Origin: Treponema sp. | Lineage (GTDB): Bacteria; Spirochaetota; Spirochaetia; Treponematales; Breznakiellaceae | DNA length: 47,180 nt | Assembly: GCA_031276815.1 (NCBI GenBank) | Contig: JAISMJ010000063.1 | Location: forward strand, 1 to 47,180 | Direction of reading: 5' to 3' | Shown here: positions 1 to 47,180 of the stretch, in pieces | Layout of the letters: the number at the start of each line of letters is the position of its first letter | How positions within the stretch are numbered: position 1 is the first letter of the stretch | Position numbers and translations under genes: made by a program | Notes under the pieces: generated by a model | Seen by the model: the letters and a program-made list of their open reading frames with translations, nothing else | What the model was told of the DNA's origin: nothing | Databases searched by the model: none

Positions 1-23
1 TTTACCGCGTTGATGATTGCCAT
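1..23 (-). CDS. Start of an unidentified minus-strand gene (partial)
   Basis: Only the first seven codons are inside the window. An ATG at 23-21 follows a strong Shine-Dalgarno AGGAGG with a five-base spacer, and the visible residues are MAIINAV. This is too short to assign a family. The start is believable because of the ribosome binding site and the long AT-rich leader (about 24-148) upstream. A 15-base G tract lies 126 bases upstream of the start codon, so its expression could be sensitive to tract length. Confidence 0.5.
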
Positions 24-148
24 AGCAACCTCCTATAAAAAAAGATAAAGAACCAAGAGAGAAAAAATATATAAAGGGTACGAAACCCGTTTAGAGACGA
101 GTAAGAAATGAAGAAAGGAGCCGGTATATAAAAGCTTTTTAAGACAAT

Positions 149-163
149 GGGGGGGGGGGGGGG
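149..163. repeat. Poly(G)15 homopolymer tract
   Basis: Fifteen consecutive G on the plus strand (C on the strand of the downstream gene). A TATATA box (130-125 on the minus strand) sits where a -35 element would overlap the inner edge of the tract. This arrangement resembles the slippage-prone poly(G) promoters known upstream of several Treponema pallidum tpr genes. The tract itself is seen directly; its role is inferred. Confidence 0.85.
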
Positions 164-706
164 CTCGCTGATTTTAATGGGCAATAGTGGTGATTTTTAT
201 TACGCCCAATGTCCGCGCTCTTAGCGATTATACTAGACATGTTGATAGCTGCTCCTTACTTTTATAGGCGTCTAAAGCCGGTTGTTTTAGATGACATTCA
301 TTCTATAATAGCGGATAATTTTTGTCAAGCAGTAGTGTTACGCTTTTTTGTGATTACTCAGTGTGGAGCGAACGCTCTCTAGCGATGGCGAGGGTTCGCG
401 CAAAAGACGCCGTGTACAGAAAATAGGGTATGATGGATCATACGCGGCTTTTTGTTCACAGGATCATCAATGACCTGCGATAGTTCGTAGAGGGTTCGCA
501 TACCTTGCGGCTTACCGAATAGTACTGTCAGGAACTGAAAGAATAGGGCTATTCCAGCGAATATTATAGATGATTTTCTGCCGGAGATATGGAAAAAACC
601 CCCCGGTAATCTTAATCTGTTGTTTTCCGCAACGCATCGAGCCGCGCCATTGCTCCATCGTGAACTTGCATAAAACGCTTTCTTCTGACATAATGCTTTT
701 TCAAAC
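164..706. other. Non-coding or decayed stretch left of the permease
   Basis: No convincing gene was found here. The longest frame (379-708, minus, 109 codons) has a low-complexity front half. Its C-terminal third, with a DP...KK.R..HHTL pattern, faintly recalls the N-terminal region of ISAs1/DDE transposase-associated domains. It has no good ribosome binding site and no catalytic part, so it is at most a transposase scrap. The absence of other transporter genes here suggests a rearrangement just upstream of the permease. Confidence 0.3.
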
Positions 707-1702
707 ATGAAGCGGAATTATGGCGTTTCACGTCTTATTATTCTTTTTGTATGTATAGCCCTTTTTATCCTGTGTATGCGTATTGCCGCCGCCTCTGTAC
801 CCGTAGTACATGCGTTCTTTATAGGACCATGGAACGGGCCATGGTTCAGCGGCAACACGCTTGACGCCGTTAGCCTGCTTCTTACCGCGGCGCTTGGCGC
901 CGCCGCGGCGTTTCATTCAGGTTGTTTCAACCTTGGGGGCGAAGGGCAGATTTACCTCGGCGGTCTTACCTCGGCGCTCGTACTCCTGAACCTGCCTCAT
1001 GCGGCGGGTATGAGCCTGTGGGCTGCGGCACTTATCGCGCTCATAACCGGAGGCGGTATGGGCTGTATATCGGGCGTTCTCAAGAAAACCATCGGCGCGC
1101 ATGAAGTCATCACCAGCTTCCTGTTATCCGGCGCACTTACCCCGGTTGCGGACTATCTTCTTGCCGGACCGCTCCGCGATCCAGCCGGCAACCTCCTTGC
1201 GACAAAAGCCGTTCCTCTGCTCTTCCATATTTTGCCGCCGTCGAATCTCTCGGTTTCATGTATTATCTCGCTGCTCTTGGTTATTGCCGGACATTTCGTT
1301 GTCAACAACACTATATTCGGGTACCGGCTCACAATCGCAGGGTCCGCTCCTGCTTTCGCCCATTACGCTGGCATAGGAACAAGCCGTTACTGGATACCTT
1401 CGATGACGCTCTCCGGCGCGCTTTCCGGTCTTGCGGGTTTCTTTGCCGTAGCCGGCACGTATGGACGTTGCCACGTAGGATTCTCAGGCGGACTCGGCTG
1501 GAACGCCCTAGCCGTTGCGCTCATTGTCCGTAACCGTCCCCTGCTCCTGATTCCGGCGGCGCTTGTCTATGCCGCTTTAGAACAAGGCGCGCGATCCGCC
1601 ATGCTTACAACAGGACTCCAGTTTGAAACCTCGTCATATATTCAGGCTGCGGTACTCCTCTTCGCTACGATCCGCATAAGCAGGCGGGAGAAACAAGCGT
1701 AA
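707..1702 (+). CDS. ABC transporter permease, nucleoside/sugar type (BPD_transp_2 family)
   Basis: This 331-residue protein is strongly hydrophobic, with roughly eight to ten membrane segments, and so is an inner-membrane permease. The motif FNLGGEGQIYLGG (about residues 74-86) is typical of the YufP/YufQ-like and RbsC-like permeases that move nucleosides or simple sugars with an ATPase and a binding lipoprotein. No ATPase, second permease or binding protein is adjacent, which is unusual because these genes normally sit in a four-gene operon. The ATG at 707 has no clear Shine-Dalgarno, so the start could lie a little downstream; the upstream partners may have been lost in the decayed region to the left. 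The family assignment is firm; the substrate is unknown. Confidence 0.8.
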   Translation: MKRNYGVSRLIILFVCIALFILCMRIAAASVPVVHAFFIGPWNGPWFSGNTLDAVSLLLTAALGAAAAFHSGCFNLGGEGQIYLGGLTSALVLLNLPHAAGMSLWAAALIALITGGGMGCISGVLKKTIGAHEVITSFLLSGALTPVADYLLAGPLRDPAGNLLATKAVPLLFHILPPSNLSVSCIISLLLVIAGHFVVNNTIFGYRLTIAGSAPAFAHYAGIGTSRYWIPSMTLSGALSGLAGFFAVAGTYGRCHVGFSGGLGWNALAVALIVRNRPLLLIPAALVYAALEQGARSAMLTTGLQFETSSYIQAAVLLFATIRISRREKQA

Positions 1703-1775
1703 ACCGGCGTCCCATTCATGCCTCAACGAAACGTCAGGCTAATCAGGCGGGAGAAACGAACCGACAAGGTACATA

Positions 1776-2489
1776 ATGATAACTGCGGTAGTATTACAAG
1801 CCCGCCTTGATTCAACGAGGCTGCCCAATAAGGCGTTGCTGACTTTGTACGGCGCGGAAGACGGCGGGCGGGACGATGAACCAATCATATTCAGGGTAAT
1901 GGACGCCTTAAAAACCGTTTCCTGCGACAAGCATATACTCGCCTGTCCGCCGGACTGCGTTGCCGCGTTCACGCCCCTTGCGGAACGGGCTGGTTTCGAG
2001 GTATGCGCCGGTTCAAAGGAAGATGTTCTCTCGCGGTACTGCGATGCAATACGGCGATGTTCTATTGACCGGGTGATTCGCGCAACGGGCGATAATCCGT
2101 TTGTGTTTGCGGACGCGGCGTTCTTGATTAACCAAGAAGCGTACAGCCTCAACGCCGATTATGCGGGGTATGCGGGACTGCCTTACGGAGCGGGCGTTGA
2201 GTCCGTAGCGGCTGAAGCCCTGCTCCGCGCGGAACGGGAAGCCGCGTTACATGCCGAGCGGGAGCATGTCTGCCCCTACCTGTACAGCCACCCCGAACAG
2301 TTCCGGCTGCACAGACCGTTAGCGCCCCGTATCTGGCAAGCGCCGGATATGCGCCTTACTATTGACACGCGGGAAGACTACGAGCGGGCGTTGACGGTGT
2401 ACCGCGCGCTTTCGCATGTCGATCGGGAACAGCGCTTCACCGGCGCGTGTATCATTGCGGCGTATAGAGCGGTACAGAAGACGATATGA
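1776..2489 (+). CDS. SpsF-like cytidylyltransferase family protein
   Basis: 237 residues. The N-terminus MITAVVLQARLDSTRLPNK is the nucleotide-binding start of the CMP-KDO/CMP-acylneuraminate cytidylyltransferase superfamily, in the form found in SpsF (QAR..S.RLP.K). A later RATGDNPF block (about residues 102-109) matches the metal/sugar-binding region, and the C-terminal LTIDTREDYERA matches the usual family ending. The likely role is activating a sugar, or a modified sugar precursor, for a surface or flagellar glycan. It overlaps the next gene by four bases (ATGA), so the two are translationally coupled. A ribosome binding site AAGG lies six bases before the start. Confidence 0.8.
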   Translation: MITAVVLQARLDSTRLPNKALLTLYGAEDGGRDDEPIIFRVMDALKTVSCDKHILACPPDCVAAFTPLAERAGFEVCAGSKEDVLSRYCDAIRRCSIDRVIRATGDNPFVFADAAFLINQEAYSLNADYAGYAGLPYGAGVESVAAEALLRAEREAALHAEREHVCPYLYSHPEQFRLHRPLAPRIWQAPDMRLTIDTREDYERALTVYRALSHVDREQRFTGACIIAAYRAVQKTI

Positions 2490-4369
2490 AACCTATCCTC
2501 ATTGTCCCTTCGTATGAAAAAGGACGCGGCGGCGGTCATCTGTCCCGCTGTACCGCGCTGGCAGAAGAACTGCGCTCTCTGGGCAGGGATGCGCGTATCT
2601 ACACCCCTGCGGATGCTCTGCCGGATGAGTGCGCGTTCATTGTCCTCGATCGTTTCAGAACATCACAAGACGAGTTTCTCATCTGGCGGCGCCGCGGTCC
2701 GGTTATCGGCATAGATGAAGGCGGTTCTTGTAGGAACGAGTGTGATTTTCTCATAGATATTCTGCCGAATCTTGAAAAGAGACATCCCAATAGATATATA
2801 CCCGCTCTCCTGCGCTTCTCCGGCGCTCGGCGTCCCGCGTGGGATATACCGCGCACATATGCGCCGAAAGACGGGGTGCCGGACAGTTTCACGAGAACGA
2901 CGTGTGAGAAACAGCGCCGCGTTCTTATCACATTCGGCGCGGAAGATGCGGCGGGGCTTACTGCGCCCGCGGCATTGGCGCTTGCGGCGCAGGGCGGTCT
3001 TGAAGTTACGGCTGTTTTTGGCGCATTGAACCGGATCGCGGATACGCGCAAAGCGGCGCTGATGGATAAACATATAACCGTTGCGGATCATATCCCTAAT
3101 TTGAGCGGACGTCTTGCCGAATACGATTTAGTGGTTACGCATTTCGGGCTTACCGCATTTGAAAGCCTGTACGCCCGCGTGCCGGTACTGCTCGTGTCGC
3201 CTACGGCGTACCATGAAAAACTCGCCCGCAATGCGGGTTTTCGCACGGCTGGATGCGGGAAGAAGGGTATCCGCTATCTTAAAACTCTGCAGCTGACGGC
3301 GGATACGCTCGCGTCAATACAGGCGCAATGCCGGATTGTTTCCGCCGTATACGGCATTGAACGCGATGATATTGAAACCGCCGGCAATCAGAACGGCGAT
3401 GGTACCAAGGAACTCGCCCAACTTCTCAATGCCGTTTCCATACACGCGGCAGACTGTCCCGTATGCGGCGCCCGCGACGGCGTCCGCGCCGGTAGCGCCG
3501 CTCTTGCCCGTTTCCATGACCGCACTTACCGCATCTGTCCGGTCTGCGGCATTACCTACATGAGCCGTGTATCGCCTCCGCCGGTTGAATATGCAAAAGA
3601 CTATTTTTTCGACTTTTACAAAAAGCAATACGGTAAAACGTATATTGAAGATTTCCCGAATTTGGTACAGGCGGGCAAGAGGCGGCTTTCCCATATTGTT
3701 TCAATCATACGCACGCATGGACGTTTAGCCAAAAGCGCGGACAAGGGGAAGCTTCATTTGCTGGACATAGGCTGCGCGTATGGTCCGTTTCTGGCTGCCG
3801 CGAAGTCAGAAGGGTTTGCTCCGGTAGGGCTTGAAGCCGCGGAAGATGCGGTCTCGTATGTGAACCATGAACTTGGAATACCCTGTTTTCACGGGTATTT
3901 TCCCTTATCGTGTGATACCGCGCCCTTTTCAGACGGGCAGTTTGACGTTATTTCGCTTTGGTATGTGATTGAGCATTTTGAACATACCGGCGCGGTACTG
4001 TCTGCGATCAATAGGCTGCTTAAAAAGGGCGGCGTTTTGGCGTTTTCAACGCCTTCGTTTGAGGGGGTTTCCGCGAGGGGAACCGTGAGAGCGCAACGCA
4101 TCTTTCTTGAAAAAAGCCCGCAGGATCATTACACGCTCTGGAGTCCGTCAAAAGTCCGCGCCATTCTAAAACCGTTTGGTTTTGCTCTCAAGAAAATCGT
4201 CATTACCGGTCATCATCCTGAACGGTTTCCGGTTGTTGGAAAACTCGTTATGGGCGGAAAGGGCGTCCGGCGCGGCGTAGTCTACCGTTTTCTTCTTGCA
4301 ATAAGCCGCTTATTCGGTTTGGGCGATACGTTTGAAGTATATGCGGTGAAAATACGCCCTTCTCATTGA
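2486..4369 (+). CDS. PseG-like glycan enzyme fused to a zinc-knuckle SAM methyltransferase
   Basis: 627 residues in three parts. Residues about 1-310 resemble PseG/MurG-type nucleotide-sugar enzymes: a GRGGGHLSRCTALAEEL start (cf. G.GH..R...LA) and, around residue 215, HFGLTAFESLYARVPVLLV, the usual nucleotide-binding loop. A four-cysteine knuckle (CPVCG ... CPVCG, about 325-355) follows. Residues about 420-560 form a class I methyltransferase with motif I LLDIGCAYGPF and a post-motif YVIEHFEH. In PseG the N-domain removes UDP from a bacillosamine/pseudaminic acid precursor. With the overlapping SpsF-like gene this looks like a two-gene module making and methylating an unusual nonulosonate-like sugar. 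Being just upstream of fliW-csrA, flagellin is a reasonable but unproven acceptor. The fusion to a methyltransferase is notable. Confidence 0.75.
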   Translation: MKPILIVPSYEKGRGGGHLSRCTALAEELRSLGRDARIYTPADALPDECAFIVLDRFRTSQDEFLIWRRRGPVIGIDEGGSCRNECDFLIDILPNLEKRHPNRYIPALLRFSGARRPAWDIPRTYAPKDGVPDSFTRTTCEKQRRVLITFGAEDAAGLTAPAALALAAQGGLEVTAVFGALNRIADTRKAALMDKHITVADHIPNLSGRLAEYDLVVTHFGLTAFESLYARVPVLLVSPTAYHEKLARNAGFRTAGCGKKGIRYLKTLQLTADTLASIQAQCRIVSAVYGIERDDIETAGNQNGDGTKELAQLLNAVSIHAADCPVCGARDGVRAGSAALARFHDRTYRICPVCGITYMSRVSPPPVEYAKDYFFDFYKKQYGKTYIEDFPNLVQAGKRRLSHIVSIIRTHGRLAKSADKGKLHLLDIGCAYGPFLAAAKSEGFAPVGLEAAEDAVSYVNHELGIPCFHGYFPLSCDTAPFSDGQFDVISLWYVIEHFEHTGAVLSAINRLLKKGGVLAFSTPSFEGVSARGTVRAQRIFLEKSPQDHYTLWSPSKVRAILKPFGFALKKIVITGHHPERFPVVGKLVMGGKGVRRGVVYRFLLAISRLFGLGDTFEVYAVKIRPSH

Positions 4370-4473
4370 GCCGCGTCCCTGTTAGCGCATAGCAAAAGGA
4401 TGATTTTAAGGAAAGCGAGTATATGATACCGGCTCGTTCAGTGCGTCCGCGCCCGCGCTTGAATGTTCAGATG

Positions 4474-4719
4474 TCAAGCCTCATGCGGTTTCTTTCTCAA
4501 TGCGGCTAGGTTCGGCAGATCCGGCAGTGCGGTTCCCGTTTCGGACGCCGCTTTATTAGCGGCTTTGATCTCGGAGAAGACTTCCTGTCTAAAAATCTTA
4601 ACGCTTCGAGGCGCATCCACGCCTATCCGTATCTGATCGCCCTTGATTTCTATGATTGAGATTGAGATGTCCTCTCCTATCATGATCTTTTCGTTGACTT
4701 TCCGAGACAGTATCAGCAT
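4474..4719 (-). CDS. csrA: Carbon storage/translation regulator CsrA
   Basis: 81 residues beginning [15 protein letters not shown], the hallmark CsrA N-terminus, with the RNA-binding strand [18 protein letters not shown]. CsrA is a small cytoplasmic dimer that binds GGA motifs in mRNA leaders and represses translation, including flagellin in many bacteria. The C-terminal extension (about residues 60-81) is the longer type seen in FliW-containing bacteria, where it helps FliW bind. Its ATG shares one base with the stop codon of fliW (TAATG), so the two are coupled. Confidence 0.97.
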
Positions 4720-5171
4720 TATCTATCCTCTTGCCGAATTTCGGTATGCAATTCAGCAATAATATCGTGCTTGATTTTCCAGCGGGGATCGGTCAGTACA
4801 ACTTGGCAGCCCTGTTTCGTTGCTTTGTTGATAACGAGCGGTCCCTGAAGATTCGCCGTTATTGCGCCGTCATTAGACGGAATCGTTACAATGGCAAAAA
4901 CTACCGCCTGTTCCGGTTCCCGCATTCCAATAACGTCCATTTCTTCTTGAGTTATATTAGCCTCATAATCGGGTCTGAACAGGAACGGATCGATCAGGAT
5001 AAAACAGAGATCTTTGTCATCCAGAGATTGAAAATAGTAAAACGGAGATCTTTCGGCGTCAAAGAGAACGAATCCGGTACAGTGTTCAAACCCAAAAAGT
5101 CCTTTTGGAAAAAAGAGTTTTTGCTGATCGTCAACGTCAATTTCACCGCCAAATTTTGTAGTAATACGCAT
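4719..5171 (-). CDS. fliW: Flagellar assembly factor FliW
   Basis: 150 residues, the normal FliW length, with the conserved start ([13 protein letters not shown]), the FPKGLFGFE motif at about 22-30 and the [12 protein letters not shown] region. FliW antagonises CsrA and binds flagellin, making a homeostatic switch for flagellin synthesis. It is the first gene of a two-gene fliW-csrA unit, and csrA follows with a one-base overlap. In many spirochaetes flgK/flgL precede it; here no flagellar gene is seen upstream, and the 270 bases between it and the M23 peptidase gene hold only short frames. Confidence 0.95.
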
Positions 5172-5443
5172 AATGTAACCTGCCTTATAAAAACATACTC
5201 AAATCTACTCACTGTTTCAGAGCAACGGTTTGAAGTTTATTTCCTGCTTCATCTACGTCCGGTTCACTACCGGCAATGCCGGCAGCCGGCGCCACCGTAT
5301 CCACAGGCTTCCCGCCAACGGCGGGCTTCGGTCTAGCCGACCGTAGTATATGTATAGCGCGTTCTCATCACGATCCATCTCTCAACCGCAACGTCCGCGC
5401 CGGTATACCCTTGTCCCTAACGGCATTTCTTAAATATCCAATC

Positions 5444-6391
5444 TCATCCTTCTAATTTAGCTAATAAGGCATCCCGATCAAAGATTGGGCGCATGGAACA
5501 TATATCGGGATCGGTATTTTCGCCCGCCACTCGTATTTCCCAGTGCAAATGAGGACCTGTGGCAAGTCCCGTAGCGCCCGATTCGCCTAAAACGTACCCT
5601 TTTTTGACAACCGCCCCTTGTTTTACCGCAAGTTTACTCATATGGTAATAGAGGGAATACACTCCGGGCAAATGCTCTATGACGACCGAATAGCCGGTAA
5701 CTTCCCTATATTCCGCGAGCGCCACCTTGCCATCCGCAGAAGAGCGCACGAGCGTACCGGTTGGAACGCCGTAATCAATGCCCGCATGTATTGCGGCATC
5801 GGTTTCTCCGGTAGTGTACGTGTACACACGGCGGTCGCCGAAGAAACTCGTGCGCCTCGTATGCGCCGGTACCGGAGGGACAAACGCCGTGGTTGCGTAT
5901 ATATCCGTGCCGGTATGCGACAGTATGGACAACAGCTTGTTCGCCTGTTGGATTTTTTTTGCGGTGGTTACGGAACGTATTTCGGTATTCCGCTCGTCAA
6001 GCGCAATCACTTCCGATGCAAATTCCCGTGTGCCGATAGTAACGGCGATTTCTTTGATAACCGCATCTCCGTTCTCTATACGCAGCGCCGCATCTCCCGA
6101 AGATGCGGTTACGGGTACGGTAACAAGCGCGGCTTGTACGATATTGCCCTCAATGAACGCCCGCGGCGACAGCATCCAAAACACCGCGCGCGCAAGCCGC
6201 CCTTGCTTGTTCACCAGTGAAAGCCGCATATTCTTTCCGCTTGCCCCCGCAATCGCGACGCTCACCGGTTCACCGGGCAGGAGATTTGCGGGAATAACCG
6301 CCGCCTTAAAGTGGGGCGTCTGTCCCGCAAGCGGCGATGCGGAGCTTATGAAGCACAGGAGCATACAAAGGTTCGTTATACTTTTTTTCAT
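5444..6391 (-). CDS. M23 family metallopeptidase (LytM-type), secreted
   Basis: 315 residues with an N-terminal signal peptide (about 1-23). The C-terminal M23/LytM domain has the zinc ligands H202 and D206 (HAGIDYG) and the catalytic histidines H281 and H283 (GPHLHWEIR), all present. It should cut peptidoglycan cross-links, or act as a divisome/amidase regulator, in the periplasm. The first ~160 residues are a beta-rich region without a recognised domain. It follows recJ by only eleven bases on the same strand, so they are probably co-transcribed. Confidence 0.9.
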   Translation of the reverse strand: MKKSITNLCMLLCFISSASPLAGQTPHFKAAVIPANLLPGEPVSVAIAGASGKNMRLSLVNKQGRLARAVFWMLSPRAFIEGNIVQAALVTVPVTASSGDAALRIENGDAVIKEIAVTIGTREFASEVIALDERNTEIRSVTTAKKIQQANKLLSILSHTGTDIYATTAFVPPVPAHTRRTSFFGDRRVYTYTTGETDAAIHAGIDYGVPTGTLVRSSADGKVALAEYREVTGYSVVIEHLPGVYSLYYHMSKLAVKQGAVVKKGYVLGESGATGLATGPHLHWEIRVAGENTDPDICSMRPIFDRDALLAKLEG

Positions 6392-6402
6392 AAGCGCTCC
6401 TT

Positions 6403-8568
6403 TTAAGCGCCGGCGGGCGCTGTTCTGTGTTGTTTTTCACTCCGCTTCACATCAAGCAGCACCATTTGCGGCGTTTCCATTCCGTTATACCAATTTCTGT
6501 TGAGGTGGAACGCCGCATCAACCGCATCGTTCACATCAAAGTCTCTTTTCACCCGTTCCGCCGCATTCCAATAGACTGCGGGCCACTTATATTTACCCGT
6601 ATCAAGCGTTATTCTAACGTGATTCGCACCGTTCTTGCCGATAAATTGAATGTCTTGTACTTTCATCTTCCGCGTTATAAAGGTGAGCTGGTCGTTTCCC
6701 GCGCCAAACGGCTCCAACCGGTCGATCACTTTGAAAATATCGGGCGTGAGGTAGGAAAGGGGCAGTTCCGCATCCACAGTAACGGTACTGTCTTGTACAT
6801 CAGCGCCATGCGTCGAATATTCGATTGTTTGGGCTATTGTCTTGAGACGTTCCAGAAAAGGTTCCCAATACCGTTTATCCATACTGAATCCCGCCGCATG
6901 GTCATGTCCGCCTCTGTCGATGAAGAGGTCCGCGCATTGATCCAGAAGCGGGGTAAGATCGTACCCGCCGCGCGCGGAGCGTAGCGAACCTGTTACCGTA
7001 TCATCGCTAAAAGACGCGGCAAGCGAAGGCGTCTTGAAAAAGGAATTCATGCGGTTTGCCATGATGCCCGTAACGCCGCGAAAAATCTCTTTTCCATAGG
7101 CGACCGCGAACATGTTGTTAAATTCAGCGAGATTTTTCGCCGCCATTGGTTCTACAAACGTCCAAATTTCCGCGCCGAGCCGCTTGCGTTCCTCGTTCAT
7201 AGTATAAATCTCATTGGCAAGCGAGAACCGTACGCCGCTCTGCTCTTCCAGCAGGAGCTGCGCCGCTTTTTCAGGGCTGCCCATGCGCCCCGCCGCATTA
7301 ACGGCGGGACATACCGTCCATGAAAGCGTATGCGCGGTAATGCGCCGCGCGGCGAGATCGAGTTTGATAAGCAGGTCCGAAAGCCCGCTGCGGGGCTTCT
7401 TCTGCATATCCATAAGTCCCGCCCTTATGATGATGCGGTTTTCATTGACAAGCGGCATGATGTCCGCAATGGTTCCAAGGCAGGCAAGCTGCAAATCCGA
7501 TACATCTTCCTCCGTAAAATGCCGCTCCCGTTTTTGGATGAACGAAGTAAAAAGCGTGATAAACACGTCAAGCTCGCCGCTATCGCCGCTTGAGTAGCGG
7601 GCGAAACTCGATAGTTCTTTAAGACGCAGGAGGCTTTTTCCCGCGGTCTGGGGGATTTCCTTTCCAATTTCATCCGCTATGTCAACTATCTGCATATCAA
7701 CGGTCTTGCCGAAAATCTTTGACAGCGCGAGTTTCTGCCGGCGTTCATCCCATACGAGAATTTGCTGCCCCTCAAGGAAGGAAGGGATGCGCGTCCGGGC
7801 AATATCAACCATATCCGGCACCACGGTCTCAGTAATCCGGTCAATGACCGCGAGATTACGCAGTTTCGCTATCTCTATGATGTATGCGCCGTTTACCGGA
7901 TGGGTATTGAAAAGGCAGATCGATTGTCCATACATCCGGCTTTTAAGGGCAAACCGGAGCGCGGAGACGAGTTTATAGGCAACGCCGCAGCCTGCCAAGT
8001 CCCGAAACGGGTAGCGCGAGTCTTTTAGTTTAGGGTTTACGATTGCAAGGGCGGCGGGAAGGTCATCTTGGGGATTGTGGTGATCCGTTATGATGACGTC
8101 AACGCCGAGTTCATTCGCCCGTTTAACTTCCGCAACGTTTGAAACGCCGCAGTCTACCGTGATGATAAGCTTTCCCGAACCGGACGCGAACTCCTCAACC
8201 GCCGGTATCGACAGCCCGTAGGGTTCATCGCCGCGGGGAAGCCGCCATGTTACATCCATACCGAGCCGGCGGAGATAGCCCACCACCATCGCCGTACTCG
8301 TTATGCCGTCAACATCGCGGTCCCCGAAAACGAGTATGTTCTCTCCTTCCTCTTTTGCGGCAAGGATACGGTCAACGGCGTCTTCCATATTCGGCAATTC
8401 AAACGCATTGTGGAGGTAGCGCGGATCGTCTTCCAAAAAATAGCGTATATCTTCCCCGCTGATAAGCCCTCTCCGCACGAGAATAGATGCGATAAGCGGA
8501 TCGCAGGCATATTTTGCGGCGATTTCACGGACGAGTTCCTGCGGTATATCTTGTTTAACCCAATTCAT
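6403..8568 (-). CDS. recJ: Single-stranded-DNA-specific exonuclease RecJ
   Basis: 721 residues of the DHH phosphoesterase family. Motif I GDRDVDG is at about 82-88, and the DHH motif (IITDHHNP) is at 162-164. The DHHA1 region with GGHDHAAGFS is near residues 555-564. RecJ degrades 5'-ended single-stranded DNA in recombination and mismatch repair. It is longer than E. coli RecJ (577), mainly through an insertion in the middle (about 260-340), as in other spirochaete and Gram-positive forms. It is the first gene of a likely recJ-M23 peptidase unit. Confidence 0.95.
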   Translation of the reverse strand: MNWVKQDIPQELVREIAAKYACDPLIASILVRRGLISGEDIRYFLEDDPRYLHNAFELPNMEDAVDRILAAKEEGENILVFGDRDVDGITSTAMVVGYLRRLGMDVTWRLPRGDEPYGLSIPAVEEFASGSGKLIITVDCGVSNVAEVKRANELGVDVIITDHHNPQDDLPAALAIVNPKLKDSRYPFRDLAGCGVAYKLVSALRFALKSRMYGQSICLFNTHPVNGAYIIEIAKLRNLAVIDRITETVVPDMVDIARTRIPSFLEGQQILVWDERRQKLALSKIFGKTVDMQIVDIADEIGKEIPQTAGKSLLRLKELSSFARYSSGDSGELDVFITLFTSFIQKRERHFTEEDVSDLQLACLGTIADIMPLVNENRIIIRAGLMDMQKKPRSGLSDLLIKLDLAARRITAHTLSWTVCPAVNAAGRMGSPEKAAQLLLEEQSGVRFSLANEIYTMNEERKRLGAEIWTFVEPMAAKNLAEFNNMFAVAYGKEIFRGVTGIMANRMNSFFKTPSLAASFSDDTVTGSLRSARGGYDLTPLLDQCADLFIDRGGHDHAAGFSMDKRYWEPFLERLKTIAQTIEYSTHGADVQDSTVTVDAELPLSYLTPDIFKVIDRLEPFGAGNDQLTFITRKMKVQDIQFIGKNGANHVRITLDTGKYKWPAVYWNAAERVKRDFDVNDAVDAAFHLNRNWYNGMETPQMVLLDVKRSEKQHRTAPAGA

Positions 8569-8687
8569 TCTCGAAATGATACCACAAGGGTATTTTTTTC
8601 ACAAGAGGAGGCGCATACGCCTCGTGTCTGTACGCAAGCGCGGGAAGGGTGGGCGGATAGTACTTCCGCCCGGAGCCGGTTTCTTTT

Positions 8688-9023
8688 CTAAAATTTCGCC
8701 CGTAACGCGGCGGCGGCTGTTTCCATGGAATCCGCAGCCTGTTGCGGGGTTGTCTCACCGTTGATTACCTGAATCACAGCCCGATTCATCGGCTCGTACA
8801 GCTCAAGGAATCTCGGCCACACAAAACGGACGTCTGTGCTATCACTGACATTCAGATGACCGTATGAAAGAAATTCATTGACATGCGGATCATCCATCTG
8901 CATTGAGAAATTGATCATGGGGAAATAGCCAAGGGGCAGCTTCCGTGCGGCTATGGTCGCGCCCTCTCTTGACGCAAGCCACGCCAGAAAGTCGCGGCAT
9001 TCCTGCTGATAGTTACTCGCTGT
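8688..9023 (-). pseudogene. C-terminal fragment of a sugar-type solute-binding protein
   Basis: The reading frame from TASNYQQECRDFLAWLASRE to the end (ETAAAALRAKF) is the C-terminal lobe of a family-1 extracellular solute-binding protein; the late G.TTPQQAADSMETAA helix is typical. It has no start or signal peptide of its own. The N-terminal two-thirds lies at 10261-11214 in the same orientation. Joining residue N (codon ending at 10261) directly to residue T (codon starting at 9023) restores one open frame through a normal-looking protein. The gene was therefore split by the 1,237-base insertion between them. Confidence 0.85.
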
Positions 9024-10260
9024 AAAGTAAGTTATTAACAAATAACAGGTTTTGTTTTGAGGCATCACGCGGGGTCAACAGAGAAAAGTAAAGAACATCG
9101 GAATGGACGAGGCCTCGTTTATGCGCCGTTTGTCCTTTTACCAATTTTTCTTTTTATTATTATTCCAATACAAATTATACTAATAATTATTATTCCGATA
9201 TATATTATATTTATATGCACTCTATTTTTTTCAACTATTGTTTCTCTGTCTTCTTGCAACAAATAGTTTGCCAATATTTTTGCCATTGTTTTTCTATTTA
9301 AAAAATCCTCTAGTTTTGGTATTTCAAATACAAAAACCTCTTTGACATTCCTTTTTTCAAAATATATTCCTGTTGTCGCCGCTCTTAGTATATATTCATA
9401 ATACCATTTCGCATACAATGGTATGTAAATTAATCCGTCTCGCGCTTTTAATATAACGTCTACAAATTCGTTTTCTAAGGTAAAATTATTCTCTTTAATC
9501 ATTTCCGTTATTTCTATAGCTAATTGTTTGTTTTTTCTTGTATAATAATACAAGAAAAAACTTTTTGAATTTCCATGCTCATGGAAATCATACACTCCTG
9601 TATACTGCGTGTCTTTAATGCTATTCAAAAGCATTTGTATCTCATTTGATTCAACTCTTATAAAGTCGAGGCTTAAATTTAGTCCGTTCCCATTATACCG
9701 GGAATCATGTTCAAATCCATACGGGTTTAGTATATAAATAAAATCTACAGTTATATTCTTGAGTGCATTCTCCTGTGAATCTAAAGTTAGAATGACGTCT
9801 CTTAAGGCGTATACAGGGGCTTCTTCATTTCCATGTATACCGGAGACAATCAAGAACTTTTTATTGTTTGCATTTGATTGATTATACGTTATTTTATACA
9901 TTTTATATGAATGTTCTGAATAATATATGGTTCCCATTTCATATACAGTAAATTTATTGCTCAAATTAAATATAAATGATATTTGTTCTTCATAATTTCT
10001 AACTCTATTTTGAGCGTTTATAAAAAGAACTATGTGTAAAAAAATAATAACAAACAATATCTTTCTCATTTGAATAAAATCTCCTTTTGTAAGACATTAA
10101 TCATCTATATAAACGAATTCTAACGAATTCTCCTTCAAGATAAAAATTTTGTTCTGTTATCCAAAACCAATTAAACTTTAGTATGCCACGGCACTACAGA
10201 AACCTCTCATTACCAAATATAACTTTGAAAAGGGTCTGTTCACACTATGTATAACCAAAG
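9024..10260. mobile_element. AT-rich insertion inside the solute-binding protein gene
   Basis: About 1,237 bases separate the two halves of the binding-protein gene. Most of it is far more AT-rich than its surroundings, and it carries a single gene for an M14-like peptidase. No transposase, terminal inverted repeats or clear target duplication are visible; there is only microhomology (AAAG/CTTT) near both junctions. A 60-base strip at the left end (9061-9120) has host-like composition. The insertion is seen from the interrupted frame; the mechanism is unknown. Confidence 0.7.
9119..10069 (-). CDS. M14/AstE-like zinc peptidase, membrane anchored
   Basis: 316 residues, AT-rich codons throughout. 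There is a signal peptide (about 1-20), then a carboxypeptidase/succinylglutamate-desuccinylase fold. Zinc ligands H79 and E82 are in VSGIHGNEEAP, an N.NGLNLSLDF block is at about 126-136, and the third ligand is in YDFHEHG (H163 or H165). A candidate catalytic Glu sits in VFVFEIP. A C-terminal hydrophobic helix (about 285-306) followed by KRKIGKR suggests anchoring with the enzyme facing outward. The likely substrate is a peptide or amidated amino acid. AAGGAG lies 11 bases before the ATG. Composition and position point to recent horizontal acquisition. Confidence 0.75.
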   Translation of the reverse strand: MRKILFVIIFLHIVLFINAQNRVRNYEEQISFIFNLSNKFTVYEMGTIYYSEHSYKMYKITYNQSNANNKKFLIVSGIHGNEEAPVYALRDVILTLDSQENALKNITVDFIYILNPYGFEHDSRYNGNGLNLSLDFIRVESNEIQMLLNSIKDTQYTGVYDFHEHGNSKSFFLYYYTRKNKQLAIEITEMIKENNFTLENEFVDVILKARDGLIYIPLYAKWYYEYILRAATTGIYFEKRNVKEVFVFEIPKLEDFLNRKTMAKILANYLLQEDRETIVEKNRVHINIIYIGIIIISIICIGIIIKRKIGKRTNGA

Positions 10261-11214
10261 ATTGTAGGCAATCGCCATATCGGGGTGGAACGTGGTGAGC
10301 GTCGCCCTGCCCTGAGGCGCGGGCATGGCGAATACTCCCCACTCAAAGGCGGCATTTTTGTATGCGCCGGCTGTCCACGAGCCGTCCATAAACATCACCG
10401 CCTGCTGGCTGTTGAACAGCTCCTGCGAACCGGCGTAGCTTACGGACCCAAATCCTTGAGGGAGGTAGGGCGCAACATCGCGCATCGCTTGAAACGAAGC
10501 CTCAAAGTTTGCATCGTTGAGTTTCTTTTCGCCGGATTCATACCGCGCGCGCTCCGCTGCTCCGCCTATAAAGTTCGGCAACATGCCGAAATAGAACGCT
10601 TCGAGAATGTCCCACTCGTCCGCTATGCCGTTTGCAAGCGGCGTGTACCCTTTCGAGGCAAGCGCAGCGCACAGCGCAAGAAAATCTTCCCACGTGGGAG
10701 GAGTGGACAGCCCTTCTTTCTGGAATATGGTTTTGTTATAATAGACCGCGTGGGAGACCGCGGCAAAAGGCACCGCGAATATCCTCCCATCGCCCGTACG
10801 CCACGGGGCGGTGTTTGACGGGGTGAAATTCTCGCTGACGCCGGAAATATCCGAGCAGTCTCCGAAATAGCCCGCCTCGAACAATTCTTGACCCAGAGCG
10901 TAAGACCGCGCATACATGAGGTCGGGTCCCGCGCCGCTGTCAAGCTGCGCCCGAAGCGTTTCATTGTAATCGGGCGGATTTGTCGGACGGAACTGAATCG
11001 TTACCGTGGGCTTGATTTTTTTGTACTCATCCAACAAGGCTGTCATCTGGACAACATCATCCGTCCGCCATGATCCCATGGTCAAGATAATAGTTTCCTG
11101 TGCCGTCTTTGCCGTTACTTGCGGTTCGCTCTTTTTCGCGCATGAACCAAAAGCAAACAACACGCCTACAAGCGCCGCCGCGCTTACCAACATGATAGTT
11201 CTTTTCATAAACAT
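10240..11214 (-). pseudogene. N-terminal part of a sugar-type solute-binding lipoprotein, interrupted
   Basis: The frame begins with a lipoprotein signal (MKRTIMLVSAAALVGVLFAF then GSC, starting at residue 3). It continues as a classical family-1 solute-binding protein with PDLMYARSY, an AVYYNKTIF block and FMDGSWTAGAY. Native sequence ends at AIAYN (codon ending 10261), and seven foreign codons follow before the stop. The missing C-terminal lobe is at 8688-9023. The mature truncated product would lack part of the hinge and the second lobe, so it is probably non-functional. No permease or ATPase partner is adjacent. Its upstream region is one copy of a duplicated promoter/leader element. Confidence 0.85.
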
Positions 11215-11226
11215 TTTCTCCTTCTA

Positions 11227-11351
11227 TAATGAATGAACATGAAAAAGACAACGGGTGACCAACGATGGCACATATAGGGACGGATTAATCGCTCGAACCA
11301 TCAAGCTCCCTCATTGCCGTAATTCGATTATAATATGAAATGGGAAAAAAG
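11227..11351 (-). promoter_or_regulatory. Promoter and leader of the solute-binding gene (repeat copy A)
   Basis: A ~125-base element that recurs at 12741-12865 in the same orientation at roughly 80% identity by eye. On the minus strand it holds a TATAAT box about eight bases before a GGCAATGAGGG start, with a weak TTGCTT -35 at 16 bases. The transcribed leader then runs to the ribosome binding site of the split binding-protein gene. The ends of the leader can pair imperfectly (CAATGAGGG with CACCCGTTG). Confidence 0.6.
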
Positions 11352-11389
11352 CAAAGGAAAGTTTCATTACAAAAACTCATGGCGCTGTT

Positions 11390-11653
11390 TTAGATGTATG
11401 GAGCCGCCGCGCATCTCACCGGATACGGTATGTTGATCACGCGGCGCTGTACGCCATGTCCCGCTTCGACCCGCCGTTTTTCCCTGAACAAGAGATGGCT
11501 ACTCTGCGGTACGTCTGCCGTCTCCGCGCAATCCGCCTGCGGGATGCGCGTCCACGCCGGATTCGCGCCCGCGCATTTGTCCTCGACATATTGATTCATA
11601 CATTTGAGCCATTGGTCAAATTTCGCGTCATTTGCGGGAATATAATCCGCCAT
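11390..11653 (-). pseudogene. Broken member of the repeated FDxWxxxMNQYV family
   Basis: Starting at ATG 11653 (AAGGA seven bases upstream), the first 39 codons (MADYIPANDAKFDQW..., MNQYV..KC) match the N-terminus of the intact gene at 24313-24981. After the residues IP the frame departs. A later match to the central domain (RRVAISCSGKNGGSKRD) is found in a different frame, so the gene has lost its middle and is frameshifted. The family function is unknown. Like the intact copy it lies directly downstream, on the same strand, of a 21-bp repeat array. Confidence 0.7.
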
Positions 11654-11786
11654 ACCGATATCCTTACGCCTATATATTCCGGAAACGGCAGCCGCTCCGG
11701 TTGATGCCGCGATACTTTGCGGGAATATGCCCGCGATACGTCCGGTTACAAAGCGCAAACCCAGCCCCGCGTGTGTTTTTACATGA

Positions 11787-12311
11787 GTTAGAAAGAGTAT
11801 TAATTGATATACGAAAGGCATATATCGAGTTAGAAAAAGTATGTCTTGAATTAGAGAAAAAATTTCTCGAGTTAGAAAAAGTATAACTCGAGTTAGAAAA
11901 AAAATTTCTCGAGTTAGAAAAAGTATAACTCGGGTTAGAAAAAAAATTTCTCAAGTTAGAAAAAGTATAACTCGAGTTAGAAAAAGTATAACTCGGGTTA
12001 GAAAAAGTATAACTCGAGTTAGAAAAAGTATAACTCGGGTTAGAAAAGTTATGACTCAAGTTAGAAAAAGTATGATTTGAGTTAGAAAAGTTATGACTCA
12101 AGTTAGAAAAAGTATGATTTGAGTTAGAAAAAATATAACTCAGGTTAGAAAAGTTATGACTCAAGTTAGAAAAAGTATGACTCAAGTTAGAAAAGTTATA
12201 ACTCAAGTTAGAAAAAGTATGACTTGGGTTAGAAAAAGTATGACTTGGGTTAGAAAATCCATATCGTGTGTTATAAAGATTATTACTTGAGGTACAAAAA
12301 GACTAGCGCAC
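11787..12311. repeat. 25-unit tandem array, 21-bp period, with TAACTCGAGTTA palindromes
   Basis: The unit begins GTTAGAAAAAGTATAACTC and is exactly 21 bases. Starts can be read at 11787, 11829, 11850, 11871, 11892 and onward every 21 bases to 12249, with decayed units at about 11808, 12270 and 12291, and no insertion or deletion across the readable units. Unit junctions form a 12-base palindrome, TAACTCGAGTTA or variants (TGACTCAAGTTA, TTTCTCGAGTTA). On the minus strand two frames stay open (heptads SYTFSNS and LTRVILF), but neither has a credible start. It lies about 130 bases upstream of the family pseudogene. Confidence 0.95.
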
Positions 12312-12553
12312 GGTGTAAAGAGGAAGGGAGGCGGAGGAAAAGGTACGCCTGCCGTAACGGACTCCGGTACGGCGGATAAAGCCGGACGCGCCTGTACCCA
12401 GCGATCCGCCGCCGGATAGTCCGGCGCTGAAAGATAATCCGCATACGGTGAAAAATAGGGGCGGGGGCTTATATCCTTTTCTTCCAACGCGCGTTGAGCC
12501 GTTTCTGCGGGGGAGGCGCATGAAAAAATCAGCGCGGTACTTTTAATATTCAT
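12303..12553 (-). pseudogene. Possible frameshifted remnant of an unidentified gene
   Basis: From ATG 12553 a frame reads MNIKSTALIFSCASPAETAQ..., ending in PYFSPYADYLSA. The neighbouring frame continues with a more protein-like GLSGGGSLGTGASG segment and stops at 12303, against the edge of the 21-bp array. This suggests one gene with a frameshift near 12420. No family is recognised. The duplicated promoter/leader element upstream points into it. Confidence 0.3.
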
Positions 12554-12688
12554 GCGTATAAGCATAAGAACAAGCCTTCATGTTGCCAAGCGGTTGTTTT
12601 TGAGCGTTGCGCTTTCTCGCTTGCTTTCGCAAGAAGCGGCGCAAGCGGGAGCGAAAGACGCGCTATCATGCGCGTCACGTATCTTCCG

Positions 12689-12713
12689 AATGGAACCGAA
12701 TCGTTCCATTATA
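12689..12713 (-). promoter_or_regulatory. TATAAT box with an adjoining inverted repeat
   Basis: On the minus strand TATAAT (12713-12708) overlaps a perfect eight-base inverted repeat, AATGGAAC-6-GTTCCATT (12689-12710). A second perfect hairpin, GACGCGC-6-GCGCGTC, follows at 12657-12676. These are candidate promoter/operator or leader structures for the remnant gene downstream. Confidence 0.35.
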
Positions 12714-12740
12714 GGGGAAAAGACAGGGCGCAGGCTGGCG

Positions 12741-12865
12741 TAATGAATGAACATAAAAAAGACAATGAGGGACCAACGATGGCACGTATTGGAAAGAATT
12801 AATCACCGGAACCTTCAGGCGCCCTCATTGCCGTAACGTGATTATAACATGAAACGGGAAAAAAC
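12741..12865 (-). promoter_or_regulatory. Duplicated promoter/leader element (repeat copy B)
   Basis: The second copy of the element at 11227-11351. The TATAAT box is conserved. Here the leader ends pair perfectly: CAATGAGGG (minus strand, 12830-12822) with CCCTCATTG (12771-12763), enclosing about 50 bases. Retention of the box and of the outer stem suggests a structured leader RNA rather than a chance repeat. Together the two copies bracket the family pseudogene and its array. Confidence 0.6.
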
Positions 12866-13002
12866 GCGCCGGAAAGGGCTTGTCCCGAAGCATACCCATG
12901 CGCTCGCGTAGCAACGGGTCCGGCGGGTTCTACGGTTGCAAGCGGGACTCCCTATCGCAGTCCGCGCGTATGCCGTGAAAGAGCGGAAACAGGGAATGGC
13001 GT

Positions 13003-14310
13003 TTACCGCTTCTCCCGTTCTTTCACGATCCGTTCCGCCTCCTCATATCCCACATCCGGCACCAGCGAAGCGGCATACGATGCGGACGCTTCCAGCAGAG
13101 CGGCGCACCGTTCCTCATTCGGCGTCAGCGTTTCAATACATTTTGTTCTGAATAACAAGACGGCGCGTTCAAGCAAACAGACGCTTTCAAGAAGGGAGTC
13201 CGCAATCAAGGGCAGAAAGGCGTTGAGTTCGAATTCTCCGCGGGAAGCGGCGGCTGTAATGGCGAAGTCATGCGCCTGCACCCGTATCGCGGTCTGGATA
13301 ACCATTTCGGGAATAACGGGATTCACCTTTCCGGGCATGATGGTGCTGCCCATTTGCAGGGGCTGTACGGTTATCTCCCCAATGCCGCCGTGCGGTCCCG
13401 CGTTCATAAGACGAATATCGCCCGCTATTTTAGAAAGATTAACCGACAGCGCCTTGAGCAGACCGGACGCCTCGACAAATACATCGTTGTTCTGAGTAAT
13501 ATCCATAGGATACTCGGCGGCGGCTAAACCGATGCCGGTCATTTCACGCAATATGCCGTATACCATGAACCGGTAGCGCCGTTCCGCCGTATCCGCGTTG
13601 CCGACAGCCGTTCCGCCCAAGTTTACCTGCCGCAGCCGTTCCTCTATCTTGTACAGACGCCATCTGTCCCGCCCTACCGCCTGTGCATACGCGCCGAATT
13701 CTTCTCCCAGCGTAATAGGCACAGCATCCATGAGTTCGGTACGTCCCAGTTTTTTTATAGCGCTCCATGCGTTTTCCTTACGCTGGAGGCTTTCCTGTAG
13801 CGTAGCGCATTGCTCGCTCAAAGAGCGGAGCGCCAGAATCGCAGCTATACGCAACGCCGTCGGATACACATCATTCGTTGACTGCCCGCGGTTCACGTGA
13901 TCAATGGGGTGTATTATATTGTAAGAGCCGGCGGGCTTTCCAAGGGAGAGAAGCGCAAGGTTTGCAAGCACTTCGTTGACGTTCATGTTGGTTGAGGTTC
14001 CGGCGCCGCCTTGCAGGGCGTCCACCGGAAAGAGCGGTTCACAGTGTTCCATTGCAAGAACGCGATCACAGGCGCCGGCAATAGCGCGGTAGAGTTCCGC
14101 CGTGCCTGAAGCTGTTCCCGCCGCTTTCTCTTCCAACGCCGCATAGGTAAGAGCCGCGGCTTTTTTTACCATCACCAGCGCCCTGATAAGCAGCGGAGAA
14201 GTCTTTTTGTAGTGTAAGCTGAAATTGTCAATAGCCCGCGCTGTCTGAATACCGTAGACCGTGTCATCGTCCAGCGCTAATGTACCAATAGAATCTTTTT
14301 CTATACGCAT
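13003..14310 (-). CDS. aspA: Aspartate ammonia-lyase, C-terminally shortened
   Basis: 435 residues of the fumarase/aspartase superfamily, converting L-aspartate to fumarate and ammonia in the cytoplasm. Visible family blocks are NMNVNEVLAN, NRGQSTNDVYPTA and the signature GSTIMPGKVNP, which carries the flexible active-site loop. E. coli AspA is 478 residues; this protein stops about 40 residues early, after GYEEAERIVKERE. The +2 frame at that point reads ERTGEAVNAI, resembling the expected next segment (ETGKSVREVV), so a frameshift may have cut off the C-terminal domain. Activity is therefore uncertain. Fumarase class II is an alternative, but the blocks fit aspartase better. A polar amino acid transporter lies nearby on the same strand. 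Confidence 0.85.
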   Translation of the reverse strand: MRIEKDSIGTLALDDDTVYGIQTARAIDNFSLHYKKTSPLLIRALVMVKKAAALTYAALEEKAAGTASGTAELYRAIAGACDRVLAMEHCEPLFPVDALQGGAGTSTNMNVNEVLANLALLSLGKPAGSYNIIHPIDHVNRGQSTNDVYPTALRIAAILALRSLSEQCATLQESLQRKENAWSAIKKLGRTELMDAVPITLGEEFGAYAQAVGRDRWRLYKIEERLRQVNLGGTAVGNADTAERRYRFMVYGILREMTGIGLAAAEYPMDITQNNDVFVEASGLLKALSVNLSKIAGDIRLMNAGPHGGIGEITVQPLQMGSTIMPGKVNPVIPEMVIQTAIRVQAHDFAITAAASRGEFELNAFLPLIADSLLESVCLLERAVLLFRTKCIETLTPNEERCAALLEASASYAASLVPDVGYEEAERIVKEREKR

Positions 14311-14406
14311 ATTGTACGTATACCGTCTCTTTTTTCTATAGTTTTCTATGGGTTTTTATATACGGCAAGACCGGAAGCATCCGTCCTTGCCGTACCCGCC
14401 GTGCTG

Positions 14407-15222
14407 TTAGAATATCGCTACTACGCTGCCGTCCGTCCATGTCTTGGCGATATACTCCTTGACTTTCTGGGAAAGCAAAGATTTCTTGAGCGCCTGAATA
14501 CGGGGATCGTTCTCCGCGCCTTTCTTAACAACCACAATATTGACATACGGTGATTCCGAACCCTCAATAATAAGAGAATCGGTGAGCGGATTGAAGCCCG
14601 CTTGCAAGGCGTAGTTGCCGTTGATAGTCGCCGCATCCACATCGTCCAGAGAACGGGGAAGCTGCGCGGCTTCGAGTTCAGAGAACTGAATGTTTTTCGG
14701 GTTTTCAGCAATATCAAGCACAGTCGCCTCCAAACCCGCGCCGGCTTTCAACGTAATGACGCCATGCGCCTGAAGCAGAAGCAAGGCGCGTCCGCCGTTA
14801 GACGGATCATTGGGGATAGCAATGAGTGCGCCATCCGGAATATCCGCAAGGGTCGTATACTTCTTTGAATACAGACCAAACGGTTCAATGTGTACGCCAA
14901 ACGCGGACACCAACGCAGCAGACCATTCCGCATTTGACTCAAGATAGGGAATGTGCTGGAAAAAATTAGCGTCAAGATCCCCGCGTATAAGCGCCTCATT
15001 CGGCTGTACATAGTCGTTGTACTCAATGACGTCAAGCGTAACGCCTTGAGCCTTCAGATCATCCTTGATCAGAGTAAGCAGTTCCGCATGGGGAACCGGC
15101 GTCGCGCCGATCTTGAGCGTCTGTTGTTTTACACCGCCGTCTTTCTGCGGGGCGGCGAATACCGGCTGAATGAGGGCGGCGAGCACGAGTGTCACCGCAA
15201 TCACCCCAATCAATTTCTTCAT
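14407..15222 (-). CDS. MetQ/NlpA-family substrate-binding protein
   Basis: 271 residues. The mature region starts LKIGATPVPHAELL and contains ANFFQHIPYLE, two hallmarks of methionine-binding MetQ proteins; IPNDPSNGGRALLLL is also typical. It should bind methionine or a related amino acid in the periplasm. Unlike most MetQ proteins it has a cleavable signal peptide (…PVFA/AP) and no lipobox cysteine. No metN or metI is present in the window, so it may use a distant transporter or the neighbouring one. It has its own promoter (15284-15312). Confidence 0.88.
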   Translation of the reverse strand: MKKLIGVIAVTLVLAALIQPVFAAPQKDGGVKQQTLKIGATPVPHAELLTLIKDDLKAQGVTLDVIEYNDYVQPNEALIRGDLDANFFQHIPYLESNAEWSAALVSAFGVHIEPFGLYSKKYTTLADIPDGALIAIPNDPSNGGRALLLLQAHGVITLKAGAGLEATVLDIAENPKNIQFSELEAAQLPRSLDDVDAATINGNYALQAGFNPLTDSLIIEGSESPYVNIVVVKKGAENDPRIQALKKSLLSQKVKEYIAKTWTDGSVVAIF

Positions 15223-15283
15223 ATATCTCTCCTTTTAGACTGTGAGTATTCCTAATAACATACTAATTACATAGGATTAACGA

Positions 15284-15312
15284 ATACTATAGAAAAACAA
15301 AAAAAATGTCAA
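15284..15312 (-). promoter_or_regulatory. Promoter of the MetQ-like gene
   Basis: On the minus strand TTGACA (15312-15307) and TAGTAT (15289-15284) are separated by 17 bases, a near-consensus sigma-70 promoter. Predicted transcription starts near 15277, giving a leader of about 55 bases. Confidence 0.65.
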
Positions 15313-15339
15313 TAGCTGTTTCGCTTTTTTTAAAAAGAA

Positions 15340-15358
15340 TTTCTGTCCATAGACAGAA
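15340..15358. terminator. Hairpin between the amino acid transporter operon and the MetQ-like gene
   Basis: An inverted repeat TTTCTGTC / GACAGAAA with a four-base CATA loop, followed on the minus strand by a T-rich run. It may end transcription of the transporter operon. The rest of the 15223-15607 interval contains the promoter of the MetQ-like gene and no gene. Confidence 0.35.
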
Positions 15359-15607
15359 AAACGTTCCGCCGCGTGTGTTTTCTACAGCAGCCTTTGACTG
15401 ATTGCCGGCCGCTCATGTATCACGAGCGTTACCGCCCCTGTATCCACGACCGCCTCCGCCCCTGCGGTATACGTTCAAGCTGAATCGCGCCCGTTTCAAT
15501 ACAGCGGCATGGGAATGTACTATCAATCTATTTTTCTATCCATCTCATTCGCCCAAATTTCGCATACTGTTTTTGAAGGCTTTGATACTATAGCGATATA
15601 TGCCGTC

Positions 15608-16300
15608 CTATTCCAAAAATACGTCTAAATTCTGTTCTTTATCTTTGGATAATTTACGCACGATACAGGAAAGCGAGAAGTTGATCGCAAAATACACCAG
15701 CGCAATGAAGCTGTAAAGCACAAAAATATGAGCGGTGCGTACCACCGTACCTTTGGAAATGCTGCCCATGAGGTTCTTTGCGTTAAAAAAGAATTCCGCA
15801 ATAGCGAACTGTGCAAAAAACGACGTGTCTTTTATGGTGGTGATGATCTGGCTCATAAGGGACGGTACGATGCGTTCAAAACACTGGGGCAGAATAATAT
15901 AAATGAGCGTTTGGGCAAAGTTGAACCCTTGGGAGCGGGCGGCTTCAAACTGCCCTTTTGCTATGGAGTTAAGCCCTCCGCGCACAATTTCCGCAATAAC
16001 GGACGAAGTATACAGGGCAAGCCCTATACCGCCGCGGATGAGGTAGTTTCCGAGAGGCAGCATGAATATGCAAATGAGAATCCAGAGAAGGAGCGGCGTA
16101 CTGCGGAAGATTTCAATATAAATGGAGGCGATTCTGCCAAACACGTGTTTTTCGTAATTCCGCAGCAAAGCTAGTATGGTACCTAACACGATGCTTGCAC
16201 ATACGGTGATGACAGAGATACCCAGGGTAGTTCTTAAACCCGCAAACATAAAGAGGAGATTATCGGAAGTAAAAATATCGGCAAAAACCTGCATATTCAT
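15608..16300 (-). CDS. Polar amino acid ABC transporter permease (second)
   Basis: 230 residues of the HisM/GlnP-type permease family (3-TM-Glu/His domain). It has several membrane helices and the cytoplasmic EAA loop, read as EAARSQGFNFAQTLIYIILPQ (about 118-138), which docks on the ATPase. It overlaps the upstream permease gene by four bases, so the pair is coupled and probably forms a heterodimeric channel. It is the last gene of the four-gene transporter operon. Confidence 0.92.
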   Translation of the reverse strand: MNMQVFADIFTSDNLLFMFAGLRTTLGISVITVCASIVLGTILALLRNYEKHVFGRIASIYIEIFRSTPLLLWILICIFMLPLGNYLIRGGIGLALYTSSVIAEIVRGGLNSIAKGQFEAARSQGFNFAQTLIYIILPQCFERIVPSLMSQIITTIKDTSFFAQFAIAEFFFNAKNLMGSISKGTVVRTAHIFVLYSFIALVYFAINFSLSCIVRKLSKDKEQNLDVFLE

Positions 16301-17010
16301 ACCTGCTTCTCCTCGTTTACCGGAGGATGAACAATGGTATCGCGGTTCTTGATTTTAACCTCATGCCGCCGCGCCCATGATACAAGCGGGAAACAGAGCA
16401 GAAAATACAGCAGTCCTGTTACCACATAGGCGGGACCGTAACTCAAGGTGCCATTTGACGCCCACGAATCCGCGCGGTACATGAGGTCTCCTCCGGCGAT
16501 GAGCGCCAGCACCGACGTATTCTTGATGAGGTTTACCGCTTGATTGGCAAGCGGCGGCAGTACAATGGTAATCGTCTGCGGCAGGATTATCCACCACATC
16601 GACTGAATATAGGAAAAGCCCTGTGAACGCGCCGCTTCGGTTTGCCCCTTCGGAATGGACGTGATGCCCGCGCGTATCACTTCCGCGACATACGCGCCGT
16701 GATACACTCCAACGCACAACGCCCCGATACTGAACACGTCGAGCGTAACGCCGATATAAGGGAGGGCATTGTACACAAAGAAAACCTGTATGACAAGCGG
16801 CGTGTTCTGGAAAAATTCAACATATACACGGGCGATACCCTTCAAAAGGGCTTTAGAAGAGGTAGAAAAAAGACCGAACATAATGCCGAGTACAAGGGCG
16901 AGGAGCAGAGCGGAAAGAGAAACGGCAATCGTTACCACAAACCCTTCGAGAAAAACCGAATACTCCGCCAATAACCGCGCCCAGCGCCACAATGCAAAAG
17001 GTCCGCTCAT
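16297..17010 (-). CDS. Polar amino acid ABC transporter permease (first)
   Basis: 237 residues, same family as the following permease. The EAA loop reads TEAARSQGFSYIQSMWWII (about 141-159). The segment FFQNTPLVIQ is the conserved first-helix region of glutamine/glutamate/aspartate-type permeases. It belongs to the operon ATPase-binding protein-permease-permease. Confidence 0.92.
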   Translation of the reverse strand: MSGPFALWRWARLLAEYSVFLEGFVVTIAVSLSALLLALVLGIMFGLFSTSSKALLKGIARVYVEFFQNTPLVIQVFFVYNALPYIGVTLDVFSIGALCVGVYHGAYVAEVIRAGITSIPKGQTEAARSQGFSYIQSMWWIILPQTITIVLPPLANQAVNLIKNTSVLALIAGGDLMYRADSWASNGTLSYGPAYVVTGLLYFLLCFPLVSWARRHEVKIKNRDTIVHPPVNEEKQV

Positions 17011-17094
17011 ACGTCCCCACAGAGAGCAAGGCGGCGGCGCACCTTGCTCAGAAAGACTACCGCGGGACTACCGCAGGAGGTCTTTCTCATCATA

Positions 17095-17877
17095 TCAAAG
17101 ACCGTATTTCTTGATGAGACCGTCAAGGGTACCGTCTGTAAGCCATTTCTGAATAAGCCCCTCAACATAAGTCGCCAACTCCTTATTGGAGAGCTTGCTT
17201 GCTACGCCGTACTCCTGCGGAGAGAACGCATCCGGCAGAATAACACATTCGTTATCAAGGTAGCCGTTCAGGATGGATTTATCTACAGAGAATACATCGA
17301 CACGCCCGGAGTCGAGCGCCGCTTTGATTTCAGGGTAAGTGGCAAACTCCATAAAGCTGACGGTAATGCCGAGAGCATCAGCCGCTTGCTGAATTGCCGC
17401 ACGGCTCGTAGCGGATTGGGCGACGCCGATGGTCTTCCCATCCATATCCTGCAGTCCTGTAAAACCGGAGGATTTTTTTACCAAAAGACCAACCGCATCG
17501 GTGTAATAGGACGTAGAGAAATTATAGGTAAGTTTTCTCTCCTCGGTAATGGTAAACGTCGCGATGACAAGGTCAATATCCCCATTATCAAGCAACGGCC
17601 CTCTGGTTTTCGCGGTTACCGGCGTAAAGGTGATTTTTTTCGCATCACCCAAAATTTCTTTGGCAATAAGTCCGGCAAGCTCAATCTCCATCCCTTCATA
17701 TTGGTTCGTCGCGGTATTGAGTAGTCCAAATCTGGGCACATCGGATTTTACTCCCACTTTGAGAACACCCGCTTTCCGGATTTTTTCAACCCCTTCCGCA
17801 CTAGCGCTGGCAAATACTGCTCCAGCAACAGCCATGAGAATTAAAGCCGTACAAAAGATTCTTTTCCCTGCTTTCAT
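17095..17877 (-). CDS. Polar amino acid-binding protein (glutamate/aspartate type)
   Basis: 260 residues with a signal peptide (about 1-25) and an SBP_bac_3 domain. GVLKVGVKSDVPRFG and EGMEIELAGLIAKEIL form the first lobe, and DLVIATFTITEERKLTYNFS is the usual ligand-binding stretch. The overall pattern is closest to PEB1/GltI-type aspartate/glutamate binders. There is no lipobox. It starts 11 bases after the ATPase stop codon. With aspA downstream, import and deamination of aspartate is a plausible joint role. Confidence 0.9.
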   Translation of the reverse strand: MKAGKRIFCTALILMAVAGAVFASASAEGVEKIRKAGVLKVGVKSDVPRFGLLNTATNQYEGMEIELAGLIAKEILGDAKKITFTPVTAKTRGPLLDNGDIDLVIATFTITEERKLTYNFSTSYYTDAVGLLVKKSSGFTGLQDMDGKTIGVAQSATSRAAIQQAADALGITVSFMEFATYPEIKAALDSGRVDVFSVDKSILNGYLDNECVILPDAFSPQEYGVASKLSNKELATYVEGLIQKWLTDGTLDGLIKKYGL

Positions 17878-17887
17878 TCCATTCCTC

Positions 17888-18610
17888 CTAACGTATAATT
17901 TTACTCAAGAACGCACGAGTACGTTCATTTTTTGGATGCTTAAAAAACTCGTCGGGCGGCGCTTCTTCAACTAAAACGCCCTTGTCTAAAAAAATAACCC
18001 GATCCGCCACTTGACGGGCAAAACCCATTTCATGGGTAACGACGACCATCGTTATTGATTCATGGGACAGCTTGATGATAACGTCAAGCACCTCTTGTAC
18101 CATTTCCGGATCAAGCGCGGATGTCGGCTCATCAAAAAGCAGAATTCTCTGCCGCGTGGCAAGCGCGCGGGCAATGGCTATGCGCTGCTGCTGTCCGCCG
18201 GACAGGGTGCTGGGGTAGGCGCGCGCTTTATCCCGTAAACCGACGACATCAAGGTAGTGGTATGCGATTTTTTCGGCTTCCGCCTTGCTTTTTTTTTGTA
18301 ATTTGATTGGCGCAAGCGTGATATTTTGCAGGACAGTCATATGCGGATACAAATTAAACTGCTGAAACACCATAGCGCAATACGTCCGCACCATCATAGT
18401 TTTATTACAGTGCAGCAGTTGTTCGCCGTTGATGAATACTTCTCCGCCTGTTGACTCTTCAAGTCCGTTTATACAACGAATGAGCGTACTTTTTCCCGAT
18501 CCCGAAGGTCCAATTATCGCTACTTTCTCGCCTTCACGGACGCGTATGTTAATATTTTTCAACACTTCCAAATGTCCGAATGATTTACAGACATTCTTTA
18601 ACTCTATCAT
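17888..18610 (-). CDS. Polar amino acid ABC transporter ATPase (GlnQ-like)
   Basis: 240 residues from the ATG at 18610, chosen because GGAGG lies four bases upstream and the protein then begins [12 protein letters not shown] as usual. Walker [11 protein letters not shown]-loop FQQFNLYPH, signature LSGGQQQR, Walker [13 protein letters not shown] and the switch His in VVTHEMGFA are all intact. It powers the two permeases. It is the first gene of the operon, with a palindrome over its promoter. Confidence 0.95.
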
Positions 18611-18629
18611 AACACCTCCGTTATTTATA

Positions 18630-18682
18630 ACCATACAAGAGAATGAGGTTTTTTGCAAGAGATATTTGCAAAAAACGTCATT
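18630..18682 (-). promoter_or_regulatory. Promoter of the amino acid transporter operon with a large operator-like palindrome
   Basis: On the minus strand TTGCAA (18658-18653) and TATGGT (18635-18630) are 17 bases apart. The -35 box is embedded in a 17-base inverted repeat, AATGACGTTTTTTGCAA / TTGCAAAAAACCTCATT (18682-18666 and 18658-18642), with one mismatch and a seven-base centre. Because it lies upstream of the predicted start, it looks like a repressor/activator site rather than a leader hairpin. Confidence 0.55.
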
Positions 18683-18689
18683 TTTTCGC

Positions 18690-19549
18690 AAGGATATGCG
18701 CGCTCCTTCTCCTCCCGGACGCTATTTCAGAACGCTCCACACGTTTTCAATTCCGTTTATATGACGCCCCCTCCCCCCGCATACCGCCCGCACTCAAACA
18801 CGGCGGCGGCGCTCGCGCAAGCGCCGGACGAGCCGCGCCGGTTTTACCTGCATATGGCGATGGAAATGGCATACGCTCCGTAACTAAACAAGTACGAAAT
18901 GTATACAGATAATAAAAGCAAATAGTATGCCAATTTCATGTGAATGAGTGACGGCATGACCGGTATGCAGTAGGGAAACGCCGCAAGACGCCGCAATTAT
19001 CTATGCAACCGGTTATTATCCGTACGGTAAGAAGCCGCTAAAAACTGCGCGTATAGCGATTCCCCGTAGTATGCGCTGTCTCCACGATAGCTTACGTATT
19101 TTTTAGGCATAGTGTTCCGCATGGCATATACGGTCCCTTTCTGAAAACAGATCGCGCTTTGCGGCTGGAAGCATGTATGCGTAGTGAAGCGGTGCCACAA
19201 CCTGACCTGTTGGAACGCCTCATGTACTAGCAATCTACATAAATGTATAAATAAAGAAAAAAACTACAAAAAAGTATAGGAAGCCGTCTTGTAACGGGAC
19301 AAAGAACCCATGTCCCTTTCGCTGTGTTTTGTAGAAAGACGGTTTAAGAGAAAGGAGAAGCTGAAACCGGCGCCGTGAACCGGCGATTCGTCAAAAAGGT
19401 ACGCCGCGGGTACGGTTAAAGCGATGGACGCCATCTATACGGATTAGCGAACACGGCGGCTTGCCTGTGAGTGAAGGCATTGTACACGCGGCGTAACGAG
19501 GAAGCGCGGGTTCAGGAGCATAGGCGCCAGCGATGATACGCCGGACACA
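18690..19549. other. Intergenic region with weak frames and a structured segment
   Basis: No convincing gene. A minus frame at 18997-19233 (78 codons, ending MRNTMPKKYVSYRGDSAYYG...) is unrecognised and could be a remnant. From about 19280 to 19545 the sequence is rich in nested inverted repeats, e.g. CCGTCTT/AAGACGG (19284-19290 with 19336-19342) enclosing GGGACA/TGTCCC (19296-19301 with 19311-19316). It also has many GAAA/GNAA-like stretches. It may be part of a structured RNA, such as a group II intron 5' remnant, but no domain V or reverse transcriptase is present. Confidence 0.3.
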
Positions 19550-20035
19550 TTAGGACGCGCCTTCTAATAGCTTTTCAATGTCCTTTGCAATACGTTCCGG
19601 TTTATCTACCGGAGCGAAACGCATCGCCACCTGTCCCTTACGATCAATCAGAAATTTAGTGAAATTCCATTTGATATCCGGCGTTAACACGCCTTTTTGC
19701 TGTGATTTTAAGTATGCGTACAGAGGAGCGGCGGAATTCCCATTCACCTCTATCTTTGCAAAACGAGGAAATGTTGTGTTGTATGTTACTGTACAAAACT
19801 GTTCGATGTCTTCGTCTGTACCCGGAGCTTGATTGCCAAATTGATTACACGGAAAATCGAGAATTTCAAACCCGCGTTCATGGTACGTCTCATATAGCTT
19901 TTGCAATCCCTTATATTGCGGCGTAAATCCGCAACCCGTAGCTGTATTGACTATCAGCAGCACTTTTCCCGCGAATGTATTCAGTGAAATCTCTCGCCCT
20001 TTATTGTCCGTTACGGTAAAATCATATATGCTCAT
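19550..20035 (-). CDS. Glutathione peroxidase-like (thiol) peroxidase
   Basis: 161 residues, the standard length for bacterial Gpx/BtuE. The redox site is a cysteine (C35) in NTATGCGFTPQY, with the family blocks LDFPCNQFGNQ and KWNFTKFLID supplying the Gln and Trp/Asn of the catalytic tetrad. It reduces hydroperoxides in the cytoplasm, usually using thioredoxin in bacteria. It is monocistronic, which fits oxygen defence in an anaerobe. Confidence 0.95.
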   Translation of the reverse strand: MSIYDFTVTDNKGREISLNTFAGKVLLIVNTATGCGFTPQYKGLQKLYETYHERGFEILDFPCNQFGNQAPGTDEDIEQFCTVTYNTTFPRFAKIEVNGNSAAPLYAYLKSQQKGVLTPDIKWNFTKFLIDRKGQVAMRFAPVDKPERIAKDIEKLLEGAS

Positions 20036-20106
20036 AAAGAATCCCCCATACTCGTATATAATATACTACGCGCCCTGCGCTTTGTCAAGCATAGAGAGAA
20101 CGCGCC

Positions 20107-20418
20107 CTATGCCCGCCCGTTGATCTTGTCTTTTATTTGCTCCGCAACCGTAGCGCCGTCTTTCGTTTTTACGGCAAGCAGGAACAACCCTTTGCCTTGT
20201 GAAAGTTGCTCCCATATCTCGCCGGTGACGGCTTTTTCTTTGGAGTCTTGATTAGTGGCATAGGGTTCGCCCTTGTATTCTATGACCACTATACGCCCGT
20301 TATGAAGCCGGACTATACAATCGGGATAGAAGAAATCCGTTGACGCGGGGAGTTTGAAAGAAGCGGGATGTTTTGCTACGTTGCGAAGCCAATTTCTCTG
20401 ATACGTTTTAAGTTCCAT
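20107..20418 (-). pseudogene. Type III restriction subunit (Res) with its helicase deleted
   Basis: 103 codons. The first residues MELKTYQR match the very start of Type III Res proteins (helicase Q-motif region). From NWLRNVAKHP onward the sequence matches the extreme C-terminal PD-(D/E)XK nuclease domain: FYPDCIVRLHNGRIVVIEYKG supplies D...EYK. The ~800 residues between, which carry the helicase, are missing, so an in-frame internal deletion is inferred. The ATG lies one base beyond the mod stop codon, the usual mod-res spacing. A free-standing nuclease-domain protein could still be made, but restriction needs the helicase. Confidence 0.65.
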
Positions 20419-20563
20419 GCTACCACGCCTTTATATCATAAGGCGTTTGTTTGACGATAATGTTGTTGCTGGCGAGGTTCGGCTGGGGAAGCCGCATCGC
20501 TTCGCCATACGCGACAAGGCGGCGATACGCTATCGCCGCGCCGTCATGTACGCCCAGAACCGG

Positions 20564-21859
20564 CTACTGCGCGTCATGTTCGCGGCATACCCGCCGGTTC
20601 AGCGGCGTCTTGGTTTCGGCGGCGTAGAGAGGCGCGGCGCGATGTTCAAACGCTATATCCCGCTTTAGGCGCTGCTTATTGTCAACTACATCGCCTCCCA
20701 AGGTAAAGAAGCGGAATCCGCCGCCGCCCGTCCAGCCCACCGCTTGCGATATGCCGCCTTGCTCTCCGTCTATGACGCGCTTGAGCCGCGCGGCGCAGAG
20801 GGTTTTTGCCTGTTCGCCTATTTCCACGCCGATATACCGCCGCCCCATCTTATGAGCCACCGCGGCGGTTGTGCCGGAGCCAAGAAAACTGTCAAGCACA
20901 TAATCGCCGGGGGCGGTGGATACTTCTATGATTCTTTTTAGTAAATATTCCGGTTTAGGAGTATCACAAAGAGTATCATTACCAAACAGGGCTTTTAGTT
21001 CATCCCGTGCGTCAGCGTTATTAGAAAGTCCAATCCACATTGTTTCAGGTATGCTTCTTGCGCTTTCCTTTAAAAACAGCTTTCGGTATAGAATATCTCC
21101 TTTTACAACAAGCCGGTTTTCCGCCTCCAGCCGTTTCATAGTATCGTGACTGAGAAGCCATAGCCGCCGTGAAAACTTCTTGCCATCATGCATGGTATAT
21201 TCAAATTCAAAACAACACTGTTTTCTTGTGCATAATCCCTGTAGTCTATATACGCCGCGCTTATCATTATCAGGGTTCTTATATACGCTTCTGGTATTTT
21301 CATCAAGAACAATACGATTGATATACAATGATTGCGCCCGTTTAGCGTAACATATAATATGGTCATGCATTATACTGAAATACCGCGATGCGTTATCCTT
21401 GCCTCTTTTTTTGTGCCATAGTATATGCGCGACAAAATTATTCCGTCCAAAAATCTCATCGCATATGACTTTTATGTATGCTTGTTCATTATCGTCTAAC
21501 TGAATAAAGAGCGCCCCGTCCTCCCGCAGAAACTGCTTGAGCGTTTCAAGGCGGAGATACATCATGGAAAGCCACCGCGTATGCTCTTTATTATCGTCAT
21601 AACGCTTAAACTCGCCGCTGGTATTATACGGCGGGTCTATGTAGATGCACTTCACCTTTCCGGCATAGAAGGGCAGCAAGGCTTCCAGAGCTTCGAGGTT
21701 ATCGCCCTGTACTATCAGGTTTCCTGTACCGGGATCGCCGTAACTGAAGCGCTCTTCTTCCAGCAAAAGACGGTATTCAGCGCGGGCGGCGGCTTCAAGG
21801 TCTTCCTCTCTACCCATCCACTGTAACGTGGGCATCAAGGCGTCTTTACCGTTTGCCAT
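20564..21859 (-). CDS. mod: Type III DNA adenine methyltransferase (Mod), copy 1, C-terminally truncated
   Basis: 431 residues, beta-class N6-adenine methyltransferase. Catalytic motif DPPYNTS is at about 75-78, and the AdoMet motif DSFLGSGTTAAVAHKMGRRY is near the C-terminal third. It would methylate one strand of an asymmetric site. Compared with copy 2, the ends match closely but the middle (about 130-310, target recognition) is different. An amber stop at 20566-20564 cuts the reading frame. In the same frame beyond it homology continues to TAG at 20422-20420, but with a 126-base in-frame deletion between GGCGCGGCG repeats. Core catalytic parts remain, so activity is possible. It starts at ATG 21859 (AAGG five bases upstream); MPTLQW at 21835 is an alternative. 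Confidence 0.85.
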   Translation of the reverse strand: MANGKDALMPTLQWMGREEDLEAAARAEYRLLLEEERFSYGDPGTGNLIVQGDNLEALEALLPFYAGKVKCIYIDPPYNTSGEFKRYDDNKEHTRWLSMMYLRLETLKQFLREDGALFIQLDDNEQAYIKVICDEIFGRNNFVAHILWHKKRGKDNASRYFSIMHDHIICYAKRAQSLYINRIVLDENTRSVYKNPDNDKRGVYRLQGLCTRKQCCFEFEYTMHDGKKFSRRLWLLSHDTMKRLEAENRLVVKGDILYRKLFLKESARSIPETMWIGLSNNADARDELKALFGNDTLCDTPKPEYLLKRIIEVSTAPGDYVLDSFLGSGTTAAVAHKMGRRYIGVEIGEQAKTLCAARLKRVIDGEQGGISQAVGWTGGGGFRFFTLGGDVVDNKQRLKRDIAFEHRAAPLYAAETKTPLNRRVCREHDAQ

Positions 21860-21937
21860 ACGAACCTTCGATGCGGCTTCATCGTTCCGCGCACTATCTT
21901 TCGCGCTTTCTCTTCTTCTTCTTCGCGCTGTTCATCG

Positions 21938-22114
21938 CTATAGATCATCATCGCTATCTTCATCATCATCATCGCTATCTTCTTCTTCAGTATCATCATC
22001 ATCCTCAGTCCACTCATACCCGCACTCAGGACATTCATACTGAAAGCCGTTAAAATAGGCGCCCTCTTCTCCGCATTGGGGGCAATCAGTTGTATCAGGA
22101 AAATCTTCGCTCAT
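21938..22114 (-). CDS. Small acidic zinc-ribbon protein, copy 1 (58 residues)
   Basis: A 58-codon gene from ATG 22114 to TAG 21938, preceded by GGAG. It begins MSEDFPDTTDCPQCG, has a second knuckle ECPECGYEW, and ends in an almost purely Asp/Glu tail of about 22 residues. The four-cysteine ribbon resembles the N-terminal zinc ribbon of PhnA-type proteins, but the rest of PhnA is absent. It is paralogous to the 78-residue protein at 23915-24151. Each of the two lies immediately upstream of a Mod gene, which suggests a linked role such as a regulator, chaperone or DNA mimic; none is established. Confidence 0.75.
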   Translation of the reverse strand: MSEDFPDTTDCPQCGEEGAYFNGFQYECPECGYEWTEDDDDTEEEDSDDDDEDSDDDL

Positions 22115-22243
22115 AGTCCGCTCCTTATATCTATCATTGTTACACTATATTTCTCAAAATATCAAGCGTAGCATTGCACAACCCTCTTGCATGGTACCGG
22201 TATAAGCATATATACGCTCCGCCTGTGTTCCGCTTCCCCTACC

Positions 22244-23815
22244 CTATCGCCACGCCTTTATATCATAAGGCGTTTGTTTGAAGATAATGTTGTTGTTGGC
22301 GAGGCTCATTCGGGAAAGCCGAGTCGCTTCTCCGTACACGACAAGGCGGCGATATGCTATCGCCGCGCCGCTTTCTTGCGCGGCGGCGTCAATTGCGCGA
22401 AGGATAGCGTTGAGCGTTGCATGGGTCAGCACATTCCCGCGGTCTATCCGCGTATCTCCTGCCACGCCGTTATACAACAGCGCGTACGCCGCGCCCTCAT
22501 GCGCGCCTAAAAACGGCGAATGGGCGTCGTGTCCGCGGCATATCCGCCGGTTCAGCGGCGTCTTGGTTTCCGTGAAGTAGATATGCGCGGCGAGCTGGTC
22601 AAACGATATATCCCGCTGTATCCGCCGCTCGTCATCAAACACCGCGTCTCCTAAGGTAAAAAAGCGGAATCCGCTGCCGCCCGTCCAGCCTGCCGCTCGC
22701 GATACGCCGCCTTGCTCGCCGTCTATGACGCGCTTGAGCCGCGCGGCGCAGTGAGTCTTTGCTTGTTCGCCCGTTTCCACGCCGGTATACCGCCGCCCCA
22801 TCTTATGAGCCACCGCGGCGGTTGTGCCGGAGCCAAGAAAACTGTCAAGCACATAATCGCCGGTGGCGGCGGCAAGGGCAAGGATCCTTTGTATAAGGCG
22901 TTCAGGTTTGGGCGTGGAAAAGGGATCATCAGGAAAGAGCGCTTTGATTTCTTTTTTCGCTTCTTGATTATCTCCAACTTCATCTCTTGTCCCGATAGTG
23001 AGCGGAACAACGCCTTCTTTTACTTCCGATAGAAATTTTTTAGAACGCGGGGCATCATCGCCATGAGCGCCAAACCAGATTCTCTTATCCTTGATGAGTT
23101 CCTGCATCCGTTCTTTTGTTGTCATCCAACTTCTACTTTTAGGCGGCATACATTCTTTACCGGAGGGGCTTATTATGGGATATATACACTGTTTACGCGG
23201 CGTTTTTACATGACAGGGATGAGACGCCCGCACTCCTCGCGGGTCGTTATCAGGATTTGTATACTTTTTTAAGCTGCTTTCGGCGCGTTCCAACAAACGG
23301 GGACGCCACGTATCCTTATGTCTCGCATGACACACTATATGGTCATGATTATCGCTAAAGTATCTTGCATCGTTAGCGCGCGTATGTTTCTTTTGCCATA
23401 CTACATTCGCGACAACATTATTTCTTCCAAAAATTTCATCGCATATAACTTTCAAATAATGACTTTCATCGTCATCAATGCTTATCCATATACTCCCGTC
23501 CTCCCTCAGAAATTGCTTGAGCATTTCAAGACGGGGATACATCATGGAAAGCCAGATCGTATGCTTCTTATTATCATCATACTGCTCAAACGCGCTTCCG
23601 GTATTATACGGCGGGTCTATGCGGATGCGCTTCACGTGTCCGGCATAAAAGGGCAGCAAGGCTTTCAGAGCCTCAAGATTATCGCCCTGTACTATCAGGT
23701 TTCCCGTACCGGGATCGCCGTAACTGAAACGTTCTTCTTCCGTCAAAAGACGGTAAACAGCGCGGGAGGCGGCGGTAAGGGCTTCCTCTCTGCCCAGCCA
23801 CTGCAAAACGGGCAT
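22244..23815 (-). CDS. mod: Type III DNA adenine methyltransferase (Mod), copy 2
   Basis: 523 residues, apparently full length. DPPYNTG is at 67-70 and DSFLGSGTTAAVAHKMGRRY near residue 315. The C-terminal tail ends NNIIFKQTPYDIKAW. The N-terminal ~110 and C-terminal ~180 residues are highly similar to copy 1, while the central target-recognition part is unrelated or strongly diverged, implying a different recognition sequence. ATG 23815 has AAGGA eight bases upstream. No res gene follows this copy; the acidic zinc-ribbon copy 1 comes next instead. The arrangement reads as a tandem duplication of a zinc-ribbon-mod cassette. Confidence 0.93.
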   Translation of the reverse strand: MPVLQWLGREEALTAASRAVYRLLTEEERFSYGDPGTGNLIVQGDNLEALKALLPFYAGHVKRIRIDPPYNTGSAFEQYDDNKKHTIWLSMMYPRLEMLKQFLREDGSIWISIDDDESHYLKVICDEIFGRNNVVANVVWQKKHTRANDARYFSDNHDHIVCHARHKDTWRPRLLERAESSLKKYTNPDNDPRGVRASHPCHVKTPRKQCIYPIISPSGKECMPPKSRSWMTTKERMQELIKDKRIWFGAHGDDAPRSKKFLSEVKEGVVPLTIGTRDEVGDNQEAKKEIKALFPDDPFSTPKPERLIQRILALAAATGDYVLDSFLGSGTTAAVAHKMGRRYTGVETGEQAKTHCAARLKRVIDGEQGGVSRAAGWTGGSGFRFFTLGDAVFDDERRIQRDISFDQLAAHIYFTETKTPLNRRICRGHDAHSPFLGAHEGAAYALLYNGVAGDTRIDRGNVLTHATLNAILRAIDAAAQESGAAIAYRRLVVYGEATRLSRMSLANNNIIFKQTPYDIKAWR

Positions 23816-23914
23816 TTAGTCGTCCTTACCGTCCGCCGTACGAATATTCACTGTAGCTTCATCGTTCCACACGCTACTTTGCACTCTTTCTCTTCTTTAT
23901 TATATGATCTATTG

Positions 23915-24151
23915 CTATAGATCTTCATCTATATCTTCTTCTTCAATCACCTCCTCATCTTCTATAATATCTTCTTCAAAATCTATCACGTCATCATCCT
24001 CCTCCTTGTCCCACTCATACCCGCAATCAGGGCATTCATAATTGAAGCCGTTCACACAGACGGCTACCTGTCCGCAATTTGGGCATTCGGCTGTATCTTC
24101 AACCTTTTCCTGCCACTCATCATCATCAAACGTACCAAAATCTTTAGTCAT
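23915..24151 (-). CDS. Small acidic zinc-ribbon protein, copy 2 (78 residues)
   Basis: 78 residues: a short acidic head, a four-cysteine ribbon (ECPNCG ... ECPDCGYEWDKEE, about 22-48), and a C-terminal tail of ~30 residues that is nearly all Asp, Glu and Ile/Val. Paralogue of the 58-residue gene at 21938-22114, with about ten extra residues before the ribbon. The strong negative charge could mimic nucleic acid or bind a basic partner. AAAAGGAG lies before the ATG. It is the first gene of the minus-strand cassette leading into Mod copy 2, with about 100 bases between them. Confidence 0.85.
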   Translation of the reverse strand: MTKDFGTFDDDEWQEKVEDTAECPNCGQVAVCVNGFNYECPDCGYEWDKEEDDDVIDFEEDIIEDEEVIEEEDIDEDL

Positions 24152-24312
24152 GAGTTTCTCCTTTTATCTATAAATAGTTACAAACTATGTTCAAAAAATC
24201 AAGAGCGGTTCACGCATAGTTCCGTATAATATGCGGAATTCCGCAGCTTTTCACAGTATCACGCGGGACAGGACGCCGCCTCCGCCGTGTTCCCTTCGCG
24301 CATTAGCCGGAC

Positions 24313-24981
24313 TCAGGGAACAATCGCGCTTTGTATTTCGGTATAATCCCCCCGCTTGCCCGTTTCGTTCTGCCACTGCATAGCGAGGTACGCGGTCTTG
24401 CCCCGCTGCTCCTCCTCGAACTCAAGGATGTGGGGGCTGCGGGTGGCAAGTTCGGTGTGGGGAAGCTTCTTGGGGTCTTTCGGAGATGCGTCAAAGATAC
24501 CCCATGAGATAATAGCGCCGTTCATGCCGTCCGGTATGGCGCGTCTCGCGGTTCCCTCGTCATGGAAGGAGACGATGAGGCGGCGTATGCCCTTCACCTC
24601 AATATTAAAGACCGGCATGGTTTTGGGTTTGCCGATGGGCGTACGGGTGGCGTCGTGGTTAGGGATGCCCATCGCCGTGCGGTCCTCGTCCGTAACCGGC
24701 GGGAAGCGCAGGTATTGGTTCACAAACGGGCGGATCGCCTTCTTCGCCTCGTCTTTCATGTCGTTCTTCGCTTCCGTGTCCACAGGCGTATGGGGACCGA
24801 TGGTCCGCGCGTACGCCGTACTCCATGATGCGTACACATTGTCCATCGCCGTCCGCACCGCCGCGGGAATATGCGTCCACTCCGGCTCGCTTCCGCTACA
24901 CTTTTGGTTGACATACTGATTCATAAACTTGAACCACTTATCAAATTCCGTATCGCTTAATGAAAGGTAGTCCTTTCCCAT
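24313..24981 (-). CDS. Intact member of the repeated FDxWxxxMNQYV family, function unknown
   Basis: About 222 residues from ATG 24981, chosen over the ATG at 24987 because GGAGG then has an eight-base spacer and the start aligns with the 11653 copy. The N-terminal part is helical (SDTEFDKWFKFMNQYVNQKC). A linker follows, then a beta-rich C-terminal half (FNIEVKGIRRLIVSFHDEG ... LEFEEEQRGKTAYLAMQWQN) that looks like a small immunoglobulin/fibronectin-like fold. There is no signal peptide. Related copies are the pseudogene at 11390-11653 and the partial gene at 47024-47180. It is preceded by a strong promoter and a leader made of 21-bp repeats. I do not know its function. Confidence 0.85.
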   Translation of the reverse strand: MGKDYLSLSDTEFDKWFKFMNQYVNQKCSGSEPEWTHIPAAVRTAMDNVYASWSTAYARTIGPHTPVDTEAKNDMKDEAKKAIRPFVNQYLRFPPVTDEDRTAMGIPNHDATRTPIGKPKTMPVFNIEVKGIRRLIVSFHDEGTARRAIPDGMNGAIISWGIFDASPKDPKKLPHTELATRSPHILEFEEEQRGKTAYLAMQWQNETGKRGDYTEIQSAIVP

Positions 24982-25010
24982 CTCCATCTCCTCCCTTTTC
25001 CAACATAGTT

Positions 25011-25304
25011 ACAGACCTCTGTAAATGTTTTACAGACCTCTTAAAATGATCTACAGACCTCTGTAAAACATTTACAGACCTCTTAAAATCATTTACAGAC
25101 CTCTGTAAATGATTTACAGACCTCTTAAAATGATCTACAGACCTCTGTAAATGATTTACAGACCTCTTAAAATCATTTACAGACCTCTTAAAGTGATCTA
25201 CAGACCTCTGTAAATGTTTTACAAAAATCTTTCAAAGAATCACAGCCTTCTATGGACGCTCTATAAAAAAATTAACGTGATCTGTAGACCGCTTATGAAG
25301 CATT
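25011..25304. repeat. 14-unit tandem array, 21-bp period, of TTTACAGACCTCTGTAAA palindromes
   Basis: ACAGACCTCT begins at 25011, 25032, 25053, 25074, 25095, 25116, 25137, 25158, 25179 and 25200, exactly every 21 bases. Decayed but in-phase units follow at 25221, 25242, 25263 and 25284. About half the good units complete an 18-base perfect dyad, TTTACAGA-CC-TCTGTAAA; the others end TCTTAAAA. The array ends on the -10 box of the promoter driving the family gene, so it would be transcribed as a ~300-base leader. One minus-strand frame is open (heptads like RSVNDFK) but has no start codon. Confidence 0.97.
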
Positions 25305-25331
25305 ATATACACTAGAAGCAAAGTATGTCAA
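25302..25331 (-). promoter_or_regulatory. Strong promoter reading into the 21-bp array and the family gene
   Basis: On the minus strand TTGACA (25331-25326) and TATAAT (25307-25302), both perfect consensus, are 18 bases apart. Transcription would start near 25295, about 314 bases before the family gene's start codon. Confidence 0.8.
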
Positions 25332-25378
25332 TACTATTTCGATATTTCTTGATAAATTTTTCAAAGAAGCGGAACTAT

Positions 25379-25562
25379 GCGGAAATGGCGCGGAGCGTTG
25401 TTCATCGCCGCCCGGTTTCGCGGCGATAGAGCGCGGCGTAGTGTATATGCAGCTTGACATTGTTTCGGATAGCAGGTATCCTATAACGGTCGTGTAATCG
25501 GGACACATGCGGGCAAGCGCAGCCCAACCCCGCCATGTTCGGAAGAAAGCGGTGGTCAGCGG
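25379..25562 (+). repeat. Degenerate direct repeat of the SRP RNA locus (left copy)
   Basis: This segment matches 28052-28236 over its whole length with scattered mismatches. It includes a coding-like tail (GCGGAAA...GCGTTGTTCA.CGCCGCC), the promoter (TTGACA 25454-25459, 17 bases, TATCCT 25477-25482) and the SRP RNA 5' half. The copies lie 2,673 bases apart in the same orientation and bracket the ATPase/HNH pair. Confidence 0.85.
25489..25562 (+). pseudogene. Truncated SRP (4.5S) RNA copy
   Basis: Aligned with the intact RNA at 28162, it keeps GTGTAATCGGG, the segment GCGGGCAAGCGC.GCCCAACCCCGCCA and the GGAA-tetraloop arm (GTTCGGAAGAAAGC). It has substitutions in the Ffh-binding internal loop (AGCAACGG to AGCGGTGG). 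Homology ends near 25562, and the 3' strand that should close the terminal helix (GATTACAAGGC) is missing, so it cannot form the normal end helix. The promoter boxes are retained, so it may still be transcribed. Confidence 0.8.
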
Positions 25563-26004
25563 GCAATGAAACAAGCGCTCTAGGGGTACGGCAAAGAGGG
25601 TATAACCCGCGTACCGTGAAGCTGCGGCGGCTTATAGCGTATGATAGGATACACAGAGCATGAATACGGTTGATGCGCCTATCCGCGCCTGTCGGGACGG
25701 CGCTTTCTACGGGCGGGACAAAGACGGCTGGTCTAAACGGCTCATGCGGGCGTTCCTCACAACCTATGCGCCCTGTGATCGCGAATTCCGCATGGCCGGG
25801 CTTTGGAAAGACGCGCTCGTGTACCGCCTCCTATCATTCATGCTATGAAGGATAGGGAACGCCGATCCCGCTTGTATAGATGGCATATCATGCTAAAAGA
25901 ACCGGAGGACCTATGGCGACCGCTACCCGCCCCTATAGAAACCATATCCGCGATCAAGACGCCGCTCGCGCTACGAGCGCGAGAGATAGTAAGGGGACGC
26001 GGCT
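25563..26004. other. Interval between the SRP RNA relic and the ATPase gene
   Basis: No gene can be supported. A 62-codon frame (25660-25848) reads GRDKDGWSKRLMRAFLTTYA... but has no clear ribosome binding site and no recognised family; it could be a remnant. The last bases contain AAGGGG, the ribosome binding site of the ATPase gene. Confidence 0.3.
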
Positions 26005-27213
26005 ATGAACAATCTCTTTATTACCAAAATCATGATAGATGCGCTGCGTCATGTATCCGGTTTAGCGATTCCACTATCGGAACATGAGCGCAAACATCTT
26101 ATACTGACCGGCAAAAATGGCAGCGGAAAAACGACTTTGCTTGAAACTATGCGTGATTATATGAGGCGTCCCTCGTTTTGTCGTGACGCGGACGGCTCCG
26201 CGTATCTCTCTGATCCCACGGGAACACAAAAGCCGGAAATCCACGGTATGAATACATCCGAAGAAGCTTTTCTTTCCCCCCATAATAAAACAGCCGGCGC
26301 TATACGCATATATGTCAACGCTCCTGACGGGCAACCCGTTCACGGCGTATTCAATGATACTCTGGTCGTGTATATTTCCGCCCACCGGTTACTGACCATT
26401 CCTGTTGCAAAGGCAATCGAAAGAGTCGACGCCGGTACGCATGTCCCCCTTGATGCGGATCTCAGCTCCGGTTTTCTACAATACATGCTGTATTTGGATT
26501 ATCAGAAGTTATCCGCCGCAAGTGAAGGGAACCATGCGACCGAGTCCCGCATAGCGCAATGGTTTGACCGTTTTTTACAAACCCTGCGTGAGGTGTACGG
26601 CTGTCCGGCTCTTGCGTTAAAAAAAGAAGCGAAGGACCTTAATTTCAATATAGTCATGCCGGACCGCGAACCGTTCAGCTTACAGCACATGGCAGACGGC
26701 TATTCCGCCCTTCTTAAAATCGTCATGGAACTGATAATGCGTATGGAACATCAGGCGCATACTGCCTATGATATGCCGGGTATCGTGCTGATAGACGAAC
26801 TTGAGGCTCATCTGCATATTGAACTACAAAAAAAAGTGCTGCCCTTCCTGACCGGTATGTTTCCTAATATCCAATTTATCATAAGCACTCATTCCCCCTT
26901 TGTGATTAGTTCTATTGACAAAGCAGTCATCTATGATCTGGAACATCAACAGCGTTTGGAAGACTTGAGCGCTTATTCCTACGAAGGGATCGTTGAATAC
27001 TATTTTAATACGGATATGTATTCTGATAAAATAAAGAGCCGGTTTGAACGGTATAAAGCATTGATAGCGAAGATACGCCGGACACCGGAAGAAAACGATG
27101 AGCTTGTTGAACTTATCGTCTATCTCAAGCAAATTCCTCCCGCCGCCGCTTCAGAATTGATATATTCTTTTCGGGAACTGGAACGGCAAAGGAAAGATAC
27201 GGCTCATGGTTAA
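26005..27213 (+). CDS. AAA/ABC-type ATPase of a Septu-like (PtuA) defence pair
   Basis: 402 residues of the OLD/RecF-like ABC ATPase group. Walker A GKNGSGKTT is at about 36-44, a signature-like ADGYSALLKIV comes before Walker B, Walker B GIVLIDELEAH is at 259-269, and H296 lies in the switch segment ISTHSPFVI. Such ATPases pair with HNH nucleases in the Septu (PtuA-PtuB) anti-phage system, where the ATPase forms the scaffold and nucleotide sensor. The following gene overlaps by eight bases and encodes an HNH protein, which is why Septu is proposed. No reverse transcriptase is nearby, so a retron form is unlikely. ATG 26005 follows AAGGGG by eight bases. Confidence 0.8.
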   Translation: MNNLFITKIMIDALRHVSGLAIPLSEHERKHLILTGKNGSGKTTLLETMRDYMRRPSFCRDADGSAYLSDPTGTQKPEIHGMNTSEEAFLSPHNKTAGAIRIYVNAPDGQPVHGVFNDTLVVYISAHRLLTIPVAKAIERVDAGTHVPLDADLSSGFLQYMLYLDYQKLSAASEGNHATESRIAQWFDRFLQTLREVYGCPALALKKEAKDLNFNIVMPDREPFSLQHMADGYSALLKIVMELIMRMEHQAHTAYDMPGIVLIDELEAHLHIELQKKVLPFLTGMFPNIQFIISTHSPFVISSIDKAVIYDLEHQQRLEDLSAYSYEGIVEYYFNTDMYSDKIKSRFERYKALIAKIRRTPEENDELVELIVYLKQIPPAAASELIYSFRELERQRKDTAHG

Positions 27214-27853
27214 GCTGCATAAGTCACCTCTTCCCGTTGGCGTTACCATTAAATCCGGGTTGGACTATCGCAAGGAGCCGGTCTTCTCAATAATCAAAGA
27301 CGATTGTAACAATAAATGCTATATATGCGAAGAAAAGGGAACTACAAGTATGCATGTGGAGCATCGTGTTTCGCAATCATTCGATCCGTCCCGTAAATAT
27401 GACTGGAACAATTTGTTGCTAAGTTGCGGTCATTGCAATCGCGTCAAGGGGAGCCGTTACAATACGATACTTGACTGTACGCGAGTTGATCCGGAAGCGT
27501 ATATCTCCCTGCGTATCGCAATAGGATTGTATGAAAGAGTAACGGTCATCAAAATAGGAGAGCGTGACGGCGTTGATGAGACAATACGGCTGCTTGATAC
27601 CGTATACAACGGCGAATCAACCGCTATATTGAAATATGAATGTAAAAATCTGCGCGCCCATGTACTTGCCGAAGTACAAACATTCCAGCAGTTGCTTGAC
27701 GGATACTTTGAAGAGAACGATACGGCTCTTAAAGAGGCTTTCCAGAGAAAAATCAGCGAAAGCATTAGTCGCGCTTCCAATTTCGCCTCTTTTAAGAGGG
27801 GCATAATCAAGAATAATGATACCTTGTTTGCATTATTCAAAGACACGCTATAA
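27206..27853 (+). CDS. HNH endonuclease of a Septu-like (PtuB) defence pair
   Basis: 215 residues. The HNH core is CYIC (C38, C41), then MHVEHRV (E52, H53), DWNNLLLSC (N69) and CGHC (C74, C77) before NRVKGS, i.e. zinc cysteines framing the beta-beta-alpha metal nuclease. The N-terminus (VKLHKSPLP) and the WNNLLLSC...KG block resemble the HNH proteins associated with PtuA-type ATPases. The C-terminal ~100 residues are helical, with an RAHVLAEVQTF stretch. The eight-base overlap with the ATPase stop codon indicates coupled translation. The target, phage DNA or host nucleic acid, cannot be read from sequence. Confidence 0.82.
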   Translation: MVKLHKSPLPVGVTIKSGLDYRKEPVFSIIKDDCNNKCYICEEKGTTSMHVEHRVSQSFDPSRKYDWNNLLLSCGHCNRVKGSRYNTILDCTRVDPEAYISLRIAIGLYERVTVIKIGERDGVDETIRLLDTVYNGESTAILKYECKNLRAHVLAEVQTFQQLLDGYFEENDTALKEAFQRKISESISRASNFASFKRGIIKNNDTLFALFKDTL

Positions 27854-27931
27854 TTGCGAACCCATCGCGGAACAAACGCTCTATAGTCGCCGTCAAGCAA
27901 TCGTTATATCCACAGAACATACCGCTACTAG

Positions 27932-28096
27932 GTGGTTCTATCCTATACTAACAAGAAACGCGCCGCTGTAGCGGAGGTACAGGATGAGATTGATAAGCCC
28001 GCTATGGTCATTACAAAGCGCTTTGTATATGAATTGGCGGGGATCAAGCCCGCGGAAACGGCGCGGGGCGTTGTTCACCGCCGCCTGTTTTTGTAA
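27932..28096 (+). pseudogene. Possible 3' end of an unidentified gene next to the SRP RNA
   Basis: A 54-codon frame with natural-looking protein sequence (AEVQDEIDKPAMVITKRF, then ELAGIKPAETARGVVHRR) and a stop at 28094. It lacks an ATG; a GTG at 27932 directly follows an in-frame stop. The last third lies inside the direct repeat, and the left repeat preserves the same frame (AEMARSVVHRR). It may be the tail of a gene that once preceded the SRP RNA and was broken by the event that inserted the ATPase/HNH pair. Confidence 0.35.
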
Positions 28097-28236
28097 CAGT
28101 AGGGCGCGGCGTACCGTTTCCGCCGCTTGACATTTTTTTGGATAGCCGCTATAGTATAACAGCCTTGTAATCGGGAAACATGCGGGCAAGCGCCGCCCAA
28201 CCCCGCCAGGTTCGGAAGGAAGCAACGGTCAGCGGA
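28052..28236 (+). repeat. Direct repeat of the SRP RNA locus (right, intact copy)
   Basis: The intact counterpart of 25379-25562, covering the preceding coding-like tail, the promoter and the 5' two-thirds of the SRP RNA. Homology stops within the RNA gene, so the junction lies in the structural gene. Confidence 0.85.
28127..28155 (+). promoter_or_regulatory. SRP RNA promoter
   Basis: TTGACA (28127-28132), a 17-base spacer and TATAGT (28150-28155), seven bases before the predicted RNA 5' end at 28162. Confidence 0.85.
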
Positions 28237-28276
28237 GGCTTGCAGCGCCGTGTCCATCTTGATTACAAGGCTTTTT
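28162..28276 (+). ncRNA. ffs: Signal recognition particle 4.5S RNA with terminator
   Basis: A ~110-base small bacterial SRP RNA. The ends pair perfectly: GCCTTGTAATC (28162-28172) with GATTACAAGGC (28261-28271). The apical arm has the conserved GGAA tetraloop and internal loop (CCAGGTTCGGAAGGAAGCAA, 28205-28224) that bind Ffh. The closing helix is followed at once by TTTTTT, so it doubles as an intrinsic terminator. It sits upstream of dnaX, a common arrangement. Confidence 0.95.
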
Positions 28277-28293
28277 TATGCTATACTGGATAC

Positions 28294-29661
28294 ATGGCTT
28301 ACGAAGTTACCGCCACACGCCGAAGACCGAAAACCTTTGACGAATTGGCAGGTCAAGAATTTGTCGCGGCTACTCTGAAGAATTCCTTGGAAACAGGGCG
28401 TATCGCCCATGCGTACCTCTTTACCGGACCCCGCGGGTGCGGCAAGACGAGCAGCGCGCGTATTCTTGCGCGTTCCCTTAACTGCGTGAAGGGTCCTACT
28501 TCATCGCCCTGCGGCGAGTGCGCCGGCTGCCGCGAAATAGCCGAAGGGCGAAGCCTCGACGTTATCGAAATAGACGGCGCGTCAAACACCGGCGTTAATG
28601 ACGCGCGGCAAATTATAGAAGAAGTTCTGTTCCCCCCCAATTCGAGCCGTTATAAAATATATATTATTGATGAAGTGCACATGCTCTCAAACAGCGCGTT
28701 TAACGCCCTTCTGAAAACTATTGAAGAACCGCCCCCGTATGTCGTTTTTATTTTCGCTACAACGGAACTTCACAAGGTGCCTGCCACCATTAAAAGCCGG
28801 TGCCAGCAGTTCGCGTTCCGCCTCATCCCCCTCGAAACCATTGCCGGTATTCTCAAAAAAACGTGTGAAGAGATGCGGATACAGGCGGAAGACGAAGCCT
28901 TGTTCTGGATCGCCCGCGAATCAACCGGCAGCCTCCGCGATGCGTATACTTTGTTCGATCAGGTCGTTTCGTTTTCAGACGGGCATCTCCGCTCCGCGTT
29001 TATCAGAGAGAAGCTGGGACTCGTGGGCATAGATAACCTCAATGCGCTTGCAATAGCCTGTATTGAACATGACCGGAAGAAAGCCCTGCTCCTCCTTGAC
29101 GATATGCTGAACGCCGGCGTTGCCATTGAACAGTTTGTTATTGATATGGCGGGTTTTTACCATAGCCTTCTCCTCTTGAAAGCCGGCGTCAGGAAGGAGT
29201 CCCTTTTGTCGGACAACCCCGCCCGTTTTTCGGAACAGGTGCTGCGCGCGCTCAATGCGGAGCAAATCGAGCGCGCGTTGGATGTGCTTCTTGATTTGTA
29301 TCGCGATATACGCTATTCTATTTCTCCGCGGTTCGAGCTTGAAACCGTTGTGTCAAAACTCTGCGCGCTTGACAAATGGGTATCGCCGCTTGAGTTACGC
29401 GCCGTCATTGCCCGCGCGCGGGAAGCGCTGGGGGGGCGAAGCGCCGCGGACGGCGAGGGAGCGCGGAGCGGACAGGCTGGCGGCACTCCTGTGGAACGCG
29501 GACATGCTGGCGGGGACTCGCCGCGGGAATCCTTGAGCGAAGGCTTCAAGCGCTACCTTGAGAAGCGCGAGACGGCTCGTGAAGACCATGCGCCTGTTCG
29601 GAACATTTCTCCTCAAGTGGAACGAGTCTTGAGGATATTTAATGGAACTATAGTGGAGTAA
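28294..29661 (+). CDS. dnaX: DNA polymerase III subunits gamma/tau
   Basis: 455 residues from ATG 28294, where the conserved MAYEVTATRRRPKTFDELAGQ start lies; a longer frame would overlap the SRP RNA and is rejected. Walker A GPRGCGKT is at 45-52, the zinc site is C64, C73, C76 and C79, and the Walker B/DEVH region (IIDEVHMLS) is near residue 127. It is the clamp-loader ATPase. After the collar domain there is a Gly/Ala/Arg-rich linker (about 385-425) and a short tail, so the tau-specific region is reduced. It heads the unit dnaX-ybaB-recR. Confidence 0.97.
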   Translation: MAYEVTATRRRPKTFDELAGQEFVAATLKNSLETGRIAHAYLFTGPRGCGKTSSARILARSLNCVKGPTSSPCGECAGCREIAEGRSLDVIEIDGASNTGVNDARQIIEEVLFPPNSSRYKIYIIDEVHMLSNSAFNALLKTIEEPPPYVVFIFATTELHKVPATIKSRCQQFAFRLIPLETIAGILKKTCEEMRIQAEDEALFWIARESTGSLRDAYTLFDQVVSFSDGHLRSAFIREKLGLVGIDNLNALAIACIEHDRKKALLLLDDMLNAGVAIEQFVIDMAGFYHSLLLLKAGVRKESLLSDNPARFSEQVLRALNAEQIERALDVLLDLYRDIRYSISPRFELETVVSKLCALDKWVSPLELRAVIARAREALGGRSAADGEGARSGQAGGTPVERGHAGGDSPRESLSEGFKRYLEKRETAREDHAPVRNISPQVERVLRIFNGTIVE

Positions 29662-29671
29662 GGAGAAAGAT

Positions 29672-29998
29672 ATGCAAATAAATCCATTTGAGATCTTAAA
29701 AAACATGCAGAAGATACAGGAACAGATGGGAGATATGCAGCGGCAGTTTGAATCCGTCGTTGTTACCGGCTCATCGGGCGGCGGCATGGTGGAAGTCGAA
29801 TTGAACGGACTCGTTGAGCTACAGGCGATTAGAATTGCGCCGGAACTGGTGAATGATGACGGCAGAGAGATACTCGAATCGCTTATTGTCGCCGCTTTTG
29901 AAGACGCACGAAACAGAGTGAAAGAGGCTATCGGACGCAAAATGGGCGGACTTGCGTACGCGCAGGAGCTTTCTTCCATATTTACGGGTATGGCGTGA
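29672..29998 (+). CDS. ybaB: YbaB/EbfC nucleoid-associated protein
   Basis: 108 residues of the YbaB/EbfC family, with MNPFE-like start, helical KNMQKIQEQMGDMQ and the VEVELNG strand block. EbfC of Borrelia and its homologues bind DNA as tweezer-shaped dimers. The position between dnaX and recR is conserved across bacteria. AAGGAGA precedes the ATG, and the stop overlaps the recR start. Confidence 0.95.
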   Translation: MQINPFEILKNMQKIQEQMGDMQRQFESVVVTGSSGGGMVEVELNGLVELQAIRIAPELVNDDGREILESLIVAAFEDARNRVKEAIGRKMGGLAYAQELSSIFTGMA

Positions 29999-30600
29999 GC
30001 GTTCATGAGCTCAACGCCATTGACCGGCTTGTTACCTTACTCTCAAAGCTGCCCGGCATTGGTAAAAAGAGCGCATCCCGCCTTGCCTATCATATTCTTG
30101 ATACGGATGTAAGCTATGCCCGCGTTCTTGCGGAACAGCTTGCGTCATTGCACGAGGCAATACGCCGGTGCTCCGTATGCGGCAGCTTTACGGAGACTGA
30201 TCCCTGCCCGATATGCGCGGACATAACCCGCGACGCCCATACAATGTGCGTGGTTGAACGCGCCCAGGACGTGCGTATTATTGAGGAGTCTCGTGAGTTT
30301 AACGGGCGCTTTCATGTATTGGGAGGACTCATTGCGCCGCTTGACGGCATACATCCGGGCGATCTCAGCATTGGGCAGCTTTTGGAGCGGGTGAAGCGAA
30401 ACAAGGTACGCGAGGTGATCCTCGCCCTGAATCCCACTGTCGAAGGGGACACTACCGCCCTGTACCTGCAAAATCTGCTCAAAGAAGGAGGCGTTACAGT
30501 GAGCCGCCTCGCATCCGGTCTGCCCGTCGGCGGAGACCTTGAATACACGGACAAGCTTACCTTATCGCGGAGCTTCCGCTACAGGGTGCGGATGGAGTAG
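29995..30600 (+). CDS. recR: Recombination mediator RecR
   Basis: 201 residues, normal RecR length. It has a helix-hairpin-helix (LSKLPGIGKKSASRLAYH), a zinc finger (C59, C62, C71, C74), and a Toprim domain with CVVERAQDV and LNPTVEGDTTALYL. RecR works with RecO/RecF to load RecA on gapped DNA. It starts at GTG 29995, overlapping the ybaB stop (GTGA). Last gene of the dnaX unit. Confidence 0.97.
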   Translation: MSVHELNAIDRLVTLLSKLPGIGKKSASRLAYHILDTDVSYARVLAEQLASLHEAIRRCSVCGSFTETDPCPICADITRDAHTMCVVERAQDVRIIEESREFNGRFHVLGGLIAPLDGIHPGDLSIGQLLERVKRNKVREVILALNPTVEGDTTALYLQNLLKEGGVTVSRLASGLPVGGDLEYTDKLTLSRSFRYRVRME

Positions 30601-30717
30601 CGGAACGTACCCGCAGCCGGCGCACTGTACGTTCCGCTCCGCGCGTATGCAAGCTACGCCCTTTATGGGCGTATGGATTGATATGACAGTAACCTATGAA
30701 AAATCTATTTGTTTACT

Positions 30718-31317
30718 ATGCAGGAGATTCCCTTGTCTCAGATAGAATTCCATAAGCTATACAACACGGTATTCCCTATTTTATTCAAAGTAGCGTACCG
30801 TATAGCTAATAGCGAAGAAGCCGCGGAAGATCTGTGTCAAGATGCTTTTTTTCGTTTATACGAAAAAAATATGAATTTTCCGAGTCTTGATGATGCGAAG
30901 TATTGGCTTATTAGAGTGGTAAAAAACGCCGCGTTGAACTATGCAAAACGTAAGGAGCGGGAACGGAAAGCCTATCAAAAGGCGTTTCGAGAAGATACGC
31001 GGGTACAAGAGACCGGTGAAATGACGGTCTTAAAAAAGGAAATACGAGCGGAAATACAAAACGCCCTGAATTTGTTGCCTGAAAATTTGCGTGTTGTGCT
31101 GATTCTAAAAGAATACGCCGAACTTAATTATAAGGAAATCGGCAAGACGCTTGGCATAAGTGAAGGAAACGTAAAAGTACGGGTTTTTAGAGCGCGTGAG
31201 CGCCTTGCAAACATATTTGAGGCGGGGAATATTTCGCCTTGGGGAATTCAACCCATACAGATGGCAGTAAACATGACCCCGCTATCGAATGAAGTGGAGG
31301 GAACAAATGTGTCCTGA
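30718..31317 (+). CDS. ECF-type RNA polymerase sigma factor
   Basis: About 195-200 residues. Sigma region 2 is read in FPILFKVAYRIANSEEAAED and the DAFFRLYEK stretch, and region 4 in LPENLRVVLILKEYAELNYKEIGKTLGIS with GNVKVRVFRARERL. Start choice is open: ATG 30718 has no Shine-Dalgarno, whereas TTG 30733 has AGGAG six bases upstream. It is followed, with an 11-base overlap, by a zinc-finger anti-sigma gene and two envelope genes, so it likely controls its own operon in response to an envelope signal. Confidence 0.9.
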   Translation: MQEIPLSQIEFHKLYNTVFPILFKVAYRIANSEEAAEDLCQDAFFRLYEKNMNFPSLDDAKYWLIRVVKNAALNYAKRKERERKAYQKAFREDTRVQETGEMTVLKKEIRAEIQNALNLLPENLRVVLILKEYAELNYKEIGKTLGISEGNVKVRVFRARERLANIFEAGNISPWGIQPIQMAVNMTPLSNEVEGTNVS

Positions 31318-31897
31318 ACGTCAGTTGCTTTCGGTTTATCTTGATGGAGAACTTCCATCTCCGTGGAAAGAAAGAATGGAAGCCCATCTGGTTTCGTGTT
31401 CTGAATGCGCCGCATTGTTGAGGCGATTCAAAGAGTGCCGGGATATGCTTAAAACGCCGCCTGCCGATGTAGACGGCGGCGTGAAAGAGCGTGTGTGGCA
31501 AAATCTCTCGGCGCACTTGGCGCAGGAGCGGGAAAGCGAACAGCAGCCGGCTGCAAACCGGCTGCTGTGGCGGCGTACCATTATGCTGCCGGCGCCCGCC
31601 GTAGCGGCGGCGGCGGTGGTGTTTATCGTAACCGTCGTGTTTGCGGTTATCCGTCCGTTTGCGCCGGCTGAACAGCGGCAAACTCCGGTCATGGCTTCTT
31701 CCTATATTCCTACGGATTTTGATGCTAAAAGCATGGTGTCCGATCAGGACATAGGCAGGATATTTCACTACTTAGAGCAAGAAGATACATCTGACTATAT
31801 GATCATTAAATTGCCTGAAAGCAGAATGTTTACCAGAATCGGCGAGCCTGAAATCATAAGAGTTATGGATTATCCGGAGGGAAGTCGTCGGAAATGA
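31307..31897 (+). CDS. Zinc-finger anti-sigma factor, single-pass membrane protein
   Basis: 196 residues from ATG 31307 (GGAGG six bases upstream), beginning MCPERQLLSVYLDGELP. The zinc-binding HxxxCxxC motif is H27, C31, C34, which in this family clamps the cognate ECF sigma. One transmembrane helix (about 95-113) separates it from a ~75-residue outer domain without recognised motifs. It overlaps the sigma gene upstream and the next gene by four bases. Confidence 0.9.
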   Translation: MCPERQLLSVYLDGELPSPWKERMEAHLVSCSECAALLRRFKECRDMLKTPPADVDGGVKERVWQNLSAHLAQERESEQQPAANRLLWRRTIMLPAPAVAAAAVVFIVTVVFAVIRPFAPAEQRQTPVMASSYIPTDFDAKSMVSDQDIGRIFHYLEQEDTSDYMIIKLPESRMFTRIGEPEIIRVMDYPEGSRRK

Positions 31898-32412
31898 TGC
31901 GTTGCAAAAAGCTGTTTATGGTCAGGAGCGTTTTGTTTTTCACGGCGGGAGCAGCATTGTGGGCGCAATCTTTTGAGGATGTATTGCCGAGCTTTCAAGA
32001 TAAAGTGTTGGTGCTTGACATAACAGCCCGTGTAGTAGAAAAAGAAGAAAGCCAAGAAGTATGGCATGTTTCCAGTTCTAAAATTACGATTCCCGGAAGA
32101 GCAGTGGGCGTTAAACTGCTTGGCGCTAATGTGGTTATTGCCGTCCAATTTACTCCGTACATGACGCGGGAAGGAGCCGCTATTCTTGTCGCGCAAGGGC
32201 AAATATGGGTTACTATTCCAGAGCAAGGCGTACAGTACCAGACCACATTACAGACCATACCGGTTAATTTCGGAGAACCAGTACGTTTCCTCCCCCTCGG
32301 CGCATCTCCTTCAAATGAAGATGCGTATATCGAATTAGTGGTGAATGTGTCTCCTTACAAAGCGCCGGACGATGGCGACGTTCAGAGTGTGGAGGAAGAT
32401 GAAAAAGAGTAG
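31894..32412 (+). CDS. Secreted protein of the ECF operon, unknown function
   Basis: 172 residues with a clear signal peptide (about 1-25, ending LWAQ). The rest is beta-strand rich with a short acidic C-terminus. No family is recognised. It overlaps the anti-sigma gene by four bases and the next gene by 14, so it belongs to the sigma operon and probably acts in the periplasm or at the outer membrane. Confidence 0.75.
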   Translation: MMRCKKLFMVRSVLFFTAGAALWAQSFEDVLPSFQDKVLVLDITARVVEKEESQEVWHVSSSKITIPGRAVGVKLLGANVVIAVQFTPYMTREGAAILVAQGQIWVTIPEQGVQYQTTLQTIPVNFGEPVRFLPLGASPSNEDAYIELVVNVSPYKAPDDGDVQSVEEDEKE

Positions 32413-34054
32413 CGTTTTGAGACGCCGTTGTTGTTCTTTCCCGCTTATGCTTTTTTCATTGAGCCTTTTGATATATTTCGCGGCATGTAAAGCGGAACCT
32501 CCCATTATCAGCGCGCTTGATCCAACAGTCGGTATGATGGGAGATATTATAAGTATTGTGGGTAAAAATTTCGGCGCGGATCAGAACGATTCCTACATAA
32601 CCATAGCGGATCAGAAGCCGACTACATCATCGTACCTTGAATGGACGGATACCTTTATCCGTGTACGGCTGCCGGAATTCGGGCGGACAGGATTAGTGTA
32701 TGTCCACAAGGACGAGCGGAAAAGCAATGCCGTTTTTTTTTCAAACCGTTCAGAAATACCGGAACATGTGCAGGCAGCGTCCCTAGGGTCCGGTCTGCAT
32801 ATTGATACGATAAAACCCGTCACAGCTTCCATCGGTTCATTGATAAGCATACAGGGCGAGGGCTTCGGCGCGGCACGGGAGAAGGGGAGCGTGCGCTTCT
32901 CATGGGCTGCGGAAAACAATCCCCTCTCAAATAGGGAACACAGTGAAAAACCCGCCATAGAACCCTTTGACATGGGATTCGGATACGAGTCGTGGACTTC
33001 AAATGAGATTCGTCTTCATGTTCCGGATGGGGCGATAAGCGGTACGCTTGAAATCTACACCTTGTACGGCAAGTCCGCCCCTGTGTTTTTTACGGTAAAG
33101 GAGAAACCGGGGACAAAAGTATTCCGTGATAAACGAAGATGGACCATTGTGTACTCGGTACATATACAGGTTCAAGACGCCTCTCATCCCAATACGCTCT
33201 ACCTATGGATGCCGCAACCCGCTTATTCTTCTTCGCAGCCTAATGTTGAACTGCTTTTCCGTGATACGGAGCCTTTTGTAGAAAACTACAGGGGAACAAC
33301 GCTGTTTCAGATCAAGAATATGGCGGCGCAGACGAATATAAGCATAACCATGTCGTACGTTGTTGATGCGTATGCCGTAGAGACCGCTATAAAGCCGCAA
33401 TCGATCAGAGCGCAGCAGGGCACTTCTTTGCCCGTATCGTATACGCAGAGCAGTCCGCTTATTCCCTCTGACGAGCCGGCAATAACGGAGCTTGCAGCCG
33501 CGATAATAGCAAAGGAGCTGAATCCCTATAACAAAGCAAAAAAAATATACGAGTGGATCATTGCCAACAGCGCCATTCAACACTATCCGCTTAATACCAG
33601 CGTACTGGAAGCTCTACAACAAAAAAAGGCTGACTCATATTCGGTAAGTCTTCTTTTTTGCGCCCTGTCGCGTTCTGTAGGTATTCCCGCCATACCGGTT
33701 GCCGGCGTTTTAATTGATAAAAACCATAGCGCCTTTGTGCATTATTGGGCGGAATTCTGGATTGACGGTTTTGGGTGGATTCCTCTTGATCCGGCGCTCG
33801 GCGCACAAGCTGCGCCCGAGTCGTTTTCGCTGCGTGAGGACGCGGCATTGTGGTACTTCGGCAACATTGATAACCACCGGATAAGTTTCTCTCGGGGACA
33901 GAACCAGCTTTCACAGATGGATCCGCGCGGGCGGATCGCCGCGCATAAGCCCGATTATGCGTTGCAGAATTTCTGGGAAGAAGCCATAGGCGGCATTATA
34001 TCGTATTCATCACTGTGGAGCGACATTGCCATAACAGGCATGTATACCCAGTAA
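32399..34054 (+). CDS. Lipoprotein with IPT/TIG domains and a transglutaminase-like domain
   Basis: 551 residues from ATG 32399 (GGAGG just upstream). A lipobox (YFAAC) anchors it. Two IPT/TIG-type domains follow (PPIISALDPTVGMMGDIISI and IDTIKPVTASIGSLISIQGE). The C-terminal half is a transglutaminase-like fold: LLFCALSRSVGIPAIPVAG, then H448 (HYWAEFW) and D464 (PLDPAL). The position of the nucleophile is Ser413 (ADSYSVS) instead of Cys by alignment to the fixed C-x11-R spacing. It may therefore be non-catalytic, or use serine. Last gene of the ECF operon. Confidence 0.82.
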   Translation: MKKSSVLRRRCCSFPLMLFSLSLLIYFAACKAEPPIISALDPTVGMMGDIISIVGKNFGADQNDSYITIADQKPTTSSYLEWTDTFIRVRLPEFGRTGLVYVHKDERKSNAVFFSNRSEIPEHVQAASLGSGLHIDTIKPVTASIGSLISIQGEGFGAAREKGSVRFSWAAENNPLSNREHSEKPAIEPFDMGFGYESWTSNEIRLHVPDGAISGTLEIYTLYGKSAPVFFTVKEKPGTKVFRDKRRWTIVYSVHIQVQDASHPNTLYLWMPQPAYSSSQPNVELLFRDTEPFVENYRGTTLFQIKNMAAQTNISITMSYVVDAYAVETAIKPQSIRAQQGTSLPVSYTQSSPLIPSDEPAITELAAAIIAKELNPYNKAKKIYEWIIANSAIQHYPLNTSVLEALQQKKADSYSVSLLFCALSRSVGIPAIPVAGVLIDKNHSAFVHYWAEFWIDGFGWIPLDPALGAQAAPESFSLREDAALWYFGNIDNHRISFSRGQNQLSQMDPRGRIAAHKPDYALQNFWEEAIGGIISYSSLWSDIAITGMYTQ

Positions 34055-34120
34055 GCGGCGTACGGTTTCACATTGCGGCGCCGTGGTTACGCAATGATTT
34101 AATTTAAGGAGGAATAAGTA

Positions 34121-34819
34121 ATGACAACGGTTATTTCCCTGGGCGGTTCCATCGTCGCGCCGGATACGGTGGATATTGCCTTTCTGAAAGATTTTGCTAC
34201 TCTTATTAAAGAACTGCTTGATGCGGATAAAGAGCGTAGGTTTATCTTTGTAGTCGGCGGCGGCGGACCGGCACGGATGTGGCAACAGGCATACCGCGCC
34301 GTACGCACAGCGCTTAATGCGGCTGTTGTCGATGAAGCGGCGGACTGGATCGGCATTATGGCGACGCGACTCAACGCCCAGCTTGTCAAGGCTGTCATGG
34401 GGGCGTACTGTACAGACGACGTGGTAATAGACCCCGGCGTTTCGGTGTCCTTTTCCGGTAGGGTGCTTTTAGCCGCAGGCTGGAAACCCGGCTTTTCCTC
34501 GGATTACGATGCGGTACTCCTTGCCGAACAGTTCAAAGCCGATGCCGTCATCAATCTTTCCAATATTGCACAGGTGTATACGGATGATCCAAAGAAGAAT
34601 CCTAATGCCAAACCTATAGAACGCATCTCATGGAAGGAATTTCGCGCTATGGTAGGTGAAGAGTGGTCGCCGGGAAAAAACGTTCCTTTTGATCCGGTGG
34701 CGAGTCGCCGTGCGGACAACATAAAGCTCAAAGTCATCTGTACAGCAGGCAAAGATATTCCTAATTTGAAGAAACTCCTTACAGGAGAACGTTTTCTAGG
34801 CACAGAGATTACCGGCTAG
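34121..34819 (+). CDS. pyrH: UMP kinase
   Basis: 232 residues of the amino acid kinase family, closer to the shorter archaeal-type UMP kinases that spirochaetes also carry. ISLGGSIVAPD is the ATP site, VVGGGGPARMWQ the glycine loop, and INLSNIAQVYTDDPKKNPNA the UMP-kinase-specific block. It phosphorylates UMP to UDP. AAGGAGG lies nine bases before the ATG. It stands alone between the ECF operon and the convergent FKBP genes. Confidence 0.93.
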   Translation: MTTVISLGGSIVAPDTVDIAFLKDFATLIKELLDADKERRFIFVVGGGGPARMWQQAYRAVRTALNAAVVDEAADWIGIMATRLNAQLVKAVMGAYCTDDVVIDPGVSVSFSGRVLLAAGWKPGFSSDYDAVLLAEQFKADAVINLSNIAQVYTDDPKKNPNAKPIERISWKEFRAMVGEEWSPGKNVPFDPVASRRADNIKLKVICTAGKDIPNLKKLLTGERFLGTEITG

Positions 34820-34861
34820 AAAATCGTAGAGAGAGCTTACGCTCCCCGTCTTTCCGGATGA

Positions 34862-35605
34862 TTACTCGCTACTATCCGGATTACCGTCAGGAGTCTGCGG
34901 TGTGGTTTCTTCTTCGTTTTCTTCCGGCTCCATAATGGCAACCAGTTCTACCTCGAAAAGAAGCGTTGCATAGGGAGGAATTATTGAGCCGGCGCCGTCT
35001 GCACCGTATGCCAAGGTGGATGGAACAAAAAGCTCGTATTTGCTGCCGACACTCATAAGCTGAAGCCCTTCCGCCCAACCGTCTATCACTTCGTAAAGCG
35101 AAAATGCTACCGGTTCGCCATCATCGTACGAACTGTCGAACATCGTACCATCAAGAAGGCTGCCTTTGTAATGAGCCCATACCGTATCGGTTGCAAGCGG
35201 TTTAGCGCCGGTTCCTTCTTGAATAACTCTATATTGAAGACCGCTATTAGTGGTAATGACCCCGTCTTCTTGGGCGTTTTTAGCCAGAAACACCGTTTCT
35301 CTTTCCTTGCTTTCCTCATTCTGTTTGTCTAAAGCGGCTTTATAGGCGGAATTCGCTATAAACAGCGCCTCATCTTCCGATAGAGTAAGGGTGCCTTCAA
35401 CGGCATCTTTAAAGCCTTTGACAAAATCATCATAATCAAATGATAAGCCGCTGTCAGAGAATTGAGCGCCAAGTACCACGCCGAAAGAATAGCTGATAGC
35501 ATCAGCCGGAGCATTTTGTCCGGTAGCTGGCATCTCAGAGACCGGTTTTGCAAATGCCGTTGCTGCAATACCAATCATAAACAAAATAACGTATAGTTTT
35601 CTCAT
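34862..35605 (-). CDS. FKBP-type peptidyl-prolyl isomerase, exported
   Basis: 247 residues with a signal peptide (about 1-19). A helical FKBP_N dimerisation region is followed by an FKBP domain (VWAHYKGSLLDGTMFDSSYDDGEP ... PPYATLLFEVEL in family order). The C-terminus is acidic, with EENEEETT. It should help fold periplasmic or outer-membrane proteins, like FkpA/Mip. It is a tandem paralogue of the gene at 35852-36568, but without a lipobox. Confidence 0.93.
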   Translation of the reverse strand: MRKLYVILFMIGIAATAFAKPVSEMPATGQNAPADAISYSFGVVLGAQFSDSGLSFDYDDFVKGFKDAVEGTLTLSEDEALFIANSAYKAALDKQNEESKERETVFLAKNAQEDGVITTNSGLQYRVIQEGTGAKPLATDTVWAHYKGSLLDGTMFDSSYDDGEPVAFSLYEVIDGWAEGLQLMSVGSKYELFVPSTLAYGADGAGSIIPPYATLLFEVELVAIMEPEENEEETTPQTPDGNPDSSE

Positions 35606-35851
35606 AACATACTAGGCGTGGAAATCCAAATCATTAAACTTGGGATGAAACGCCTGCGGGACTTAAGCCCGCCCTCCTCTTGTAAAATAGCCCGTCTCTC
35701 CGAACTGCCAAGCGTCTCCCCGCTTTGTCTTATCTCTTGACAGATATGTCTGACGTACCTATCGGTTTGTCCTTATCCCATGTTGGAAAGTTAGCCCAAC
35801 GATTTTGCGTATCGCTGATAGTCGTTACCCAAAATAGTTAACCTTTATTTC

Positions 35852-36568
35852 CTAATTCTTTACAATATCAAGTAATTCAACTTTGAAAATCAACGTGGAA
35901 TACGGCGGAATGATTCTGCCTGAACCGTTCTCTCCGTATGCCAGATTTGACGGAATATAAAACTGGTACGTATCGCCTATGCCCATAAGCTGGAGTCCTT
36001 CGGTCCAGCCTTCAATGACACGATCAAGGGCTAATTCTTCGGGTTCACCCCGGGAGTACGAACTATCAAATACCGTTCCATCAATAAGGGTTCCTTCATA
36101 ATTCACCCGTACCGTATCGGTTGCAAGCGGTTTTGATCCATTTCCTTCGGTTATAATCTCATATTGAAGTCCGCTTTCGGTAGTGACGACTCCCTGCTTT
36201 TTGGTGTTTAGGGCAAGGAATTCGTTTTCTTGGTGCATGAGACTTTGCGCTTTTGCATCCAATGCCGCGATATATGCCGTTTGTATTCGATTGCTTGCAT
36301 CATCTTCGGTGAGTCTGGTTTCTTTACCTTCAAGAGAATCTCTAAAACCTGCAAGGAAATCATCGTAATCAACTTTAAGTCCAATGTCCTTAAATTCCAC
36401 AGCAAATGCCATTCCCAAGGCGTAACTAGCATCATTATCCAAGATTCCCGACTCCGTTACAGCTGCTTGCTCTGCTGTATTTCCGGCAGAAACCTTCTTT
36501 TCTTCGCTTTTACACGCGGCTAAAAACAATAAAAAGACAATAAAAAGTACCAATATGGTTTTCTTCAT
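35852..36568 (-). CDS. FKBP-type peptidyl-prolyl isomerase, lipoprotein
   Basis: 238 residues. The lipobox LAAC gives a lipid-anchored form. It has the same FKBP_N plus FKBP layout as its neighbour, with VNYEGTLIDGTVFDSSYSRG and PPYSTLIFKVELLDI. The two genes are 246 bases apart on the same strand; that gap contains no gene and no clear terminator. Confidence 0.93.
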   Translation of the reverse strand: MKKTILVLFIVFLLFLAACKSEEKKVSAGNTAEQAAVTESGILDNDASYALGMAFAVEFKDIGLKVDYDDFLAGFRDSLEGKETRLTEDDASNRIQTAYIAALDAKAQSLMHQENEFLALNTKKQGVVTTESGLQYEIITEGNGSKPLATDTVRVNYEGTLIDGTVFDSSYSRGEPEELALDRVIEGWTEGLQLMGIGDTYQFYIPSNLAYGENGSGRIIPPYSTLIFKVELLDIVKN

Positions 36569-36584
36569 GTATGCTCCTCATTTA

Positions 36585-37904
36585 CTATATCTCTTTTGGC
36601 TGATTTTGGGAAGAGGGCGTATGCTGAACGATCATCACTTTGTCGATGCGGTTTCCATCCATGTCTACAACCTTGAAATCAAAGTTCTTGTACTTGAACG
36701 ATGCGCCGGTATGGGGAATTTCACCCGCAAGGCTCAAGATAAAACCGGCGAGGGTATGGTATTCCTGATGTTCATCAATAAGGCTCGGAAGTGAAAGCAA
36801 TTCGGCTATCTCGTCAATGTTATTACCGCCGTCAACAAGAAAAGAACCGTCACCCTGCTGGACTATGGATTCGGTTTTAGCCGAATGTGCGGAGAGTTGT
36901 CCCACAATCTCCTCAACAAGGTCGTTCAAAGCAAGAATACCCGCAAACCCGCCGTATTCATCCATAACAAAGAGAAAATCCACTTCCTTCTGTTTAAAAA
37001 CCTCAATAACTTTGAGCGCGCTCATAGTTTCAGGTACGAAAAGCGGAGGCTTTACAATATGTTTCAGCGTGATCTGCGGATTGGCGGTAAGGGCAAACAG
37101 TACGTCTTCCACCGAGACAACGCCGGTTACCTCGTCTAGGGTATCGTCCGAAACAGGGAAATAACGTTGGGCGCGGAATTCGGTTATAGTTTTCATAATG
37201 TCGTCTTGGCTTGCGTTAGTATCCAGCCATGCGATTTCCGAACGGTGAGTCATAAAAGTACCTGCGGGTCTGTCTCCAAGGTAAAAAACCCCTTCGACCA
37301 TGGCGCGTTCGGCGCTTTCTACAATGCCCGATTTTTCCCCTTCCTGCAATGCAATACGCAGTTCCGCTTCGGTTATACCTTTGGTTGGATCAGATTCCTG
37401 TGCGTTACATATTTTCCTTATATGGGAGGAAAAAAAAGCGTTTACCGTGAAAAGCGGCATACATAAAAAAGCAATGGTTTCTATCAGAGGAAGAAAACCT
37501 ATGACAATATGCTCGGATTTATGAATAGCTATTTGCTTAAAGACACTGCCGATCAGAAAACCTATTATGGCGGTAAGGATGATCAGTACCACTCCGATCA
37601 CGCCGAAGAGTTTCCAGAAGGCGAACTGTCTTTCTGAGTACAGAAGAACAATACACGCCATTCCTATAATGCCAACGAGCACATTAAAAAAAACAATGCC
37701 TATCCGTAGAGCGGAAACAAACATTTCCGGTTGTTCAACGAGTTTCAGCGCCTTTTCGTACTTTTTATTACCATCTTCCGCCTTCATTTTAAGCTGAGTC
37801 TTCCGTACCGAAAATAGCGCGGTTTCCAGCATAGCGATAAATCCTACTGCGGCGCAGACGATACATAAAAAAAGCACACAAAGAAATAATGGATGTGAGA
37901 TCAA
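36585..37904 (-). CDS. CorC/HlyC-type membrane protein (CNNM, CBS pair, transporter-associated domain)
   Basis: 439 residues. The N-terminal DUF21/CNNM region has four membrane helices (residues ~1-160). Two CBS domains follow (GTFMTHRSEIAWLD, and FVPETMSALKVIEVF with MDEYGGFAG). The CorC_HlyC domain is at the C-terminus. Such proteins take part in magnesium/cobalt efflux; 'haemolysin' is a historical label. It starts at TTG 37904, overlapping the stop codon of the HD-GYP gene by four bases, so the two are coupled. Confidence 0.92.
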   Translation of the reverse strand: MISHPLFLCVLFLCIVCAAVGFIAMLETALFSVRKTQLKMKAEDGNKKYEKALKLVEQPEMFVSALRIGIVFFNVLVGIIGMACIVLLYSERQFAFWKLFGVIGVVLIILTAIIGFLIGSVFKQIAIHKSEHIVIGFLPLIETIAFLCMPLFTVNAFFSSHIRKICNAQESDPTKGITEAELRIALQEGEKSGIVESAERAMVEGVFYLGDRPAGTFMTHRSEIAWLDTNASQDDIMKTITEFRAQRYFPVSDDTLDEVTGVVSVEDVLFALTANPQITLKHIVKPPLFVPETMSALKVIEVFKQKEVDFLFVMDEYGGFAGILALNDLVEEIVGQLSAHSAKTESIVQQGDGSFLVDGGNNIDEIAELLSLPSLIDEHQEYHTLAGFILSLAGEIPHTGASFKYKNFDFKVVDMDGNRIDKVMIVQHTPSSQNQPKEI

Positions 37905-39046
37905 CTACTCAATTCATCCTTTCTTAAAGGACGTATGATGTAAATACCATTCTTGGAAGTCTTCGCTAGTACAGCATTGCCTTCATCCGTGAATAATCCG
38001 AGTATCTGTACAATGGGGTAGAGCGGGTTTTGCGGATCGACATCTACCACCTGTCCTTTTTTTCCGTTTGAAAGAAGGACATATAGGCCTACCGGATATA
38101 GGGATAATGAATACAAGAAAGCTTTTATTATGGTAGGGTCATACTGTTTTCCTTCGTTCTTGAGCAGCGTGTACATACCAATGTATGTATCTTTTGCGTC
38201 ACGGTAGGGTCTGTTTGCCGTAAGCGACTCGTAAGAACACGTCACGGCTATGATCTTGGCGTACAGACTGATCCTCTCGCTCGTGAGTTTTTGCGGATAA
38301 CCGCTTCCGTTTTCCCGCTCATGGTGTTCAAGTCCTGCAAGACAAATGGTGAGCGGCGCATTGAACGACTTTAATATGGTATAACCGAACACCGGATGGG
38401 AAAAGATAGCTTTCTGTTCATCTCGCGTAAGGGGACGTTTGCTGTAATACCCTTTGGAAACAGTCGGCAGTTTTATCATGCCGATTTCATGCAGCAAGGC
38501 GGCAACTCCCAGTTCCGTCAGCCTTTCATCGGAAAATTTCAGGTAGTTGCCGATAATCATGGAAGTGATCATACATCTAACCGCGTGAGACGCTAAATGC
38601 TCCAGCTCATTTTCCAAAGGCGGCGTCTTTTGCGCCCTAATCAAGAATTGCTTGTTTTCTTTGACGACCTGTATAATACCGGCTACCTGATTAGATACGC
38701 CACGATAATCAAGCTCGTTCTTTTCTGCTACACGGCTGAATACATTTTCCATATAGTTTTTGATCGCATCGTACAGTTCTCTTGCATTGATAATATTAGC
38801 GTCTTCATTATTGGTCCCAGTAGAGAGTATGGTTTTAAGCGGCTCTCCTGCCTGTTCCGTGGAAGTTTGCTTGGCAACCATCTCCCCCTCAGTCCAAACT
38901 TCGGTGAATTCCCACTTTTTAAGCGCATGGATCGTTGCTTTCGACATTCCTATATCCGGGTCTGCGAGTAAGAATTGATGATCTAAATACACAGCCTCTG
39001 AGTACGTAGCGTCTTCAAGAATATTGGTAATACGTATGCTTTTCAT
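37901..39046 (-). CDS. HD-GYP domain protein with altered metal-site residues
   Basis: 381 residues. An N-terminal DUF3391-like region is followed by an HD-GYP domain, which normally hydrolyses cyclic di-GMP. HHERENGSGYP (241-251) is intact. But the HD pair reads LLHEIGM (H186, E187 instead of Asp; Met instead of Lys), and the later AVAD motif reads AVTC (C270 instead of the metal-binding Asp). This suggests weakened, altered or absent catalysis, perhaps a receptor role. First gene of a two-gene unit with the CorC-like protein. Confidence 0.88.
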   Translation of the reverse strand: MKSIRITNILEDATYSEAVYLDHQFLLADPDIGMSKATIHALKKWEFTEVWTEGEMVAKQTSTEQAGEPLKTILSTGTNNEDANIINARELYDAIKNYMENVFSRVAEKNELDYRGVSNQVAGIIQVVKENKQFLIRAQKTPPLENELEHLASHAVRCMITSMIIGNYLKFSDERLTELGVAALLHEIGMIKLPTVSKGYYSKRPLTRDEQKAIFSHPVFGYTILKSFNAPLTICLAGLEHHERENGSGYPQKLTSERISLYAKIIAVTCSYESLTANRPYRDAKDTYIGMYTLLKNEGKQYDPTIIKAFLYSLSLYPVGLYVLLSNGKKGQVVDVDPQNPLYPIVQILGLFTDEGNAVLAKTSKNGIYIIRPLRKDELSS

Positions 39047-39131
39047 ATCTATCCTTTGCTATTATATTATGATATATTATTTAAAAATTCAAGTAGAAAG
39101 TAAAAACTTTCAACTATAAAAGAAGGTTCAT

Positions 39132-39947
39132 GTGAAAATAAAGACCATGTTTATTTTTTTTAATAGTACCATTATCGTCTTCCTCGTTATTATAAGCATG
39201 ATATTCGGAACGGAAAGCGGTTTTCAGCTATTGGGACTCCGGTTGTGGGGTCTTATTGCGCTATGCGCTGTTGTACTCATCGTTTTTGATATCTACTATT
39301 TTGTTAATGCGAAACTGTTGTCTTTTCTGGAGAAAGGCGATTGGCCCGCCCTTGTTCAATATCTCGAAGTTGTGGTGCTGAATAAAGGGCGCTATTCTTC
39401 CCGTTCCGTGCGTCTTTTGGCGCAGGCGTACCTCATTTTATCCGATACGGCGGCGCTTATCAACCTTGAAAACAAAACTGCGCTTGCAAAACCCCAGCTT
39501 GTCGAAACGTATGCTCTCATTTTTGGAATTGCTCGCCTTCTGGAAAAAGACAAGACCAGCGCGACGAATTTTTTTTTAACCCGCATCCGTTGCTGCAAAT
39601 CCAACAAAGCTGATTTGCTTTGGCTTCGCTTCTATTATGGGTTTACCTTACTGCTTGATTGGCGTTTTGCCGAAGCAGCCGAAGAATTTATCATCCTAAC
39701 TAAAATATCAAGCAATACGATAATCATGGGCTTAACCGCATGGTTCCTTTCCAACTATCTTGTCAAGACCTTGCCCGACCGTAGCGAAGACATTGCCGCC
39801 GCAATAGAGTCAGCCCGAAAACAGGTAAAAGAAGCGATCTATGATGTACAGCAGTGGAATGTAAAAGTCTCAAAACTACAAAAGAAGCCGCATGTCGCGC
39901 TCATCATGCAGTATCTTACCAAAGCCGGAACGTGGATATTTACTTGA
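39132..39947 (+). CDS. Membrane protein with a helical repeat domain, unknown function
   Basis: 271 residues from GTG 39132 (AAGG upstream). Two N-terminal membrane helices (about 7-25 and 35-55) precede a helical, TPR-like cytoplasmic part (e.g. FLEKGDWPALVQYLE, AEAAEEFIIL). No family name can be given; similar architecture is common in treponemes. It is upstream of, and on the same strand as, the HD phosphohydrolase gene. Confidence 0.75.
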   Translation: MKIKTMFIFFNSTIIVFLVIISMIFGTESGFQLLGLRLWGLIALCAVVLIVFDIYYFVNAKLLSFLEKGDWPALVQYLEVVVLNKGRYSSRSVRLLAQAYLILSDTAALINLENKTALAKPQLVETYALIFGIARLLEKDKTSATNFFLTRIRCCKSNKADLLWLRFYYGFTLLLDWRFAEAAEEFIILTKISSNTIIMGLTAWFLSNYLVKTLPDRSEDIAAAIESARKQVKEAIYDVQQWNVKVSKLQKKPHVALIMQYLTKAGTWIFT

Positions 39948-39992
39948 ATACCATCTTGCGAAATTTTCTTATAAGGTGTACCCTTTTTGTAT

Positions 39993-41285
39993 ATGCAGAC
40001 ATTACTATATGATGCGCTTAACCGTTCCTTCACTTCGCCGATACGGGATTCTCTATGGGGACATGTATACTTGACGCCGGAACTTGAAGCGATCACTAAG
40101 TCCGCTCCCTTCATGCGGTTGTACCGTATATTTCAGTTAGGTCCTGTATACTATGTGTATCCGGGCGCAACGCATACCCGCGCCGCCCACTCCATCGGCG
40201 TGTTTCATCTTGCACGACGGCTTATCCAAGCGCTTGCCGAGCGCGGCGCGGACGAGTGGCTCACGCCTGTCGGCGTCCGTTCCTTTTTTGCCGCAAGCCT
40301 TCTCCACGACGCCGGACATTTCCCGTACACCCATTCGCTCAAAGAACTGCCTTTGAGCGCCCATGAAAAGCTTACCGGCGATATCATCCTATCCTCTCCA
40401 ATGAAAGACCTTGTTGCGAAAACCGGCGCGGATCCGTATTTTACAGCCGCGATTGTGGATGATCTTCTGCCGAGTGACGAAGACGGGGAACTGATTTTTT
40501 ACCGGAAGCTGCTATCAGGCTGTCTTGATCCCGATAAACTCGACTACTTGAACCGCGACGCCCGATATGCTGGTGTTCCGTACGGCGCTCAAGACGTTGA
40601 TTTCATATTTTCAAGGCTCTATCCCAATAAGGAACGCGGCATTGATATTGATTCCAAGGGTATTCCGAGTGTGGAATCCGTTCTTTTTTCAAAATACCTC
40701 ATGTACAAAGCTGTATATTGGCATCGTTCCGTCCGTTCCGCAACATCAATGATTAAAAAAGCCCTTATCGCAGCCCTTGAGAAACACGTCATTGCGGAAG
40801 AAGAGCTTTACGGCTTGGATGATCAAGGGCTTTTTGCGCTCATGGCTGATCGAGCAAAGCTACTGCCCATCCTCTCCCTAGGTGAAAAAGTTAAAAACGG
40901 CTGTCTATATGAAACAATAGCGGAAATTCCTTTTGACGAGTATGACCATCAGAAATGCGCTGACTATGCGGACATTACGAAGCGTACCATGTACGAGGAA
41001 CAGATGGCTGAAGCGATGAGCAAGGCTACAGGCGATTCCATCACGGCGGATGATATCATCATTGATATGCCTGAACCGATCTCTTTTGAAACGGGTCTGT
41101 ATGTAACAGACGAACACCGTTCTTTTTCACAAAGTTCGGCGCTGGTCAATGAAGAAATAATATGTTCATTCAAGAAAAATCTGCGCGTTCAAAGGGTGTT
41201 TTTTGACCAAACCTCAAGAAAAGACATAAAACGTATTAAAAAAATATTGACATTTTGTACACATACTATATACTTTGTAAATTAA
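39993..41285 (+). CDS. HD-domain phosphohydrolase (dGTPase/SAMHD1-like)
   Basis: 430 residues from ATG 39993; the frame extends two codons further up, but MQTLLYDALNRSF is the better start. The HD site is complete: H61, R63 and H66 in THTRAAHSIGV, H105-D106 in LLHDAGHFPYTH, and a late Asp in DPDKLDYLNRDARYAGV. The family hydrolyses dNTPs or other phosphates in the cytoplasm. Its 3' end contains the promoter of the ComFB-domain gene. Confidence 0.9.
   Translation: MQTLLYDALNRSFTSPIRDSLWGHVYLTPELEAITKSAPFMRLYRIFQLGPVYYVYPGATHTRAAHSIGVFHLARRLIQALAERGADEWLTPVGVRSFFAASLLHDAGHFPYTHSLKELPLSAHEKLTGDIILSSPMKDLVAKTGADPYFTAAIVDDLLPSDEDGELIFYRKLLSGCLDPDKLDYLNRDARYAGVPYGAQDVDFIFSRLYPNKERGIDIDSKGIPSVESVLFSKYLMYKAVYWHRSVRSATSMIKKALIAALEKHVIAEEELYGLDDQGLFALMADRAKLLPILSLGEKVKNGCLYETIAEIPFDEYDHQKCADYADITKRTMYEEQMAEAMSKATGDSITADDIIIDMPEPISFETGLYVTDEHRSFSQSSALVNEEIICSFKKNLRVQRVFFDQTSRKDIKRIKKILTFCTHTIYFVN
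41247..41274 (+). promoter_or_regulatory. Promoter of the ComFB-domain gene
   Basis: TTGACA (41247-41252), 16 bases, TATACT (41269-41274), lying inside the last codons of the HD gene. Start predicted near 41281, giving a ~40-base leader. Confidence 0.75.
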
Positions 41286-41322
41286 ATACGTATAATTAAA
41301 CAATACGAGTAGGAGGACACAC

Positions 41323-42036
41323 GTGGAACTTCATAATACTAATGAAGATATTGTTATTGCCCACGTAAACGATATGTTTAACGCATTTGACATGAGCGGT
41401 AAGCATGATGATATCTGTACCTGCGAGCAATGTCGAATGGATACGGTGTGCTATGTACTTAACCGTATCGAACCTCGCTATATTGTTTCGAACAGGGGCG
41501 TTGTTAGAATTGAGCAAAATACAATAGAAAATCAGCAGAAAGAGGCTGATATTGTTGCAATGATACATGAGGGTATATCAAAAATTAATCACAATAAGAG
41601 ACCTTCTTCCAATCATCAGGTAAAAAAAGAAGCGACGCCGCTTCATACCGGGCAGATGTTTAATATACCTACCATTACCGGACGTATCTTTGACGGCATG
41701 AATTTTGCGCCTATGACGAATATTGACATTGAACTGCTTTGCGATAAAGAAAAGGTTACTATGCTTAATACTAATTGGCAGAATCCCTTTCATCTTGTCG
41801 AACCTAGCCAAGGCGTGTTTAGCTTCTGGCCGTCGCCTATACCGGCTAAAGCGGCGGATGAGTATAAATTCTTTGAATTTTCTATCAGGGTTAATGAACC
41901 GGGTTTTGATGAACTCAAATATTTTTTTAAGATTCCCGTTAAAAGCGAACAGAAAAACATCACAACGTTTTCGCCGGCAAGAACCTTTAAACTACCCGAT
42001 TTGTACCTTTTCCCGCCCGGAGAAGAAACCTTTTAG
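41323..42036 (+). CDS. ComFB-domain protein, candidate cyclic dinucleotide receptor
   Basis: 237 residues from GTG 41323 (AGGAGG six bases upstream). Residues 1-60 are a ComFB domain: NEDIVIAHV, CTCEQC (C32, C34, C37) and LNRIEPRYIVS. Proteins with this domain in cyanobacteria (ComFB/CdgR) have been reported to bind cyclic di-GMP. A flexible linker (about 75-110) leads to an unrecognised beta-rich C-terminal domain (about 110-237). It is monocistronic, with its own promoter and terminator. Co-occurrence with HD-GYP supports nucleotide signalling, but binding is not shown. Confidence 0.85.
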   Translation: MELHNTNEDIVIAHVNDMFNAFDMSGKHDDICTCEQCRMDTVCYVLNRIEPRYIVSNRGVVRIEQNTIENQQKEADIVAMIHEGISKINHNKRPSSNHQVKKEATPLHTGQMFNIPTITGRIFDGMNFAPMTNIDIELLCDKEKVTMLNTNWQNPFHLVEPSQGVFSFWPSPIPAKAADEYKFFEFSIRVNEPGFDELKYFFKIPVKSEQKNITTFSPARTFKLPDLYLFPPGEETF

Positions 42037-42058
42037 TCCTTAAACGCAGCCGGTCGGT

Positions 42059-42125
42059 GGAGGCGGCTAAAACGCCTCCTTTGGAAACAGCAGCGGACGA
42101 GAACGTCCGATTCGCTGGTTTTTTG
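42059..42125 (+). terminator. Double-hairpin terminator after the ComFB-domain gene
   Basis: First hairpin GGAGGCG (42059-42065) / CGCCTCC (42073-42079) followed by TTT. Second hairpin CGGACG (42094-42099) / CGTCCG (42104-42109), extended by CAG/CTG and followed by GTTTTTTG. Good intrinsic terminator just upstream of the tRNA gene. Confidence 0.7.
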
Positions 42126-42134
42126 TGAAATCTA

Positions 42135-42207
42135 CGGGATGTAGCCTAGTGGCTAAGGCGCTTGCTTTGGGAGCAAGAGATCGGCGGTTCAAATCCGCCC
42201 ATCCCGA
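42135..42207 (+). tRNA. tRNA-Pro (anticodon TGG)
   Basis: 73 bases: acceptor CGGGATG pairs with CATCCCG plus discriminator A. The D arm is GCCTAGTGGCTAAGGC. The anticodon stem CTTGC/GCAAG has a seven-base loop TTTGGGA giving TGG. The T arm is GGCGGTTCAAATCCGCC. No CCA is encoded. It ends 20 bases before the ogt start. Confidence 0.95.
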
Positions 42208-42226
42208 AAAGGATATTATAAAGTAT

Positions 42227-42751
42227 ATGCAAGAAAAAGAAATTCCATCGTATTATGCCATTATTGACACCCCTTTGGGACCAATGCAGGCGCTTGCCGA
42301 ACAGAGAAGAGACGCTGTGCTGACGCGGCTTGACTTTACCGATACACTGCCCTTCCCGCGAGCGGCGAATTCTAACGAAGCGCCGGATCTGCCCGTGTTC
42401 AACGCTGTTCGCGCATGGCTGCAAATCTATTTTTCAGGAAAAGACCCCGGCGCAGCCGTTGCCTTGCCGCTTGCAGCGCGGGGTAGTCTTTTTCAAGAGC
42501 AAATATGGGATTTGCTTCTGAACATTCCATACGGCGCCACATGCACCTATGGCGGTCTTGCTGCGGCGGTGGCGGCAACGCGGCGTATTCCTGCCATGGC
42601 GGCGCAAGCCGTAGGCGGCGCTGTAGGACGCAACCCCATCTCAATCATCATCCCCTGCCACCGCGTTATCGGCGTGGACGGCAGCCTTACCGGTTATGGC
42701 GGCGGTCTTGAGCGCAAACGGTTTCTGCTGAAACTTGAAGGCGCTCTTTGA
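42227..42751 (+). CDS. ogt: Methylated-DNA--protein-cysteine methyltransferase
   Basis: 174 residues from ATG 42227; a longer frame reads through the tRNA and is rejected. The active site IPCHRVIG has the acceptor Cys at 144, with the preceding winged-helix (FQEQIWDLLLNIPYGATCTYG) and the GLERKRFLLKLE ending. It removes methyl groups from O6-methylguanine in a suicidal reaction. The N-terminal domain is short, as in Ogt. Confidence 0.95.
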   Translation: MQEKEIPSYYAIIDTPLGPMQALAEQRRDAVLTRLDFTDTLPFPRAANSNEAPDLPVFNAVRAWLQIYFSGKDPGAAVALPLAARGSLFQEQIWDLLLNIPYGATCTYGGLAAAVAATRRIPAMAAQAVGGAVGRNPISIIIPCHRVIGVDGSLTGYGGGLERKRFLLKLEGAL

Positions 42752-42783
42752 CAAAAGCCGCAGTATAGACTATACTTCCTCGC

Positions 42784-43677
42784 ATGGAAACATTGAATGT
42801 AGCTTTTCAGGACATCATAAAGCAAGCCGTCTCTCTATCAAAAACGTCAATGGTTGTTACGGAAGAACATGTGTATCAGATAGGCAGCAAGGAAATTTTG
42901 CCCTTCCTAGACAGAATAATCGAACAGCTTCTTCTGCCGGGATCGGGCATTAACGGTATGGAACACCTTGAGGACTTGTATGAAAAGGCAAAGACGGGCG
43001 CATCGTGTCTTCTCCTACTCGAACATTACAGCAACTTTGATCTGCCGCTTTTTTCGTATCTTATACGAAAGGAGCCGGAGCGCGGAGCTGACATAGAGGA
43101 CGCCATTGTTGCCATTGCGGGCATGAAACTCAACGAGGAAAACCCTGTGGTCGCCGCGTTTACCGGCGCGTATACCCGCCTTGTCATCTATCCGAGCAGG
43201 TCTCTTCAGGACATGGACGCTGAAAAGGCGAAGGCTGAAAGAGCGCGCGGCATGGCAATCAACCATGCCGCTATGCGTAAACTCAACGAGGTTAAGAAGC
43301 TGGGAAAACTCATCCTTGTTTTCCCTTCCGGTACGCGGTACCGCCCGTGGGAGCCAAGTTCCAAAAAAGGAGTGCGGGAAATCGACTCGTATATAAAATC
43401 GTTTGATTATATGTGTCTTGTTGCGATCAACGGCGAAGTTCTCCACATTCGTCCGGGCGATATGATGGATGATTTCGTCAGTAAGGATGTGGTGCGCTTC
43501 ACCGTTGCTCCGGTTGTTTCTTGCGCGGAATTCAGGATGAAAGAGCGTGAAAAAGCCGAATCAGCAGGCATAGAGGATAAAAAACAGGCTGTTGTAGATG
43601 GCATTATGGCGCGGCTGGAAGCGCTGCACAGGGAACATGAACGCCGCCCCGCAGGTGAAAGCAATGGCAGCGCGTAA
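42784..43677 (+). CDS. Glycerol-3-phosphate/lysophosphatidate acyltransferase (PlsC-like)
   Basis: 297 residues with the acyltransferase HX4D motif H81-D86 (EHYSNFD). Motif II-like GAYTRLVIYPSR follows, and then the FPSGTRYRPW block (about 181-190), equivalent to the FPEGTR motif. It should acylate glycerol phosphate or lysophosphatidate at the inner membrane in phospholipid synthesis. No membrane helices are obvious, so it is peripheral. It starts 33 bases after ogt. Confidence 0.85.
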   Translation: METLNVAFQDIIKQAVSLSKTSMVVTEEHVYQIGSKEILPFLDRIIEQLLLPGSGINGMEHLEDLYEKAKTGASCLLLLEHYSNFDLPLFSYLIRKEPERGADIEDAIVAIAGMKLNEENPVVAAFTGAYTRLVIYPSRSLQDMDAEKAKAERARGMAINHAAMRKLNEVKKLGKLILVFPSGTRYRPWEPSSKKGVREIDSYIKSFDYMCLVAINGEVLHIRPGDMMDDFVSKDVVRFTVAPVVSCAEFRMKEREKAESAGIEDKKQAVVDGIMARLEALHREHERRPAGESNGSA

Positions 43678-43681
43678 GGGA

Positions 43682-43701
43682 CGGGCTGCCTAGACAGCCC
43701 G
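43682..43701. terminator. Bidirectional hairpin between convergent genes
   Basis: CGGGCTG (43682-43688), six-base loop, CAGCCCG (43695-43701), then CTTT. It lies between the convergent acyltransferase and HEAT-repeat genes; the T run is short. Confidence 0.5.
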
Positions 43702-43740
43702 CTTTCACTCCGCTTTATGTTTCTGCAAATTCTTTAAAAG

Positions 43741-44910
43741 TTAGAGGTTATTCAAGGCTTGCTGCGCGATTTTCTGTATTTGATGGGTCCATTGGACTGA
43801 AAGAACCGCTTGCAGATAGAGTTTCGCATTCTGGTTTTGGGTATTGCCAAGTCCCGCAATTAAGGCGCGGATACGGCGTTCATCCGTCGCGTTGAACGTT
43901 CTGCGAGCTTTCTTGTCATTGAGTTCTATAGTATAGGTACCCAAATACTGCACCGCTTCATCGCTTGCCAGTGTTGAGAAGGCTCCAATAGCGTACAATT
44001 GCTCTTCTTCGTCCGCCGCATACCGGTATGACCAGTTCAGGTAGTTAAGAATAGAAGCGGCATCATCGCCCGCGCCGTATGTATTTATTATACCAAGAGC
44101 CGTTTTTCGTATCTGTACCCGTTTGTACTGCAAATCGGGAGACGGCGAAGATCCCGCCCATCCAAAGGTAATGCCGGCTATCGCGGCTTTCACTTTATTT
44201 TCATCGGCGGTACTTGATTGTTCAATGGTTTTAAGCGCCAGCAATTTCTGATCGTAGGTGTACGCGGCGTCTTGAATGATTGCAATTAAATGCTCCGCCG
44301 GATCCTCAGCAAGAAGGGGGAGGGTTTCGTTGGCGGCTTTTTTGACCCATAACTGGTACCAGCCGTTTGCCGCAAAGAAAACGGGCGCATATCCAGACGG
44401 ATCCTTGTAATTTGCAAGGGCTGTGATGGCGCCGTAGGCAATACGCTCGCCCGATGTACGGTTTACCGGTCCTTTTGTGTTGGTATCGACCAATATCTGC
44501 ACCACATGGGGAAGCAAATCAGTAGCATTCATCTGCCCCAAGGCAATAAGCGACTCGGATTTTACCATTGCGTTAGAGAAGGTTTTAACCACTCTCCACA
44601 CCTTCTGTCCCGCATCGGCGTACTGGTCATTTCCGAGCTGCTGTACAAGCAAAATCGCCATTTCATCGGCGGCTTGCCTCTCCTGCGCCGATTTAACGGC
44701 GGGATACTCGAAAAGCAGCCTGTCCAACGCCATTGCGTAAAAGCCGTCCGCATCGGACATATTCTGGTTAACCACGGTTTTCACAAAGCCAAGCTGTTCA
44801 AGAACCGTGACCGCATTGTTGAACTGTTCCGTATAAAAGTCCAGTTCCTCATCGGCAAAAAGCGCCGGAATGGTAACGCTCACAAGAGCAATGATTATTA
44901 AACGTTTCAT
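43741..44910 (-). CDS. Exported HEAT-like repeat protein
   Basis: 389 residues with a signal peptide (about 1-19, ...IPALFA). The rest is alpha-helical with recurring HEAT/ARM-like helix pairs (e.g. MVKSESLIALGQMNATDLLPHVVQIL read in segments, and ALKTIEQSSTADENKV). The role is probably a periplasmic protein-protein scaffold; no enzyme motif is seen. It stands alone. Confidence 0.8.
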   Translation of the reverse strand: MKRLIIIALVSVTIPALFADEELDFYTEQFNNAVTVLEQLGFVKTVVNQNMSDADGFYAMALDRLLFEYPAVKSAQERQAADEMAILLVQQLGNDQYADAGQKVWRVVKTFSNAMVKSESLIALGQMNATDLLPHVVQILVDTNTKGPVNRTSGERIAYGAITALANYKDPSGYAPVFFAANGWYQLWVKKAANETLPLLAEDPAEHLIAIIQDAAYTYDQKLLALKTIEQSSTADENKVKAAIAGITFGWAGSSPSPDLQYKRVQIRKTALGIINTYGAGDDAASILNYLNWSYRYAADEEEQLYAIGAFSTLASDEAVQYLGTYTIELNDKKARRTFNATDERRIRALIAGLGNTQNQNAKLYLQAVLSVQWTHQIQKIAQQALNNL

Positions 44911-45113
44911 GCTAAAAGTATATGATGTACAGAAATAAATTTCAACTATAAAAACCAGACAATATACAAAATAGAGAGGAGAAAAAGTGGATACGGTCTA
45001 CTAGAGTGGGGAGCGATGGCATGATCAACACATGCGGTTATCCGGTATAGCGTAGGAAGTTCGAAAAAGCGACTACCGGTGGAAGCGGCGCTCACTGCCT
45101 CATTACCCGCGGT

Positions 45114-45860
45114 TCAGTTCCGCCACCAGTCCCCATTATTCCGCTGGTAGATACCGGCTTTTGGTTTATATGTGCCGGTTCCTGAACCACCTGCCGCGCT
45201 CCGGAGGCGTACGCCGCTGGGGAAGACGCCATCGCCCGCTACCCATGTATCGTTTCCCGCAAAGGTTACGCGGGTAAGCGCAACGCAGGGAGAAAAGGCG
45301 TCGTCCTCAATACCGGTAACGCTAGACGGTATGGTTACGCGGGTAAGCTCGCTACAGCCGCTAAAGGCGTTTCTACCGATGCTGACTACGCCGGACGGTA
45401 TGGTTACGCCGGTAAGCCCTCTGCATCCGCGAAAAGCTTCCGCCCCGATGATCCGGACGCTTTTCGGCATGGTTACGTGGGTAAGTCTGTCCCATTGGTA
45501 AAAAGCGGAGTTTTCGATGGAAGCGAGGTTGTCGGGCAAGATAAGTGAAACGATCATCGCCGAGCCTGATGGGAAGGCATCTTCAAAACCGGTAACGGAA
45601 CTTTTCGAAAGGTCTAGGTTCACAAACTTACTCACTTTCGACAGGATGACGTAGAGATCATACGCCCTTCCACTCCCGCTATAGGCTATGTCAACCGGAT
45701 CATCAATCCGCGCTCCCCCTTCCTTGGCACGAAGCGCGTTTTCAAACCCCGCGAGCGTAGCTAGTGTATCTGGATTGGCGACACCGCACCCAGCAAGCCC
45801 CGTCATGATGGCGAGGGCTGCCAAAACAAGTACCTCCATGAAAAAATGTTGCGCTTTCAT
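45114..45860 (-). CDS. BspA-like leucine-rich repeat lipoprotein
   Basis: 248 residues. Lipobox LAGC (about residue 25) anchors it. From about 95 to 205 there are five ~23-residue LRR_5 (BspA/TpLRR) repeats with the pattern LT.VTIPSGV.SIG..AF.GC. It ends with a short GIYQRNNGDWWRN tail, frequent in treponemal surface proteins. Likely surface adhesion or binding. Shorter than typical BspA proteins. A GGAGG-type site precedes the ATG. Confidence 0.92.
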   Translation of the reverse strand: MKAQHFFMEVLVLAALAIMTGLAGCGVANPDTLATLAGFENALRAKEGGARIDDPVDIAYSGSGRAYDLYVILSKVSKFVNLDLSKSSVTGFEDAFPSGSAMIVSLILPDNLASIENSAFYQWDRLTHVTMPKSVRIIGAEAFRGCRGLTGVTIPSGVVSIGRNAFSGCSELTRVTIPSSVTGIEDDAFSPCVALTRVTFAGNDTWVAGDGVFPSGVRLRSAAGGSGTGTYKPKAGIYQRNNGDWWRN

Positions 45861-45957
45861 AGTATTCCTCCCTGCATGAATATCCGCTGTAGTATTGTAG
45901 CATACACTCGATCTTATTGCAAACTATGCGGCTCCATGCGTTATGGTATTTTTATTA

Positions 45958-45996
45958 ACAAAAAGCGGGTCTAATACCCCGCCGCCACCGGCGGGG
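45958..45996 (-). terminator. Terminator of the CsgG/LpoB-like gene
   Basis: Two alternative hairpins: CCCCGCCG/CGGCGGGG (45977-45984 with 45989-45996), and GCGGGT/CCCCGC (45965-45970 with 45977-45982). The second is followed on the minus strand by a T run, downstream of the gene ending at 46008. Confidence 0.75.
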
Positions 45997-46007
45997 ATTC
46001 TTTATTT

Positions 46008-46871
46008 TTAAAATTGTTCTCGCGCCATGGTTACTATTTGGGCTGTTTTAACGTCTAACGCCTTTACCGTTATTCGCCCTCTTGAACCGGTACTACTTAT
46101 AGAGCCGAGTATGACGATATTCCAGCCGTAGATGTTCCCCATGGAAACGGCGGAATCATCGCTAATGTCTCCGGCCGCCTGAAGGTTTTGTTCGTTTCTT
46201 ATTTGATCCAGCTTTGCTCTGTCAACAATGATAAATTGCTTTGAGTCGACAAGACTGTATTCAAGCTCATCAAGGGCGGTTTCCGATAGCGTTCTGTCAT
46301 TGGAACTCATGCTTAACACGGCTATAGTTGCGCCTTTGGGCAGCGTTTTTATTAATTCATCGCTTATTGCCATCATGCTGTTCTGCACATTGTTTACGAG
46401 CATTTGATTTGAACCGGAAACGGCGTTGAATTGAACCACATCGCCGGTAACTGTAAGCTTTTGGAAATTACCTATAATAAAAGGGATTGGCGCGGCTCCA
46501 ATCAGTATGTCAGAAAGACTATGGCTACCCTCAAAAGCATCATAAAAACCTAGTATTCCCAAGCTAATGCCAACTCCGATGTTCAACAATTCGGGCAAAG
46601 CGAAACCTCCGGCAATGGTGATGTTTCGAATGTCTATATTGCCGCCATATTCACGTTGCGCTATTTTTTTTAATTCCGCGTAGGCTTTATTTTTAATATT
46701 CGTCTTATTAGGAATATTAAAAAATTGAAAGGACGTAAACGTCGCCGTAACGGAACCAATAATATTAGTTTCCGCGCGTTCCTGTACTGTTAAATTTTTA
46801 TCTTCTAGCGATACGCAAGAAGACAAAATGCCAATTAACAACATAATCGAAAAGACCCTATTTCTTTTCAT
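46008..46871 (-). CDS. CsgG/LpoB-like lipoprotein
   Basis: 287 residues from ATG 46871 (GGAGG five bases upstream); a longer frame is rejected because it has no ribosome binding site and starts inside the neighbouring gene. Lipobox LSSC at about 19. The C-terminal half has the CsgG/LpoB pattern: a GATIAVLSM strand, ELEYSLVDSKQFIIVDRAKLDQI, and IVILGSISS with VKALDVKTAQIV. Family members assemble secretion pores or activate penicillin-binding proteins. The middle (about 95-150) contains two hydrophobic stretches. Confidence 0.85.
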   Translation of the reverse strand: MKRNRVFSIMLLIGILSSCVSLEDKNLTVQERAETNIIGSVTATFTSFQFFNIPNKTNIKNKAYAELKKIAQREYGGNIDIRNITIAGGFALPELLNIGVGISLGILGFYDAFEGSHSLSDILIGAAPIPFIIGNFQKLTVTGDVVQFNAVSGSNQMLVNNVQNSMMAISDELIKTLPKGATIAVLSMSSNDRTLSETALDELEYSLVDSKQFIIVDRAKLDQIRNEQNLQAAGDISDDSAVSMGNIYGWNIVILGSISSTGSRGRITVKALDVKTAQIVTMAREQF

Positions 46872-46881
46872 AGCATCCTCC

Positions 46882-46908
46882 ATACGAAATTCTAGGTGAA
46901 TTTCGTAT
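46882..46908 (-). promoter_or_regulatory. Perfect 11-base inverted repeat beside the ribosome binding site of the CsgG/LpoB-like gene
   Basis: ATACGAAATTC (46882-46892), centre TAGGT, GAATTTCGTAT (46898-46908). It touches the Shine-Dalgarno (46877-46881), so it could be an operator or a translation-controlling hairpin. Confidence 0.55.
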
Positions 46909-46997
46909 ATTTCTCTATTAACCGCCCATACGGGCAAGTTTCCTGTGTTATGCGGAGCCGTAGCGCAACGCGTTGCGGTTCCTCTTCCGTCTAATCC

Positions 46998-47035
46998 GGA
47001 ATAACCCGTTATGGAATAACTCGTTATGGAATAAC
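46998..47035. repeat. 15-bp tandem repeat over the stop codon of the family gene
   Basis: GGAATAAC begins at 46998, 47013 and 47028, exactly 15 bases apart. On the minus strand this repeats the last codons and stop of the upstream gene (VIP-stop-R) two more times. Confidence 0.8.
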
Positions 47036-47180
47036 GGCGGAATATATCTCGCTCCAGTCCTCTTTCAGCACGGTCCCGTTTTCCCATCTCGCCGCAAAAT
47101 ACACCCGCTTCCCCCGCTCGTCTTCTTCAAACGTCAGTTCCAGCGGGCTTTTCGTGGCAAAGTCCGAATGAAGCAGGTCC
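47024..47180 (-). CDS. Third member of the repeated FDxWxxxMNQYV family (3' end only)
   Basis: The last 51 codons before TAA 47026-47024 are visible; the gene enters from beyond the window. The residues (LHSDFATKSPLELTFEEDE ... RVYFAARWENGT ... EIYSAVIP) align with the C-terminus of the gene at 24313 (LPHTELATRSPHILEFEEEQ ... EIQSAIVP). Its 5' part, and any repeat array in front of it, are outside the window. Confidence 0.85.
   Translation of the reverse strand, partial: DLLHSDFATKSPLELTFEEDERGKRVYFAARWENGTVLKEDWSEIYSAVIP

Follow-up and report, generated by a model that had tools for sequence, protein, structure and literature searches.

The window examined here is a stretch of 47,180 nucleotides from a Treponema genome (G000; 2.37 Mb in 131 contigs), and it holds three minus-strand members of one gene family, two of which have a tandem array upstream. 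The first member is truncated: its surviving 5′ part (11531–11653, minus strand, ATG at 11653) matches residues 5–44 of a 224-residue paralogue, the homology stops there, and after these roughly 40 residues unrelated sequence runs up to a stop at 11390. Upstream of it, in the minus-strand sense, is a 21-bp tandem array whose unit on the gene's strand is TTTTTCTAACTCGAGTTATAC. The core reported by TRF (11825–12257) has a period of 21, 20.6 copies and 0% indels, and with its degenerate edge units the array occupies approximately 11782–12311 (minus strand), or about 24 units that keep strict register. At lag 21 the identity is 0.754, whereas 2000 shuffles reach at most 0.387 and the other lags from 15 to 29 give 0.20–0.35, which bears out the exact 21-bp period that the first-pass annotation had described in front of the broken paralogue. 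The palindrome that it had assigned to every unit holds for part of the array: the perfect form TAACTCGAGTTA occurs in only 3 of the 24 units and TAACTC[A/G][A/G]GTTA in 8, and the left half, TTTTTCTAAC, is the better conserved one. The units adjoin one another and repeat over their full 21 bp, and a test for a CRISPR array found no unique spacers. Related arrays lie at 7 further sites in G000, so that this unit type is found in eight places there and at most once, weakly, in relatives; two of the eight places are at contig ends, where a gene may have been lost to assembly.

The intact member (24313–24987, minus strand) encodes the 224-residue protein, with a helical N-domain and a predicted fibronectin-III C-domain. 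Its own upstream array (25009–25304, minus strand) has a TRF core at 25009–25223 with a 42-bp super-period and the unit TTACAGACCTCTGTAAATGAT on the plus strand, and is degenerate up to about 25304. As had been noticed at first reading, this unit is unrelated to that of the first array. The third member is a C-terminal fragment (47027–47180, minus strand) cut by the contig end. Right after the fragment's stop codon, at 46998–47035, are 15-bp palindromic repeats (GTTATTCCATAACGA), and repeats of this type also follow other members (L007 and L026). Many G000 contigs terminate within the 3′ part of family genes.

The neighbours of the two array-bearing loci include methylases, PtuA/PtuB-like genes, a solute-binding protein and a lyase, and the window also carries dnaX and an aspartase/fumarase-type gene. 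Beside the intact paralogue, at 26005–27853, is a Septu-like defence pair consisting of a PtuA-like ATPase (PADLOC E 7e-98) and a PtuB-like HNH nuclease (E 2e-46). Two consecutive type III-like DNA methyltransferases, for both of which the same PADLOC model is best, occupy 20564–23815.

The protein family

The 224-residue protein has 36 matches in G000, or 47 with a profile search. Within the taxonomic family to which G000 belongs members are common, with up to 51 matches per genome, and the rest of the phylum has almost none. The named relatives are Treponema and Spirochaetaceae MAGs, whose bins presumably come from termite guts. Members were also seen on contigs of MAGs named Planctomycetaceae (L227, L228 and L231), through either transfer or wrong binning. 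The viral contigs, phages and plasmids searched yielded no relatives. The window protein matches no Pfam, NCBIfam, PADLOC or PHROG model; neither these searches nor the structural model revealed a transposase, recombinase or other enzyme domain, and no HU-type DNA-binding domain is matched in Pfam at E ≤ 1 by the window protein or by two other members.

An AlphaFold2 model built with 73 relatives is confident (pLDDT 95) and comprises four helices (residues 12–106) and a fibronectin-III domain. The modelled C-domain (residues 118–224) aligns with FN3 domains in the PDB with Z 12.5 and an rmsd of 2.0 over 95 residues, and is thus predicted to adopt the fibronectin type III fold, an FN3 beta-sandwich. 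The modelled N-domain, a helical bundle, has no significant PDB match, the best (Z 8.2) being to a designed protein, and it contains no recognised DNA-binding fold. An assignment to the Avd/S23-type bundles was rejected, the Z scores of 5.7–6.8 being below the level that is meaningful for helical bundles. With a median net charge of −1, the family protein is not basic. The family genes are under purifying selection, with a median dN/dS of 0.14 among close pairs. We also note that N- and C-domains are shuffled among L001–L119, where many pairs are more than 65% identical in the C-domain and less than 45% identical in the N-domain.

Period, position and turnover of the 21-bp arrays

How general is the arrangement seen in the window? 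A period-21 array lies upstream of 148 of 163 family members (about 91%) in treponemes of the termite-gut type. A first set comprised 110 members with at least 150 bp of upstream sequence, of which 100 have a lag-21 array by a simple lag detector and 10 have none; in a second, taken from a named collection and made up mostly of one subfamily, the count is 48 of 53. Every other lag from 15 to 30 is represented by 0–3 members in the two sets (0 to 2 in the first), and one distant member, L185, has a period of 22. These counts uphold the suggestion of the first-pass annotation that the period is constrained. The position is similarly regular: in the first set the median array is 240 bp long and ends a median of 63 bp from the ATG, and the aggregate over members shows a Shine-Dalgarno AGGAG at −12 to −7. 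No promoter signal stood out in a sigma-70 scan (best score 8.1, against 7.9 in shuffles).

Within G000, 20 of the 22 family genes with upstream sequence have an array, the exceptions being L021 and L004. In a 578-kb sample of this genome, made up mostly of contigs without family hits, 46 of 66 tandem-repeat regions are 21-bp or 23-bp arrays. When ORFs were called there by a simple greedy method, about 17 non-edge gaps contained a 21-bp array and 157 gaps of at least 100 bp were array-free. A pooled Fisher test of members against these gaps gives an odds ratio of 71, which is to be read as an effect size only, the members coming from many genomes and the gaps from one. The genes flanking 21-bp arrays in G000 show no orientation preference (tandem 8, convergent 5 and divergent 4, against a background of 98, 28 and 31, respectively). 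The first-pass annotation had envisaged two contrary outcomes, namely that most members lack upstream arrays and that 21-bp arrays are equally common next to unrelated genes. The first is false in both sets of members and the second is false in G000, where arrays without a family gene do exist. The annotation had also taken symmetry to be a shared property of the arrays. Dyad symmetry exceeds that of column shuffles in 47 of 96 21-bp arrays (p<0.05; about 5 expected), and the arrays with a significant dyad have two conservation peaks per unit; symmetry is therefore common and not universal.

Unit sequence follows the protein over short distances only. Units of distant paralogues are no more similar than background and those of close paralogues are alike: unit similarity exceeds 0.5 in 94% of pairs at 80–90% protein identity as opposed to 0–1% of pairs below 30%, and is near background once protein identity falls below about 60%. 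The recent duplicates L006 and L007 of G000 encode proteins that are 94% identical and have flanks about 90% identical on both sides, and in the L007 array the left half-site is altered in most units while old-type units persist at the far edge. Six of the protein differences in this pair cluster in N-domain helix 3; among close paralogues generally, helix 2 is the most variable part. The comparison shows block-wise turnover of an array at an unchanged period. The independent origin that the first-pass annotation had assumed for arrays of like period and unlike unit is thus not established: the flanks of this pair are conserved and the array between them has turned over in situ, so that arrays may share ancestry by position even where the sequence has been exchanged. 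A period fixed at 21 bp with a free unit sequence is well supported, and we infer that specificity, if there is any, changes fast.

A check put forward at first reading was whether unit type co-varies with the N-domain. Among pairs with similar C-domains, unit similarity does track N-domain identity (p 0.002 by permutation). In a larger data set its partial correlation is 0.13 with the N-domain given the C-domain and 0.09 with the C-domain given the N-domain, so that the two effects are not well separated. Half-sites common to N-domain groups can be picked out by eye only, such as GATAAG..CTTATC in the 'YIPTKESEF' group, and for pairs whose N-domains are alike and whose C-domains are not, a k-mer test for shared half-sites gave a non-significant result (p 0.14). 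No amino-acid columns convincingly tracked unit changes, and the lower unit similarity within than between genomes that would signal selection for orthogonality was not seen consistently. The self/non-self pairing of array and protein suggested in the first-pass annotation is, from the sequence comparisons, plausible.

HU-type genes with 23-bp arrays, and arrays without a gene

The 23-bp arrays led us to a second family, the HU-DNA_bdg+DUF4469 proteins, in which PF14848 and PF14734 are both matched above gathering scores (118 and 107 bits in L140, and 95 and 94 bits in L141, respectively). G000 has 11 DUF4469 places over the cut-off. In one clade, sampled as 27 members from G000 and from treponemes of another taxonomic family, closed genomes included, 25 have a 23-bp array that starts no more than 120 bp downstream of the stop codon, and none has an array at another lag. 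The other DUF4469 clade has such a downstream array in 0 of 13 members, the clades being told apart by their scores to a model made from the G000 members and not by a tree. Twenty of 24 downstream 23-bp arrays are significantly palindromic. At the level of sequence, then, N-domains of two unrelated kinds are joined to an Ig-like or FN3 domain, and in both cases the gene adjoins a fixed-period array. A very long 23-bp array of about 82 units (L138:9969-11943) has no HU+DUF4469 gene nearby.

Arrays of gene-linked unit types are also scattered between the genes of G000 without a gene of their own. Compared with a null built from arrays of other genomes, 14 of 25 gene-less 21-bp arrays, a count that takes in arrays near contig ends, resemble a gene-linked unit of their own genome more closely than the 95% level; among the gene-less 23-bp arrays, 6 of 13 do so beyond the null maximum. 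At contig ends (L306 and L308, for example) a gene has perhaps been cut off, and only interior arrays count as gene-less. When interior gene-less arrays are compared with gene loci by BLAST, the array sequence alone is shared and there are no common ends. The closed genome G352 has two members with one array each and no scattered copies; scattered arrays are thus common in G000 and, judged from these genomes, not essential. One 21-bp unit type (ATTCTGTCACAGAAT), found at L139:6711-7144 and L161:8962-9302, is linked to no family gene in the assembled part of G000.

A proposed gene-array module, its rivals and known systems

We propose that each locus is a two-part module composed of a gene and an adjacent tandem array that would serve as the cognate DNA-binding platform of the encoded protein, and we give this reading a probability of roughly 0.55. 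The protein would bind its own array as double-stranded DNA, with about one dimer per unit, the units probably tending to hold two inverted half-sites approximately one helical turn apart. As 21 bp corresponds to two turns, all dimers on an array would be oriented alike, and their binding could be cooperative. DNA recognition would fall to the helical N-domain, leaving the fibronectin-III domain to project from the filament and make protein contacts. Given the position of the array immediately before the ribosome-binding site, we propose that binding would first of all control expression of the gene itself in cis, and that the protein would occupy gene-less arrays of like unit in trans. We favour DNA binding mainly because of the parallel between the two families, the HU-type family with its Ig-like domain displaying the same design with 23-bp arrays downstream, and because one of the two carries an HU domain. 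The N-domain without a recognised DNA-binding fold, the near-neutral charge and the half of the arrays that have no significant dyad point against cognate binding, as do the 10 of 110 members without an array, the loss of unit similarity below about 60% protein identity, the poor separation of N- and C-domain effects and the lack of a promoter signal. More tentatively, we can imagine dozens of distinct protein-satellite pairs per genome, with arrays of the same type bound in trans, as a satellite-based means of chromosome marking or self-recognition reached independently by two families (21 bp upstream and 23 bp downstream), a picture that is possible and that we would not call probable.

Could the locus instead be a selfish or mobile unit, whose protein promotes the amplification or spread of its array and whose gene-less arrays are non-autonomous copies, as REP are to RAYT? 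The many gene-less arrays of gene-linked types in G000, the duplication of whole cassettes (e.g., L006/L007 and L304/L305) and the up to about 50 family copies per genome would all fit such a unit. We nevertheless consider it unlikely given a protein devoid of transposase, recombinase or other enzyme domains, phages and plasmids without a family match, the two members and absence of scattered copies in closed G352, and interior arrays that have only array sequence, and no ends, in common with gene loci. Alternatively, the arrays might act through DNA shape or topology, or through a general factor such as HU, with the neighbouring protein doing something else and the array just setting its expression. 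A period of two helical turns with a nearly free sequence, the absence of symmetry in half of the arrays and a protein that is not basic are what this reading would lead one to expect; a unit type that follows paralogue identity is not, nor would a general factor predict a second family with a period of 23 bp on the other side of the gene, and we hold it to be distinctly unlikely.

The strictness of the period bears on the remaining explanations. It may merely be a legacy of one ancestral array, passed on by slippage with no selection on period, as tandem duplication keeps a period and the arrays clearly turn over in place. Against this, 148 arrays with mostly unrelated units show no shift to 20 or 22 bp in the main group, and the full replacement of sequence without indels would be unexpected under neutrality; we regard such passive inheritance as improbable. 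For a chain of RNA hairpins, transcribed in the mRNA leader (or trailer) and bound by the encoded protein, a strict 21-bp spacing has no obvious reason, and gene-less arrays lie between genes of all orientations. Partly palindromic units do adjoin the gene, and mismatches across the dyads of 23-bp arrays show a slight excess of G.T over A.C (37 vs 22, p 0.07). On the gene's strand of the 21-bp arrays the corresponding counts are 187 and 190 (p 0.92), with no sign of selection for RNA hairpins; on this mismatch-strand test we rejected the RNA reading for the 21-bp arrays, and overall we find it very improbable. Likewise, 21 bp would be seven codons, and the array could be a coding heptapeptide repeat of a longer protein, the gene's frame being open through the array at some loci (L002, L014, L024 and L027). 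That frame is open through 29 of 93 arrays, no more than the other frames (25–48), and stays open between array and ATG in only 11, indicating that the 21-bp arrays are not coding; the ribosome-binding site directly before the ATG also argues against translation through the array. The coding reading, discarded on these counts of frame openness, is scarcely credible.

If the pairs of gene and cognate array are real, each genome offers dozens of natural protein-DNA specificities, a library that allows direct comparison of period, half-site and protein sequence. One would then also ask why so many are needed, whether for chromosome organisation, for control of the module's own gene or for the recognition of self against incoming DNA. 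Since closed genomes of other treponemes contain the 23-bp counterpart, the idea can be tested in strains that may be cultivable.

Finally, how does the proposed module compare with known systems? By analogy, it would work most like iterons and Rep, parC and ParR, and REP and RAYT, and it fails a tested defining feature of each. Iteron-controlled replicons likewise have tandem sites (17–22-bp iterons) about two helical turns apart beside the gene of their binder, Rep. The window protein has no Rep family match in Pfam, and its N-domain, whose model has no significant PDB match, may still be a relative of the winged-helix Rep initiators. Unlike such replicons, the window family occurs in dozens of copies on contigs with chromosomal genes, and its unit varies between paralogues; with dnaX and an aspartase/fumarase-type gene in the window, up to about 50 copies per genome and no plasmid match, a plasmid or extrachromosomal location is not what we found. 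The plasmid centromeres parC/ParR and tubC/TubR similarly place an array of repeats of approximately 10–21 bp upstream of the gene for a DNA-binding adaptor, but ParMRC, TubZRC and ParABS include a partition NTPase, none of which adjoins the window loci, and reside on plasmids. REP/RAYT systems also consist of a gene with cognate repeats beside it and more scattered in the genome, the repeat type following the protein; here, in contrast, the repeats are tandem arrays of exact period and not paired hairpins, and no Y1 transposase domain was matched in Pfam, NCBIfam or PHROG.

The nearest likeness in protein design is to the HU/IHF-superfamily proteins with an Ig-like domain (PF14848 HU-DNA_bdg with PF14734 DUF4469; HU-HIG, PF18291, is a related Pfam model), which, like the window family, join an N-domain to an Ig-like C-domain and occur as several paralogues per genome. 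The HU/IHF superfamily has reportedly been surveyed by Burroughs et al. in 2017. The two families differ in N-domain (helical bundle as opposed to HU), C-domain model, period and side of the gene, and the HU-DNA_bdg+DUF4469 genes of the array-bearing clade lie beside a fixed-period, partly palindromic 23-bp array downstream. In the literature searched we found no report of arrays beside HU-DNA_bdg+DUF4469 genes, of arrays of the 21-bp type or of a function for DUF4469. Bacteria are not otherwise known to maintain a multitude of distinct satellite arrays with a gene next to each, and we know of no system, the searched literature having given none, in which a genome holds many paralogues whose private arrays all share one period. 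We therefore suggest that the novelty lies in the architecture, a gene with a private array of fixed period repeated many times in one genome, to which cognate DNA binding is the function that we predict.

Follow-up and report, generated by a model that had tools for sequence, protein, structure and literature searches.

By the window we mean the whole stretch of DNA analyzed here, 47,180 nucleotides in length. On its minus strand lies a gene preceded by a tandem array of 21-bp units and by a strong promoter (Table 1). The window holds two further copies of this gene. We found that the neighbors highlighted in a preliminary description of this DNA, a restriction-modification remnant and a Septu-like pair, are real genes. 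The Septu pair looks complete, and the stretch from 20107 to 23815 is a decayed, duplicated type III system. However, no neighbor recurs at other loci of the gene family. A functional link of the family gene to Septu (PtuA/PtuB) or to type III restriction-modification was therefore rejected, and we regard the neighbors as incidental. A small ORF separates the family gene from the methyltransferase. Its product has a part resembling a zinc ribbon and a strongly acidic tail and had no confident family.

Table 1. Features of the window and period-23 arrays of the source genome
Feature	Position	Strand	Remarks
Family gene	24313..24987	minus	224 aa; predicted N-terminal helical bundle (~1-110) and C-terminal Fn3 domain (~118-224)
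Shine-Dalgarno sequence GGGAGGAG	24988..24995	minus	Read from sequence
21-bp tandem array	25009..25244	minus	Ten near-perfect and one to two decayed units; 42-bp super-period
Degenerate units between promoter and array	25245..25295	minus	Weak; array register kept
σ70 promoter, TTGACA-N18-TATAAT	25302..25331	minus	Perfect consensus, exact match
Second 21-bp array	11777..12300	minus	Unrelated unit (GAGTTATACTTTTTCTAACTC), ~25 units
Decayed family gene	11483..11650	minus	N-terminal part; downstream of second array
Third family copy	47027..47179	minus	C-terminal end, cut by contig end
15-bp dyad repeats	46998-47035		CGTTATGGAATAACG type
Septu pair	26005-27853	plus	PtuA (402 aa), PtuB (215 aa)
Type III Mod methyltransferases	20564-21859, 22244-23815		Two paralogues
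Type III restriction enzyme fragment	20107-20418		Short; after first Mod
Small ORF	23915-24151	minus	Between family gene and methyltransferase
Period-23 arrays	L134:1-530, L136:1498-3509, L136:16494-17404, L138:9235-9395
Period-23 arrays, continued	L139:4221-4909, L143:2219-3088, L145:10475-10591

The promoter had been described as a perfect consensus, and we confirmed this: it is the sole exact TTGACA-18-TATAAT in the window, and none occurred in 100 shuffles. TRF called the array at 25009-25223, with a period of 21 and 10.2 copies, and lag-21 scoring stretched it to 25244. There are no indels in the array. The earlier count of 14 units in exact 21-bp register holds for the ten near-perfect units, but the three or four on the promoter side are degenerate, and 14 is generous. 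Similarly, the 18-bp dyad TTTACAGACCTCTGTAAA said to occur in several units is exact only once (25092-25109), with four more occurrences that each have one mismatch. The dyad has 8-bp arms flanking two bases (TTTACAGA-CC-TCTGTAAA). Every other unit carries TTAAAA and lacks a good right arm, which gives the array its super-period. Only ~25 nt separate the array from the start region, and we found no terminator in this gap. No ORF of at least 60 aa with a start codon runs through the array. The array at this locus is very probably transcribed. The second in-frame ATG (24981) is more likely the start codon than the first (24987), judging by its better fit to the Shine-Dalgarno sequence.

The gene had been assigned to no known family. 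Consistently with this, the product had no Pfam family and no match among Pfam, NCBIfam, or PADLOC models, and a sequence-based search of solved structures found no match. Phage, viral-contig, and plasmid collections also gave no match, and we therefore rejected a viral or plasmid origin of the family gene. The predicted structure (mean pLDDT, 90) consists of a helical bundle at residues 1 to 110 followed by a separate domain at residues 118 to 224. VIA-align superposed 96 residues of this modeled domain on 4pbx (Z, 12.5; rmsd, 2.1), and as predicted it is an Fn3 beta sandwich. The helical bundle alone had no confident fold relative in Foldseek or VIA-align, DNA-binding folds included.

The source genome carries ~40 copies or fragments of the family gene. 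Of 145 genomes of the same taxonomic family, 86 have relatives; in a sample of 296 genomes from the phylum, only one genome outside that family has any. Sampling was one genome per species, and most of the genomes are drafts. The named contigs with relatives are metagenome-assembled genomes (MAGs) labeled Treponema or Spirochaetaceae, plus one labeled Planctomycetaceae. From isolate labels and the literature on such MAGs (PMC9137090), we infer that they come from termite guts. This is a large, unnamed gene family of termite-gut spirochetes, and it is without annotation. The contig binned as Planctomycetaceae (JAITOZ010000244.1) has both a family gene and a 21/42-bp array; transfer and misbinning are both possible. 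One subfamily has 15-bp dyad repeats right behind its stop codon, in the window and in L035, L047, and L054, and several contigs stop within near-identical copies of that subfamily's gene.

Arrays accompany the family. With a score threshold applied, a clear array with a period of 21, 42, or 63 bp lies just upstream of 154 of 176 nonredundant family genes (88%); among the other genes of the same DNA, the figure is 9 of 467. For 162 of the 176 genes, which come from 56 genomes, the best repeat lag is 21 or one of its multiples. In our first set, where the best lag was picked among all lags from 8 to 63, it was 21, 42, or 63 in 68 of 71 genes; further sets gave a multiple of 21 in 41/44 (partly overlapping the first set) and in 56/59. 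The single-contig genomes L214 and L118 also carry arrays, and thus the array is not an artifact of draft assembly. Unit number ranges from 3 to 52, with a median of 11. These results bear out two expectations of the preliminary description, namely, that homologues would have arrays of variable unit number with the phase preserved and that unit spacing at other loci would stay at multiples of 21 (or of 10 to 11) bases. The remaining 22 family genes have no clear array, and some of these have intact reading frames.

Some arrays have no recognizable family gene. They account for ~9 of 23 period-21 segments in the 444 kb sampled from the source genome and for 3 of 44 in the DNA surrounding relatives' genes, and some of them may be remnants of lost copies. 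The source genome also has a second class of intergenic array, with a period of 23, dyad units, and few indels. These arrays sit between ordinary genes and not beside family genes, and several share CTGTTGAA-CACTTCAA. Periods other than the 21 type and 23 are almost absent from the 444 kb.

Over ~150 loci, the period and the dyad are conserved and the letters are free. The G+C content of the arrays runs from 28 to 80%. Unit similarity is at background between family proteins below ~50% identity, and even at 76 to 82% protein identity the units are often unrelated, still with a period of 21. L034 and L035 match at ~90% over the gene and downstream flank and at 85% upstream of the array, and their units have diverged. 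Close paralogues also differ in unit number (15.0 vs 12.6 for L004 and L028 and 15 vs 21 for L034 and L035), and the array is lost in L049. The ratio of indels to substitutions was 29/2977 in arrays vs 21/179 in nearby noncoding homologous DNA, a small sample; that is, indels were 12-fold rarer. We rejected diversity-generating mutagenesis as the source of the changes, as the substitution spectrum shows the ordinary transition bias.

We found that dyad symmetry exceeded that of column-permuted units, with a mean z of 2.2 to 2.3 in 59 arrays and of 1.4 in a replication set of 30 independent arrays. Mirror symmetry, the control, was not raised. Perfect arms of at least 5 bp occurred in 69 of 143 units vs ~20 expected. 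Because paralogues are related, t values overstate independence, and the replication set is the safeguard: a 10.5-bp periodicity of variability had a t of 4 in the first set and of 0.9 in the replication set and was not replicated. A simple count of within-array covariation gave a z of 6.8, yet it was positive in only 37 of 56 arrays and is blurred by register breaks. Intrinsic curvature was slightly higher than in column-permuted arrays (t, 3.2), a difference too weak to build a case on. Arrays of the same genome were less alike than arrays of equally related genes across genomes (mean, 0.546 vs 0.567 expected; p, ~0.006, in a permutation test that takes no account of shared ancestry). This hints at private addresses.

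Could the arrays be neutral minisatellites that were inherited along with a mobile gene cassette and whose period of 21 bp is a relic? The arrays found apart from family genes, the existence of the 23-bp class, and the family genes that have no array would fit such an origin. In contrast, the units are saturated with change while the period has not drifted, indels are depleted, dyads are retained across unrelated units, and such arrays are rare at other genes. We consider neutral origin unlikely.

We also asked whether the arrays act as protein, RNA, or DNA. Array variability had no period-3 codon signal, and stop-free frames were not in excess of the number expected from the stop-bearing columns. 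Protein-coding or leader-peptide repeats were rejected on these grounds.

The preliminary description had suggested a repeated RNA hairpin in the leader. On such a reading, successive small hairpins of the 5' untranslated region would control translation or stability. The window locus, with its strong promoter upstream and the array so close to the start region, suits this idea, and the leader RNA indeed folds much better than shuffled sequences do (z, −8.7). However, the antisense strand is equally exceptional (z, −10.4), and among 59 arrays the sense strand folds better than the antisense in only 25. Arrays have no strand skew. If hairpin RNA were selected, single changes at paired positions should favor G-T over A-C mismatches on the transcribed strand. 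We found G-T:A-C mismatches from such changes at 328:340 in a first count and, on recounting, at 353:321 in the first set and 262:213 in the replication set, a slight excess at most. The suggested hairpin is thus not supported.

Promoters are enriched upstream of arrays, at 22 of 130 family loci vs 3.2 expected, as an RNA leader would require, but they are also enriched between array and gene, at 13 loci vs 1.4 expected (an antisense scan gave 10 upstream and 1 between). With promoters on either side, the array need not be transcribed. The description of the array as transcribed therefore suits the window locus but is not general. Across the family, the gaps between array and gene contain GC-rich hairpins immediately ahead of the ribosome site more often than shuffles do. 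Rfam gave only miRNA-precursor matches far below gathering scores, as is typical of hairpin-rich repeats. There is also no RNA reason for a period of exactly 21. We consider a leader RNA improbable, to about the same degree as neutral minisatellites.

A somewhat weaker case can be made for phase variation of a multigene family, with array unit number switching each gene as in Mycoplasma gallisepticum vlhA. The family is large and paralogous, has an array at each gene, and differs in unit number between close paralogues, with one array lost. However, the vlhA genes all have the same trinucleotide repeat, at a constant position ahead of the start site (PMC6258824), whereas the family units are private and variable in position. 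A signal-like N terminus was absent from 31 family members, as judged by crude hydropathy, and the product is thus no obvious surface antigen. Least probable of all is a type III toxin-antitoxin-like pair, in which the array would be transcribed into repeat RNAs that neutralize the encoded protein: the order of parts agrees with the ToxIN criteria of promoter, tandem repeats, (often) hairpin, and ORF (PMC8860590), and ~40 private copies per genome are compatible with orthogonal modules, but none of the 31 members had a ToxN-type or other type III toxin match in Pfam (nor was there an NCBIfam or PADLOC match), the protein has an Fn3 domain and no evident conserved catalytic set, ToxI repeat length varies between clusters while the family units keep one length and vary freely in sequence, and the window gap lacks a terminator, terminator-like hairpins in the gaps of the family being as frequent on the antisense strand as on the sense strand.

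We favor a role at the DNA level because 21 bp is two helical turns, the dyads suit a symmetric binder, and the spacing keeps the sites on one face. The suggestion of cooperative protein binding on one face, already made for the window locus, fits the 21-bp spacing kept over ~150 unrelated units, their dyads, and their few indels. Given the association, the exact period, the dyads, the depletion of indels, the turnover of sequence, and the lack of any sign of coding or clear sign of RNA function, we propose, with a probability of roughly 0.5, that each array is an operator-like DNA element that is private to its gene, controls it, and is occupied on one face at intervals of two turns. Protein binding, control of the gene, and the privacy of binding to each locus are the parts that we infer. 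Pseudopalindromic sites beside each family gene, set two turns of B-DNA (21 bp) apart, would be filled cooperatively on one face by a protein that spreads along the array. The array, which adjoins the promoter from upstream or lies between promoter and gene, would most likely set whether that single paralogue is transcribed, perhaps through a repressing or roadblock filament or as a switch set by the number of units. The unit sequence would turn over quickly, presumably via duplication and loss of units. Because of this turnover, the reader of the array would have to coevolve at each locus, in which case it would most simply be the gene's own product, or would have to read shape and symmetry.

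Several observations count against this DNA-operator reading. If one conserved protein were to read units as varied as these, it would have to coevolve rapidly. The pI of the family product is near neutral, and the predicted helical part has no confident match to a DNA-binding fold. The 22 of 176 genes that have no clear array, the 10.5-bp periodicity that was not replicated, and the small G-T excess in the replication set also weigh against it.

A stronger form of the operator model is that each copy has a private, rapidly rewritten DNA address, of which the geometry is read and the letters are kept unlike those of sister genes in the same cell, such that the protein or a partner acts on its own locus only. 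We offer this form tentatively and consider it rather doubtful. Normally, a cis element is recognized through a conserved sequence. Geometry that is conserved while sequence is free at ~150 loci raises the question of how a protein or DNA shape reads spacing and symmetry and the further question of what keeps dozens of sister genes distinct from one another. The analysis also draws attention to a large family without annotation, carried by abundant bacteria of the termite gut.

We found no paper describing such arrays in the open literature (subscription papers were outside the scope), and we compared them with known systems. Like REP and BIME elements, they are short intergenic palindromes, but REPs are one genome-wide sequence and are not tied to a single gene family. 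Like the vlhA promoters with their GAA repeats, they belong to a multigene family and form a repeat tract of variable unit number at each gene; unlike them, they have private 21-bp dyad units, a promoter on either side of the array, and products in which crude hydropathy showed no secretion signal. The window locus resembles type III toxin-antitoxin systems (ToxIN, CptIN, and TenpIN) in having a promoter, a tandem array, and a gene in that order and differs from them in its protein, which is unrelated by any library tested, in repeats fixed at 21, and in having no clear RNA signature. In known operator- or iteron-type arrays, phased repeats spaced at about two helical turns have a conserved sequence that is read by a known protein. 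The family arrays share with these the dyad or direct sites, the two-turn spacing, and the position beside a gene, and cooperative binding is plausible; unlike them, the family arrays keep only the geometry over ~150 loci.

What the first reader, a model, noticed from the sequence alone, without database searches (positions are those of the whole stretch)
25379..28276. Septu-like ATPase/HNH pair bracketed by a duplicated SRP RNA locus
A degenerate, 3'-truncated copy of the SRP RNA with its promoter lies 2.67 kb before the intact one in the same orientation, and the ATPase/HNH pair lies between. This mirrors islands that integrate in tRNA genes and rebuild one intact copy. SRP RNA as a landing or duplication site for a defence cassette would be unusual. 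No integrase is visible in the interval.
Basis: partly seen in the sequence, partly recalled or inferred. Interest (0 to 1): 0.75.

Follow-up and report, generated by a model that had tools for sequence, protein, structure and literature searches.

The report
Septu defence pair beside broken SRP-RNA copy
A known type of two-gene antiviral system (Septu) sits between a decayed partial copy and the working copy of a housekeeping RNA gene; the copies look like a local duplication in this one lineage, not a recognised docking site for mobile defence genes, so the find is mostly ordinary.

Summary
A 184-nt direct repeat (25379-25562 and 28052-28235, 81.5% identical, no gaps) carries 117 bp of upstream DNA with the promoter and the first 67 nt of the SRP RNA gene ffs. 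Copy 2 is the intact ffs ahead of dnaX; copy 1 is a 3'-truncated pseudogene. Between them lies an intact Septu type I operon (ptuA 26005-27213, ptuB 27206-27853) plus at least one dead restriction-gene fragment. The island-integration reading is not supported. There is no integrase. The displaced piece is the promoter and 5' part of the gene, the opposite end from classic tRNA-gene islands. The two copies are each other's closest relatives. None of eight genus mates with ffs has a second copy, and gene order is scrambled on both sides of ffs-dnaX-ybaB-recR, so no empty site can be defined. The same 8-kb stretch holds a second duplication (type III methyltransferase genes) and a type III restriction-gene relic. 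Best reading: a decaying defence-gene region with a lineage-specific partial duplication of ffs. The truncated copy lost its terminator and its promoter is the only sigma70-like match ahead of ptuA on that strand, so it may drive the operon (untested).

The parts
25379..25562 (+). copy 1: decayed duplicate of ffs upstream region + promoter + first 67 nt of ffs; no 3' part and no terminator
   Evidence: 81.5% identity to 28052-28235; only 15 bits to SRP families; 10 changes on copy 1 alone against 2 on copy 2
25454..25482 (+). sigma70-like promoter of copy 1 (TTGACA-17-TATCCT), candidate promoter of ptuAB
   Evidence: consensus scan: only + strand match between 25200 and the ptuA start; hexamers compared with copy 2
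25660..25812 (+). relic of the N-terminus of a large Mrr-type nuclease/ResIII helicase (type ISP-like) restriction gene
   Evidence: 33-46% identity in register with N-termini in several genomes; 42.7 bits against at most 26.2 for 2000 shuffles; intact homologue has Mrr_cat_2 + ResIII
26005..27213 (+). ptuA, Septu ATPase, 402 aa
   Evidence: PADLOC PtuA1 E 7e-98 over 4-399; Walker A and B motifs conserved
27206..27853 (+). ptuB, Septu HNH nuclease, 215 aa, overlaps ptuA by 8 nt
   Evidence: PADLOC PtuB1 E 2e-46; Pfam HNH; HNH and Cys residues invariant
27938..28057 (+). possible relic of a DUF1016/YhcG nuclease (weak)
   Evidence: 40% and 35% identity to two YhcG-family proteins, but a YhcG profile gives no support
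28052..28235 (+). copy 2 of the repeat, reaching into intact ffs
28169..28267 (+). intact ffs (small bacterial SRP RNA), followed by its terminator-like end
   Evidence: RF00169, 53.8 bits
28297..29661 (+). dnaX, first gene of the conserved ffs-dnaX-ybaB-recR block
   Evidence: NCBIfam PRK06647/TIGR02397; block shared with relatives

Best explanation
The interval is part of a decaying defence-gene region of about 8 kb (20.1-28.1 kb). It holds an intact Septu type I operon, flanked by a partial duplication of the ffs promoter and 5' end that arose within this lineage. Most likely a local, homology-driven duplication or insertion event (no site-specific recombinase needed) left a copy of the ffs 5' region upstream of the defence genes; the downstream copy kept the SRP RNA function and the upstream copy decayed. 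PtuA and PtuB should act as in other Septu systems: an ATPase complex that, once triggered by phage infection, licenses the HNH nuclease PtuB (tRNA-Tyr cleavage has been shown for an E. coli Septu). Because the upstream copy lacks the terminator and holds the only sigma70-like match ahead of ptuA on that strand, its promoter may also transcribe ptuAB. Shown here: repeat, decay of copy 1, sister relationship of the copies, intact PtuAB motifs, one clear relic gene. Inferred: the duplication route, antiphage activity, transcription from the ffs promoter.
For: Repeat and decay. Copies share 8 derived bases and form a clade, support 91. Genus mates: single ffs, no ptuA. PtuA/PtuB identity and intact motifs. 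Dead defence genes nearby: restriction relic 25660-25812, type III REase C-terminal piece 20107-20418, two type III methyltransferase paralogues as a second local duplication, 77-88% identical pieces. ptuAB GC3 0.47 against 0.59-0.63 for dnaX and recR. Another genome of the family (G144) has a tandem duplication of ffs with its neighbour, a fabD-like gene, and no cargo. Mechanism of Septu: PMC13096335.
Against: No junction-level proof of the duplication route. The G144 case includes a run of N, so it could be an assembly effect. The same layout would arise from single-crossover integration of a circle carrying ptuAB and a fragment of ffs from a close relative. GC differs among neighbouring genes too, so foreign origin of ptuAB rests mainly on its absence in genus mates.
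Confidence: 0.6

Rival explanations
1. Single-crossover (Campbell-type) homologous integration of a non-replicating circle that carried ptuAB and a piece of the ffs 5' region from the same or a very close lineage.
For: Geometry fits: the shared block bounds the cargo on both sides and one copy stays intact; cargo absent from genus mates and lower in GC3 than dnaX and recR.
Against: Needs a circle that already held a host ffs fragment next to defence genes; no plasmid or phage genes were recognised in the interval; the copies are sisters, so the donor must be of the same lineage.
Confidence: 0.2
2. Integrase-driven island using ffs as attachment site, as proposed by the first reader.
For: Cargo lies between a gene fragment and an intact gene; defence genes are common island cargo (general knowledge).
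Against: No integrase; wrong end of the gene displaced; repeat extends 117 bp outside the gene; no other example among relatives or at other Septu loci checked.
Confidence: 0.05
3. Old tandem duplication of a longer ffs-containing segment, later replaced or interrupted by defence genes one after another, so that the Septu pair is incidental.
For: 23% divergence in the 117 bp upstream shows it is not recent; G144 has tandem ffs duplication without cargo; the neighbouring methyltransferase genes are duplicated too.
Against: No convincing trace of further duplicated sequence beyond the 184 nt on either side.
Confidence: 0.15

Closest known systems
Septu type I (PtuA/PtuB)
   Same: PtuA1 and PtuB1 profile matches over nearly full length, intact Walker A/B and HNH motifs, two overlapping genes in ptuA-ptuB order
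   Different: Nothing essential; only the genomic setting next to a decayed ffs copy
Retron I-A (Ec78/Eco7) PtuAB effectors
   Same: PtuA is a sequence relative of solved retron PtuA chains, E down to 5e-17
   Different: No reverse transcriptase in the neighbourhood; the genome's one PF00078 match is on another contig, C129
tRNA/tmRNA-gene genomic islands (Islander type, PMC4383910, abstract)
   Same: cargo between a gene fragment and an intact gene
   Different: no integrase, 5' rather than 3' fragment, repeat reaching outside the gene, no further examples

Membership tests
Septu type I | PtuA-type ATPase | tested here: met
   PADLOC PtuA1 326.7 bits, residues 4-399
Septu type I | PtuB-type HNH nuclease encoded beside it | tested here: met
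   PADLOC PtuB1 156 bits, residues 4-212; ORFs overlap by 8 nt
Septu type I | intact Walker A/B and HNH residues | tested here: met
   GKNGSGKT and VLIDELEAHLH in PtuA; VEH, WNN and the CxxC pairs in PtuB, conserved among relatives
Septu type I | not part of a retron (no reverse transcriptase or msr-msd beside it) | tested here: met
   only PF00078 match of the genome is on contig C129; no retron RNA family match in the interval
Septu type I | antiphage activity | not testable with these tools
   needs experiment
integrase-type genomic island in an RNA gene | integrase gene in the element | tested here: not met
   no such ORF seen between the copies; Pfam hits of the two large ORFs there are AAA and HNH
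integrase-type genomic island in an RNA gene | displaced fragment is the 3' end, repeat lies within the gene | tested here: not met
   repeat is promoter + 5' 67 nt, starting 117 bp upstream
integrase-type genomic island in an RNA gene | empty site in relatives | tested here: inconclusive
   single ffs in 8 genus mates, but no shared upstream flank
integrase-type genomic island in an RNA gene | other cargo at the same site elsewhere | tested here: not met
   no fragment plus intact ffs pair with cargo found among 200 family genomes, within the limits of blastn and of the listed matches

The most novel reading that the evidence does not exclude
Promoter capture: duplication of the housekeeping ffs promoter, cut off before its terminator, placed ptuAB under SRP RNA transcription and gave the operon a roughly 500-nt leader that begins with a broken SRP RNA.
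Probability: 0.2. Interest if true: 0.45.

Novelty: new member of a known kind. Interest (0 to 1): 0.22.

Why it matters
It shows how a housekeeping RNA gene can look like an integration site when it has merely been duplicated next to defence genes, and gives a caution for calling hotspots from one genome. If promoter capture were shown, it would be a simple route by which a newly gained defence operon obtains expression.

Tried and rejected
Island/att model: rejected on polarity, missing integrase and missing parallels. Copy 1 as a functional or variant SRP RNA: rejected, only 15 bits to SRP models, folding no better than shuffles, and changes in the loop that (general knowledge) Ffh binds. 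Weak second ffs matches in G005, G007, G011, G140 and others: about 19-35 nt, treated as chance. Several genomes with two ffs on separate contigs (G013, G029, G124, G151, G121, G213, G218): not resolved, may be mixed assemblies. Literature on ffs or SRP RNA as an integration site: four searches gave nothing relevant in the held library (one search checked one false lead). YhcG relic: two BLAST hits, but the family profile did not support it, so kept only as possible. No structure prediction was run, since sequence profiles already settle PtuA and PtuB.

Full report
The repeat is real. Positions 25379-25562 and 28052-28235 align without gaps at 81.5% identity, far above shuffled sequence. The block has 117 bp of upstream DNA including a TTGACA-17 nt promoter, then the first 67 nt of ffs. 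Copy 2 continues into an intact SRP RNA (RF00169, 53.8 bits) and then dnaX. Copy 1 stops at nt 67, keeps no terminator, and is barely recognised by SRP models (15 bits).

Copy 1 is a pseudogene. Against six relatives, 10 sites changed only in copy 1, 2 only in copy 2, and 8 are derived in both; the two copies form a clade with support 91. The alignment is short (about 116 columns), so this is good but not overwhelming evidence that the duplication happened after this lineage split from the sampled relatives. It is not recent: the upstream part differs at 23% of sites. None of copy 1's own ffs changes is shared by copy 2, and several lie in the internal loop that, from general knowledge, binds Ffh.

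Between the copies lie ptuA and ptuB, which overlap by 8 nt. Both match PADLOC Septu profiles over nearly their full length, keep the catalytic motifs, and PtuA is a relative of solved retron PtuA proteins. No reverse transcriptase is near; the only one in the genome is on another contig. This is a Septu type I system. Published work shows that an E. coli Septu cleaves tRNA-Tyr upon infection and needs both the ATPase and HNH motifs (PMC13096335); the same action here is inference.

The interval also holds a dead gene. Codons from 25660 to 25812 match the first 51 or so residues of large nuclease-helicase restriction proteins in several genomes of the family (shuffle control). A second relic at 27938-28057, similar to DUF1016/YhcG proteins, is weak. 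To the left, on the minus strand, are two type III methyltransferase genes that are themselves a local duplication (77-88% identical pieces) and the last tenth of a type III restriction subunit. So 20.1-28.1 kb is a region of living and dead defence genes with two separate local duplications of similar divergence.

The hotspot idea was tested in relatives. Of 11 genus mates, 8 have a recoverable ffs, all single and all directly before dnaX; the dnaX-ybaB-recR block follows wherever the contig reaches far enough; 3 assemblies lack ffs. None of the 11 has ptuA. Upstream neighbours differ in every genome that has any, and downstream neighbours beyond recR differ too, except that three genomes share one gene. 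Gene order is therefore scrambled generally, and variation upstream of ffs is no sign of a hotspot. Across 200 family genomes no further fragment-plus-intact pair with cargo was seen, though blastn would miss strongly decayed pieces and only the best matches are listed. One genome, G144, has a tandem duplication of ffs with a fabD-like gene, with a run of N inside. Septu loci from other genomes have no SRP RNA within the fetched flanks.

An island in an RNA gene should carry an integrase, displace the 3' end and confine the repeat to the gene. None of these holds. I conclude that an ordinary Septu system lies next to a lineage-specific, decayed partial duplication of ffs. The one reading of modest interest left open is that the truncated copy's promoter transcribes ptuAB: it is the only + strand sigma70-like match from 25200 to the ptuA start, and no terminator-like site or T run lies between. 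The hexamers are no better kept than chance would allow (2 changes in 12 against 18% overall), so selection on the promoter is not shown.

Noticed in passing
window 25009-25223; G000 contig C126 8172-8409: 21-bp tandem repeat array (TTACAGACCTCTGTAAATGAT type) between genes, with a related array on another contig; a different 21-bp array lies at window 11825-12257.
   Followed up: partly
window 20423-24097, minus strand: Two type III methyltransferase genes are a tandem local duplication (77-88% identical pieces), followed by only the C-terminal tenth of a type III restriction subunit at 20107-20418.
   Followed up: partly
L112 (G144 contig C18), copies near 29000 and 30133: Tandem duplication of ffs plus a fabD-like gene, 93% identical over 1.03 kb, with a run of N between; could be real or an assembly effect.
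   Followed up: partly
G013, G029, G124, G151, G121, G213, G218: Two full ffs matches on different contigs of one assembly; second SRP RNA genes or mixed assemblies.
   Followed up: no
window 24313-24987, minus strand: 224-aa ORF with no match in Pfam, NCBIfam, PHROGs or PADLOC, behind a perfect-consensus sigma70-like promoter match at 25331-25302.
   Followed up: partly
L115 (G214 contig C42), just upstream of ffs: An IS1-type transposase gene (PF03400) lies directly upstream of ffs in this relative.
   Followed up: no
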